Assembly (NCBI GenBank): GCA_903813345.2
Contig: CAIIXF020000006.1
Span: 17,364,348-17,428,347, forward strand
DNA from: Owenia fusiformis
Taxonomy: Eukaryota > Annelida > Polychaeta > Sabellida > Oweniidae
DNA: 64,000 bases
Direction: 5' to 3'
In this document: one piece after another, positions 1 to 64,000 of the stretch
Layout: each line of letters begins with the position of its first letter
Position numbering within the stretch: position 1 is the first letter of the stretch
Program-made: the position numbers and the translations under genes
Notes under the pieces: generated by a model
Told to the model about the DNA's origin: nothing
The model's database searches: none
Seen by the model: only the letters and a program-made list of their open reading frames with translations

Positions 1-1
1 C

Positions 2-1012
2 GCACATACATACTCATCCCTCAAATCGAAATTGAAACGCCGACTAAATCCAAGACGGGTTTTGATGGCGATTACATTTAATCATGAATTCGATATGCTG
101 GAAGCGAGGTTATATGAGCACTATGAACACGTGGATGTTTTCCTAATTGTTGAGTCAAATTATTCCTCTCACGGAGATCCTAAACCACTGAGACTACTGG
201 AGAGACTCAAGAAAGGGTACCTTGCAGAATATGTTCCAAAGTTAATGTACATATTCTTAGATACATTTCCTTCATCCGGGAGAAAGGATGGTTGGGCTGC
301 TGAGACCTACATTAAAAATGCTGCCTCTATTTTGGGACTTCCTCGACTGAACCAAACACGACCGGATGACTTATACCTATTTTCCGATGCTGACGAATTG
401 GTCTCAAAGGAAATAGTAATATTTTTAAAACTTTATGAAGGCTATCCAGAACCTATGTCATTTTCACTAAGATGGTCAACGTATACATTTTATTGGAAAA
501 ACAAAGACAATACAGTAGTTACATCGGCTTGTTCATTGAATATGCTGAAAAGGCTTCTTGATGCTAAGTCGAACAATATTCGAGGGGCTGCCAAAGAATT
601 GTCGTCGTCTAAAAACCTGAATAATGTCATGAGATATCGTAAGCTATATGGTGATGTGGACATTTGGGTGTTGGGGTCCACGATGCACCCAGCTGGCTGG
701 CATTGCTCCTGGTGTTCCAGTCCTGAAGATATCCTAGTAAAACTTACATCAGCAATAAACGCAGATTTCCCGCGGTGGGGGGATTATCCCGAAAAAAGAA
801 ATCTCACATATATTTCAAACTTGATTAAGACTGGAACGTGGTTTAATGGAGAACGTTTGCCAACACCGACAACACTTGCAACAGAAAAGAATAGATCTTT
901 TGCACCAGCGTTTTTCTTGGACCACTTTGATACGTATAAGAATTTATTAAGATATGACAAAGAAAAACAACAGGAATTGAAAATCAAAGCAAATGACCTA
1001 ACTCATGCTTAA
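2..1012 (+). CDS. GT17 family beta-1,4-mannosyl-glycoprotein 4-beta-N-acetylglucosaminyltransferase-like (MGAT3-type), 5' partial
   Basis: The frame is open from the left window edge (nt 2) to TAA at 1010-1012, giving 336 visible residues; no start codon can be assigned because the N-terminus (cytosolic tail, membrane anchor, stem) lies outside. What is seen is a complete GT17 catalytic domain: NHEFDMLEARLYE near the start, VESN and the HGDPKPL segment, a YIFLDTFP strand, GRKDGWAAE, a DAD motif at nt 386-394 (likely metal/donor site), FLKLYEGYPEPMSF, AGWHCSWC (about 692-718), DFPRWGDYPEKRNLTYI and TGTWFNGERLP. In this family the enzyme adds the bisecting GlcNAc in beta-1,4 linkage to the core mannose of N-glycans in the Golgi. 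Intronless catalytic coding is also usual for vertebrate MGAT3. Assignment to GT17 is firm; acceptor specificity is inferred. A possible ATTAAA poly(A) signal lies at 1242-1247. Confidence 0.93.
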   Translation, partial: AHTYSSLKSKLKRRLNPRRVLMAITFNHEFDMLEARLYEHYEHVDVFLIVESNYSSHGDPKPLRLLERLKKGYLAEYVPKLMYIFLDTFPSSGRKDGWAAETYIKNAASILGLPRLNQTRPDDLYLFSDADELVSKEIVIFLKLYEGYPEPMSFSLRWSTYTFYWKNKDNTVVTSACSLNMLKRLLDAKSNNIRGAAKELSSSKNLNNVMRYRKLYGDVDIWVLGSTMHPAGWHCSWCSSPEDILVKLTSAINADFPRWGDYPEKRNLTYISNLIKTGTWFNGERLPTPTTLATEKNRSFAPAFFLDHFDTYKNLLRYDKEKQQELKIKANDLTHA

Positions 1013-1241
1013 TTAACTTTGGGTACAAAGAATTACCCAAGTCAAAAACATCTTTGAGAATACTCTCATCATCATCTTAAACGAAAACATCTTCTTTGAG
1101 AAAACCCTATCACACCAAGATTTTCTTCTGCTAGAATATCTTCAACTTTGTGATGGAAATTAAGTGATTACAGCCGTATTTGAAATGGAAAATGATTGAC
1201 ATTTACCCATTTCGCCTTCCAACTAACCTTTAATTGCCACC

Positions 1242-1247
1242 ATTAAA
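1242..1247 (+). terminator. possible poly(A) signal (ATTAAA) of the GT17-like gene
   Basis: ATTAAA 230 bases after the stop codon, the nearest variant hexamer on this strand. In DNA this AT-rich the hexamer alone is weak evidence. Confidence 0.3.
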
Positions 1248-1433
1248 ATAATTAATTTGGCACGTTATGGCTTTGGGACAAATGTCACGAAACAAAAACA
1301 TGGTGCTGTAGTGACATTACTAGTTTAGGTTATTGTTTTTACTGGAAAATACAAGAACATATTGGCAACATCTATCAATTCGGAAAAAGGGACGTGAAGG
1401 TTTCAAATGGGACTGGCCAGAGAAGACCAGAGA

Positions 1434-1442
1434 CATATAAAA
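1434..1442 (+). promoter_or_regulatory. TATA-like box upstream of the type II membrane protein gene
   Basis: The sequence ATATAAAAG lies about 210 bases before the ATG at 1651, in the 640-base gap between the two plus-strand genes. It is the best TATA match in that gap. The position allows a short 5' UTR or a separate small leader. Confidence 0.35.
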
Positions 1443-1650
1443 GAAACCTATGTCATCATTTAAGAACTGCTTGTAGGCTAATCGGGGTTTGTGTCAAACT
1501 CTGTAAGTAAACTGCTTCGTATAAAAACATTGAGACACAGTGAAAACAATAGAAAGAAACCACCAAACTATTGATGTTGATATCATTAGCATATGATTAG
1601 CAGATGTGGACATCTATAAAAGAAATGTGAATATTTCTGCGTATCCAGCT

Positions 1651-2697
1651 ATGATATTCCGATTGGAGATGGCGTCAACAATAAAAACTACCAACCTGAT
1701 AATAATACATGTAGTTGTGATATTATTATTATATTGTTATGCATCGTGGCCTTTTACGTCAATCTTTAAGTTTTCGGACCATGACGAACAAAATAGCCCT
1801 AAAATGAAAAATGCCCACATTGTTAAAGATGATTGGATGGATATTGCTTCAGGCGATTCAAAAATGACTGTAACTGGCAGGGATATCATTAATGACTCGG
1901 CAAGTGAAACCACAAACAGTGAATTGGGTATATCGGATGATAGACCAAAGGGTTGTGAGGTGATGCTTAACATTGTTACCACTTTCCCTATTGGTAGCCA
2001 TACGAATGGATATGAAGTCCCTAGTCCCCGTCAAATTGAGTATTTTACGGCACTTAAAATCAACATGAATCATCCATGTGTCGATCAAATACATATTTTA
2101 ACAGACTTGACAAAACCAAAAGACGTTTTCAACATGATAAATGATCAAGGAGTAGCTAAAAGTGATTTAAGAAAGTACATCACAGTTTACAGCTTCCATG
2201 ATCATCCGACTTATAAAGTCCTGGCAAAATACGCAGCGGATAATCTGAAAGGTACAGTTGTGTTGTTTATGAACGCTGATATATCTCTAGATGAAGGCTT
2301 CGAAAATATCAAGAAAGCATTCTTGGTTGACCACGGCATGAAATATGCATATTCGTTATCAAGACATGGGGAACGCGCGCAAAATGCGACCTGTGAGTTA
2401 TGGGATTACTGCGAACATTATCATGGTTCTCACGATGCTCATCTGATGTATATACACGATAATTTCTTACCATTTGAGGCACTGGAATTATTAGACTATC
2501 CCATCGACTCATGGGGTGCTGAAAATGTATTCATGTATGTTCTGCTATCGGTTGGATATAAAATAAGAAATCCCTGTGTTATTTTAAAAATATACCACAA
2601 CCACTGTTCCAAAACTCGGTCAGTTGAGAGAGATCGAGTAAATAATGCATATTCGGTAGGAGCTGAACCAGTGGACTCTCTCATAGAACCAGAATAA
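1651..2697 (+). CDS. putative type II membrane protein, glycosyltransferase-like, family unknown
   Basis: Single open frame of 348 residues from ATG 1651 (an in-frame TGA at 1594-1596 closes the frame upstream; the codon at 1606 is GTG) to TAA. Layout is that of a Golgi enzyme: short N-terminal tail, hydrophobic anchor at about residues 16-31 (LIIIHVVVILLLYCYA), a polar Asp/Ser/Thr-rich stem to about residue 110, then a globular lumenal part. That part contains IHILTD, FMNADI (N208-A-D-I211, placed like the acidic metal motif of GT-A enzymes), a Cys/His-rich stretch with GSHDAH, DSWGAEN (286-292), GYKIRNPC and YHNHC (315-319). I do not recognise a named family; glycosyltransferase is inferred from layout and motifs. 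It follows the GT17 gene on the same strand without sequence similarity to it. Confidence 0.8.
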   Translation: MIFRLEMASTIKTTNLIIIHVVVILLLYCYASWPFTSIFKFSDHDEQNSPKMKNAHIVKDDWMDIASGDSKMTVTGRDIINDSASETTNSELGISDDRPKGCEVMLNIVTTFPIGSHTNGYEVPSPRQIEYFTALKINMNHPCVDQIHILTDLTKPKDVFNMINDQGVAKSDLRKYITVYSFHDHPTYKVLAKYAADNLKGTVVLFMNADISLDEGFENIKKAFLVDHGMKYAYSLSRHGERAQNATCELWDYCEHYHGSHDAHLMYIHDNFLPFEALELLDYPIDSWGAENVFMYVLLSVGYKIRNPCVILKIYHNHCSKTRSVERDRVNNAYSVGAEPVDSLIEPE

Positions 2698-2923
2698 GTC
2701 TACTCCTCATTCTAGGAGACATCGCCAAAATATTCAGAATGTAAATATTCATAAAATGTTTTGATGCTGAAAAACCTTGTTCATACAGTAAACACCTAAT
2801 TTAGTGAGCACCAAGCACATTTAAGTGTTATTTTGGCATAAATGTTATGCTTGATTAAAAGTCTATCAGAACAAATGCTTCCATTTATACCATAATCAAA
2901 AATGAAATTAAATGTACTTTTCC

Positions 2924-2929
2924 AATAAA
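2924..2929 (+). terminator. poly(A) signal (AATAAA) of the membrane protein gene
   Basis: AATAAA 227 bases after the stop codon at 2697, the first canonical hexamer downstream on the plus strand. Confidence 0.5.
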
Positions 2930-2978
2930 AACACCAACAAGGTTGCCATTTTTGCATTCAAATAGATAGAATCATATA

Positions 2979-3005
2979 TTTTATTTATTTATTTATTTAC
3001 TTATT
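2979..3005. repeat. (TTTA)n microsatellite
   Basis: About six TTTA units. The rest of 2930-3900 shows only low-complexity tracts: a GGAC-rich stretch near 3300-3325 and a G-run near 3455-3466. No gene is visible there. Confidence 0.8.
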
Positions 3006-3908
3006 TGACAGACACCTTAGAATCGGGGGCATTAAATTTTCTTTGACTAAATTGTCAAATTTGGCTTGCCCACAGTACACAAAGATTATATTACCTTACA
3101 TGAATATTTTCCTTCATATATTGAGTATAAAATATGGAGCTTAATTCTCTTGGACATTTGGCCTCAATTTTACTATAAAATTCTTAATAAAGGGCATTCT
3201 AAAAGTCTATATGTGATATCATCTTCACATTTCCTTTCACACATCTTACAAGTTCCGTCACTTTTACCTATAGTTCTAAAATAAGATTACAACACTTGAC
3301 GGATGGACGGACAGATGGACGTTGACTGATAGAGGTCCGTGTATTGCTAACACAAACATTTTTTCTATTTTTCGTCTTTTAACAAAGCACCGTGTGCACG
3401 CCAGTGAAATGAACAAAATGCGTAATACGTGCAAGGAGGGGGTGCATGAATGGGAGGGGGGGGGGGTCATACAAATTTTCCAAGCCGAAAACTCAACAAA
3501 TCTGCAAGATTTAATTTTCCATGAGAAAGTTTACAAATAATTCTCAAAATTAATAAAAACACATTGTATGATAAAATGGATCAGACCTTAAATTACTTGC
3601 TAGGCTTCTACAGTTCTAACATACAGTTTGTAGATGGGATCTACTCATACAGGTCACCATGCCAGTTGTGCAATTAAAAGTCAAGCTATTCGCTGTAAAT
3701 CAAACTGACTCTCTACATGACCTGTAATCAATACTTATATTGACGTCAACATTGAAAATCGTATGAGTGTTGATTTTTAATGAATTACAATGAACAAGGA
3801 CGTCCTTACAAAGAACAACAAAAATGACAAGGCGTGGAGAAGGGAATTGCGTGGATGTGGAATACTTGTCAGATATCACTTCTCAGATGATTAGATGTCC
3901 ATATAATC

Positions 3909-3914
3909 TTTATT
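3909..3914 (-). terminator. AATAAA overlapping the SDR stop codon
   Basis: On the minus strand the last codons read GAA TAA AGA, so AATAAA overlaps the stop. Use of this hexamer would leave a 3' UTR of only some 20 bases. An ATTAAA at 3776-3781 is the other nearby candidate. Confidence 0.3.
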
Positions 3915-6900
3915 CCTTGGTCACTAAATGTGGCGTGACTCCTGCTCTTCCCCCATCCACTAACATGTTAGTTCCTGTCACGAAAGAAGATTCGCTTGAA
4001 GCAAGAAATGCGACAGCCTGAGCAACATCTTTCCCTGAAGCTATTCTACCAAGTGGATGCACCCCACATTGTCTCTCCTTATACTGCAAACGACGTTAAA
4101 ATATCAAAGTCAATAATTTGCATAAATAGACAACTTTCTCATGCAGGTCAATATATTTTCACATTGAGGAAATGTTTTTGATTGAATTTCAATGTGTGAA
4201 CTTTTCTTAATCAGATGAATTGTTGGTGAATTAATGCATTTATTTCTTGAATACTGTTATCCTCAAAATGGCTAATATAAAAAGCTCGCATACAAGACAG
4301 CTGTTCATTAAACACTCTTCTTAATCACATTTTCTTGTAAATAATAGAGAGAATAATTCAAATCATTAAGATTGAAAATAAGGTTAAATAACATTACTGT
4401 GAAACCAAAAACTAATGTATACTTTTATAAATAATTTTCCTTTATTAAAAAAGTACATTACATTATTCAATTTAAAATGGTCGAGAGTAAAGTTTGGTTA
4501 AAGGATTACATAAAGCTTCTGGTATAAAAACATTTCCACCAACATTTCATTGAGTCAAGAGGTTAATTTATTAATTCTTTAGAATAGTACAGTGAAACCT
4601 GTATATCCAAAAACCTCTCAATCTGAACACTCTTTCTCGGTCCCAAGTTTGTTATCTCTCATTGGCCTATATCACTCCCGGGATATCACTCTACTATACC
4701 TAACAACTAGAAATGCATAAGCTACTTTGTTTGTCTAAATGTATTATTTAGTATATTTTTGAAAGTGCCTTAGTAACATCTTACATTTAACCGATAAACC
4801 ATTAATAAAGAACAGACAAATAAAAACAAATACATAATCATTACTTATAAGCCAAATGGGTTGTTCATGAACACCAAATGCAAGTTATAGTAGAGTGGTA
4901 TATGTACATTGAACGAGGCATTTAGATTAAACAGTTTTATTTTACCTCTGCAAACTGTTCAGGCGTCATAATACCATTGGTCACATACATCTCTGTATCT
5001 ACTGTTCCAGGACTGAAATATGAAGAAAATAGATGTTTAACCCTGGAAATCCTATAACTTGCTATCATTATTTCATGTATTTGCTAAATACCATAGTTAT
5101 GAACAGTGAACACATACTGATGTAGGAAAAAAATGATTATAAAATGTTGTTTTTCCTATTTGATTGGTTTGAATAATGATTGCCTTCTGTCCATTGTTAA
5201 TGATGGCACAATAGTTTGTCATTGTTACATTGAATTCTCTTATTTTCAAAATAACTGGAGGTTGTCTATGAAATCCATGACTGTGAAAGTGATGACACCT
5301 ATAAAACTTTGAGAAATCTTATGTTTTGCTTTGGGCAAGAGAGGTTAATGTATTCAATCCCAGTCTTGTAGAGAGATATTCTGGTGCTAACCTTTCAAAT
5401 TCATTACTAATCCAATACAAGGCAATCAGGCCCGTAGCCAGGATTTGCCAAGGGGGGGTTCAGTTTTCAAAGATTTCCAGGGGGAGTTCACATTTGATAA
5501 TTTTGGCCCAAATATGGCTAAAATCACTTGAGAGGTGCTCAAAATGGTGAAAAACTGCATGATTTTGAAAGAGGGGGGAGGGGGTTCGCCCAAACCCTGC
5601 AAACTCCCTGGCTACGGGCCTGGCATTTACATGACAAAATGTCACCACCTAGTTGCTCACAATATATGAGTTTATTCTTCAGTCAGATTTGAACTTGTAC
5701 ATGATTTACAATTGGTTAATTTGAAGCAAGCTAAAAAAGACCTTATTGACCTTTTTAATAATACTGTACTTAATTAGTAAAAGTAAATGAAACCAGAATA
5801 CAGTAAAATCCCATCGGTTTCACATACTGTTAAACCAATGTATTCCTTCAGTCTTACACTGGTATGAAATACCTTGATGAACCAGGAAATAGGTTTCAAC
5901 TCCTTCATTGAGGTATCATCATTTAATCTTTTACAGACAAATTGTGGCTCAAAAGCAGTCAATATCACGATTGAATTAATTCCTTGCTCCATTAATTGCT
6001 TTTATCACTGATCATCAGACAGCTCTCCAATAGCATATTTCAAACATGGCACTAACATGCAAAATGTCACCACCACTTTTGTTACAGGCACCGATTGCCG
6101 AACATCAACTGCCTAATAACATCCACAAAAAGTTGGAGATTCTAACAATATGTCACCACATCTGGTGATGACATAATTACTGAACAATACTAACTTGACT
6201 GAGTTGACTCTAACACCATCTGGAGCCAGTTCTGTAAAAACATAAAGTATGTATCACAAACATATTATAATGAGACATTTAAAATGAGATAAATGTCACC
6301 ATTGTTAATTTAAGGATTTAAGCTCTGCAATGTAGAGTGACTTGTTTTCCAAAATTTGCAAGAGATGCACACATTGTGTGTTAATTAAGGATTTAATTGC
6401 AAAATATTTACTTCCGTGTCACTTAAGTTAAGAGATACAAAATCACTAAAAGAACATATTTCCTAGACTTTTTGCACAGGTCAAGTGGGAAAAGCATCAA
6501 TTTCAATCTGTAGAGTCAAGTTTTCACCTTGCCAAATGACCTTGAATGCCGTGATTGGTTATATAATGCACTGCAGTTATATGAAATACTGTGCTCAGAC
6601 TGGCATGAATCTGACACATCTTGCCAAGCTTTGTGTGAATATTTCATCTACAATCAAAACTGAAAAATCCTCTGTAATAATCACAGGGTAGTGTGGGTAA
6701 TGTTGGGAAATTAGGGAATAACTTAACCTACCTTGAGCAAGGCATCGAGTAAAATGGTCCATGGCTGCCTTACTTACAGCATATGCCATGATCTTTGGAA
6801 ACTGAAAAACATTTAGATGTTCTCTCATTTCAGGTATAAGATGCAATTTGGTGTTCACTAAGAGCCTCGAAGGGTTTTGTGAAAAAACTTGAGATGATCA

Positions 6901-9900
6901 TGATGTCTCTGACTTAGTTATAGATTATAATGATCAAATGATAGAATATTGTCTCAACTTCCAAGATATTCTCATTATAATTTTTCTCCTGTCTTTTTTC
7001 ATTTTTCATGTGGATAAATACATAAATGTGTCAAAAGACTGAAAAATATTTTGTAGGTATTTACATATATTTGTGAAGTAGCATTATTGATGCAATGGGG
7101 GTCTCAAATGATCATGTCAACTCCGACACAAATAATTTTGAATTGCTACAGCCTGTTTCAAGCGGCTAGAGTGAACATAATTACAACTCCCGTTTGCAGA
7201 GTAAAACATAAAATAAGTAAAGTGCAATGTGGAACAAATAGAAATAAAGCTGTTTATTAATAAAGAATATGACAATGATATGATCTAACAAAGATCTTAG
7301 TAGAGTTGATCAAAGAATTAAAGAGGCATTGTCTGATAAGAGTACAGTTAAAGTGCTCCTTGATATTTTTTCCATCTACTTGCCAACTGTCAGATTCTGA
7401 CTCCTGCGTTTTGGGAATAAAGGACGATTCTTGGAGAACAGTCTCCTGGGCTAATAATTTTTTCATGAAAAATATAGAAATATTAACCAAATTAAACTAT
7501 GAATATTCAAAAGAGGACATTTAAATCTACAAGATGTAAAAATAACAAATTGGTCTGAAGCAGGGATAACGCTCAATTAGACCGATTCAATAAAATACAA
7601 GTCTCGATTGGGGGAAAAACAGTGTACTGCGCTAATATTTTTTTGCGAAAAATCTAGAAATATCACCCAAATTAAATTATGACTATTCAAAAGAAGACAT
7701 TCAAATCTATATTATGTAAAAAAATCAAATTTGTCCGAAGCAGGGATAATGCTCATTTAGATTGATGAACTTCATTCTCCAAACCGAGAATCGTCCTTTA
7801 TGATAGGACTGAGACACTGAATCTTTTATAAACTGATCAGGGGTTAATTCATGCAAATTGTCTTATTCATTTTTTTTAAGAAATAAAGACATCAAAAGAC
7901 CCCTACCCCTATAGGTGTAAAAAATATAAACAAAATTGGGTCAAAGGTACTTCAGTTGTCACCCAGATGGACTGATGGAGGCATTCCTTATATCCCTACA
8001 ATGTTCGATGGGATAATAAATTAATATTACAAAATGAGTTATTGTTTAATAGGTAATAATAAAATATAAATTAGCTTACTGGACGTGGACCTGCAACGCT
8101 GGATACGTTCACTATTGCACCTAAAATGAACAGTGACTAAATAGAGCAAGGCATTAACATGCAAAATGTCACAGCCTGCCATTAGTTACAGATGCTACAC
8201 ACAAACCACCAAGCATCGTCTTTAAAAAAGCTGGAGACTATAACAATATGTTCTGACTTCTGGTGGTGACATAATAAATACAACTATGTCAAACTGATAC
8301 TTTGTGTTTTAATCTTGAAGCAGAATGTGTTTATATACATGATCAAAGTTTCTGTGACATAGAAGTTTCAAGGCTACAAAACGAGTTAGTATGGACTTTC
8401 CAGAAGGCAAATATTTTCCAATAACAGTCATACCTTTTGTCTTTTTCAAGTATGGAACCACAAGCCTCGATAGTTCAAATGCTGAGCGCATGTTTGTGTT
8501 CATCATGCTGTCATACAATTCCATAGTTGTGTCTTGAAGGCCTCCTGTTTTGAGAGTTGCAGCATTGTTCACCTGTAAAATAAACTTTCTATTTAATGAT
8601 AGATGTCACCCTGATTCTTAGCTGGGACTCAATTGGTTTTATGACATTTGATAACTACATGGTACAGTATTGGAATGGGATGGGGCACAATAAAAGATTT
8701 GCATTTTGCAAGGATGCAGTTGACTACTTGGATACTTATGGCGATGGCCTGATTAGTGAAGAAGAATTTGCAATGGCAATGCCCTTAACTGCTTTAATGG
8801 ACCTCTTTAACTACTGATACTGTACAGTACTGTATATTACTTATTATAAAGTATATGTACATTTTGTCTATGTTTGTGGCATCCAATGTGGGATAACAAA
8901 TTAGTTTTCAATATTGTTCATCTTAAAATCTTGTTAAGTATTCTAACATTCTTACTCTCAAATGGTGATATAAACCCAAGCATGGGCTTTCAAGTTTCTC
9001 GATTTAAAAAATTAAAAGCCCATGATCCAAGTCCATCCTCCAACCAAAATATTATGGAAAATATTATGGAAACATTAACAGTATACTACCCATTGATGAA
9101 AAAGTCCACCAGAGTTTAGCTACTCACAAGCACATCAAGTCTGCCAAACTTCTGTAAAGTATATGTAACGATTCTTTCTAAATCTTCTGTAATTGTGACA
9201 TCGCCCTTTGTAGCTAAAATCTGGAAATATACATATGATTATTTAAGTGACAAAATGGATATGAAATTTGAATTATAACATTAACAATGAATAAGAGAGG
9301 TGTGTCTAGTCTATCAGGATTAGGTTTCAGGAATCCCAAAAAAATGAAGAATAACGAAGGGGTCCATAAATAATTCTCTTTTATCAAATTTTATGATATA
9401 AGAATACATTAGTAATATCAATTGCATATAGGAAAGTATATGCCATATTCCGCATAACACCATGCACATATAGTTATTCTGCAGTTTTTGGCAAGCACTG
9501 GATTAGGATATCAAGCGCATTAGAAATAATGACTGGCACGCGTTGTTATTGTACTCATCTGAAAATAAGGATTAATTACATTTAGTGGTGCAAAAATATA
9601 CAATCACACTATTGTACAAAACATGATTCTAGTGTATTACTGCATGACTATCTCAGAATTGGTTTTGGTATAAAACCAGTGAATCGTTCTGCATAATCAG
9701 CTTACTTTCTTGCCCTCTGTACTAGTGAACAATTTACATTCCTTGCACCCTGTATTGATCAACTTTTGAAACTTTGTACCCTGTACTATGACATATCAAA
9801 TATTTTAAAATTAAAATGATAACATTTATATTCTTCCTTCAACCATCATGTATAACTTTGAACATGGACTATTTCACCATTGAAGTTCAGCGAATAACAA

Positions 9901-12900
9901 TATTGACTAACTTAAAATGTACTGTACTTACATTTGATTCATCATTACATGCTTCAATGCACAAAACCTTTATCTTGTTAAGTCGTTCTTCATTTCTACC
10001 AGTGATTGAGAGTTTAGCACCTAAGGATGCAAAATGTTCAGCACACGCTGCACCAACCCCTGCACTTGCACCTGAAAGTGATATATAGGGGACTTGAAAA
10101 ATCGGAACCCTGCTAAGAACATTAGGTACCCGGTCAGGCCTGTAGCCAGGATTTGCCAAGGGGGGTTCAGTTTTCAAAAATTTCCAGGGGGGGTTCGCAT
10201 TTGACAATTTTGGTCCAAATATGGTTAAAATCATTTGAGAAGTGCTCAAAATGGTGAAAAACTGCATGATTTTGAAAGAATTTTGGCCAGGGGGGGGGGG
10301 GGTTTGCCCGAACCCTGCAAACCCCCCCCCCCTAACCAAACCCGTCTGGCCCAGTTATCTACTCCCAAAGTCTACGGGCTGCCGGTCATCTAGTTATCCA
10401 GCTACCCAGTTAATATGCAACCCATTTTCATTACAAGAGTGACAATCATAAATTATCCATGTTGGTCAATAGTAGCGTTGTCGCGATCGATACATCGCGA
10501 TATACATCGCCAAAGCTGATTCTGGCGATGCTTCGATGTCTGAAACAAAACATTGATGTTTTTAAAAAAAATTAATTTGCTAAAAATCTCACTTTCTTAT
10601 CTTATTTTGATGAAATTGCTTACCTTTCTCATGTCTTGTCTATGTCAATAATCTGCAATGTTTACTACTGAAAATTGCCGATGCATCGATGTACTTTTAT
10701 GGCACAACGTGACAACACTAGTCAATAGTGCTTGCGCAATAATGTTCATTGTATAAAATTATCCCACCTGAACTAAATATTTAATTGAAACGATATACTA
10801 GTATTATCAACAATGCATGATCTGAGCTAACCTTCGTCTTGCAGTTTTACACCAATCATAAATCTCTGTGTGCTTTCTTCTGCCTTATATGAGGCATGTA
10901 GTGATAATAAAATTTGAAATCAACCAGCCACCATTTTTTCATTTCACAATTTTAATTGCGAGTTCTGGTTTTATTACCTCACAAAAACTTTCAAAACACA
11001 CACGAAGTGATCAATTTAAGGTGACTGTTAACTTAATTGATTTTCAGAAAAAATTGAAAATTTCACAATCTTGAAATTTTCAAACTCTTCCTGAGAAGTC
11101 GTTTTTATTATTTCACATATTCTTGTGCACTGTAATCATTACAAAGACATCAAAGAACAACAAAAAACTTTAGTTTGAGAAAAAAGTGCCGTTTAAAGAA
11201 TTTGAGAAGATTTTTTTCTAGGAGTAGCCCGTGAAAAACCCCTGATTCAATATATCTGAACATTTCAGAAAATATACTTCAAACATATATCAAAAACGAA
11301 GGAGCAACGGAAATTTGAAAAATTACCCAATAAAAAAATTGGGATCAAAATAAGGAAAAAAGTACACTTCTCAAATTGTTTCTTCTCAAATTTGTATGAG
11401 AATTTTCAAAATTCTAAAGCTCCTTCCATTTTGAGCTATATTAAAGGGATGTTTCAGAGAAATTAGAAAAAAAATGTTCAGGGACCTTTGCCGTGCTACT
11501 CTTTTTGTCAATTTTTCTGTCACATTTTCAGAGGACTCAAATTCCCATTCCAAAATGTTTACTGTTTCTATTTGCATTACCACAGTGAGCCTGGTTATAT
11601 AAATGATAAGTGGAACTAAAAATTTGAGAGAAAATCCAACCAAAAGACAGTTAATTTTGATGGTCAGATTATACTCAAATGACATGTGCTTCCTGGTTTC
11701 GGCCATCTTGGATTTTTTGATTAAGTTATTAGTTACCTTAAGGTGCTACGGAAGTTAACAGGAAATGACAAAACAGGAAGTGACAATTTTTTTTGCATTT
11801 TTAGACATTTTTTGAACAAAGATAACTGAGTTCTGTTTTGACCTCCAGTCAATTCAACTAGTTCCAAATACCATTTACAGGTCCAGGATCACAATGTTCA
11901 TGGTCAGAATGACCCTAAACATGATGAAATAACCTGTTAAGCACTCTGAAAATGTGACTGAAAAATAGCTAAAAGAAGGAGGTAGGAAAGGTCACTGAAC
12001 AGAATCTTTTGAATTTTTCAGAAAATGTGCCCAATATATTGCTCTAAATGATACAATCTTTGAAAATTTGATATCATATAGAAAAAGAAATAAAACGAAA
12101 AAAAAACTGATTTGAAAAGCAATCTCTTTTCCTTTTTATGAACGCCATTTTTGTTTAAGACAATTTTCTAAAATTTCAAAGATTGTATCAGTTAGAGCAT
12201 TATATTGGGCATATTTTCTGAAAAATTCAAAAGATTCTGTTCAGTGACCTTCCCTAGCTCCTTCTTTTAGCTTTTTTTCAGTCACACTTGCAAAGGGCTA
12301 AAAAGGTTATTCTGACCATGCACATTGTGATCCTGGTCATGTAAATGATATGTGGAAATAGTTAAATTGACTGAAGGTCAAACCAGAACTCTGTTATCTT
12401 TTTTCAAAAAATGTCTAAAAATGCAAATTTTTTTGTCACTTCCTGTTTTGTCATTTCCTGTTAACTTCCATGGCACCTTAAGGTCTCATGGAAGTTAACA
12501 GGAAATGACAAAACAGGAAGTGACAATTTTTTTGGCATTTTTAGACATTTTTTGAACAAAGATAACAGAGTTCACTTTTGAACTCCAGTCAATTCAACTA
12601 GTTCCAGATACCATTTACAGGTCCAGGATCACAATGTTTATGGTCAGAATGACCCTAAATATCATGAAATAACCTTTTCAGCCCTATGAAAATGTGACTG
12701 AAAAATAGCTAAAAGAAGGAGGTAGGAAAGGTCACTGAACAGAATCTTTTGAATTTTTCAGAAAATGTGCCCAATATATTGCTCTAAATGGTACAATCTT
12801 TGAAAATTTGATATCATTCATAGAAAGAGAAAAAAAATGAAAAAACTGATTTGAAAAGCGATCTATTTTCCTTTTTATGACCGCCATTTTTGTTTACGAC

Positions 12901-13858
12901 AATTTTCTAAAATTTCAAAGATTGTATCAGTTAGAGCATTATATTGGGCACATTTTCTGAAAAATTCAAAAGATTCTGTTCAGTGACCTTCCCTAGCTCC
13001 TACTTTTAGCTTTTTTTCAGTCACACTTTCAAGGGACTAAAAAGGTTATTTCATCATGTTTAGGGTCATTCTGACCATGCACATTGTGATCCTGGTCATA
13101 TAAATGATATGTGGAAACAGTTAAATTGACTGGAGGTCAAACCAGAACTCTGTTATCTTTGTTCAAAAAATGTCTAAAAATGCCCAAAAAATTGTCACTT
13201 CCTGTTTTGTCATTTCCTGTTAACTTCCATGAGACCTTAATGGTTCATAATCTTTGGCCAAATTTTTTTTCTGGGCCCACCCAAAGGGGTATCGTACACA
13301 ATGTATCGAATATTAATTATGGTTCGCCATTACTAAGGCCCGCCGTTATGACGTCACACATTACTTGTATTACCAGGGGTATTGTTCGCGAATATAACCC
13401 TGGCGAAATATTGACTTTGTTCACAGTTTATAGAAGGCGTGAATACAGTCATGTTCGAATATATATTATTGAACAATGGTTTTAACTACCGCACGGTGGT
13501 TCACATGCCATGTCTTCTAGCCAAGTAAGCTCAAGTAGCCTAATTTGGCTATAAACGAGACTCGAGTAAATCTGAACCTCATCAGAGATGTTGCAATTTC
13601 AATCCTACTGGACCAATACACTGTAGTTTTGAAGCTGAATAATGATACTGACTGTGACTGTAAGCGACCCTGTGGTAAGGGAATGGATCCACCCAATATA
13701 ATCAATGTCACAAAGAAGAGGTCACAAAGAGCAAGGGTCACAGAGTTTTCTTTTAGATTAGTATCCTAGAAATAAAAAATGCTTCAAATGTAGCTCATGA
13801 CAAATGTTAAGAAATACTTACCAGTAATTAGTATAACTTTATCTTTCATTGATGTCAT
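3910..13858 (-). CDS. short-chain dehydrogenase/reductase (classical SDR, FabG-like), nine coding exons
   Basis: Exons read on the minus strand: 13858-13822, 10071-9932, 9220-9128, 8572-8434, 8120-8080, 6801-6732, 6231-6195, 5012-4946, 4083-3910. Every junction has an AG acceptor and a GT donor and all phases agree, giving 265 residues, the usual length for a classical SDR. The ATG is at 13858-13856 and the first exon ends inside the Gly of ITG. Visible motifs: cofactor loop T12-G-A-S-A-G-V-G19; GDVT; N92-N-A-A95 (the family usually has NNAG); catalytic N117, S144 (NVSS), Y157 and K161 (YxxxK); NPGTVDT at 186-192; a C-terminal [12 protein letters not shown] typical of the fold. It should be a soluble NAD(P)(H)-dependent oxidoreductase; the substrate cannot be deduced. 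The TAA stop overlaps an AATAAA. The gene converges on the two plus-strand genes and spans about 10 kb because its introns are full of transposons. Confidence 0.93.
4590..4704. mobile_element. pogo/Tigger-like MITE fragment in SDR intron 8
   Basis: Begins TA-CAGTGAAACCTGTATA, the kind of end found on pogo/Tigger elements (CAGTnnAACC with TA target). The following AACCTCTCAATCTGAACACTC resembles other copies here (17.6, 57.4 and 60.4 kb). The right end is not clean, so it looks truncated. Confidence 0.45.
5427..5622 (+). mobile_element. MITE family A, 196 bp, nested in a family B repeat
   Basis: Perfect 16-bp terminal inverted repeats: CAGGCCCGTAGCCAGG at 5427-5442 and its reverse complement at 5607-5622. 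The body contains AAAACTGCATGATTTTGAAA and G-runs. It splits a family B repeat: ACAAGGCAAT lies on the left and GCATTTACATGACAAAATG on the right, so the target was GCATT with a near-perfect 5-bp duplication (GCAAT/GCATT). It carries no coding capacity. Located in the intron between SDR exons 7 and 8. Confidence 0.85.
5623..5655 (-). repeat. family B repeat fragment (interrupted by family A MITE)
   Basis: GCATTTACATGACAAAATG and TCACCACC match the end of family B read on the minus strand. The missing outer part (ACAAGGCAAT, 5417-5426) lies on the other side of the inserted MITE. Confidence 0.6.
6043..6177 (-). repeat. family B repeat (GTGGTGAC element), minus orientation
   Basis: From about GGCACTAACATGCAAAATG through ACAATATGTCACCACATCTG and GTGATGACATAATTA. 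Both ends carry the GTCACC/GGTGAC motif. Sits just 5' (in plus coordinates) of SDR exon 7. Confidence 0.75.
6290..6610 (+). repeat. dispersed repeat family C (~400 bp)
   Basis: Shares TCACTAAAAGAACATATTT, AAAGCATCAATTTCAAT and GTGATTGGTTATAT with 39540-39950, and in reverse with 30100-30520. Copies differ by many substitutions and gaps, so the family is old. No coding capacity and no clear termini. Confidence 0.6.
7419..7799 (+). mobile_element. MITE family E, 381 bp, copy 1
   Basis: Ends AAAGGACGATTCTTGGAGAA and its near inverse ...TTCTCCAAACCGAGAATCGTCCTTT, flanked by TA on both sides. The inside is two diverged ~185-bp direct halves, each with an ATTTTTnnnGAAAAATnTAGAAATAT block and a GAAGCAGGGATAA block. 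The second copy at 22985-23380 lies in the opposite orientation. Lies in the SDR intron between exons 5 and 6. Confidence 0.8.
8145..8274 (-). repeat. family B repeat, minus orientation
   Basis: GCAAGGCATTAACATGCAAA at one end and ACTTCTGGTGGTGACATAAT at the other, with CTGGAGACTATAACAATATG inside. Lies between SDR exons 4 and 5. Confidence 0.75.
8622..8817 (+). CDS. EF-hand coding fragment or terminal exon, antisense inside SDR intron 3
   Basis: A plus-strand frame running to TGA at 8815-8817, preceded by a good acceptor (CCTGATTCTTAG, AG at 8620-8621). It encodes [12 protein letters not shown], which would form the second part of a degenerate EF-hand loop, then a canonical 12-residue loop [12 protein letters not shown] (D at 1 and 5, G at 6, I at 8, E at 12; Tyr at position 3 is unusual). 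It ends [11 protein letters not shown]. The open frame extends up to an ATG at 8596. EF-hand proteins bind calcium. Whether this is the last exon of a nested gene, a retroposed fragment or a decaying pseudogene cannot be told; no partner exons were recognised upstream. Confidence 0.45.
10135..10348 (+). mobile_element. MITE family A, right end degraded
   Basis: Left terminus CAGGCCTGTAGCCAGG, then the family body (TTTGCCAAGGGGGGTTCAG, AAAACTGCATGATTTTGAAA) and long G and C runs. The right end reads CCTAACCAAACCCGTCTG, a decayed version of CCTGGCTACGGGCCTG. Lies in SDR intron 1, 64 bases from exon 2. Confidence 0.75.
10465..10728. mobile_element. hAT-type MITE with perfect 8-bp target duplication
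   Basis: GTCAATAG at 10465-10472 and again at 10721-10728 flank a 248-bp element (10473-10720). Its ends are TAGCGTTGTCGCGATCGATA and, inverted, TAGTGTTGTCACGTTGTG; ATCGATG/CGATGTATCG motifs lie just inside. An 8-bp duplication with this TAGNGTTGTC end fits the hAT superfamily. No transposase is encoded. Lies in SDR intron 1. Confidence 0.88.
10900..11738. repeat. diverged, older relative of the palindromic TTAA elements
   Basis: AT-rich. The stretch around 11480-11620 (TTCAGGGACCTTTGC, TTTTTCTGTCACATTTTCAG, GGTTATATAAATGATAAGTG) follows the right arm of the palindromic elements at 11742-13236 in the same order but with many differences. It ends at the TTAA that starts the first palindrome. 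The left limit is uncertain. Confidence 0.45.
11742..12477. mobile_element. long-inverted-repeat (foldback) element 1, bounded by TTAA
   Basis: Arms of about 330 and 310 bases (11742-12072 and 12170-12477) are reverse complements. The left begins GGTGCTACGGAAGTTAACAG and the right ends CTGTTAACTTCCATGGCACC. TTAA flanks both sides (11738-11741 and 12478-12481). The spacer of about 100 bases has no open frame. TTAA targets suggest piggyBac- or Kolobok-type mobilisation; the superfamily is inferred only from the target. Confidence 0.88.
12482..13236. mobile_element. long-inverted-repeat (foldback) element 2, head-to-tail with element 1
   Basis: Same element as 11742-12477 in the same order, closely matching. 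The termini differ (GGTCTCATGG... and ...CCATGAGACC), and it shares the central TTAA at 12478-12481 with element 1 and ends at TTAA 13237-13240. Both lie in SDR intron 1. Confidence 0.88.
13241..13821. other. remaining SDR intron 1 sequence
   Basis: Unique-looking, slightly GC-richer sequence with a TGACGTCA at 13349-13356 and TTCGCGAATAT nearby. No gene, splice-bounded frame or repeat was recognised up to SDR exon 1. Confidence 0.5.
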
Positions 13859-15145
13859 TATAACTACAATCTTATGGTTGAAATGAACTAAATAATGGTT
13901 TGAAGATTCATCAATTATGATTTACAAGAACCGGATGTCGATCAGATCGATATAGCGAATACAATTCCAACTACCTTTATCGGTTCTTGAGAAAAAAGCA
14001 GAGTGGAGAGTGTCAGCGAAAAACTGTTTCAAATTTGGTAGGCTTATTCGGCATTTCAGACATGATGTGACACGGTATTACACAAATTAACAACCTAAGC
14101 TTATAGGGACATCCTAAGGAAACCCCGATTCATAATTTCCAGAAATTCTCATGGACTTGATTCAACTTTCGAAACTTGCTTCCAACCCATCTTACCAGAA
14201 TCGTAAACAGGAATTCAATGTTTGTTTTATTTCTCGATTTTCGCCTTACCATGGGCCTTCAAGAGAGTCTGTTGAAAGCCAATGGACTTACTTCACTCAT
14301 CTTGGTGACCGTTGAACTTGCACAGCTACCGTGGTAATTGTATCTATTCAGCCTCATTTGACTGTAAGATCCAGTCGCAATGGATGACGTGATCAGAATT
14401 ATGTACATCAGTCTATACGATGACTAATCAAATAGCATGATATTGATCACATGATCTATCCGAAGCACACGTTTTCCAAGAGTTAACCAATGATGCCTGT
14501 TTATGAAGAGGTGATCACATCAGTGACCTTCTGCAGTAACTTTCGAAAGGAACGTTGACTCAAGTCAGTGGAAATTCTAGTGAAAACTTTCACTAGAATT
14601 TCTCACAACAGAATGTTGCCTGCTGCTAATGAAACCCCTGCCACAAATAAACACAGTATGATTTTGCGGTATTCCTGTGTCATTACATCAAGGCCCTGAT
14701 TTTACACAATTGACAAAATTACAAATGAATGATTTTCATGTAATTGAACTTTGAGAAAGAAGTCTTAAAAGTCCATGGTATAGATCATGGAAGTAGTTTT
14801 CTCAAAAATGTTTTTGTTTCACATATACCTAAGCTATAGTTCCATCACTTGAACATTCAAAAATGTATTTCAACCAGCCTCCGCTAGGCGATTTACAGTT
14901 GTTCAGAATTTTGCTACATGCCTCAATTGAGTCGCATGTTATTTTTCAAATACGAATCACTCATTCCCCACATTCTCTACATCTTTCAGTTTTGCACAAA
15001 TAGTGCACTAATTAACCTAGAAAAGACTGGTGAGAAGAATTATTTTGTAAAATGTATAAAAAACGAGAAAATTCAGTGTTAGAATTAAATTTGGAGCCCC
15101 CTGTTGCTTAATACTTGGGAGATTAACATGTTCATGTGTTTGCAG
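13859..15145. other. SDR upstream region / putative promoter region
   Basis: No coding signal. It should contain the SDR promoter (minus strand). It holds a perfect 15-bp inverted repeat with a 2-base loop (14571-14585 and 14588-14602, GAAATTCTAGTGAAA and its complement). No TATA box stands out on the minus strand. Confidence 0.4.
14571..14602. repeat. perfect 15-bp inverted repeat (hairpin)
   Basis: GAAATTCTAGTGAAA, loop AC, TTTCACTAGAATTTC. Isolated; no repeat family was recognised around it. Confidence 0.8.
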
Positions 15146-15471
15146 ATTGACCTTCTTGTTCTTTGTGATACACATGCACATAATGGGCATATACAGTCCC
15201 CGGAAGAGCTCTATGTATATGTACAGTAGGACTGAGAGACGGAGTGCCAATCAACCTGAGAATGACCATCAAGCTAGAATTCATGAAGAATGGAAGATGA
15301 CACGATATTTGATGTTAAATGGGAACAATAGCAACTTAGTCGAGCAGTGATATGTTAATTATAATATTGATGTGTATCTGCCCAGTTATCATCATCATCA
15401 TCATCATCACTCAAATCCAAGAGAAAGATGGAGTCATGAATATAGTACGACAATACATCTATAGATGTCAG
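15146..15471 (+). other. candidate exon (non-coding or small ORF)
   Basis: Bounded by acceptor TGTGTTTGCAG (AG at 15144-15145) and a strong donor CAG|GTAAGT (GT at 15472-15473). It contains a frame ending at TGA 15348-15350 with the hydrophilic stretch ENDHQARIHEEWKMTRY. A (CAT)n tract follows at about 15390-15408. The stop before the donor makes this a 5' UTR/lncRNA exon or a chance pair of sites. Divergent to the SDR. Confidence 0.3.
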
Positions 15472-16692
15472 GTAAGTTCATTTTTCATTAATTTTGATTG
15501 AGAATCTACTCATATTTTCCATGCTATACTCCTTTATTTATATTTTATATAATAGCATTATTTTAAGTAAGCATATGATTGGTTCAAATTGATAAGCATG
15601 ATCAGTGTAGCCAGCTTCTTATAGGATTGACAGGCCACTGAACTACATACATGCATGTATATATATTTTTTGCAGTGTACATGTAGTGATAAAGCCTCCA
15701 TTACATTGAATAACCGTGTTGTCAATATGTAGTTAACACTTCCACCACAAGGTTGCTAACTCAGGTCTGGTTACAAATTCAGATTTTGAATTATTGAGCT
15801 TTATTGTATTTCAATCCTCATCATGGGTCATATACATAGATTACTTTAACGAATATATGTACAGATATTCCTTTAGGTGGAGATGAGGTATACAGTATTG
15901 GGAGGGGGAAGGGTAACAATGGCATGAGGCAAGACTAAGTAGTTACCATAGGCTTTTCATCAATAACTTCCTATTGCACCCATGGACTTTTCCTGATTAC
16001 AATGTAGGTTCTCATAGCCTATGTATGACCAATGTCAAAATGAATCTCTTGTTTCACTTTTGATTAATCCATGGGCTTTCAACAAATGATTAAACAATAA
16101 ACTTTTGATGATTAAAGAACATGTATATGGGACTTTCAGTATGCCCAACAATTTGCCAAAATAGTTCTAATTCTGCAGAAGGAATTTCTCTATCTGGGAA
16201 AGCTGCATCTTGTCAAATATGTTTATTTACATGAGTGCTGGTATACATTCCTAATGAGCTCCAATTAGGGATTTCTTTTTATAAATGAAACTTGGCATCA
16301 TATATCCAAGTCAAAATCCCAATTAGAAATGTTATATGCATTTATTAGACAGTACCTTATCAGAAGATATTGGCTTCAATTAGTGAGTAATTAAGGGTTT
16401 CGTGTCATTGGAGATATTTCTTCCTAATTTTAGATTTTCCTTGTTTGTTGTTCTTCCCTAAGAGTTAGTTCCATTGGTGCTTTATGGATATAAAAACCTA
16501 ATTAAAAAATGAGAAATCTCATGTTCAGATATTCCTTGAAGTAATAGGGAATGTTATAATGGCTAGTCTTTGCTTAGATTGATTGTTTGCTTGTTCATGT
16601 TGCTTGTTTGTTTGCTTGTTTGTTTTCTTGTTGATGTTTTATGGATTCTATAGACAATGCTAAGGAACCAGACCAGGTCAACATTCAGATGT

Positions 16693-16948
16693 CATGGGGC
16701 GTAGCCAAGGGGGTGCGATGGGTGCGATTACCCCCCCCTCACTCACACACCCTACAAAAAAAGAAGAAAGCAATTTTGTAAGATTTGTTGAAAAAAACAT
16801 GAACAAATCATAGTTTGAAATGCTTAGAATGCACCATAAATTTTAAAAAAATTCCAGGGGTGAACCCCCATTTTTGGTGCTCACCTCGCTCGCGCTGATG
16901 AAAACTAAAAAAATCGCACCTCTTGTCAATGGCTGGCTACACCCCTGG
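16693..16948 (+). mobile_element. MITE of the CAnGGGCnTAGCCA group, 256 bp
   Basis: Left end CATGGGGCGTAGCCA and right end TGGCTACACCCCTG, inverted to each other. The inside is G-rich then C-rich (GGGTGCGATGGGTGCGATTA, TGAACCCCCATTTTTGGTGC, CGCTCGCGC). Related in ends and style to family A and to the copies at 25824 and 48730. No clear target duplication here. Confidence 0.65.
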
Positions 16949-17400
16949 GACCTGGGTGTTGTTTTGAAATGTAATTATTTAAATTTTATATTGGCGTGAC
17001 CACATATCTTTCTCAATTATATGGATGATTATTGACATTTTTCAATTTTTAAAATGGTGATGGCAAGACATGTCAGCATTGCCGATGGTAGATTAGTCAC
17101 AAAACCCACAATTGACAGTCTGTGTTTAATTTGAGCAAATTATGTTTTTATTTCATTCAATGATTAAACATTAAACATTCAGATGAAAAGATTTGTTGAC
17201 TGGTGTCATCTTGTCTAGTTGTGTCATCTTGCATATTGATGGCATCTTGCCCAAATGTTGCCACATACATACAAATGTACTCTCATGGAGTTTTACAGAA
17301 ACTAAGTCCAGGGCACAGTTAATTATACATGTGATATATCATAATTACTTAAGTGTAAGTTAAAAATCTTTTCAGATGAGAAATGTCAGATTTTTTTTTT

Positions 17401-17570
17401 ATGTCACCACCACAAATGGTGACATATTGTTAGTCTCCAACATTTTTTTGCGGTGGCAGCCAGGGGTTGGTGTTTGTTGATTGGTGCTAAGTATTCAGTG
17501 GCTGGTGTTTGACATCTGCACCAAATGGCAGGTGGTGACATTTTGGATGTTAATACCTTGTTTATGAAAT
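17401..17570 (+). repeat. family B repeat, near full length (~165 bp)
   Basis: Starts ATGTCACCACCACAAATGGT and GACATATTGTTAGTCTCCAA, ends GGCAGGTGGTGACATTTTG then GATGTTAATACCTTG. The first 24 bases form a hairpin (GTCACCA/TGGTGAC). A useful reference copy for the family. Confidence 0.8.
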
Positions 17571-17609
17571 TACAATGGTCATGTGTTTCAGATACATTGA
17601 CATGATATT

Positions 17610-17760
17610 TGATATTGGGAGGTGCTCGGATTAGTGAGTTACATTTAGTCTAAATATCAGTATTGGGGCAACAGGAAAAAATGTAGGTGTTCAAATCACC
17701 AGACTGTTTTGTGCCTAAATTCCCCGAAGATATGTTAACTATAGAGAGGTTTGACTGTAA
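17610..17760. mobile_element. pogo/Tigger-like MITE remnant
   Basis: GGTGCTCGGATTAGTGAG, GTGTTCAAATCACCAG and the end GAGAGGTTTGACTGTA resemble the ...GGTTTCACTGTA end of pogo-like elements. Diverged. Confidence 0.35.
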
Positions 17761-18359
17761 TTATAATAGCCACATAGAATTCACCAGTATATCCCAGATG
17801 CAAATAAAGAATGATAAAAATATCAATTTTGTAATAAAACCAATCCAATAAAAAAGTACTGGGAGTATTTGTTTAGGTAAACCAGTAACGTATTTAAACA
17901 AGGTGTAAGACATCAGAGGAATTGTTTACTTCAACTTGTGTTTACTTAGTTAATAAAACCCAATTAGTGAATTGATAGGGTGCCTAACTAAGTGTTCAGA
18001 TAAAAATGTGTTGTAAGATGTCTCTGATATAAACTAGAGGGGAGGGGGATTAAAAGTTCTTCATCAAGAAGATATTGTTTTTAACACTCAGTTTCTAGGA
18101 TAAAAATTCTTCATGCAAAATTAATAATTTTTAAATTGGCAGAAAAAAATTCTGGCGGAAAAAAATAATGTGCATGATCATGTGTAATATTACATAATAT
18201 GTAATTAATAGTTACTCATTCTATAAAGCTGAATCAGCTAATAAGAGAGGAGCCTTTTCAAAGTATCATGCTTTTTTGTATCATATTATTCCTTGTCATG
18301 CCTTATTTGAAAAAACATCAATGTTTTATGATGAATTGGCCAGTTGGTCCCAAAACCTG

Positions 18360-18900
18360 CATAGTAAAACATAATGAGAGCCCCAACAAAAAGTTTAATA
18401 AGGAGATCCCTAACTAAGAGCGCAGTGATAGTCCAAACTTAAAGCTTGATGAGAGCCTAAATTAAAAGCTTAATGAGAGCCTAACTAAAAGCTTAGAAAG
18501 AGCCCTAACTAAAAGCTTAATAAGATCCTTAACTAAAAGGTAAATGAGAGCCCAAACTAAAAGTTTAATGAGAACCTTAACTAAAGGCCTAATAATGAGA
18601 TGGCCAACAAAAAGCTAAGTGAGAGGCCCAACTAATAATATAGTAAGAGCCCTAACTAAAAGCTAAGATTGATAATGATGGGGCTAATGATAAATGAGAG
18701 CCAAACTAAAAGCTTAATGAGAGCCCCAACTAAAAGATTAGTCAGAGAGCCCCAGCCAAACTCTTAAAGAGAGCCCCAACTAAAAGCTTATTTAGAGCCC
18801 CAACTAAAAGCTTAATTAGAGTCTTAACGGAAAGCTTAATGAGACTCCAAACTTAAAGCATAGTAAGAACCCCCATGTAAAAGCTTAAAGAGAGTCCTGA
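18360..18900. repeat. imperfect ~24-bp tandem repeat (GAGAGCCCTAACTAAAAGCTTAA)
   Basis: About 20 degenerate copies of a unit built on AACTAAAAGCTTAATGAGAG. Units vary in length by several bases, so the array is old. No coding frame. Confidence 0.85.
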
Positions 18901-19754
18901 CATAAGTGCACCATTATCAGGGACCACTAAACATATATTTGATTTACAAGCACCTTCCTTACTTTGTAATTTTGAATACAAGACAGGAAAGAGAGAACCA
19001 AACATTTTGGTTTCAAGTATCAACAGAAGGTAGACATTACACAGGGTTAATTTATCAATTTGTTTTAATAACAAGATTCGCAGCAGGACAATTACGCTTT
19101 AATTGTTACATCCTTGTTAAAGTTGTTTCGATATTTGATATTTCCGTTTTTTCCATCACGAGAGCTCCAATTAGACCAGATATCAAGACAGCAGGATTAC
19201 ACCCACTTGAACCATGCATTTTTGTGTCAAATTTTAATGTAGAAGTCAACACAGTCTGGCAATCCCAAGCTGAAGTATGTTGATACATTCAACATACATA
19301 AACAACTTCAGTGTCAAAATTCACCATTATTTATCATTTTACAAAATGCATGATATGCACAATATTGACAAACCCAATTTTTTTAAAGGTTAATGTGAGT
19401 TATTTGCATATTTTCAAAATAATACATACTAGGAAGGCCTGTAGTTTTTGAATATTTCTCATTGAATATTTCTTAAGAATACTGCCAGTCAACATTTCCC
19501 ATAGTTAACAGGGGAGGGTGAGTATCTAAGTTGTAGCTATGCATCTTGTATGAATACATATAGACAATTGTGGGACTGGTCTATTATCCAATCAGTTTGA
19601 AAATCTTTTAAAACTTATTTAAACAGACTGGGTTTTTGCAGTGCCATCTTTCTAGAGTCCAATATACTTATATTAACTTTTCCCTTTCATAGGTTTACTG
19701 TAATCTAAAAGTTTCTGATTAGGATTTTTATGATTTTTATTTTTAGGATTCAAA

Positions 19755-19805
19755 AAGTGGTGACATATTGTCACGGTCTCCGTTTTTTTATTGTGTTGAT
19801 TTTTA
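19755..19805 (+). repeat. family B repeat fragment (left end)
   Basis: AGTGGTGACATATTGTCACGGTCTCC matches the left part of family B. The right part is absent. Confidence 0.5.
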
Positions 19806-20857
19806 TATTATAAAGAGCCTGTTCGAAAGTGATTGGGATAATGTGGTTTTGATCTCTGACCACATTGTGGATCTTGTTTAGAAAAATGACACTTTGACTT
19901 ATTTGTTTTTGATTTATTTTTAAACTGTAGAACTGCATTTATAACTCACTTTGTGGGGTTTAATAACACAAATTACACTGAAAATGATTGTAATTAATGA
20001 AAAACATACCTGCAACTTATTTAGCTGTCACTATATTCGGTGAAATGTCTTTAACAACACTATTTGGGACTAAATTATGGGAGCCCCTCCTTGTACCATA
20101 GAAAGCCATGGCACTGAGACTGCAATTAAATAATTTCACTTTCAGCAAAGATTTATGGGAATTCACACCTTGTGATTTTATCATTTCAATAGTAGGTTCA
20201 TCTTAAAAAGGATCTTCTACAACAAGTATGCAACGTTAGCATTTTTATCTAAAATGAAGATCTAATTTTTTTTTAAATTTGTCTAAATTATAGCTGCTTT
20301 TTCTGAGGAAGTTAAGCTACTACAGAGTTGGATTTTGAAGGTGACAGAAAATGGTTTTTGAAAAAAATGTTTTGCCCTTTGTGGAAACATGGGCTTTTCA
20401 TTAGATGATCCATATTGAAAATATTAGCCCATTTCTGAAAGAAAACCTAGGCCCATTTAGAATTAAACAGTTTTTCGTGGTCTCTTAAGAAAGTGGGTCT
20501 TGGCTCCCATCTTCTAGTTTATTGTTTTGGTTTTCAAAATTGATGACAAAAAGAAATAAAAAGTTCAGTAGAAGCTTACCATTGTGTTCTTTCAATAGAA
20601 GACTGTAAAACTATCTTAAGATCAACAAGATCATGTTCTTAGTCAATTTTGAATTTTTTTTGTAAGTTCATTTTCACAACTAGAAGTTAAAGTTAGGAAT
20701 TGTTCAAAGAGGTTTGTTTTGAATGAGGACTGATTGAAAATGATGATTTTTTAAGGATTTATACCATAATCAATTATACACAGTTTTTTAAGGATTTATA
20801 CCAATATATAATCAATTATACATAGGATTGCTTTCCAAAACAATATTTTTGAATTAG

Positions 20858-20982
20858 TTGTATACTTATATATGTTCTGGACCATCGGAAAATGCATGGA
20901 ATTGGTGAGCATCTTCTACGTGTGATTGGTTTTGATGAAGTACCAGCCAAAAAGACTAAAAAGAACAAAAAAAATAAAAAAG
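20858..20982 (+). CDS. candidate internal coding exon (weak)
   Basis: Open between an in-frame TGA at 20850-20852 and donor AAAAAG|GTATGT (GT at 20983-20984). The nearest acceptor is GAATTAG (AG at 20856-20857). The frame reads DHRKMHGIGEHLLRVIGFDE followed by a Lys-rich tail (VPAKKTKKNKKNKK). It looks protein-like and basic, but no family is recognised and no neighbouring exon was found. It may be chance in A-rich DNA. Confidence 0.25.
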
Positions 20983-21054
20983 GTATGTATAATTTAGTCA
21001 ACGGCTCCTTATTAATCACTGCTTATCTGATGTCTATGAGTTTGTTATGGTTGT

Positions 21055-21198
21055 TATGTCAACCATAAGTTGTGAAATATTGTTATAGTCTCCAACCTTT
21101 TTATTGACAGTGTTTGGCATTTGGTGGCCAGCTTTCGGCAGTCAGCATCTGTAACAAATGGCATGTGGTGAAATTTTGCATGTTAATGCCTTGTTTTA
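21055..21198 (+). repeat. family B repeat
   Basis: AAATATTGTTATAGTCTCCA, CAGTCAGCATCTGTAACAAA and GTTAATGCCTTG in the family order. Confidence 0.75.
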
Positions 21199-22739
21199 TT
21201 AAGCATTATCATACTTTCTCCTGAAGGAAAACCCTCTTATTATATATTATAATTAACATGAAATCTTATCGTGAATGAAAAAATGTATTGATTGTTGACA
21301 ATTGTATGCTGCGTTAATATGGCAAACTGACGAAACATAGTCTATACATGTATATATTTTATAAATGATTATATTAGTCACAACTTCTCACTGAAAGACT
21401 AACCAACTAAACTACTAACCTACAGTATTTGTGATCAAGTTTAAATTGTAGATTACATAAACTTGGGAGCACTAAGTGTCTTTCAATCCATTGTGCATTG
21501 AATAAGTAAGTTAAGATTCTGATCTTTCTCTGAAAATGTTCATTGATGTTTTTTTCATGATTTATTCCAATTTGTTAAGATAATACCACAAAGGAATATT
21601 TACATGAAATTAAATCACTAAATTAAAAATTATAGACTCATATTCTAGAACTTCCTAAAATCCTTCAATCAGAATCTGAATCTGAATTTTTTATTTGTTT
21701 GCAGCTGAGCTAAGTTGAAGAATACCAATATGCCATGTGGTTTATTTTATGATAAAAAAACAACTCACTTTTCTTCAATTTAGATATAACTATACATAAC
21801 AATTTAAGCTTAAGTCAAACCAGTTGTTGCAGATAGAATGTACCTTATTTATATATAAGAATTTGATAGTATTTTATAAAACATTATAAAGATTTATCTT
21901 TTATGTATGCCTTGATCATACATATCATGCTGCATGCATATGTAAGATTACTGAGTAGGCTTAAAAACTATTTTATTAGAAAATAATTGAGACTGACCCT
22001 TTAACATTATATGTACCTCATTTATGTATAAGATGAGGCTTTAAGAGTATTTTATAAGAAAATAATAAGGATCTTTCCAACTATAAATGTTGATATTCTA
22101 CAAAAGCTCTTAAACATTATTTATCCCATTTTTCAAAATAGTTGCGGTATAATAAAGTTGTCAGCCTGAGTTAAAGAGACCCAGGACATTAAAGTCACTG
22201 ATGAAAATTAATAAGAACTGATTGTGCGAAATATGAACCTAAATGTAAAGGAATTTTAGCCTCAGTATGTATAAGTTACCTCTTTATGTGTTTATAATTT
22301 GTAGTTCTTTTCATATTATTTTAATACTGAGAACAGAATTCATCATTGATTAAAGGAAGGCTGTGAGAATTCAAGCAAATGATTAACTTACAGTTCGGCT
22401 TTTATGTAGTAATGCGTCATGCCCCTGTGACCCTCCCCTACATTTACGATTTTATTGAACTTTATTGTTTCTTTTCTCCTCATACATACCCCATGAAGTA
22501 AATGAAGGGGGTGAGGTCCAGAGATTTGATACAAGACTGATGTTAAACTCAGTTATGCCCAAAAGTGTAGTGTTTTATTAGTCTTACGTTCTTCTTTTCC
22601 CTCAATTGTTTATCATTTCTTCATTTTAATTTTGATGTGTTAAATTACAGAATATAATTTTTTGGCTTAAATGTTTCAGTATTTTTGTATATCTAATTCA
22701 TATGAATCTCAAAACAGTTCTTAAAATTCAATATCTCCT

Positions 22740-22865
22740 CCAGATGTGGTGACAGTCTCCAACTATTTTGTGGATGGTGGCTGGTGTTTGTTGGTTAGTG
22801 TTCAGCATCTGTAATAAAAGTAACAAATGGCAGGTGGTGACATTTTGCATGTTAATGCCATGTCA
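22740..22865 (+). repeat. family B repeat, left end shortened
   Basis: GATGTGGTGACAGTCTCCAAC through GGCAGGTGGTGACATTTTG and CATGTTAATGCC. Confidence 0.75.
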
Positions 22866-22984
22866 TAGTCATTGGTATTTCATGTCAATTACAATAGCTA
22901 TTGCCATTTTAGGTCAAAATCCAATGTTCTCCCCAAGATTTTTTCACAAGTAGGTGCAAAATTCTTATTTTCACAATTTAGACC

Positions 22985-23380
22985 AAAGGACGATTCTCGG
23001 TTTGGAGAACGAAGTTCATCAATCTAAATGAGCATTATCCCTGCTTCGGACAAATTTGATTTTTTTACATAGTATAGATTTGAATGTCGTCTTTTGAATA
23101 GTCATAATTTAATTTGGGTAATATTTCTAGATTTTTCGCAAAAAAAATATTAGCGCAGTACACTGATGAACTTCTTTCCCCAAATCGAGACTTGTATTTT
23201 ATTGAAATCGGTCTAATTGAGCGTTATCCCTGCTTCAGACCAATTTGTTATTTTTACATCTTGTAGATTTAAATGTCCCCTTTTGAATATTCATAGTTTA
23301 ATTTGGGTAATATTTTTAAATTTTTCATGAAAAAAATTATTAGCCTAGGAGACTGTTCTCCAAACCGAGAATCGTCCTTT
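22985..23380 (-). mobile_element. MITE family E, 396 bp, copy 2 (inverted relative to copy 1)
   Basis: Starts AAAGGACGATTCTCGGTTTG and ends with the exact inverse (CAAACCGAGAATCGTCCTTT), so at least 24 bp are perfect inverted repeat; flanking GACC/GGTC extend the symmetry. The whole length aligns as the reverse complement of 7419-7799. Also has two diverged internal halves. Confidence 0.85.
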
Positions 23381-23675
23381 GGTCAAAATATGCCTATTTT
23401 CATCTCATTTTCAAGTGGGTGCAAATGGATTCTCAGGTAGGTGCATGTTTATTATTAAAATCTCAAGTGGATGCATGCAGTGCTCACTTACTTTAATGCT
23501 GTGGAGATCACTGAACTCATAGTAAAAGTAATCAAAGTACTAACTTTAAGTGGAACACCTTTGTTACCTTAAAAGGTGTTCTACTTGAGAGGTGTTCTAC
23601 TTGCAGAGTTTTTTTAACATTCAGTAAATGGGTATCAGGACTTTGAAATAAATAGAGGTTATTTAATGGGAGGGA

Positions 23676-23818
23676 TGGAATATGGATTTTATTCCGAGGG
23701 AAAATATGATATTGGCCAAGGAAAATATCATATTGACCGAGGGCGATAGCCCGAGTGTCAATATGATATTTTCTGAGGCCAATATCATATTTTCTCAAGG
23801 AATAAATCCATATTCCAT
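23676..23818. repeat. large inverted repeat (arms ~60 bp)
   Basis: GGAATATGGATTTTATTCCG at the left mirrors AGGAATAAATCCATATTCC at the right. Between them, AAAATATGATATTGGCC and its complement occur on both sides of a short GAGGGCGATAGCCCGAG centre, itself a hairpin. Likely a MITE core. Confidence 0.75.
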
Positions 23819-23995
23819 CACGACCATCAATAATCTATTTATTTCATAAGTAATAGACCTTTGTCACAGTAATAGACGTAAACTATATGATAATAATTTC
23901 AATAATTTCAATTTTCCAAACGATTTTTTTACTTCCTGTAGAGATGTGCTAGACGAAAAGCGTAAAACTCAAGAGAAATTACCGGGAATATTTCT

Positions 23996-24095
23996 GATAC
24001 GGGATCTGATACGGGATTTTTGCTGATACGGGATCCAATACGGGATCTGATACGGGATTTTGGCTGATACGGGATCTGATACGGGATTTTTCAAA
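23996..24095. repeat. GATACGGGAT iteron-like cluster
   Basis: Seven copies of (G/A)ATACGGGAT in 100 bases, separated by CT or TTTTTGCT spacers. Follows the inverted repeat at 23676-23818 and precedes a hairpin (CACTTTTATTCC...GGAATAAAAAGTG, 24101-24155), so all three may belong to one element. Confidence 0.75.
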
Positions 24096-25060
24096 TAACA
24101 CTTTTATTCCCTGTTATTTTCCCAGGGAAAACATGTTATTATGGAATAAAAAGTGATATCCATCAGAGATTTTACTGTTATACAAAAATGTTATTTAAAC
24201 AAATGTGGAAGTTAAGCATGTTACAAACGTTCTGGTTCTTGACCGATGAATCTTTAGATAATCTTTAATCCATCAGAGAATGTATTGCTGACTGATTGAC
24301 TGTTCTAAAGAATTCCAAAATCATTTCAAGATGATATAACCTTACACAACGATTATAAGCTTTAACAGTATAATCCCGACAATAATTTATCCCCAACTAA
24401 AGTATAAATTGATGAGATATTTAGAGCATCATAAAACTGGTTGAAATCTAGGCTTTAGTTTTCATAACATGTCCTCCGTGTCTGCTCTTGCGTACTTGAG
24501 AATAAATCTTAAGAAATTCGATTTTAATCTTTGTGCTCTGATCATTGATAAATCTTTACCATTAATATGATCTGACATAATCACTCCCCTATGAACTGAG
24601 AACTCAGAATTATGAGGCCACTAATATTCCATGGATGACACACTGCATTTATTTCCTTTAGCTCTCATTCTGCTAATTTTTCTTTTTCGACCCCGGATCA
24701 GATCCGTTAATGAGATATGATATGAACAAATAACATTTTCTTTGAGACGGAGAGAATTAATTGCAACTTAGTTTAAGTCTTATTTGACGATGCCAGACTT
24801 CTTATTTCTTCAATGCAAATCTGTATTCTCACAAATGCCGAAACAGTTTTAGGTTATACGTGTGATAAAGACTTGATTATACTTTTCATCTAGAGTTTGC
24901 TTTGCTCCTAAGATCATAGAGGATGTGGAATCCACATTGACCATTATAAGCTAGTCATGAGACAAGTAATATAAATTTATGTATTGTACTATTTTCTGTA
25001 AAACGATGGGCCTGAGGCCTTTATTTGTTTGTTTGAAAAAAAATAAACTAATAAAAAAAT

Positions 25061-25095
25061 TATAGTGAGGCAAATGCCTCATTTGCCTCACTATA
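25061..25095. repeat. perfect 16-bp inverted repeat
   Basis: TATAGTGAGGCAAATG, loop CCT, CATTTGCCTCACTATA. Followed by two direct ~57-bp copies of an ATAAGCGAGGCTATAGCC unit to about 25205. Confidence 0.8.
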
Positions 25096-25818
25096 AACTA
25101 GTTATTAGATAAGCGAGGCTATAGCCCCACCAAATCAAAATTTTGCCTCAGTATAAGCTAGTTACGAGATAAGCGAGGCTATAGCCTCACTAAATCAAAA
25201 TTTTATACTAAAATTTTAAAGTATTTTCCCTCAAAGAAAACCTTCTAAATGATGTTTAAATGGGATTTAGAGCAAAACAAAACACTCAATGAAATACATT
25301 GTTTCATTGTTGATTTCATTGTTTCTCAGCATTTTTAAATCCTTGTTATACTGTCTGTGCCAATATGCTAACACATTCTTTGTGGCATTTGACAAGTCTG
25401 ATGTAATTTGATTTAAAAAGAGTGAGATATGATAGTTTTTATTATTTTCTGAATACATTAGGCTAATTATAATGTCCAATTACGGTTCAATATTTGTCAG
25501 AATTCCATGTTCATTGAATTGTGTGGTAACATGTGTCGGTTATCTTAAATGGGTAAATTTGATAACGTCAACACTTTTAACAATCCTTAAAAGGTTTTCA
25601 ACACCTGGTTATATATAGACTTCCAAGGAAGTAATATCTGCATTTCGCTTCAGGCCGTTGCAGGTTAATTCTTTTAGCAAAATTAATATGTTTTGCAGAA
25701 GACAACCAGGCTTTATTTGACCATTCTTTTAAATGTAAAATTGAGAAAAATTATTAATATCTGTAAACTTGTTCCCCTACCCAAAAAAGACTGGGGAAGG
25801 TTGGAACATTTTTGAATG

Positions 25819-26038
25819 ACTGGCACGGGCAGAGCCAGAAATTGTCAAGGGGAGGGGTGTGGTTTTTGAATTCGCATCACTGAGTAAATCGAGCTCCAAA
25901 AAGGGGGGTACAGAAATTTTTAAAATTAACATTGTTCTTAAAGTATAAGGTACATTCTTATTGATTTGTTAATGTTTTACTATTACATACTGATTTGTTG
26001 ATGTTTGGATCCCCACCCCTGGCTACGTCCATGACTGG
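25819..26038 (+). mobile_element. MITE of the CAnGGGCnTAGCCA group with 5-bp target duplication
   Basis: ACTGG at 25819-25823 and 26034-26038 flank an element (25824-26033) that starts CACGGGCAGAGCCAG and ends CTGGCTACGTCCATG. The inside shares TGGTTTTTGAATTCGCATCA-like and AAAAGGGGGGTA sequence with 48730-48981. Confidence 0.75.
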
Positions 26039-26039
26039 G

Positions 26040-27795
26040 GGGGGGGGGTAGGTTCCGCCAAATGGATCTCTTAGAAAGGATTCAAATCATATAGACATAA
26101 TAAAATATATTCTGTTTTATGAGTATGAAATATAAAACTCTCCTTTTGAGAGCTGGAGATATTTGCAAACACAGGATACATTATTTGTTATGTTATGTTG
26201 TCTGAGTATATATTAGTAAACTGATTTTTGTCTAAAAAAGTCATCATTAAAGCTGTTTTAAAGAATTAATAAGCAATATTTTCAGCATATATATTGCATG
26301 GTCATGATAACCAATTGTGTTGACATCAAAATAGCACACATTAAATCTCATTGATATTAACACACATGGTGCAGGCTTTGGTAGAATAACAGAATTTGAA
26401 TATATTCATCTTCGCGCGCTCGGTCTTCACTGCGTTCATTGACCATGATCACATTGTTCTTCTTTGCTCCAAGTCTCTGTCTCTTATGAACAAAATCCCT
26501 GGGGATTGGCTCAAAAAGGAGATGCACCCCCTATTCAGACGTCCATGATAAAATGAGCATGCCTATTAGTACATGCACTAGCAGTAGTATTAGATGTATA
26601 TTTCCAAGTACCACCACATCCTTTCTGGGATATACGTAAGTTGTCAATGTCTCTGGTTTTGCCATATGGTGCCACATCCTAGCATGCTTTGTTATTGATT
26701 TTAGGGCTTTCTGTTTTGACCAATATACCTGTTGTATGAATTAATGGGCGTTTTAGCTTTAAATTCTATGTAAAAAATTATATCTCACATATTCGATATT
26801 AATTAAGTTACATGGTTTTCATTTATAATGATTAAAAAAAATTTCTAGAGAATATTGAAGGTTTGTGTATTATAAACTTTAATAATGTTATGTTTTGTGT
26901 GTTATTTGTTGTTGTTTTTGCTGCACCTAGTGTAGTCTACTTAATCTCTTCATTTCTGTTATGTATCTCATTATCTCCCACAAGAGAGTTTTAGACCCCC
27001 CCCACACCCTCCCCAACTCCCCTCCCATCCCCCTTAATCCTTCCAGGCAGCTACGGTATTTAAATCAAATCACATATATGATTACTGAAATATGTCAACC
27101 CTTCATAAATAACAACTTTCTAAAATGAAGTCTTCTAATTGATTTTAACAAGACATTTATGATCTCAAAATTATTAATTAATTTTATAAGATCAAGATTT
27201 AATTATCAGATTTCTAGTTGATCTAGATAAGATTGACATTTATTGATGTTCAAACAATTATGTGACATTTTGTTGATACACAATTATAGTATTTATCTAT
27301 TAGATTTATAGCAGATTTTCTTTTGAATTTCTTGCAAAAAAGATAAAAAATTGACATGTATTGAGGACAGTACAGGGGTCATTCACTATTCCTATTACAA
27401 TGTATGTTCAACATGAACAAGCATATTACATGTCTTTAAAACCAAGGACTGCATCCTATGATATCTTTTAACTTATTTTCAATCTGTATGGAAGAGTCTG
27501 CTTCAAGTCTGTGGACCATTTTCTTCATCAGCTTTATTAAGGAGATAATGTATAAAGGGAATAAGATATTTGTACAATATTTTATTCTTGTGACGTCATA
27601 ACTCAAATATCCGAGAAATGTGTGGAGCTCATAAAGAACATGTCCATGTTATACTCTCATAGACCAATGAGAATATATATTTTGGGCATTTAGGTATATA
27701 TTTATTTTCATTCAGTGCTAACCTTGAGCTGAACTTCACAATCAGGGACATAAACAAAGATAACACAAAAAATGTAATGATTTAAGCCTCTGAAT
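26040..27795. other. single-copy AT-rich stretch, no gene seen
   Basis: No supported frame, splice pair or repeat family. A C-rich tract lies near 26996-27030. Confidence 0.5.
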
Positions 27796-27801
27796 CACAC
27801 C

Positions 27802-28309
27802 GGAATAGCCTGACTACGGTAAAGTCAGATACCGTTGTCACAAATGGTGGACATAACCGTCGCTTCAACTGTTTAATCACTTGGTCCTCATTTCATGGGA
27901 TTTTATCATCGCTAATTCTGTGCATGCATTAAGTTCTTGTGATAATATATCATATAAAATCCCATTTTTGATCAAATTTGGACGTGAATCACCACAATAT
28001 AGGGTCTTCGATATCGTCAATGACAACGGAATCTGAATTTGAGTAATTTAGAAAGACAACAGCATATGGTAATACAGTGTCCGTTGTCCCCTTTCTCATT
28101 TTGATCAGTTAAATTAAAGACTTTATTTTGATGGAAGAAAATTATTAACTGTACAATGTGTATTAAGAAACTTTGATTGATTGTTGTTCCCAAGGAATTT
28201 AGTCTAGGTGCTCTATGAAACACACAGTTCATGAAAATCTAATTGAAGCGACAGTTATGTCCACCATTTGTGAAAACGGTATCTGACTTTACCATTGTCA
28301 GGCTATTCC
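27802..28309. mobile_element. MITE/foldback element with ~67-bp inverted termini, 508 bp
   Basis: Left arm 27802-27868 (GGAATAGCCTGACTACGGTA ... CAAATGGTGGACATAACCGT) is nearly the reverse complement of right arm 28243-28309 (ACAGTTATGTCCACCATTTG ... GTCAGGCTATTCC). Only one copy is in this window. No clear target duplication and no transposase. Confidence 0.8.
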
Positions 28310-28856
28310 AGGTTGTGAATGGTCAGGAAAGACTGTATTATGATTAATATATTTAGCAAAAAGATCCAAATCTGACATTGTTGAGCTGAGAGAATGTGTA
28401 AAACCACGAAGTAGACATTTAGCATGTTATAGAAAACTTTTACTGTGAGTTGAAACTAAATGTCATCTCAATCTTATGTACAAAAAGTGGATAATGGAGA
28501 AAATAAAAATGAACTTTTAGAAACCTTGTATCTAAAAGCTACCAAAGCTACCATGATACGTATAATCCTTAAATGCATTCAGGATTTTGAATCATTACCC
28601 CTATGACATGTTGATGTAGTGGTATTACCATATCATACACAGTATCTGACACTATCTGTTACATCATTTCTACATCCAGACATATATGTTGGTTTCTGGT
28701 GTTATCTCTGCCCATATTTTGAATTTTGTATTGAATTTGTCTCAATATGTATGGCAGTGTTTCCCTTTTCAAGTTGTTTGGGATATTGTGTTTTGTTTCT
28801 TTGTGCACCCATTATTTTCTTACTGGGTTTCTTCAATTCTATTTGACACCAGGTTC

Positions 28857-28905
28857 TGTAACAATTGGCAGGTGGTGACATTTTGCATGTTGCACCTTGT
28901 CTAAA
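28857..28905 (+). repeat. family B repeat, right-end fragment
   Basis: TGTAACAATTGGCAGGTGGT then GACATTTTGCATGTTGC ACCTTG, without the left half. Confidence 0.55.
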
Positions 28906-28909
28906 TATC

Positions 28910-30095
28910 ATGAGGGTGTGAAACTCACAATGCTATATGAATCTTTCTCCTGTGCCACGTCTTTGTTCACTTGGCCCCCAGTCTGAATGCAGGGAAGACC
29001 AAGTGTTTGAAGATGCCTTGGCTATTACTCATATTTGAACAAAGCCACTTTCTGACTTATTCCTGAAATGGTTAGTGCTTGTTTTTTCTTTACCCCTTTC
29101 TTATTTTAGTCCTTTTAAGTTTGATCAGCATTCAAAACTGACAGCTGCCTACCTCCCAATGTTGGTCACTTTTTTGTCTCGACAGAAAGGTCATTTTTTA
29201 TGACTTGAAATTGGTCAACAACATGCACCTTGAAGTCATCCTCTTTGAACTTTGGCATACATGTAGACCATATCGGCATTGGATGTGATCATTTCTTTGT
29301 TCTGTAAGTCTGGAGAATGTTTTAGAATGAGAAACCTGATAAAGGGGTTTGATATTACAATTGATTGCACCTAACATTATTACTATATCTGGAACTACAT
29401 GTTTTAATGGTGTTTTAAAACATTATAAAGTGTCAGTAACAGTATTGTTTGTTAACCTCTTGAATCCCAGGCTCTAAAATCAGTTGAAACCAGAATATTT
29501 TTCATTTTTGCCAGTTTATGAAATTTGACTACATACGCATACATCAGGTGAGGCTCATTTTAGTTAAATTATTCAGCAGCGATCATTTCTACATATTTCA
29601 AAACATTTTTGGTGGAAATTGGATGGAAATTGTTCAAAGTAGAGCAGTTTTAGTGACACATTTTGTGACGGATAATCTCGTCACTCTGGGTTTCAAGGTC
29701 ATCTCCGAGGTGACAAGAAATCTCGTCACTCTGGGTAGTCAAGATAACAACCTTCTACCTTGGAGTGCATATACAGTGATGACAGAAGTCATCACAGCTA
29801 GCATTTACTTAGCATATATATTGAGCATATTTAATAAAAGTTGGTGATGTATTTTTATATCAAAAATCTAGTATTATCAGTAGTAGTCTCTTTAACATGT
29901 CATTCAGAATTTTCATGAGATATTGTTTACTTTTGAAATTGTTTCAGCCTACTGCACTAAGCTAAAAGTCATCTGAGACTTAATTTAAAAAAGTCGTTAT
30001 GATAACAGAATAATCCCCAGGTATTGTGATTGTAACAGCTTTATGCAATGTAAATTAATTATACATTCTTGAATTTTGTTTTAATGCATCACAGG
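28910..30095. other. no gene seen
   Basis: Old, unplaced sequence. Two near copies of AATCTCGTCACTCTGGGT lie at about 29677 and 29721 within a frame that shows no protein-like character. Confidence 0.4.
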
Positions 30096-30099
30096 AAAT

Positions 30100-30520
30100 T
30101 CACACAGCTAGCTAGGCAAGGTGTGTCCAATTCCAGCCTATCCAGATACAGTATTTCTTATAACTGCAGTGCATTATATAACCAATCACCGCATCAAAGG
30201 TCATTCATTGAATGGTTGTCATCAAGGTGACAACTGGATTCTACAGATTGAAATTGATGCTTTGCCAACTCGACCCATGCAAAAAGTTCCATTAAAAATA
30301 TATTCTTTTAGTAATTTTGTAAAAAATATTTTAGAATATGTCAGAATTTAAGCCCAAGACCTGATTTATTCCACTCGGGCGTTGTTTCCTAAACTTTGCA
30401 TTTCCGCTGCATGGTTATGCAAAGATTTGAAAACAATACCTTCGAGAGATATGATTCAGTCCACAATGTACTTAAATCCTTCAGTCCAGGGCTTAAATCC
30501 TTAAATAATCATAGACCACT
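30100..30520 (-). repeat. dispersed repeat family C, reverse orientation
   Basis: ATATAACCAATCACCGCATC, ATTGAAATTGATGCTTTGCC and TTTAAGCCCAAGACCTG are reverse complements of the family C blocks seen at 6290-6610 and 39540-39950. Confidence 0.6.
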
Positions 30521-30892
30521 AATGAGTGAAAAAGAGGCAAAGTTTGACTTTTTCTGCACAATCTTTTCAGAATTTCTAATGCCTGTAGATCCATCAACTA
30601 TTGAAATATACTTTAGAAAGGTTCCAACAAAAGTTTTGCAGTTTTCCATGCCATCTCACAATCATAAAAAAATTGAAATTATTTATTGATTGGATTTTTA
30701 TTTATTTATTTTATAATTTAATCCTATTAAGGCAATGTTTATCTATTAATTTAAGCCACACTTGCTGATTACTAGAATTTCTTTATCCTGTTTAGATAGA
30801 GCTACAGAATCCAGTTCTTTGAAATTTAATCCTTGGTTTGTTTTTGCTTTTGCAATAAAGTGAAGTTCTGGAAAATTAGTTGCGAATAAACT

Positions 30893-31132
30893 ATGGAAAA
30901 TGAAATATAAACTCTAGATTTATAATCTATAAACTGTAGAAAATAAAATATGAACTCTAGATTTATAATCTTTAAACTGTAGAAAATAAAATATGAACTC
31001 TAGATTTAAAATCTATAAACTGTAGAAAATGAAATATGAACTCTAGATTTATAATCTATAAACTGTAGAAAATCAAATATGAAATCTACATTTATAATCT
31101 ATAAACTATAGGAAATGAAATATGAACTCTAG
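30893..31132. repeat. 43-bp tandem repeat, about 5.5 copies
   Basis: Unit GAAAATGAAATATGAACTCT plus AGATTTATAATCTATAAACTGTA, with few substitutions between copies. The unit includes the palindromic AGATTTATAATCT-like core. Confidence 0.9.
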
Positions 31133-31883
31133 ACTCGTCACAAGATGGTCTAGTTGAAAGCCCATGGTACAATAGATCAATTTCTGAAAAAATAGTGAAT
31201 CACAAATTCATGTGGGACTATTAATATATATGAAAGATTTTATTGCAAATTATTGCAAAAATGCTTATTCCTAATTCATTATATTGAGAAAATGTTTCAA
31301 CTTCATTTTAATAAACAGACTGGTACTCAACTTCACCCGGGTAACTTCATATACCTCAAAATTGAATACAAAAAATTTCTATTTATGACATACAAGGCCC
31401 TTTAAACTCATCTAAGTATGATATTTATAGTGACTGAATTTTATTACAAAGTTGTGTGTTGTTTAATTTGCCAATCTACAAGAGATACTCTATCAGAATT
31501 GTTGTTGTTTAAATAAGAGAGGGGTTAACCATGGATTGAGATGGGGTTGGGGGTTAGACCAGCTTGCCTCTTGTTTATGAATTTAATTTCCTAATTTCGG
31601 TCAAGGGGAAACATGAGCCAAAGGAATCTCTAAGTTATTGTTATATCAAAACTATTTACCTAAGACATGGTTGTTTATTTATAGTATCTATTTTGATAAA
31701 TGAGCCATTCGAAGTGACATTGATTACAAAGCATCTAAGAAAAAGCAGCCAACATTATCTCAAGCTGTACATTTTTTCATTTTTAAAAAATATGACAATT
31801 TTTGGGGAAACACAAGGTATCAGTTTTTAAAGAAGGGGTAAAATATGAAAAACAGTTTATTGTATAACGTTTCAATTTCAATA

Positions 31884-32021
31884 GTGGTGACATATTGTTA
31901 TAGTGTCCAACTGTTTTGTGGCACTGGTTGGTGTATGGTACTGTAGTTGGTGGATGGTATTCGTTGTTCAATGTCTGTATCAAATGCAGGTGGTGACATT
32001 TTGCATGTTAATGTCTTGTCT
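31884..32021 (+). repeat. family B repeat
   Basis: GTGGTGACATATTGTTATAG through GCAGGTGGTGACATTTTGCA and GTTAATGTCTTG. Confidence 0.8.
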
Positions 32022-33188
32022 ATGTTAATATGATAAACTCACAATATGAGTAACTATTTAGTCTTCACTTAAAAATGTGATCACTGTACAAAGGTGTTAA
32101 CATTTGTAAGCTTAAAATGCTTATGGGGCAACTAGGTAGTTTAATTAAAAGGTCAGGTATTTCCCCTGTATCCTTATAATAAACCATAAGATAATTAATA
32201 GACCAATGTCTTATGATACAGGATGTTGTAAGTTATCTTCATTTAATAAAAATCAAATAAGATTATTTTATTTTATCTTTCTCGTGAACTTTGCATAACT
32301 TTTTATTATCAGTTTGATTTTATATTAGTGAAGTACATGTAAGTTCACTGCCTTGAGATGTATCCTTTATCAAGAGAGAAAAAAGATGTAGAATTATCCT
32401 ACGATGAAACAATATTTATGTCTACATTTTTTCCCAACTTCAGAGGAATTTTCAAGAAAGTCGGTGCCAATTTTTTATCTATATCACCTCACAAACATCT
32501 TAGTTGAAAAAGAAAACAAATCGGGGAATGCAGGGTTATGATTGGCCGATTAAACTCAGGATGGAGTTACTAGGCCACCTAGAGTATTTAATGTAACTTA
32601 ACCTGATAAATGGGTTCTGTTTTCCTTCTATTGTTTTTGCTGGCAGATTAATGAATCCGTTGTCAGGGTCGGTTTTATTTATTCTGTCGGCACCTAGACA
32701 TTCTCGGATACTGTAATGACTAATTATGTTCACTATCAAAATACATGTAGTCAAAACATGGTTTCTATCACGATCATAGGGTAATTAGAAAAATGATGTG
32801 TCAACGCTGAATTTTTTGTTTTGTTTTTGCAACAAATGTTATAAATGCCATATATAGATTTAGAATGTGACCTCCCAAAGACAAGCAAAATATGAGTATA
32901 GTAAAATCTGCATTTTAGTACCATCAGGATAGGCCAGAAGTGTTCAAATTGGCTGTGTTTACATGATAAAAAAATGGGACAAAAAGTAACATTCAGAAAT
33001 TATTCAGATTTTATCATTTTAATTGTGCAACATTTTCCGGTTTTGTTATTTTTGTGCAACATTTTAGGATTTTTATGCAATATTTCAGGATCTATTATTT
33101 TTTTATTGCAAAATTTTAGGAGGCATATTGAGTTGAATTGAGGAGCATTTTGGTGTCATGAAAAATGTTTAAGTGCTGTTTGGATATG

Positions 33189-33409
33189 TACAGGGTGTCA
33201 AATGTTCTCCCCCTCAACTTTAACATCCACAAGATGTTGCATAACATTTTTGTCTACAGTAGGATATCTGAATTGTTCTTTAACACTAGGCTTCATGGAG
33301 CAACTCTTACAAGAAGTTTCAGATGACTAGCTCAACATTATGCACATTTATACACAAGAAGTCATACTCTTGAAAACATAAGGGGGACATATTTATTTGC
33401 CACCCTGTA
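33189..33409. mobile_element. Tc1/mariner-type MITE, TA-flanked, 217 bp
   Basis: TA|CAGGGTGTCAAATGTTC at the left and TTTGCCACCCTG|TA at the right. The CAGGGTG end plus TA target is typical of Tc1/mariner-derived MITEs. A shorter relative lies at 61386-61485. Confidence 0.7.
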
Positions 33410-33419
33410 CATTTGTAGG

Positions 33420-35620
33420 GAATGCAGTAAGCAACATAAAACCAGCTGGAAGAATTCCATGTGAAGCTTGAAATTATTCCTTGCATTCTTCAACATTTTC
33501 ACCTTAGTTGCTAATCGAAAGGGATTATATTGAAAAATAAAATATGTATACCTTGCTTTCGTAAGACCAGTTGTTTCGGCGACTTTGAAATAATATTTTG
33601 TTCTTGTATATTGTCATGTCCTGAAACTATTGCTCCTAAATTATAGTCTAAGGAGAAAGAATTTGGAGGGACCTTAAACAAAGGTATTTTTTGCTTCTCC
33701 TTTAGGAGAAAATCCCCAAGTAAGCAATGTGATTTATGTTTACTCAAGGAGGTTAGATTTCAGCTATTTTTTGACTTTTTGATAAGTTTTTTTATTTCGA
33801 ATTGATGTGGCTATTTAATATAATTGCTTCACAATAGTCTTTATGATTACATCATAATAGATTTCCAATACCCTATTAAACAACAAATTCAAAAACATAC
33901 TCTTGATTCTCAAATTGCCTAGATTGTATTTGTGTTTCTAAATCCCGTTTAATTCTTTCACTCATTGCCCCGCTGTGTGTGTTTTATGGTATTTTATGCC
34001 AAGAAAAACACAAGACGAACATATTGCATCACACCAAGAATAACAATCTCTCTGCTAGAATTACAAACAATTATCTTCCTAATTGTCAAGCTGTTACATA
34101 TGTTTGTTTTCCTCTCAAACAATTGAAGAAACACACCTGGTAGTATTACTTTACTATGGATACTGGAGGTATAAATGTTATGTCGATGATTCAGCTATTT
34201 CCCGCTGAATAAGACTCTGTGTTTTGATGGAGATTTGAAGCGGAAAATTCAAGGGATGGAATTGATAGAATTGATAATGCCAAATCCTAATGTATGTTTA
34301 ATTATTGAGGGTGACACCTCGGGTTATCTTTCTGGCAGAAGAACTTTTACAAAATGGCTGCCATGAAGCAGACGGACATTAATTACTCCCATGTGGATTA
34401 TTTCAAATACAACTCTTTTCTTTGAATTACAACAACACCCAATATTCTTTCTGATTATCTAAACAATTGCAATTAATGATATTTATATTTAACTAAAATT
34501 GCACAGGAAACATGAACATTTAGTTCTGGCTTCTAGACATATTTATGCACTTTTTGTGCAAAACTGAAAGATGTAGACCATATATAGAATGAATTATGTG
34601 TACCTGAAAGTAACATGGCACATCAACTAGGAAGTCATTTAAATTGCTGAACATGTAGAACTACCTTAAAGGGGCATGGACTGAATTTAGAATAACTGTT
34701 AAAGGCGCTTTTATTTTGTATTACTGTGAATGAGGTTTGTATTGAGTATCTTGTTTGGTAGCATATGTATCATATTTATAAAGAGGCTTTCAGTATTTGA
34801 ATTAGAAAGGTTGATGCCTAACCCAAATGCGAGTAGGTAGTTACCAGTTTCACCACCAGGTGGCTGATTCGGGTCAATTAACATGGCAGGTATATAAGAA
34901 AGTTCCCTTAAACTTGAATATTATCAATTCTAGTGACTCAATTTTCATATAACCCTTATGTGTCTGATACTTATACTAATGAAAATATGTCCAGTAAAGC
35001 AAAATATTATCTGTCCACTAAAAGAAAAGATATTTCATTTTTTGTGATTTTATAGCATGGGGTCTATGGGGAATCTCCCCAAGCTAGAAGTCACATTTTC
35101 AAAGAAAATTAATTTTTCAAAGTTGATAAACACTTTTTAAAACCACATTTCTAGATGTAATTTTACATGTAGATTTCAAATATGATATTACTTTGACTGA
35201 ATTTTTAATGACGTAAATCAAGATTATTTCTACTCGCATCTGGGTTATTGGCATAGAACTTCTCCTCAAACTGGAATAAATTTCAAATATGGCTGATCAA
35301 TTTAAATTAGCCAACATTTTTGTTGATAACTTAAATTCCAGACAACAGATATAAATCAAATTTCATTTCCTAATGCAAATTGTTACATTGGGTCCTCTAC
35401 TCAAAAGAAGAGATTTTCAAGATGGTCACTGAATTCAAAATACATAATACATAATTTCTAGTTCTGGACCAAATTTTTGGGCTAATGTTTGAAAGAAATA
35501 GAACCACAATATTTCAATATTTCTGCTCAATTCAAAATGATTGTCACTTTTTGGAAAGAATATGATGATTTTATAGAAAATATAATTTTGATAACTTAGG
35601 TAACAGTTAGAGATTTCTCT
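33420..35620. other. single-copy stretch, no gene seen; possible regulatory landscape
   Basis: No supported coding frame or named repeat. Parts (33940-34480) have balanced composition with TAAT/ATTA and CAATTG motifs and no repeat signature, which could be conserved non-coding DNA. This is inference only. Confidence 0.35.
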
Positions 35621-35621
35621 A

Positions 35622-35764
35622 TTATGTCACCACCACAAGTGGTGACCTATTGTTATAGCCTCCAATATTTTTTGTAGATGGTGTTCGGCAGTTGGCATTC
35701 AGCTTTCGGAGTTTGATTTCTGTAACAAATGGCAGGTGGTGACATTTTGCATGTTAATATCTTG
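35622..35764 (+). repeat. family B repeat, near full length
   Basis: TATGTCACCACCACAAGTGG at the left, with the terminal hairpin intact, and GGCAGGTGGTGACATTTTGC with ATGTTAATATCTTG at the right. Confidence 0.8.
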
Positions 35765-35769
35765 CTCTG

Positions 35770-38750
35770 GTTTGCTATCATCACAATACAGTAAATAAGA
35801 TGAAAAAGGTCAACATTCTTTATGCTGTTATGGACAGAAATTAGGGACAATCATCACAATAATAATAATAATTGTATATCATTTTTGAAAATTACACGTA
35901 ATTCATATGACGCATGTGAATGTGTAAAGTGGCTAAACTTGTAAAATGCAATTATCTCATACAATGAATGTCTATTAACAATATATGATCTTTATAATGG
36001 ACCGTCGTGTACAGTACTTTTTACATACATTATAAATACTGAGACAATTCATTGTCTGATATTACTACATAAACATGTGTGGTACAGTGTTTGAATTTTT
36101 TTGAAAAAATGGACTTGAAATAAACTTTAAGTCTGATTCCTTGTGAGGAACTGAATAAAAAAGTGCATTGATCAAAAAATCTTTCCAGTGAATTAAACGA
36201 CTTGATTATTTAATGTAGATTGTAGATGTTATATTATCTTTATATTATTCTTTTTTGATTTGAAAATATTTGAAATGACCAAATCAAAAAAATCAACGCA
36301 AAGCCTAGCAAAGATTTACCTTTTGAGATAAATGTGATGCTCCAAAAACTTGGGTGGTATGAAAAAACACAGTGTTTTATGCTATCTTTAAAAAACCTCT
36401 GTTTATTTTCATTGAAATAAATAACCATGTAATGTCCCAAGTACACAGAGCTACTGATATTTCTAGCTTGTAATTAGTCTGATAAAAAGTTCTTTCAAAG
36501 TGTCTCAAGTAATTTTACCAAACGTGCGAGATCTGAGTTCTCATCCCGAAGTACCTCTTAGATGTATGATAACGGCAGATCAAAGACGCTCGCTACTTAA
36601 GACAAATAATATGTATTCGTTCCCTGTTATTAACATGAGAGTTATGATCCCGTGCCTGACTTTACTGCTCTTTGTCTTTCATTTTTTTCACTGGGCTTGG
36701 CAGCTAGTTGCGAAATAATTTTGAGTTATTCTGCAATTATAGTTATTCATGGGTATAATGTTCACCTTTGCCTTATTGGCGTTACTTCACATGGATAATT
36801 AATATGGATTAAAAATTGTAGTTGTCAAATGAATCTCCCCAAATGAGGTCATTAGTGGAGAAATCAAATGTTAACCTTACTTTAATACGGCGTGAATACT
36901 CGTCATGATCAATTATGTTCTCATACAGTCTCTTTTTGCTATAAACAATCTGGTTAATTCAAAAATAAGAAGCTTGTTTTTCATTTATCTTCCAAGGATC
37001 AATCCATTTTATTCATTTATTTTAAAAATCCAATTGTTGGATTATCCTTAGGTGATCCTGTAATTGAGATAGGATGCAATGTCCATCGCTAATCCCGTCT
37101 GATCTCATACGAGAAAATACACACAATGGTCATGCAATATTCTAAATTGTTCTCACTAGGTTATTATTTCGCAACCTGAAATTCTTTCATCTCTACATAA
37201 TTACCATAGTTGACAATATTTCTGTTAATATTTAAATTTCATTCCACTATTCTATTTAAACTAAAAACCCCATGAAATACTCATACGGGGAACATTAATT
37301 AATTACGAGTATGTTTATTGATAATTAGTAATAAGGTTTAAGTATAAGTAATTCCACGATTAAATTCTACAAGTATACCTTGAGTATAAATGTAAAGGGT
37401 GCGTGAACATGAAATGAATAATCATCTGTGGTATGTAATCAATTCTTAGTGCGCACATAACAAAATACTGTTCAAGGCCTACTTAGTAGAGACACCTATT
37501 CATAATCACCTGAACTAGAATAATTCTAATGTCACATTAGCGTCGTAATAGATTGGTTTATTGTCGTGGCTATATAATTTAAATCTGCTGTCACGGAATT
37601 TGGATTAAGGTATCTTATGGTTTAGAGCTAAACTATGATGTATTGTGCGTAAAGGTATACTAGAAGATGATGAAGAAAAAAAGATAATCCTAAACTGTTA
37701 TACTCGAATTCTACCCTTGCGTAGGAATTTATCATTTTCTACATAATTCTCTATTAAAAACCTAAATCTGTGTATAGACTTTGAAAGAAAATACATTTTT
37801 GTTTATTTTTAGGAAATAATCTTGCGCCGTTTTTTCAAATTTTGATGAAAAAATTGAAGAGTTGTCTGAAATGTTGGGAGGCCGTCTGCAAGCGGTATTA
37901 TCCAGCAAGCAGGATTAATCATTGTGCTGTCAACAAAAAGATTACTTGTGAAATAATTTCCACAGTTAACGAGTAATTAATTCCAAAGAATTATGAGATA
38001 CAGGCTTCTTTTAATGCCCAGAGATCCACTTCTATGAAATATTTAATAGACAATGTCGCTTTAAGGAAATTGTATCTCCTAATGACAATACCTGAGTTTA
38101 GCCCTTGGAATTTTTGAAAAACATTTTTATAAAATAGTGATTTCTATGATATAAATCAAAATTTTAAGTTAAGAATCTTCGCATCAAAGCATAATATATA
38201 CATTGAATCAAAGACATTGATAAAAACGTGATGTTTGGAATATTTCTTATAAAGTTCATATTGGTCAAGGGCTTATGTAACAAGGGCAAATGGATGATGC
38301 TACATAAGATGCTCATTCTTTATAACATATTTTTTAAATTAACCCCAAAGCCATCTGAAGATAGACAGTTAGTTTGCAGTAATCATAAACCATGGCATTG
38401 TTACTGAAAGAACCAATTAGAAATATTTTACAATTTTATATATCATGATCCCAGAATTATCATAAAAACATGTGAAAGCTGATGATGTATAGAACATTGG
38501 AAAATTATTTTAAGGAAATACAATTGTGAAAAATGCAGAGTATTTTTAGACAATTTTTATTCAATTTGTAGACTTTTAATGCAAATACTATTAGACTTTT
38601 TTTGATAATGAAGTGTTCATCATTCTTGAATAATTTTTTCTGATAAAAATCTGTATTTTCACAAAAAGTGTAGAAAGCATCTGACATTCATCCTGGACAG
38701 CAAACTATTTTTTTGTTAAATTCTTTATCAGTGTTTTTTTTCTTAAAATT
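35770..38750. other. single-copy stretch, no gene seen
   Basis: No repeat family and no convincing exon. A 72-codon frame at 36500-36718 lacks splice or start context and is not called. 36880-38000 is rich in homeodomain-type TAATTA/ATTAAT motifs. Confidence 0.4.
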
Positions 38751-38754
38751 GAAT

Positions 38755-38840
38755 TAGTCTAATCCTTCCACAATGCATTGAGTCTTGGGCTTAAATTCTT
38801 TTCACGCATTGCAAAATATTTTTGACCGTGTCACCTATTG
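38755..38840 (+). repeat. family C repeat fragment
   Basis: TCCACAATGCATTGAGTCTT and GGGCTTAAATTCTTTTCACG match 39680-39735 closely. Confidence 0.6.
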
Positions 38841-39539
38841 ATTTTGCTTTTGTTGCTTCTTGTCTTTTATTACTTCAAGATGCAAATTATATAAGATTTT
38901 TGACTTGGAACTTCTGTAGCAAGCAGTGATTGTACATAAATGAAAATGAAAAGATGCCAAAGACGATACAAATAATTGAATGATTTTCTGTATTTTCCAA
39001 TCAATGAACCATCTCCAGAATGACATGATAGGATGATTAAGTGCTCTTAATTTCAGTTCTGGTTTCTTCTATAAATAGTTCCATTGTCCGGGTAATTGAA
39101 TAGATACTACCTCATAGTGTAATTAATCTCATTATTTAGTAAATACATTGCGTTAGTCTCAACAAACATTATCATACCATGTTTTTGTTTATAATGGCTA
39201 AATCTCATTTAGGTTATAGATTGCAGAGTTTTTTAATACAGCTTAATAATGGTATTCATTAGTTAAAACAGATATTTCATGGTAGAGCAGATTGGATTAA
39301 GGTCTAATACCCCTCAATAAAGAGATTTTGCTCATTAGTGAAGGCCCAACTCATGTGTATGGCTACACGTTAAAGGTTGAAGTGAATTCAAATTTGGCAT
39401 TTTACAAAAAGATACACATATAGAAATGTATATTTCATCAATGAATCCAAATGTTCTTTTTCACAAAGAATGAATTACTTTCTCTTCCAAATTCTTTGTT
39501 TATAAGGTGGATTGGATAGTAATATGAAGTTGTGCCAAG

Positions 39540-39950
39540 TATGACTGTGACTTAAGGATTTAAGCCCTAGACACAGTGCAACGTGGAATGACCATTCGTT
39601 GAAGGTATTGCTTTCCAAAATTTGGACGGGATGTGCCTGCATCGAGTGTTAATTTTAGGAAACAACGCCTGAAAGGAATGGTCATTCCACAATGCATTGA
39701 GTCTTGGGTTTAAATTATTTTCACACATTGCAAAAAATTTTCTACCATGTCACTTGAAAGATTCGTAATCACTAAAAGAACATATTTTCAATGAAACTTT
39801 TGCAAGAGTCAAGTTGGCAAAGCATCAATTTCAATTTGTAGAATCCAGTTCTCACCTTGACAACCATTGACAAACATTAAATGGATGCAGTGATTGGTTA
39901 TATGATTGAATGCAGTTACATGAAATAGCATGTTCTGGAATTGCTATAAG
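39540..39950 (+). repeat. dispersed repeat family C, longest copy
   Basis: Contains a TGGAATGACCATTC ... GGAATGGTCATTCCA inverted pair, then the blocks ACTAAAAGAACATATTTTC, AAAGCATCAATTTCAAT and GTGATTGGTTATATGA shared with the other copies. Confidence 0.65.
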
Positions 39951-41593
39951 TGTGTTGCGAAATCTCTCCATTGCTTGATACTGTTTTTCTCTTTCAGATT
40001 TTTTTTTTTATACCACATGGTATTAACTTCTAAGTTAAAACCCTCATCTTTTGTATTCTCTACCATATATGATAATGCCATGATGGTATTTATTGGAAAC
40101 AGTTGATAAACCTTTTCATTAAAACATGAATTTATTAGTTTTTTTGGTCAAACTATTGAGGAATAACACAATACAGGTGACTTAGATATGACATAGATGT
40201 ATAAAGTGATAGGAAAATTACAAGTAGGTCATGTTTTAAAATCCAAAATAAGAATGAATGGAGTAGAATTAGAAAGGGATTCATTAAACAGATATGAAAT
40301 CACATTCTTAATTGTACAGAAATGCTACATAATTAGATGGTTTATTGGACTTTTGGAGAGAAAAGGCATGAAATTACCATGGACAGAGAAAAAGTTTAGT
40401 CGCAGGTAGATCCTGCTGATGATGTTAACATTTCAATGCAGGCAACTAGATTAAATCAACTTTCTCATTTATTTGTTATTTTTTATGTTTTTTTCATCAT
40501 TCATTTTTCTGCATATTATTCTACTAATCTACTAATTTCCAAAAATTGATAAAATACATACTTTTGCAAATCAACTTTGTGTGGCCTTTCCTAATGGGCC
40601 AATCATATGTCTTAACCCTAATATTAAACTTACAATAGAATGAAATCATGTGACATGGGGATTCTTGTACTGTTACAGTTTTTGCATATAATCCATTATA
40701 CATGTAATATATATATTTTTACAATATTGGGGACTAAACCAATAGTTGCCTCATTGCCAATGACAACCACTTTTTTCTTTCATCAATGGACTTAAAAAAC
40801 TATTGTTAATCAGGCAATGTAATAATTGCCGTGCCAGCCCCTGTAGCCTGGCAACCATATTTATTTTCGAGAGTTAAGCTCTGGACAATCCTACAAGCTA
40901 ATGACGTGTTTAATTTCAAATGAAGTTCATTATTAATTTACAAAAATAATTGTTGGTGGATCTCGATTAGAAAAATTTAATTCTCGCTTCTTTTTAGAAA
41001 TGCAGTGCATTCTTAGATATTAAATGTTGCCCAAAAATATAAGTTTTATCGATCCAGATATCGCGATAGATAGATAAGCCATAGATGTATAAGCCAGCCA
41101 AAGAAATACATGTAGTTGTACCAGGGTTTAACTTCTAGATTGGGCAATGATTATACTTAATTAGAAATTAGGTTCAGTAACAGTTGTAATTTCAACTGGC
41201 TTAAATTGAATCCCCTCTTGCGACCCATCAATACCCCTAGGCAGAGAATACAGCTATTTGATTGGTCGATAATTGCCACCAAACCCATGGGAATCTAACC
41301 AATCAGAATTGGTAGCTTTTTTACATTGAGGCCTGTTAAGTTGAGTTAATGAAATTTTAAACGAAGTGCAGGTCATATGTTTTTGCGCTTTTTTGTAATT
41401 GCAACATGGGTTTGGTTACAGATTAGTTATAAGACCTGTCCATAATGAGAGATCTCTGGTGTTGATACGATGTATATTAGAATAGCCGTCTATTCATATT
41501 TGTATTGTTGCATTGTTTCTGGCATCATAAAATAATAAACAAACAAACAATTGAAGTATATGGCTTTTTATATAAATCATATCTCTTTTATTA

Positions 41594-41712
41594 TGTGACC
41601 AACAAAAATGTGACCTATTGTTCTAGTCTCAGTCAATATTGTGGATGGTGTTCCGTGGTCAGCAGTCGGCATTTGGAATCTGTAACAAATGGCATGTAGT
41701 GACATTTTGGAT
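41594..41712 (+). repeat. family B repeat, diverged
   Basis: GACCAACAAAAATGTGACCTATTG (first 20 as landmark) through CTGTAACAAATGGCATGTAG and TGACATTTTGG. Confidence 0.6.
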
Positions 41713-41749
41713 TATAGTAGCTCTCTTGGATTGTTATTTTAAGTTATAA

Positions 41750-42249
41750 TTAAAGCTGGACTGCGCTCCGAAACGCAATCTTGGGTTGGTTTCGGGGGTG
41801 AACTTTATCATTTTGAGCCTAATGAAAGATTATAGAATGATGAACAAATGGGGCAAATCTTGTGTAGAAATACTTACGATAAATGTGTCATTTCAAAGAT
41901 TATTCATTGAATTGCTTCGATCGGCGCCGACGATATGATTTTGGAAAAGTTTCTAAATGAAGAATGTGACGTCACTTCCGAATCATAGCATTCAAAATAA
42001 ATAGCGTTTAATTACTTTAACATTCATTATAAGACGGTGGTCTAGGGGTACAATTCTCGCTTAGCACGCGGGAGGCCCGGGTTCGAATCCCGCATTTCTT
42101 TTATTTTTTTTAACTAAATGATTGTTCTTTGATATAACGCAGAAAAAAAAACAATTTTTATTTACATAAACTTTATATTAGAGCTTAAAAATGTAAAAAC
42201 AATAATTATATGTCAACATATTGCGTTTTGGAGCGATGTCCAGCTTTAA
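41750..42249. mobile_element. TTAA-flanked element carrying a tRNA-like unit, copy 1 (492 bp)
   Basis: TTAA at 41750-41753 and 42246-42249 flank an element (41754-42245). It starts AGCTGGACTGCGCTCCGAAA and ends with the near inverse TTTTGGAGCGATGTCCAGCT; terminal inverted repeats are about 28 bp including the following CGCAAT. The inside has a unique ~275-bp left part, the tRNA-like unit at 42031-42101, a T-run and a ~140-bp AT-rich right part. No transposase frame. TTAA duplication suggests a piggyBac/Kolobok-type source of transposase (inference). Confidence 0.9.
42031..42101 (+). pseudogene. tRNA-Gly-like Pol III unit with AGC anticodon, copy 1
   Basis: From GGTGGTCTAGGGGTACAATT through the anticodon arm CTCGC-TTAGCAC-GCGGG to GGTTCGAATCC, it follows a tRNA-Gly(GCC) body, but the anticodon reads AGC (an Ala anticodon). 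A box (TGGTCTAGGGG) and B box (GGTTCGAATCC) are intact and a T-run follows within 20 bases. The acceptor stem is weak: AAGACGG against ATTTCTT gives four Watson-Crick pairs and one G-U, and the outer T-stem pair is C-C. Probably not an aminoacylated tRNA; transcription by Pol III is plausible. Confidence 0.75.
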
Positions 42250-42298
42250 GATTGAATTGTTATTCATAAGATATAATTATCTTTACAGCTTTATAGCT

Positions 42299-42795
42299 TT
42301 AAAGCTGGACTACGCTCCGAAACGCAATCTTGGGTTGTTTCGGGGGTGAACTTTATCATTTTGAGCTTAATGAAAGATTATAGAATGATGAACAAATGGG
42401 GCAAATCTTGTGTAGAAATACTTACAATAAATGTGTCATTTCAAAGATTTTTCATTGAATTTGCTTCGATCGGTGCCGGCGATATGATTTTGGAAAGGTT
42501 TCTAAATGAAGAACGTGACGTCACTTCCGAATCATAGCATTCAAAATAAGTAGCGTTTAATTACTTCCTCCTTTCATAATAATACGGTGGTGTAGCGGGT
42601 AGAATCCTCGCTGAGCACGCGGGAGGCCCGGGCTCGAATCCCGCACTAGCCTTTTATTTTTTTAACTAAATGATTGTTCTTTGATATTACGCAGAAAAAA
42701 ACAATTTTTATTTACATAAACTTTATATTAGAGCTTGAAAATGTAAAAACAATATATGTCAACATATTGCGTTTCGGAGCGTAGTCCAGCTTTAA
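42299..42795. mobile_element. TTAA-flanked element carrying a tRNA-like unit, copy 2 (489 bp)
   Basis: TTAA at 42299-42302 and 42792-42795 flank 42303-42791. Termini AGCTGGACTACGCTCCGAAA and TTTCGGAGCGTAGTCCAGCT are exact inverses and continue to about 28 bp. Same orientation and internal order as copy 1, separated from it by only 49 bases of other sequence. The tRNA-like unit is at 42581-42652. Confidence 0.9.
42581..42652 (+). pseudogene. tRNA-Gly-like Pol III unit with AGC anticodon, copy 2
   Basis: GGTGGTGTAGCGGGTAGAAT, anticodon arm CTCGC-TGAGCAC-GCGGG, then GAGGCCCGGGCTCGAATCCC. The AGC anticodon is the same as in copy 1. The B box has one change (GGCTCGAATCC). The acceptor strands AATACGG and ACTAGCC do not pair. 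CTTTTATTTTTTT directly follows as a terminator. The anticodon arm stays paired while the acceptor stem is lost, which fits a tRNA-derived cassette rather than a working tRNA. Confidence 0.75.
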
Positions 42796-42799
42796 TTGT

Positions 42800-44885
42800 T
42801 TGTGAATTATTGATTTTATTCTTAATATCAATTTTTTGGAAATCATGGCAAATACAAACCTATATTTGTTTCAATGAAATATGTGCGAAATGCAACAGGA
42901 AAGAGAAATAAAGATACAAAGAAAGTAGCTAAGCTGATAGTTCTTTGAAGCTCACAAGCTAAATAGTGCTTGAAAAGTGTAATCAGGCAGTAGTCTTGCT
43001 ACCTGAGGTCATGGTCATGTTTGAAGGTCAAGGTCACCCAAAATGATAAAGGTCAATATATAAAGGAATTATATGACAGGGCTCACAAAGAATAATATTT
43101 CATTGCCCAAATTTAAGTTCAAAGAGGTCAGGGTTATTTAAAATAAGGTCACACACCCTGGGATTGCCATCCCCCAATGGGTACCCTGTTAGTTGTACAA
43201 ATATCTGGACAAATCATGCGTCAATACCTTGTGACAAAGAAATGATTTCCTCTCAAATCAACTTCATTGATGGGCTCATTAGAGTCAATGGTGTTTCCTA
43301 ACGACTCAATCATATTGTACTACTATTGGCAATGCTCACACAAAAAATGAATTCATTAGATACCCTATGTGTTAGAGCAGGGCCATGGAGTGTTTTGAAA
43401 GTTTAAGGATAAAAAACATGTTAAACATACAATTTCTACTTCATGCCTAAGAATGTAATATCAATATGATCAGTATTTAAGATGCAGAATATTGTGGAAA
43501 TCATTAAAACATTAAATATATCAACTTTTAATATTTCTTTGTGATTAGAATTACATTAAATACAGTGTAATATTGTTATTAAAAGTAGCAATAAATTGGG
43601 TAGAGCAAGCGTGGTCAAAATATTTCAGTCACAGGAAATCTGCTTTGAATCTTATAGGATTCAATGATGAAGACATGATATACTAAAAGTTCTTAAAACA
43701 GCTGGTGTAGATTTCATTGGAGATAAGTCACAAATACTGAAAATAAGTTCCTCATAGATTTGAAATTCAATTGAATTTGGCATCCTTGTGTTTTTTGTTG
43801 ATTAAAGAATCATGTTAAAATAATACCATTACAGTCAAATATCCTGAAAGGTGGGTCTGATTTCTGGAGCAAAAATCCTCAACATAGGTTGCTATTTTGG
43901 ACTGTCAGCTGAACCTTAATATGGCTTCCAAGCAAATGATAGGCCAAGCTATCCTCTACGTGGGAGGACCCCCGAGGAAAAGCATAATAAAGACTTTATC
44001 CCTGTTACGTCTATTGCAAAACAGCACATTTTGCCCATTCAAGGTCTTTTTCATAGAAGGTAATATTATAATGATAAGGTTCAATTGTCAAATTCACCAT
44101 ATGTTGCTTTGAATTGTATTTTTGCAACTGACTGATGTTTTATGATGAGACTGAAGGAATGATATCCTATCAGGGTAGGCACTTTTCTATTCATTCCCTG
44201 GGATTCATTCCAAACACAACTCATCATTGAGTATGACGTGTCGCAGCCATAAACCATTTTCTAAATTAAATAAAAAACTAAAAGTATTAATTACAAAGAC
44301 CATCAGCCAAGTGTCTCTCTGCCATTTCAATTCACGCCATTGAACAGAGGACGGATCCAGGAAAAAGCTGTGCTCAAAATATCATCAATTCAGGGCAAGA
44401 CTGTTGCAGAAACCTCACCCGGGGGACCAAAGAACCTGCAACTCATGACACTCATGACAGTGGCTATAGCTGACATAAATTAAAGGTTATTTACCACATC
44501 TTTCATTTGGCGAGAGCCTGACAATTATTTGAATCGTTTCAGGATATCTGTTCCGCTCCTGATGATTGCAGTAGGTTTAATTAATAGCCTCCCTCTGAAA
44601 CTCTGTCTAATGCTTTACACAAATTGTATGAATAATTTTAATCAACCAGCCAACACTTGATGGGATTGGACTTGCTTCAGTGGAGCTGGCAATCACCAGA
44701 CTCTGCAAAGTACGGCTAGATACACGTCAATTTAATTCAAATCTGGGGCAAGATTAGTGTCAAGTTGATTTAAAGGCTCTTGTTTGTGGTTTGTGGGATT
44801 TTTAAAGTGACACAATGATGAATTTTTTAAAAGATGAAACTAACATGAAGATTCGTAAGACATGTTTTCTATTTGTTGCATCTGA
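42800..44885. other. mostly single-copy, no gene called
   Basis: Contains a cluster of AGGTCA/GGTCA sites at about 43009-43152. A 71-codon frame at 43897-44112 has no splice or start support. 44100-44760 is of balanced composition and could be conserved non-coding DNA. Confidence 0.4.
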
Positions 44886-44888
44886 TCA

Positions 44889-46605
44889 TTTAGCTATTGT
44901 TTAAAGCCATTGGCTATTGTATGATGGCATTGACTATTATGTAAAGGCATTGACTATTGTTTAAAGGCATTGACTATTATATGATGGCATTGACTATTGT
45001 TCAAAGGCATTCTCTATTGTATGATGGCATTGACTATTGTTCAAAGGCATTCTCTATTGTATGATGGCATTGACTATTATGTAAAGGCATTGACTATTGT
45101 TTAAAGGCATTGACTATTGTATGATGGCATTGACTATTGTTCAAAGGCATTCTCTATTGTATGATGGCATTGACTATTGTTCAAAGGCATTCTCTATTGT
45201 ATGATGGCATTGACTATTGTTCAAAGGCATTCTCGATAGTATGATGACATTGACTGTTATGTAAAGGCATTGACTATTGTTTAAAGGCATTGACTATTAT
45301 ATGATGGCATTGACTATTGTTCAAAGGCATTCTCTATTGTATGATGGCATTGACTATTGTTCAAAGGCATTCTCTATTGTATGATGGCATTGACTATTAT
45401 GTAAAGGCATTGACTATTGTTTAAAGGCATTGACTATTGTATGATGGCATTGTATTTTAAACTATATCAATGAAATAAATAATAATAATAATAAAAAAAA
45501 AATGATGGCATTGACTATTGTTCAAAGGCATTCTCTATTCTATGATGGCATTGACTATTATATAAAGGCATTGACTATTGTTTAAAGGCATTGACTATTA
45601 TATGATGGCATTGACTATTGTTCAAAGGCATTGACTATTGTATGATGGCATTGACTATTATGTGAAGGCATTGACTATTATATGATGCCATTGCCTATTG
45701 TTCAAAGGCATTCTCTATTGTATGATGACATTGATTATCATGTAAAGGTATTCTCTATAGCATGATGGCGTTGACTATTATGTAAAGGCATTCTCTTTTG
45801 TATGATGGCATTGATTATTATGTATAGGCATTCTCTAAAGTATGATGGCATTGACTATAATGTAAAAGCATTCGCTATTGTATGATGACATTGACTATTA
45901 TGTAAAGGCATTCTCTATTGTATGATGACGTTGACTATTATGTTAAGACATTCTCTATTGTATGATGACATTGATTATTATGTAAAGGCATTCTCTATTG
46001 TATGATGGCATTGACTATTATGTAAAGGCATTCTCTATTGTATGATGGCATTGACTATTATGTAAAGGCATTCTCTATTGTATGATGGCATTGACTATTA
46101 TATAAAGGCATTCTCTATTGAATGATGACATTGACTATTATGTAAAGGCATTTTCTATTGCATGATAACATTGACTATTATGTAAAAGCATTCTCTATTG
46201 TATGATGGCATTGACTATTATGTAAAGGCATTCTCTATTGTATGATGGCATTGCCTATTATGTAAAGGCATTCTCTATAGTATGATGGCATTGACTATTA
46301 TATAAAGGCATTCTCTATTGAATGATGACATTGACTATTATGTAAAGGCATTTTCTATTGCATGATAACATTGACTATTATGTAAAAGCATTCTCTATTG
46401 TATGATGGCATTGACTATTATGTAAAGGCATTCTCTATTTTATGATGGCATTGACTATTATGTAAAGGCACTCTCTATTGTATGATGACATTGACTATTA
46501 TGTAAAGGCATTCTCTATTGTATGATAGCATTGACTATTTTTCAAAGGCATCAATTATTGTATGACGACATTGACTATTTTTCAAAGGTATTGACTATTG
46601 TATTG
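44889..46605. repeat. 20/40-bp minisatellite with higher-order structure, ~1.7 kb
   Basis: Built from 20-mers of two types, ATGATGGCATTGACTATTGT and TCAAAGGCATTCTCTATTGT, alternating as 40-bp dimers. In the left third, blocks beginning GTAAAGGCATTGACTATTG recur at 44941, 45081, 45261 and 45401 (spacings 140, 180, 140). The right two thirds is a simpler dimer array. No spacers and no coding frame. Confidence 0.95.
45453..45501 (+). mobile_element. short A-tailed insertion inside the minisatellite
   Basis: 49 bases foreign to the array (TATTTTAAACTATATCAATG, then (AAT)n and an A-run), with ATGATGGCATTG on both sides. A-tail plus apparent direct duplication looks like a retroposed transcript end, but the duplicated bases are also the array's own unit. 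Confidence 0.5.
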
Positions 46606-46992
46606 TATGACTTTATGCATGATATGAGTTAATAAGTGGAATTGAGTTAATGGTAGGACTGAACATTTTTGTTTCTCACTGAATGTGTTTAACAAACACA
46701 CATGGAGCAAAGATGTTCTACTTCAAATCCCTCTTCCTGGAATGAACCTAAATATGCAGACTTAATCTCTGTTTGTTTCTCTTTATTCAAAATCACTAAT
46801 CATTCCAAATTAACATAATATGTATGTCAAATTCAGTTTGGAAGCTCATGCTAATAATCAAATTGACATGAAAATTAAAAAAAGATTTCATTTGAAATTC
46901 ATGTAGAAACAGGTTATTTTAATTTAATGTGTCTTGTATGTTGATTTTTTTAAATGCTGGACCTGGCAGCAATTTACTGTCAATGTTATATA

Positions 46993-47275
46993 ATGGTTCA
47001 CATAGAAACAAGCAATATTCACAGTCAGTGTAAAGGTGTGACATGCAAAAATGCAATATTCATAGTCAAAGTGAAGGTGTGACATAGATACAAGCAACAT
47101 TCACAGTCAATATGAAGGTGTGACATAGAAACAAGCAATATTCACAGTCAGTATGAAGGTGTGACATACTTGTAGACACAAGCAATATTCACAGTCAGTA
47201 TGAAGGTGTGACATAGAAACAAGCAATTTTCACAGTCAATATGAAGGTGTGACATAGAAACCAGCAATTCATGGT
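46993..47275. repeat. 41-bp tandem repeat, about 7 copies
   Basis: Unit ACATAGAAACAAGCAATATT plus CACAGTCAGTATGAAGGTGTG, with small insertions in two copies. Confidence 0.9.
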
Positions 47276-47599
47276 CAATTGACCTTTTGCGATCAGAATT
47301 CAAGTATTTTGTTTATGGATACTGTTGTCATGTGTTTCGTCTTATTGGAATGACGTCATATTAGAATAATATTAAACATGATGGAGAGAGGAAATTGGGG
47401 ACATGTGGCAGTTTCAAGCTGAGACGATTATCGCTTTTTTTATTCAAACTACAGGTCAAATTTTTCCAAGGTATGTCGATACCTATATCTTGAAGCCGCC
47501 ATTGATGACATCATTTTTTGTCGATTTTTGACCAATCAGAGGTGCATACATTATAAGCATATATCAACTTTGAACTCTGGGGTTAATACGCCAGCTAGT

Positions 47600-48150
47600 C
47601 TGCTAAGTATTGCAGGTGTTCTTTTAATCTAATCTGCTACATCAGCGTATGGTGTGTATTCTTTAAATCTAGTCTGACACTTCAGTGTATGGTGGGTGTT
47701 CTTCAAATCTAGTCTGTTACATCAGTGTATTGCAGGTGTTCTTTAAATCTAGTCTGTTTCTTCAGTGTATGGTAGGTGTTCTTTAAATCTAGTCTGTTAC
47801 TTCAGTGTATGGTAGGTGTTCTTTAAATCTAGTCTGTTGCTTCAGTGTATGGTAGGTGTTCTTTAAATCTAGTCTGTTTCTTCAGTTTATGGTAGATTTT
47901 CTTTAAATCTAGTCTGTTACTTCAGTGTATGGTGGGTGTTCTTTAAATCTAGTCTGTTACTTCAGTGTATGGTAGGTGTTCTTTAAATCTAGTCTGACAC
48001 TTCAGTGTATGGTGGGTATTCTTAAAATCTAGTCTGTTACATCAGTATATGGTAGGTCTTCTTTAGATCTAGTCAGCTACATCAATGTATGGTAGGTGTT
48101 CTTTAAATCAAGTCAGTTTCATCAGTACACTGCAAGCGGTCTTTAAATCT
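47600..48150. repeat. 40-bp tandem repeat, about 14 copies
   Basis: Unit TTCAGTGTATGGTAGGTGTT plus CTTTAAATCTAGTCTGTTAC. Central copies are nearly identical and outer ones diverged, as expected from expansion in the middle. Confidence 0.93.
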
Positions 48151-48391
48151 ACTTTAGGATGCAATAACTTCAACAGCTCATTACTAGCTCCAAAGATTGA
48201 AAAGTTGTAATTTGGGAACTAAATTCTACAAATGATTTCCTAAGGGATGGCGGCATCTATGATAAAGTTACCAACAAAGATGATTGTTCATCTTTTTAGT
48301 AGCAGTCTGTAATGAGGGTCACTAATAGCCTGCAGCTATGAATAAGAGGAACATTGCTTAGATAGTTCTGCATACAACCAGAAACAGCATA

Positions 48392-48640
48392 CAGGCCCAT
48401 AGCCAGCTTTTGCTTAGGGAGGGGGCACTTTTCAGAAATTCAGGGGTTCACATTTGACAACTTCAGTCCTATATCACCCAAGAAGTGCTGAGAATTGTGG
48501 AAAACTGCATGATTTTGAAAGATGTTTTGGCCAGTGGTGGGGGGTATATTTTTGAAAGATGTTTTTGGCCAGTGGTGGGGGGGTATATCTTTGAAAGATG
48601 TTTTGGCCAGTGGTGGGGGGGGGGTATATTATATTGTGTG
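48392..48640 (+). mobile_element. MITE family A copy with internal triplication
   Basis: Left end CAGGCCCATAGCCAGC and the family body, then a ~45-bp block (TTTTGGCCAGTGGTGGGG, TATATnTTTGAAAGATG) repeated three times at about 48515-48635. The right inverted end is missing. Confidence 0.7.
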
Positions 48641-48724
48641 CCAGATTTGTGACCACATGTTTTGTATCTCATTAATTTTCTCTTTATTTCACTTTTGAAT
48701 ACTTTAAATCTTTGATGAATGTGA

Positions 48725-48986
48725 TCATACAGGGGCATAACTAGCAATTCAAGGGGTGTGTGATTTTTGGTTTGCATCATTGCGAGCGAAGCGACTCCCT
48801 AAAAGGGGGGTATGGGGATGCACCCCCAGATATTTTTTAAAATTTACATTGTATATTCTAAGCATTTCGACCTATAATTTGTTAATGTTTTAAACAAATT
48901 TTACAAAAATGCTTTTTTCTTTTTTGTGGGGGTGGGGGTGCATCACACCCATTGCACCCCCCCCCCTTGGCTACGCTCATGTCATT
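48725..48986 (+). mobile_element. MITE of the CAnGGGCnTAGCCA group, 252 bp
   Basis: Element 48730-48981 begins CAGGGGCATAACTAGC and ends TTGGCTACGCTCATG. Flanks TCATA and TCATT form a 5-bp duplication with one difference. The inside (GCGAGCGAAGCGACTCCC, AAAAGGGGGGTA) links it to the copy at 25824-26033. Confidence 0.7.
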
Positions 48987-49310
48987 GTGTGTATATGTTG
49001 ATAATCAGTTACCTCTATCAAGTACATGTATTTAATAACAATTTAAAAAAGTGAACTTGAATCGGAAATGTGATTACTTCATACATATAGTTAACAAATG
49101 ATACCCATCTTTAATCACATGGAAATGTGTCATGCCCATAGGCATTTTCCTGTTTCTGTCTCATATGGTATTTCAAGATAAACACACAATCTCAAAATAT
49201 TATCATTCCCTTGAGAAAAAAGCCACAGTGTTCATACCTTTTCCATGCTTTTTCTCTAAAATTAGAAATACATGTATTCTAAAAACATTGCTGTAGCACT
49301 TTTATCTTTA

Positions 49311-49531
49311 CCAACCAGGCCCGTAACCAAGGGGGGGGGGGTTCGATGGGTTTGAGCGAACCTCCCCCCCCCTAGCAAAAAATCTTTCAAAATCATGCAG
49401 TTTTTTACCATTCTGAGCACTTTTTAAGTGTTTTTGGCCATTTTTGGACCAAAATTGAGACAAGTGAACCCCCCTGGAATTTTTCAGAATGTGAACCCCC
49501 CTTGGCAAATCCTGGCTACGGGCCTGCCAAC
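49311..49531 (-). mobile_element. MITE family A, perfect 5-bp target duplication, inside family B
   Basis: CCAAC at 49311-49315 and 49527-49531 flank 49316-49526, which reads CAGGCCCGTAACCAAG ... CCTGGCTACGGGCCTG in the opposite sense to the 5427 copy. The right flank continues as family B (CCAACTTTATTATGGATGGT), and CTCCAAC is the family B sequence at that point. Confidence 0.85.
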
Positions 49532-49646
49532 TTTATTATGGATGGTGTTTAGCAGTTGCTGTTTGGTAGGTTGGTGTTCAGCATTCAGTAGTCGGCATCT
49601 GTAACAAATGGCAGGTGGTGACATTTTGCCTATTAATGCCTTGTTA
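49527..49646 (+). repeat. family B repeat, right part, disrupted by family A
   Basis: GGATGGTGTTTAGCAG through GGCAGGTGGTGACATTTTGC and TATTAATGCCTTG. Confidence 0.75.
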
Positions 49647-50192
49647 TACAGTTAAGCTTGACTATTTTTGCTTAATTGTTTTGTTTCCTGCTATTTCACT
49701 TAATATGACATTTCAGATCATTGCCACCATGACACTTTTATAAAATCAATGTAACAAATAATTAATTTGAGGTGGCCTAAACCACTGTTTTCTGGTTTGT
49801 GTTATTCTTGTCTTTTGGTATATTAAAACTGCCGAGTTAATCAGTTTTTTAAGTGAGTGTAAATTGGGCTCTTAATTACATTGATTGTGATAGCTTCTCT
49901 GATTGGCTAATCATCTAGTGATGTCATGTAGCAGTATTAAGTAGTTATTGTAAGACGAGTGGTGTTAGCGACAGCGCAAACTGCCTCATGCTTATCTTTG
50001 AAATTGCATCAGTGACAACCAATGTGAACTTTGGACAGACAGTACAATTGAAGATGATTAAAATTGCAGGAAAGTGATATGATATATTTTATAGCTGAGA
50101 CATGGTAATAATGATGACTAGAAATTGATTAGGGCTTCTGTCCTATAGTTATTACACTGTAGAGTACTGTACATAGATGAGCTTTGCTTGCC

Positions 50193-50198
50193 TATAAA
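50193..50198 (+). promoter_or_regulatory. TATA box of the 51.4-kb first exon
   Basis: CTATAAAGG, with TCATTGC about 25-30 bases downstream as a possible initiator. Lies about 1.25 kb before the ATG at 51443. The intervening sequence has a possible donor (AACAA|GTAAGT near 50640), so the leader may be spliced. Confidence 0.35.
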
Positions 50199-51442
50199 GG
50201 AGCCCTACTCAGCATCATTGCTTCATTACCCTGTCCACTGGCAGACCTGCAAGATCTATAGAGCCTAGTTGAAAGCAGCCAGCTTGTCATTTTAGATTTC
50301 ATTAGGCAGCTCTGTAGTTACAAGATACTTGCATTTAGCTAATAGAGCCAGAGCTGGGGACTGCTGTTGTGGCTACTGGTACCTGGACTATAGAACCTGA
50401 ATGGATGAACTGTAATTACTGAAGATTCTTGATCAGCAGCATCAAACCTGGAATAAACTAAGGAGCAATTAACGGTTAACGGTCCAGATAACATTCTATC
50501 AAATCAAGCAGACATGGAAAAGAACTTAACTTTATAAGCAGATCCGTGCGTATTTACTTTCGGAACATTCTAAACCTTCTATACATACTTTATACCAATT
50601 AATCGAAAGTGGGAAACTGTGTGTTTTAAAAACTAACAAGTAAGTGGGCTTATACACTTAATTTTGTACTACTGTAGCCTTACAGCTTATGGATTGTGAT
50701 ATATTGGGACGCAAGATGCAATACGACTTAACGGGATCACTGCGGATAGAGTACTTCCTTCAGTGAGATCTGCCAAGGAGCTTTTAACATCATATGCAAG
50801 TAGCCCATTAGTCTAATGTATTTTATACTCTACTAATTGACGATACATAACAGTAAGAGAGAAACACTTCACTCAAAATTGCAGCACTCAGCTCTTTAAT
50901 AACATCTGGGTAGCAGATATACTTCACTTTACAAAACAGACATTTTCTTAATGAATTATTGTTTTCATCTTGGGAGGAATCAGTTGTGAATGTAGAACGA
51001 GGACTTTTTCACTTGGAGGAACATTTTTGCTTGTTGTAGTCGCTTTTTTGAAACTGACTGATAAGTGGACTTATGCATAGGTAATATTAAACTGAGAATA
51101 TTTTATCATTTACTCAAGTTCAGCTGGGGAAAAGAAAACACTTTAGAACTTACTTAAACATTTGAGTTTACTAAAACATTGCAAGGGGAATATCCTTACA
51201 ATTAGGAAGGCTGTTATATTACCGAGGAATGTAGCATAAATAGCACAACAATAAATAACAAAATACTGGCACAGAAATAACAAGAGAATCAATATAAATA
51301 ACAAGAAAAACTCGTGTAAATAGCAAGAACTGAAAATTAACAATATAATACATCAAGCACTGACAGGAATACAGTACCTGTGTATCATTCTACAAATTAT
51401 GGACTAAGAACTGGTTTTTGAAACATTGAATTTTTTTGCGAA

Positions 51443-51541
51443 AATGGATCGTGAAAGTGTCGTACCGGAAAATAATAACAATAGTGTGAAGCGCCAGGAG
51501 GGCAATACTGAACCCAGTGGATTGGAACCTGTGTCACCAGC
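51443..51541 (+). CDS. first coding exon of a plus-strand gene, identity unknown
   Basis: ATG at 51443 after AATTTTTTTGCGAAA, then 33 codons and one base to a strong donor, CTG|GTAAGT. The peptide starts MDRESVVPENNNNSVKRQEG and continues NTEPSGLEPVSPA. It is hydrophilic, low in hydrophobics and probably disordered, like the N-terminus of many nuclear or regulatory proteins. It ends in phase 1. Later exons were not identified with confidence; a 30-nt phase 1-1 candidate lies at 57734-57763. No function can be assigned. Confidence 0.55.
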
Positions 51542-51779
51542 TGGTAAGTAGAGATTTCTTGTCACAAGATTTTTTATTAAAGTAGCTGCAAAAGTGTAAA
51601 ATTTGCAAAGTGTAAAATTAGGATTTCAAAAAGCATGCCAAGGCCCTTAAAATCCAAACTTTTATTCTTTGAAAATAGAATTGAGATATTTAATCAAATA
51701 TTGAATTTATTGAAGATTTAAGCAATGTCTATAAATTCATTTCTACTCTTTCCTGTTCATTTAACCCCAAAAATGAATA

Positions 51780-52140
51780 TCTATGTCATCCCAGCCCATT
51801 GCCAGGTATGGTCAGTATATACTGACAGGTATACTTTCAGTCTATACTGACAGGTCAACTTTTAGTCTAGTTTCAGTATACTTTCAGTATATGTCCCATG
51901 TTATGATTCCATTGACAGGTATGTTTCAATTATGGTAATTAGACCTACCAGTATGGTTTCAGTATACTTTCAGTGTAAACCAATGGATATACATTCAGTA
52001 TACTTTCAGTATATACATAACAGTATGGTTTCAGTATAATTTCAGTATATATCAACATACATCCAGTATATACATATAGGTATACTTTCAGTATGGTATC
52101 AGTATATGCCTATAGGTCGACATTTAGTCTATACTAACGT
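51780..52140. repeat. degenerate CAGTATACTTTCAGTATA tandem repeats, block 1
   Basis: Many TTTCAGTATA/GGTATACTTTCAGT units with variable spacing. Confidence 0.75.
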
Positions 52141-52659
52141 CTTAAAATGTCAGTCTGTAGACTGATATGGATGTATATGACTCCTTCAATGAGATACCTT
52201 AAATTTTAAATCATTCTGCAGATGAGAAAAATTAGTACATGTAATTTGGATAGCAGTCTTATTTTCTAGCATTACATTATCTAATTAATTAGATGCAGGA
52301 TTATGAAGACTTCTAAAAGACATACCACAAATAAATTAATATTCTTATATTAACTATATTCAAGTTTTATCCATGATGTATTTTTGATGCAAAGTTTTAA
52401 TTTTCAAATTTTAACTGTATTTCTTTTTTAAATTTTACTATGACTGTATCTTTCATATCTTTCTCTCATTTTTTGTGTTTTCAATGTATAAAACATTCAA
52501 TGTAATTATGAGCAGGAATGCTCCCCTGCCACCTAGTCTGGTAGGACAGGTTGTGGAAACAAATGGTCATAAAATAGAACTTACATATGAATAATTGTTG
52601 ACTTATAGTTTTATCATGAATTTTGTATTTGCCGTTTATATTATAAAATGATAAAGTAA

Positions 52660-52995
52660 AACTGGTATACGTTCAGTCTAATCATTATTTATCAGAGTTT
52701 ATTTGGTATGCTTTCAGTACACTGTTGAAAATCATAGGTAAAACTGGTATGCTTTCAGTATATTCAGTATTTATCAGAGTTTGTTTGGTATGCTTTCAGT
52801 ATACTATTGAAAATCATAAGTAAAACAGGTATAATTTCAGTATATTCAGTATCTTCATACCTATTTACAGATCTATATTCAGTATATATACCTATTAATT
52901 GGTATGGTATCAGTCTGGTATCAGTATAGACCTATCAACAAGGTATACTTTTAGTATACTTTTGGTATAAACTGACTATACCTGGCAATAGGCTG
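52660..52995. repeat. degenerate TTTCAGTATA repeats, block 2
   Basis: GGTATGCTTTCAGTATAC units and a longer duplicated block (AAAATCATAnGTAAAAC, twice). Ends AACTGACTATACCTGGCAAT then AGGCTGGGAT, the reverse complement of the start of block 1 (ATCCCAGCCCATTGCCAGGT), so 51787-52993 is an inverted-repeat-bounded unit of about 1.2 kb. Confidence 0.65.
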
Positions 52996-54064
52996 GGATT
53001 TGTTCCTAAACATGTGAAGCAAACATTGCTCAAGTTTAGGTTTTTTATAGATCCATAACATAGCATAAAAATGGGGGGGGGGTTATTGTCTGTCAGTGAA
53101 AGAAGCTGTATATCATAAGAGAGTGTTCATCAGAATTGTCAGTGTTTAAACACTGGAAAGGTGTTCATGCAGCCATCTTATTTATTCTATTCAGTACAAA
53201 TTTAATGTTATAGGGAACCAGCACAGTTTTTACAGTCTAAAACTGTTTAATTATACGATAATATGTAAAATGTATATATGGGTACTTAGAATATCAGTCA
53301 ATTAAAAATCTATTTAATTAAGTTTTTTGTAGCAAGTTGAACATTATTCTGGAAAGTGTTTCTTCACTTGCAGGTGATGTGAGGAAAATGCCTTATGTTT
53401 TTACCATATCACCTGTTGTTCTTAGGAGTTTGGTAATGTCTTTCAAAAACCACCAAAATATAAGTAAACCCAATAAATACAACCCATTGTTTTGGATTTT
53501 TTCAGAAAAATTTAACCTATTGCAATCATATATTTTTTAATACTCTACTAGAGACATGAGTAGTGAAATGTGTTCACTTAGACAGGTTTACTGTATATTG
53601 AAAAATATTTTTCTGAATAAGTTTGGCGAGACAATAACCTCACCTGCTTATCGCTGTCCAGGGATTAATTTTGTCTCGGCATTCATTTCATAGCTCTGAC
53701 GTAAATATAAGTCATTAATTTTTAGGAGTTAATTAACTGGGACCAATAGAAATTCTTCATCTTAGATTGGGATCATTTGTGGGAATCTCTTTTTTCAAAG
53801 GTATTTATTTTTACTTTGAAATAGTGATCTGTGTGCTATTAGCTTCATCAAGAGTCTAGTTCATTTAATGGCCATCTATATTGTTCATCTATTTCAACAT
53901 ATGTTGGGTTCATTTAGACAAGCTTTGGATTTCAGTCAGATTGCTTTTTATATTCATATTTTACTTTTATACGACATGTTACTTCATTCTGGGACATTGG
54001 GAGGTCTCAAAAATATGTGCTTATATTCCATAGAATTGCTCTGTAAACTCTATGAATGGATAAA

Positions 54065-54690
54065 CGTTCATTAAGTGTAGAGTTGAGTTGCTGATTAGTA
54101 ATGTGAGGAGTTAAGTTGAGTAGCTGAGTAGAGTTTATAGTAGTTGAGTAGAGTTGAGTAGCTGATTAGAAATGTGAGGAGTTAAGTTGAGTAGCTGAGT
54201 AGAGTTTATAGTAGTTGAGTAGAGTTGAGTAGCTGATTAGAAATGTGAGGAGTTAAGTTGAGTAGCTGAGTAGAGTTAATAGTAGTTGAGTAGAGTTGAG
54301 TAGCTGATTAGAAATGTGAGGAGCTAAGTTGAGTAGCTGAGTAGAGTTTATAGTAGTTGAGTAGAGTTGAGTAGCTGATTAGAAATGTGAGGAGCTAAGT
54401 TGAGTAGCTGAGTAGAGTTTATAGTAGTTAAGTAGAGTTGAGTAGCTGATTAGAAATGTGAGGAGCTAAGTTGAGTAGCTGAGTAGAGTTTATAGTAGTT
54501 GAGTAGAGTTGAGGAGCTGATTAGAAATGTGAGGAGTTAAGTTCAGTAGCTGAGTAGAGTTTGTAGTAGTTGAGTAGAGTTGAGGAGCTGAGTGTGTGGT
54601 TGAGTAGTATCCGAGAATTGAGTAGGTTGGAAGAGTTCAGTAGGTCAGGAGAGTTGAGTAGCTGAGTAGAGTTGAATAGTTGAGTAGATC
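54065..54690. repeat. 71-bp tandem repeat, about 7 copies plus decayed end
   Basis: CTGATTAG recurs at about 54091, 54162, 54233 and so on (71-bp steps). The unit is built from GAGTAGTT-like octamers. Confidence 0.93.
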
Positions 54691-54929
54691 ACTCCCAAAG
54701 TGTTTTTCCTTTAAATTCTTTATAAAGAGTCTCACCTCTGTAAAATTACTTTTTGGTATGCTTCATATGTTATTAATAGTTTCAGCAACAAAACAGCCTT
54801 CATCATCATAAATATCATAATTTAATAAAAACAATTAAGGTTATACAGAGAAGTGTTAACTTCTGTTAAAGACCTACCGTACATATGAGCCATATATTTC
54901 TCTTTGACTGAATTGCTTCAAACAACACC

Positions 54930-55530
54930 CCAGTCACATTTCCTACGGCGACCATGCAGTCTATCATTTCTGCGGTCAGTAACATTTTTACTCTCGCCAT
55001 GGAATTTCTGCGGTTGGATTCTTCTGCAGTCACATTTCCTACAGCAGCCGCACAGCGAGTTTTTGAATTTCTGTTGATTTAACATTTATTCTTCTTTTTA
55101 TTTTACCTACAATTTATAAATGTTGTTTGTAGTGTTAGGATATAGTATCGAATAAAAAGTGCAAGTGAAATATAAGTTGCTGTGGTATCAGTTACCTTAC
55201 ATCAAACAATATATGTATTGTGTTGTGTTTACAGCAAATATATGACTGAAAACTGACAAAACTTTTTCCAAAGGTACCCATTAAACCCTACAGCAGACGC
55301 AAGTCAACGGCAAAGCCGACGTGTGGCCACCGTTGGACCTTTCTGCGGTCTGGCAACGGCCTCTTGATTTCTACGGGGACCGCAGAAATGAACAAATATT
55401 ATAACTCAGAGTTATAATTTCTACGGCTACCCTGTGGCTTGTAAAAAACTGGATACGCCGTACAGAGACCGCAAGGCGAGCGTAGATTTTCTACGCTCGC
55501 CGCTGAAATTCACTGATTTAATTTATCTGT
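54930..55530. other. CpG-containing patch with iterated TTTCTRCGG motif
   Basis: At least eight copies of a motif close to ATTTCTRCGGYNRCC in both directions (about 54938, 54966, 55005, 55034, 55340, 55367, 55381 inverted, 55417). Also a perfect 11-bp hairpin GCGAGCGTAGA/TCTACGCTCGC at 55476-55500 and a near-palindrome ATTATAACTCAGAGTTATAA at about 55399-55419. Composition differs from the AT-rich flanks. No coding frame. Confidence 0.6.
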
Positions 55531-56691
55531 GGTCGACGCAAAGCTTGTTTGATAGCCTGGGATTTTGAGATGCAAACTAGAAAAATCATTGTTTGAAAAA
55601 AATACTGCATACTCTTTCCATATATGGAAAATGAATCTACCAAAGCCTGCACCATGTGTGTTAAATGGATCTATGCTAAATGTTGTAGTAATGACTATAG
55701 CATATCAGAAAATAAACAAATATGATGTTTCTAGAAAATGCATGATGTTATGTTGCCTTTGGGCATTGATCATTGGCGTGGGTTTAGTTTACAAACTGTA
55801 AAGTTGCTGTTACCAGTAAGGTCACATGTGACACAGATGCATGTTAAACGTATGTTCATCTGTCAAACAATTAAATTTACAACCACATTAGTGCCTTGTT
55901 TTAACACATCACCTCAATATGTGTGGTCATATCAACAATTTTTCCTTAGTTTCTTCATAAGTCCTGTTGTTGTTTCTGATATTTTTAGGAATTCTGGAAT
56001 ATTTCCCATGTAAAATATGATTTCCAATAATGTTGCCTCTTTTTCATTTATTTTCCTGTTGTTTGAAATTCTAATGAAAGCTTAAGTAGTTAAATTGTAT
56101 TGGTTGAAAATAGATGGTACCTGATGGAAAGTTATCATCCATTGATGCATGCAACAATCAATAAGATTAAGATTTGAGAAACGAGGGGGTAATAGTCCAT
56201 TTTGTAAGCATACATTGATTGAGAAAAAGAAGCATTTTTATTTGGTAAATAAATCAAGCAAACGTCCAATCCCCTTGTATGTGGTAAGGGAGGGGTTCAA
56301 TCTGAATTGTAAGCTGTTATTATTGGGATAATGTTGAACTAATGACCTTGTCCCTTAGATAGAGAGCTTAGGAAAACATCAAGTTTACTGCCTGGGAGAG
56401 AAATTAATATCTTCTTTTTTCCTCTTTAGATTACTTTTAAGATTTAAGTATGTATTACTAACTTATGTTAGAATCCTAATTGAATTGCAAACATTGACAT
56501 TTTACTTTAATTAAGTTTATTTCTCCCATGATTTTACAATTGCTTTTTTCTGTTAAACGATAATTGAAAACTGTATGGGGGCATGTATAATATTGCTTGC
56601 TGTGGCCTCTGTTTTTACTTGAGCAAGATCATGTATTTTGTCTCAGATGAAATCTAATGTTGTTGCATTGAAACTCTCTCTTTGGCTAAAA

Positions 56692-57118
56692 AATGTTAAC
56701 AGTAGAGGGGGAGGGGGTTGAAATATATAAAAATTCTTAACAGTAGAGGGGGAGGGGGTTGAAATATATAATAAAAAGTGTTAACAGTAGAGGGGGAGGG
56801 TTGAAATATATAAAAAGTGTTAACAGTAGGGGGGAGGGGGTTGAAATATATAAAAAGTCTTAACAGTAGAGGGGGAGGGTTGAAATATATAAAAAGTCTT
56901 AACAGTAGAGGGGGAGGGGGTTGAAATATATAAAAAGTCTTAACAGTAGAGGGGGAGGGTTGAAATGTATAAAAAGTGTTAACAGTAGAGGGGGAGGGGG
57001 TTGAAATATATAAAAATTGTTAACAGTAGAGGGGGTTGAAATATATAAAAAGTGTTAACAGTAGAGGGGGTTGAAATATATAAAAAGTGTTAACAGTAGA
57101 GGGGGAGGGTTGAAATAT
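56692..57118. repeat. ~41-bp tandem repeat, G-rich, about 11 copies
   Basis: Unit AAAAAGTGTTAACAGTAGAG plus GGGGAGGGGGTTGAAATATAT. Copies differ mainly by loss of the GGAGGGGG part. Confidence 0.93.
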
Positions 57119-57410
57119 ACATATATCTTATAAGGCTATCAGTTACTGAGTTACTTATAGGTAGCTCTGACCTTGCAAGTATTTTTCAACAGGCACCTGC
57201 AATCTCTTTAATATTTTATCAGTTGATAGATGGATTTACAAATGCTCCTTTAAGGTTGGCCAAATTGGGAAATCTGGTTGATTAACTTGAGCCTTTAACG
57301 TGTAGGCTTGAATACTAAAATTATGTGCCAACAGGTACAAAAGTCATTACTCTGTGTCTACCTTAACAAATATTGTTCTTTCTATAATCAAAAACATCAT
57401 TTGTAGTATA

Positions 57411-57586
57411 TACAGTAAAACCTATAAAAACTACTGTAAAAAGTAGAACACCTTTGGTACCTCTACAAATTGTTCCACTTGAGAGGTGTTCTATAACATT
57501 AAGTCAATTGGTCTTGGGACTCTGAAGTGTTGCACTTACAGCGTGTTTCACTTCTAGAGGTGTTCCACTTTACAAGTTTCACTGTA
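57411..57586. mobile_element. pogo/Tigger-like MITE, 172 bp, TA-flanked
   Basis: TA|CAGTAAAACCTATAAAA at the left and ACAAGTTTCACTG|TA at the right. Inside are repeated GAGGTGTTCnACTT blocks, as at 23560-23600. Confidence 0.7.
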
Positions 57587-57733
57587 TCTCTATTTTTTAA
57601 ACAATGTTGTCTTATTCAGGGGGTTGCCTAGAAACGCTTCTTAATCTTTAAATGCCACAAAAGAGGGCAATTAGTGTAATGAATAGAATTAATTAATTTG
57701 TAATTATTTTATCTTATTTCTTTGAATTATCAG

Positions 57734-57763
57734 CGGATTATATACTTTCTGTTCGGATCAAAG
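57734..57763 (+). CDS. possible 30-nt microexon (weak)
   Basis: Acceptor TTGAATTATCAG, then 30 bases, then AAAG|GTATTG. It is in phase 1-1, matching the phase of the exon at 51443-51541, and would add ADYILSVRIK. Length and phase fit a cassette microexon, but a 30-nt match is easily chance and the donor is not strong. Confidence 0.2.
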
Positions 57764-58740
57764 GTATTGTTGAAATTCAAAGATGATTTGAGTAAATGTC
57801 ACTTAGGGAGATAATTACATATATGTAGGTTATAGAGGATCTCAGTTAGCACCTCAATACTCATGATATCATTTTTACTGTGTACATCGCTTTAATAGTG
57901 TAGTTATCTTTATAATGTAGCTGATACCTTATTTATTATTAAAATATACAAAACTAAAGCAACCTTCCCCTCTCACTATGCTCTGTTTAATTTGCCTCTG
58001 CAAATTTAGCCCAAGCGAGGTTAGTGTATCATGGATGATTGGATTTATAATTGTTTCACTGGAGGGATTTGTTGGGGTAGTCCATTTTACTTAATGATCC
58101 CCCATGACAGGTTAAAACTCAAGAATTTATGATTTAAACTTAATGCTGTATCATTCCTTTAGATCGAGTTGATCTCACATGATGAAGGCACGATTTGTTG
58201 TTGTCATCATGAATATCATGTCAGGGAATAACTTCAATCACTTCTCCCATGCCTCTCATACAGGAATCTAGAAAATTAAATTGAAAACTTGATATGATGT
58301 CTTCTAAAACAGACGATGGTAATTAATTAGCTATTTTGCTTTGGGTATTACTCATTGCCCTTTGATATTGTCTTTCTTGTCATGGACTGCTAATTTACCA
58401 TTCTTGACTTCTGTTATCACGAAAATGAAAAATTAATAATTCTGGGGTGATCATATTTGCGGCTTTTTTAATTGGTACTTTTCCATCTTTAAAATTGATA
58501 TGCCTGAGGAATCCAGTTGCGTAATCATTTGATGATATTCAGGTTTGTCCAGCTTTCTCCGATTCTTATTACAAATAGGTCTAGATGCACATTTTAGAGT
58601 TACAACAATATAAGCGTTTTAAACTGGGAATTAAATATACGAGAACATGCATGGTACACATGTAACAACTCATATGTTTGTTATATTTATTTATTTAATT
58701 ATATCAAATACATGGTACCCTTTCTATTTGTTTAATTTTG

Positions 58741-59255
58741 TTTTCCCTATTGGACAGATTTCCCACACAGAAATAATTATCTTGTCCTGGCATGGTGTTC
58801 TGTAAGCATCTACAATTCGTTACCCCTATTGAACAGATTTCCCACACAAAAATGTGCATCTTGCCCTAGCTTGGTGTAAGCGTCTACAATTTGTTTTCCC
58901 TATTGGACAGATTTCCCACATAGAAATGTGCATCTTGCCCTTGCTAGTATGGTGTAAGCATCTACAATTTGTTTTCCCTATTGGACAGATTTCCCACAGA
59001 GAAATGTGCATCTTGCCCTAGTTTGTAAGCATCTACATTTTGTTTTCCCTATCAGACAGATTTCCCACACAGAAATGTGCATCTTGCCCTAGCTTGTTGT
59101 AAGCATCTACATTTTGTTTTCCCTATTGGACAGAATTCCCACACAGAAATGTGCATCTTGCACTAGCTTGTTGTAAGCATCTACATTTTGTTTTCCCTAT
59201 TGGACAGATTTCCCACACAGAAATGTGCATCTTGCCCTAGCTTGTTGTAAGCATG
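58741..59255. repeat. ~75-bp tandem repeat, about 7 copies
   Basis: Unit around TTTTCCCTATTGGACAGATT, TCCCACACAGAAATGTGCAT and CTTGCCCTAGCTTGTTGTAA. Open frames across it are repeat artefacts. Confidence 0.93.
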
Positions 59256-60329
59256 ATCCTCACCATGTCCATTTGAAGCTGTGATATATTAGGCTTTTTA
59301 GAAGATGAGCAAATGGCTATTAGCAATTTTGAGGGGAAATTAAGATTGTATGGTTAGGATAAATGACAGGATATCAGGGAAGTACCATCATCCTGTCATA
59401 TACTCTGATCTGATTGTCTACTACTTCATACTCTGAGAATGACTGTTCAGTTAACAGTTTTGTGTTCAACCAATGGGATTAAACCAAACTTATATATTTA
59501 CATGTGTAAGGTGACCTCCAAAATCCAACAATCTCATTATAGCAAAACTGTTCTAAATTCAAGAGAAATGCGGGGAGAAATATCTCTTTTATGTAGATAT
59601 AGTATTCAATTGACTGAATAGTGGTCTTGTTAGATTGCATCAATATATAATATAAGGTATTATCTATTTAGTTTTAAAGTATTCAGTCAGAATTAACCTA
59701 ATTAGTAGGTCAGTTTATCATTATAGACAATACCAAAAAGTATGTGACACAATGAACTTGAGCCTTTGAATGAATTGGCTTGAAAGTATGCTTAGACAGA
59801 AAACATGATTTTACACATTGATATTCTATATTCATGAGAAAATTAAAGAGGATTCCACCAACATTAGAATGTTGAATATTTGGGGTCAAGCTGTATGTCT
59901 GTGGGTGGACATCAATCTCTAATCAGCAAAGTTCACAGATATGAATTATGTAAAGAGTATGCGACACTATAAATTAGTCTATCAAAGGGTTCCTTTTATA
60001 AAAAGACAATTCAACACTGCTTAGAATTATTTTGTGACATGCTTCTTTGTTGCATGCATAAGATAGATGATATCTTCAAGATGTGACAATGGGCCCTGGG
60101 GGTTGGTATAGTAATAAGTTAAAAAGGGTACCATATTAGATCTTGTTTAATCTTGGTCTATTGGTACAATCAAAGGAGGGAAGAAATATTTTGGGCTTGG
60201 GGTGAACTTTGATAATTCTGTGTCTTGGATCTTTGGCATTGTATGTCATTGTTGTAGATGGCAAATTTTCAATGTTTTGTATTTTGTACATTAGAATATT
60301 TCTCAAATAATAAAACAAATACCCCAAGT

Positions 60330-60534
60330 TTATGTGATATTTTGTGAAAAATGTTCAGATTAGACAGGCTAATTTTTGAAATATGAGTGTTTCATTATTT
60401 GAATTAGGAGGTGTTCATATTTTAAGTTTTTTTAACTTGGGAGTCAATAGGAGCAAAAAAAACTTGCAAAAAGTGTTTGGATTAGAAGATGTTAAGATTA
60501 GCAAGGTGTTCAGATATACAGGTTTCACTATATG
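60330..60534. mobile_element. pogo/Tigger-like remnant, right end
   Basis: GGTGTTCATATTTTAAG, GATTAGCAAGGTGTTCAG and the end ATACAGGTTTCACTATA. Left end not found. Confidence 0.4.
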
Positions 60535-61385
60535 TTGGAGATGTTAATGAAGAATATTTGAATCTGTGAGTTGGTAGACCAGTGAAAGTATGGTTTCCAA
60601 AAGTATTTGAAGAACAATAGGGAAACAGGGTTGTAGCCAGCTTTCAGTCAGGGTGATGTTAGTGGCATAAGCCAAAATAAGCCAAAATTCAAAATTCCTT
60701 CAAAATTGAGCAAGAAGCTCCACATAAAAATATTTCAAAGCTCTTTTCCTCTTCTATTTAATGATTTATTTGTATTAGTTATGGGGGGGGGGGGGTACAT
60801 TGCCCCTGGAAAATGATTATCTTTTGTTTATCTAGCAATTGGTATCAGGGTATATAGGTATATTTAAACATGATAAGACAATATACTTATACACCCACAT
60901 TATTGCAACAATGAGTATTATGTGATTGAACAGCTTTAAATGTGGCTTCCTATGAAATTAGGAGCCATCCTTAACATTATACTTAGCAGTGACGGACATA
61001 TCAATGGAAGACCATTATGTGTTGTAATGATTTATCGGTTTTCTAATTAGTTAGTGTCACTTATAGAGCAAAGCTGTCGTTTATGGCTATTTTAATTAAA
61101 TAGCATTTGTCAATGTAAGAAGCTAGCAATAAATTAAGGCGAGTGTCGTTCATGAAGACACATATAAGGCCTCTTAAAAGCCTATTGAGGATTGATTAGG
61201 TTGAACCTGAGGTGTGCACATCATGAATCATCTTTATTAGAATAAGTGATGACGCGTAACAATATATGTACATAAAAATATGTATGTGTATACAAGAAAT
61301 ATATATGTGTGCACATAAACTATTTATGTGTATGTGTATATGAAGTGTGTATGTGTACTTGAAATTGTTGCATGTGTGTAAAATA

Positions 61386-61485
61386 CAGGGTGTCAAATGG
61401 TATCTTTCCAATGGTATATCACACAAGGTACCATCTATTAAGGTTTTATCTGTAGCAGGGGGGATGGGACTTATTTGACACCCTG
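61386..61485. mobile_element. Tc1/mariner-type MITE, 100 bp, TA-flanked
   Basis: TA|CAGGGTGTCAAATGGTA and TTATTTGACACCCTG|TA; 14-bp inverted ends. Shares only the ends with the 33191-33407 copy. Confidence 0.75.
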
Positions 61486-62226
61486 TATGTACATGTATAT
61501 AAAATATGTATGTACATGTATATATAAAATATGAATTTATCTGAAAATACAAATATATGTCTGACTAATTTGCTATATGCTAACTACACGTATACAGTAA
61601 CCAAAGTAACCATTAGTAATCATTGTGTTTAAACTGTTTACTTTTCTCAAATTAAAGAGGCACTTTGTATATTTATTTGATCCAAAATCACTTAAGATCA
61701 TTAGATACATGTAATTGCTATACATATAGAATGATGTGTGAACTTATTTTCCTAAAAAAAGAAAGTTAAAAAAACTCCCTTACCTTGAAATCTTAATGAC
61801 CAGCTCTAAAACATTTTCTGGGTTTTGACATTGATAACCATATTGACAGTAGCACTGCAAATGACATCAAATTTCAATATCTGTATCAAATAGCTTGATG
61901 TTGTACCGATTGGCAGTAATACGAAAAAGTAAAAAAATATGATTCTTGATGTAGAAATGTGAAATCCCATTGATAACTTTTATTGAGCAATATTTATATT
62001 TTCAGTCTCTATTTTTTGCTAGTCCCTTTTGACATGAACCGAACACTTCCAGGTAGAAAATTTAGCATTTGTTTGCCAATTCATACTTTTTTACAAAAGA
62101 ACAATGCAAAATCAGAGAGCAGCTAAAGTTCACTGAAGGAGATATAAAGTATGCCATCTCATTAACATGCTATTGTCATAACACGGCATCCAGCATCTGA
62201 TTTTGATACTGGCATTGAAGCCCAGT

Positions 62227-62437
62227 CAGCCCCATAGCCAGGATTTGCCAAGGGGGTTCAGTTTTAAAAAATTTCCAGGGGGGTTCACATTTGACAATTT
62301 TGGCCCAAATATGGTTAAAATTACTTGAGAAGTACTCAAAATGGTGAAAAACTGCATGATGTTGAAAAAAAACTTGGCTAGGGGGGGGGGGGGGTTCACC
62401 CGAACCCTGCGAACCCCCCCCCCTGGCTACGGGCCTG
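62227..62437 (+). mobile_element. MITE family A, 211 bp
   Basis: CAGCCCCATAGCCAGG at the left and CCTGGCTACGGGCCTG at the right, with the full family body and long G/C runs. CAGT occurs on both flanks (62223-62226 and 62438-62441), which may be a 4-bp duplication or a shortened 5-bp one. Confidence 0.85.
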
Positions 62438-63089
62438 CAGTGCTACCCTCGTGGTACTTACAGCAATACAGTGATCCCAACTAAAGTTCGACAGTATAAC
62501 TTTGAGCCACATATTGCCTTGATGATTCTGGCACCAGGTATAATTCTTTACTAATTGATGATTTAATGTGTACAAGTTACTGATAAGGTTAGCCTACTCG
62601 TAATTCTGTTTTCAAAATTTATTAAACAATTTACTCTAATTTTTCACATCATATGTCAAACCCTTAGTAGGCATGACGACAGCAGATGTATCAGTTTCCC
62701 AGGTAACCAACTCATTTTATCATGCATATATATTTTTCCCCTCGCAAGAATAAGATACATATATTTACATTATATATCTCCCTGTTTACATGCATTGCTC
62801 GCTTCAATATTTATCACTTTTTTATTTTGAAATTTTTATTACCACCATGAAATATAACATCCCTGGGCTTTATCTTTCACCTGCATGACATACTATTATC
62901 TAAAGATCTCTCATTAATAAATGTTTTTCTGTTGAGTAATATGTTAAGTCTATTGTCTAAAGCTCTAATAGTGTGATCATATATTCCATAGCTGTTTTTG
63001 ACAATTTTAATACATGTTTTTTCCACTAATTCATAGACCTGATCACAGCTAGTGTTGTTCAATAAAATGTGATGTTCTGTTTTTTGCAT

Positions 63090-64000
63090 CATCATTTTGA
63101 TGTATGTAGTATTCACAATGGTTGTGCTATATGGTATGTACAATAGTTGTATTATGTGAGTTATATATGTGAGTTATACATAATTATAGACACAATAGTT
63201 GTTATAATATGGTATGTATAATAGTTGTGTTATGTGAGTTATACATAACTCTAGACACAATGGTTGTGCTATATGGTATGTACAATAGTTGTATTATGTG
63301 AGTTATATATGTGAGTTATATATAATTCTAGACACAATGGTTGTGCTATATGGTATGTACAATAGTTGTATTATGTGAGTTATATATGTGAGTTATACAT
63401 AATTCTCGACACAATAGTTGTTATAGTATGGTATGTACAATAGTTGTGCTATGTGAGTTATACATAACTCTAGACACGATGGTTGTGTTATATGGTATGT
63501 ACAATAGTTGTGTTATGTGAGTTATATATGTGAGTTATACATAATTCTAGATACAATAGTTGTTATAATATGGTATGTACAATAGTTGTGTTATGTGAGT
63601 TATACATAATTCTAGACACGATGGTTGTGCTATATGGTATGTACAATAGTTGTGTTATGTGAGTTATATATGTGAGTAATACATAATTCTAGACACAATA
63701 GTTGTTATAATATGGTATGTACAATAGTTGTGTTATGTGAGTTACACATAATTCTAGACACAATAGTTGTTATAATATGGTATGTACAATAGTTGTGTTA
63801 TGTGAGTTATACATGATTCTAGACACAATGGTTGTGCTATATGGTATATACAATAGTTGTGTTATGTGAGTTATACATGATTTTAGACACAATGGTTGTG
63901 CTATATGGTATGTACAATAGTTGTGTTATCTGAGTTATACATGATTCTAGACACAATGGTTGTGCTATATGGTATGTACAATAGTTGTGTTATATGAGAT
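63090..64000. repeat. 66/83-bp tandem repeat running off the right edge
   Basis: Unit ACAATGGTTGTGCTATATGG, TATGTACAATAGTTGTGTTA, TGTGAGTTATACATAATTCTAG. Longer units carry an extra TATATGTGAGTTATA block. Two unit types alternate irregularly; about a dozen copies are visible. Confidence 0.93.

Follow-up and report, generated by a model that had tools for sequence, protein, structure and literature searches.

The window, a 64,000-nucleotide stretch of the Owenia fusiformis genome (498 Mb in 525 contigs), contains two copies of a MITE, both on the forward strand. Copy 1, which belongs to subfamily GCACAAAA, occupies positions 41750-42249, with a TTAA at each end enclosing the element proper at 41754-42245. 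Copy 2, a member of the young subfamily ATTTGGTG, extends over 42299-42795, with the element proper at 42303-42791, and likewise carries TTAA at each end. The left terminal inverted repeats lie on the forward strand (41754-41779 in copy 1 and 42303-42328 in copy 2) and the right ones on the reverse strand (42220-42245 and 42766-42791, respectively); with the TTAA included, the two termini are complementary at 30 of 30 positions in copy 2 and at 27 of 30 (90%) in copy 1. Only a minority of copies share the perfect right terminus of copy 2: within its subfamily it was seen in 12 of 39, and the right end that occurs most often genome-wide (...GATGTGCAGGTTTAA) is imperfect.

Each copy encloses a tRNA-Gly-derived Pol III unit on the forward strand, located at 42031-42101 in copy 1 and at 42581-42652 in copy 2. 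The consensus is TRGYNNANNNG for the A box and GGTTCGANTCC for the B box; copy 1 reads TGGTCTAGGGG (42038-42048) and GGTTCGAATCC (42080-42090) at these two places on the same strand, and copy 2 reads TGGTGTAGCGG (42588-42598) and GGCTCGAATCC (42631-42641), the latter with one mismatch. T-run terminators follow at 42099-42111 and 42652-42663, also on the forward strand. In the cmscan output, the unit of copy 1 scored 22.9 bits for tRNA (RF00005), below the Rfam gathering cut-off of 29; the unit of copy 2 was absent from the output at E values up to 1, and ARAGORN called no tRNA gene in the window. Re-reading the window sequence bore out the first-pass annotation in its account of two elements with inverted termini, TTAA at all four ends, and A box, B box and T-runs at matching internal places. 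Its description of the pair as two tandem copies stood insofar as the two elements lie 49 bp apart. A tandem duplication of one element is ruled out because the copies fall in different subfamilies, and for the same reason they represent two separate insertions.

The RNA-family scan of the window also returned microRNA hits with scores below gathering, which are explained by the inverted ends that face each other across the 49-bp gap. Repeats of the AAGGTCAAGGTCACC type lie near the pair, at window positions 43000-43060, and a similar motif flanks the loci L039 and L096. Elsewhere in the window, an open stretch of 155 aa (9890-10354) gave a weak, below-cut-off match to short-chain dehydrogenase; only one other stop-to-stop frame in the window reaches at least 150 aa.

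Of 83 full-length copies, 80 are bordered by TTAA on both sides, and unoccupied sites were available for comparison. The copy at L028 lies within a tandem repeat; adjacent units have the site unoccupied with a single TTAA, and the joined empty site agrees at 81 of 81 bases with positions 621-701 of the same locus. Over 80 bases, the joined site of L007 gave a gap-free alignment at 90% with the flank of L038, where the site holds one TTAA; the copy at L005 lies in a repeat, and the following unit of that repeat has TTCA at the corresponding place. Insertion of the MITE makes a 4-bp TTAA duplication, as had been proposed from the window alone; chance TTAA flanks are ruled out by the single 4-bp unoccupied sites together with the count of 80 in 83.

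Including its TTAA, the MITE measures 497 bp, and the element of roughly 490 bp is short, inverted-ended, homogeneous and present at high copy number. With copy 2 as the genome query, at least 40 full-length copies were recovered at 97-100% identity (718 first-look candidates, of which 40 were scored). The left 39 bases, which represent the young left end, gave 191 genome matches at up to 3 mismatches and a 31-base tRNA core gave 372, against 0 for the reversed-pattern control in both searches, and the features of both window copies therefore lie far beyond chance. A degenerate end pattern, which permitted the MITE's own bases, yielded 542 genome matches against 0 in the reversed control. Among the 100 matches listed for this pattern, the commonest end was TTAAACCTGCACATCGCTCC, which seems ancestral because it was seen at right ends and at some left ends. 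The young subfamilies have a different left end, and some copies, including window copy 2, carry that change at the right end.

The expectation that copies with these ends would mostly hold the tRNA-like unit proved correct from either end of the element. In a left-end sample of 99 places among the matches listed, with window copy 2 excluded, 98 were retrieved, and the B arm was present in 88 of these 98 within the approximately 600 bp read; the unit was also present in 18 of 20 copies picked by their right end. The exceptions in the left-end sample were of several kinds. L024, L069, L071 and L085 contain an extra insertion, with the tRNA core further on, L005 has lost the unit by internal deletion, and the L072 stretch ends inside the unit. 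In L034, L084 and L130 the start of the unit is preserved and the B arm is wholly or partly gone, and in L095 the element breaks off at position 85. The extra insertion at about element position 81 is common to L069 and L085 (the elements L055 and L057 read from the other side), and a composite MITE carrying it may have spread by itself.

A search with the tRNA-like unit alone, which the first-pass annotation had suggested, led back to the same element: all 20 loci picked by the tRNA core sit within the MITE. Of these, 17 had been chosen for having no left end nearby among the matches listed and the other 3 for an unusually distant left end; these 3 are the elements already listed as L069, L071 and L085. 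The tRNA-derived unit is a property of the MITE family, which probably acquired it before the sampled subfamilies parted and has inherited it since. As candidate sources, a free-standing SINE was rejected with 20 of 20 core loci inside the MITE, and ancestral copies lacking the unit were rejected with 0 genome sites for its surroundings joined without it, searched as an exact pattern with a gap of 0-30 only.

For comparison with the presumptive parent gene, an anticodon-arm pattern of tRNA-Gly(GCC), written from recall, gave 23 genome matches, and the three loci taken hold tRNA-Gly(GCC) genes. The consensus unit is identical to the gene at 48 of 71 positions, and most of the 23 mismatched positions fall in the acceptor strands and the anticodon loop; an older form of the unit has 57 identities to the gene in a gapped alignment. 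In the acceptor stem, five of the seven base pairs are possible in only 0-14 of 96-98 copies and the remaining two in 75 of 96 and 85 of 97, whereas four of the five pairs of the T stem, and every one of the five in the anticodon stem, are retained in about 90% of copies or more. ARAGORN called a tRNA in 2 of 83 copies. The A box was intact in 93 of 101 copies and the B box in 84, and a run of at least four T was present in 100. Judged by its sequence, the unit is a degenerate tRNA-Gly(GCC) body that is predicted to give no working tRNA. Because the boxes and the T-run are kept and most acceptor pairs are lost, the Pol III promoter appears to survive where the tRNA does not. Tandem arrays of tRNA-Gly(GCC) genes were additionally observed at L162 and L163, with units of about 150 bp in L162.

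The unit is the site of strong local hypermutation, about 11 times the rest of the element at family consensus positions 266-275 and 346-349. The first sign, in 46 copies, was a variable block directly before the unit. On the forward strand of the window, the 5' hypermutated zone (consensus 266-289) corresponds to 42015-42037 in copy 1, where it is one base shorter, and to 42564-42587 in copy 2; the 3' zone (consensus 346-349, tRNA positions 66-69) corresponds to 42094-42097 in copy 1, with a small alignment gap, and to 42645-42648 in copy 2. When 83 copies were grouped by the sequence outside 255-362 (72 of the 83 counted, in two clusters, with clusters of fewer than 6 copies excluded), the background was 0.95%, and consensus 266-275 and 346-350 reached 16-23 times this value. 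Because the grouped count includes variants shared within subfamilies, changes were recounted by parsimony on trees, using FastTree and Fitch on 101 copies (the other 39 of the 140 sequences fell short of full length and were excluded). The main tree was built from all columns, which works against the hypermutation claim. On this tree, consensus 266-275, the ten bases starting 17 before tRNA position 1, accumulated 95 changes in 10 sites, 11.5 times the rest of the element; consensus 276-289 followed with 82 changes in 14 sites (7.1-fold), consensus 346-349 with 37 changes in 4 sites (11.2-fold) and consensus 350-352 with a 6.9-fold excess. The corresponding values were 2.9 for the A box, 1.8 for the B box, 1.5 for the T-run and 1.0 elsewhere on both sides. 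A tree built from the outside columns placed the peaks at 14.5-fold and 14.2-fold. The 24-bp 5' window summed to 177 changes, against at most 112 in 20,000 permutations (0 of 20,000 reached 177), and no 24-bp window outside the hot region exceeded 41.

Counts were also made without the trees. In the three largest subfamilies, which comprise 78 of the 101 copies, differences from the subfamily consensus yielded hot-zone ratios of 8.2, 11.4 and 15.7, and restricting the count to variants in at most 3 copies yielded 11.0, 7.3 and 21.6. With single-copy variants only, the ratio was 2.8-fold (59 copies) and 6.0-fold (13 copies), values that are lower because recurrent hits at hot sites are excluded, which biases the count down. 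Strict A- and B-box positions were changed in 14 of 1143 cells, against 373 of 5055 in the rest of the unit (72 copies; P = 3e-19, optimistic in that cells are not independent). These strict positions changed at the background rate and not below it (P = 0.35; 72 copies), so no purifying selection on the boxes is demonstrated.

A lineage with a separate history of multiplication showed the same excess. A shortened MITE, apparently the product of a loss between two CTTCG repeats, lies inside another repeat, X, in at least 12 loci (L042, L049, L050, L058, L101, L104, L109, L110, L111, L114, L116 and L119). The left part of X reads GGAATGTACTAAAAACCC... and its right part ...TGTATTCAAGCACATTCG.... 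The empty site of X had 0 genome matches at up to 3 mismatches, and X therefore seems to have spread with the MITE inside. Among the X-borne copies, 25 of 278 cells were changed in the 5' hot zone, compared with 64 of 4798 in the surrounding MITE and X DNA (P = 3.6e-12, again optimistic as a cell-based value). The A arm varied as much as the 5' zone (13 of 154 cells), chiefly, as judged by eye, at degenerate box positions and just after the box. Since the excess is present in the X-borne lineage, it follows the tRNA unit and not MITE transposition.

Differences in the unit were also found between copies that are otherwise the same. Fifteen pairs identical at 382 background sites, which come from 12 copies and hence are not independent, differed by a mean of 5.9 bases in 84 unit sites, and among 80 pairs that mismatch at no more than one of 381 background sites, 79 differed in the 28 hottest sites. 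Such variation could have come down from a large number of old source copies, with selection for diversity maintaining it, instead of arising in each copy, and some hot-zone variants are indeed common to several copies of one subfamily. However, the element moves as one piece, so that old sources should differ outside the unit too, and L011, L012, L064, L075 and L098, which are identical at the 382 other sites, carry different sets of unit changes; we consider inheritance of this kind highly improbable. Alternatively, the changes could arise in a burst at or just after transposition, through error-prone gap repair and not transcription, which would be compatible with the other readings. The differences in the unit already number about 5-6 at 0-1 background differences and only roughly double by 10, as a burst would have it, but choosing the closest pairs inflates this apparent intercept. 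Moreover, the zone lies about 210 bp or more from either end, where less gap repair is expected, and the X-borne copies, multiplied inside another repeat, also show it. A burst of this sort seems very unlikely to us.

The hot zones lie directly outside the A and B boxes and end at the T-run. Because they flank an intact promoter and end at its terminator, and because the flanks of tRNA genes are known to mutate fast, Pol III transcription of the copies is the simplest reading; according to the accessible text of one report, fast mutation of the immediate flanks of tRNA genes through transcription is established elsewhere (PMC8113476). Copies that have lost the B box by deletion bear on whether the pattern depends on transcription. 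The full-length L034 and L130 and the copy at L084, whose right part is also lost, had 0 changes in the 24-bp 5' zone, with 2 background changes in L034 and 5 in L130. Zero-change copies in the matching subfamilies numbered 11 of 38 for L130, 2 of 9 for L034 and 0 of 29 for L084, the last having been matched to its subfamily by the zone and left end only. L112, also without a B box, was excluded as too old and diverged, and L109 because most of the zone is lost, so that the zone was unchanged in 3 of 3 assessable copies. This is what promoter dependence predicts, in a comparison that is small (three copies) and was made after the pattern had been noticed.

The unit might instead be inert, a SINE or tRNA pseudogene trapped in the MITE, with the zones reflecting a sequence or structure hotspot unrelated to Pol III. 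In line with this, the hot-zone load was equal in copies with point faults in the boxes: among 87 of the 101 copies (clusters of fewer than 6 copies excluded), those with any A- or B-box fault, mostly point changes, were no less mutated than the others (mean 3.2 in 18 copies versus 3.7 in 69, P = 0.84). Strand asymmetry within the hot zone was not significant (P = 0.67 and 0.11), which likewise favours an inert unit; between the zones it was nominal only (C>T versus G>A, P = 0.026). Real tRNA genes served as a control, covering a Lys array on C8 (5 genes), with a peak at -20..-1, a Lys array on C7 (9 genes), with a raised -10..-1 bin among other raised bins, and 22 Gly(GCC) array genes, which had no flank peak (50 pairs upstream and 59 downstream) and in that respect also agree with an inert unit; the arrays at L122-L124 were left out. 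Because arrays homogenise, this control is weak either way. Against an inert unit, however, stand the placement of the hot zones directly outside the boxes with their stop at the T-run, and the greater variation of degenerate A-box positions (10 of 360 cells changed) compared with strict ones (3 of 432). The recurrence of the pattern in the X-borne lineage and the unchanged zone of the three copies without a B box point the same way, as does the hot sequence itself, which by eye has few CpGs and no simple repeat. We regard an inert unit as rather unlikely.

The reading that we favour, and judge to be probable, is that a TTAA MITE with a captured tRNA-Gly(GCC) Pol III unit has been hypermutated through Pol III transcription, presumed to take place in the germ line. 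A non-autonomous cut-and-paste element that targets TTAA would have captured the tRNA-Gly(GCC)-derived unit before the sampled subfamilies parted. In the germ line, Pol III would bind and transcribe new copies, either now or when they were young; where the DNA is melted, around the start site and ahead of the terminator, it would be damaged or badly repaired, and each copy would thereby gain its own mutations in those stretches. Strict promoter positions could remain near background through TFIIIC shielding, or because a copy has to keep a functional promoter in order to leave progeny. A TTAA-specific transposase acting in trans would mobilise the element. Most likely the unit is a passenger, putatively transcribed, and open Pol III chromatin may indirectly benefit the element. 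We think it unlikely that the transposon uses the Pol III unit as a functional component, an active tRNA-type promoter that would keep new copies open and mobile and leave a copy-specific record of mutation as a by-product. If that were true, the unit would be a hypermutating cassette carried by a DNA transposon through its subfamilies.

The MITE resembles several known systems in part. Like a tRNA-derived SINE, it holds a unit derived from a tRNA, with an A box, a B box and a T-run terminator. Unlike such a SINE, the MITE has terminal inverted repeats, a fixed TTAA duplication and no sign of retroposition at its ends; its tRNA unit is internal, with about 280 bp upstream, and is not mobile alone, given the location of the 20 core loci. 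Transcription-associated mutation at tRNA genes, with raised change in the immediate flanks, has reportedly been described by Thornlow et al. in 2018, and the MITE resembles that case in the raised change in the immediate flanks of its Pol III unit. In contrast to tRNA genes, the MITE is a mobile element that holds no working tRNA and whose copies, which can be aligned, number in the hundreds. In real tRNA genes, selection makes it difficult to isolate the mutations that Pol III transcription causes; in this family, one Pol III unit stands in hundreds of related copies where no working tRNA results, and about 380 bp within each copy serve as an internal control. Where the effect falls, how large it is and what spectrum it has can be measured base by base, and the family offers natural promoter knock-outs.

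A SINE-derived segment spread inside a non-autonomous DNA transposon is a known kind of arrangement because of MER6/MER6A, a Tc1/Mariner MITE that, in the accessible text of its description, carries the body and tail of a V-SINE without the tRNA-related head and is reported as no longer active (PMC6887750). Compared with MER6 as described there, the Owenia MITE keeps the tRNA head with its Pol III promoter, targets TTAA and has young copies. Literature covered at the level of titles and abstract openings, with few subscription journals, yielded no description of a MITE keeping a tRNA promoter, or of such a mutation footprint in a transposon. In the Owenia element, a DNA transposon has retained a tRNA-type promoter across its subfamilies.

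The TTAA target is shared with piggyBac, whose typical ends are C-rich; Kolobok is another TTAA superfamily. An autonomous TTAA-type element with the same ends, which the first-pass annotation had put forward as a partner to look for, was not found among the end searches and 14 piggyBac loci, a coverage in which a partner could be missed. The genome search for MITE ends around a different interior returned only altered MITE copies (3, 3 and 1 places) and would miss a partner sharing MITE-like subterminal bases. L095 was rejected as an autonomous element, as its 6.8-kb extension contains no ORF of 100 aa. The genome gave 113 matches to the piggyBac family, where one locus can give several, and no ends common to the MITE were detected in 14 loci from these matches (8 scanned for the end motif and 6 by BLAST). 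Candidate inverted pairs beginning TTAAC were found in 7 of the 8 scanned loci, in contrast to the MITE ends TTAAACCTGCAC/TTAAAGCTGGAC. Among the best 8 of the 113 matches, seven have stop-free frames of 560-606 aa; in addition, other piggyBac loci form three pairs that are 99% identical over 4.5-5 kb and lie at distant places. These stop-free frames and near-identical pairs (L148-L154 and L156-L161) suggest that piggyBac elements have recently been active in this genome.
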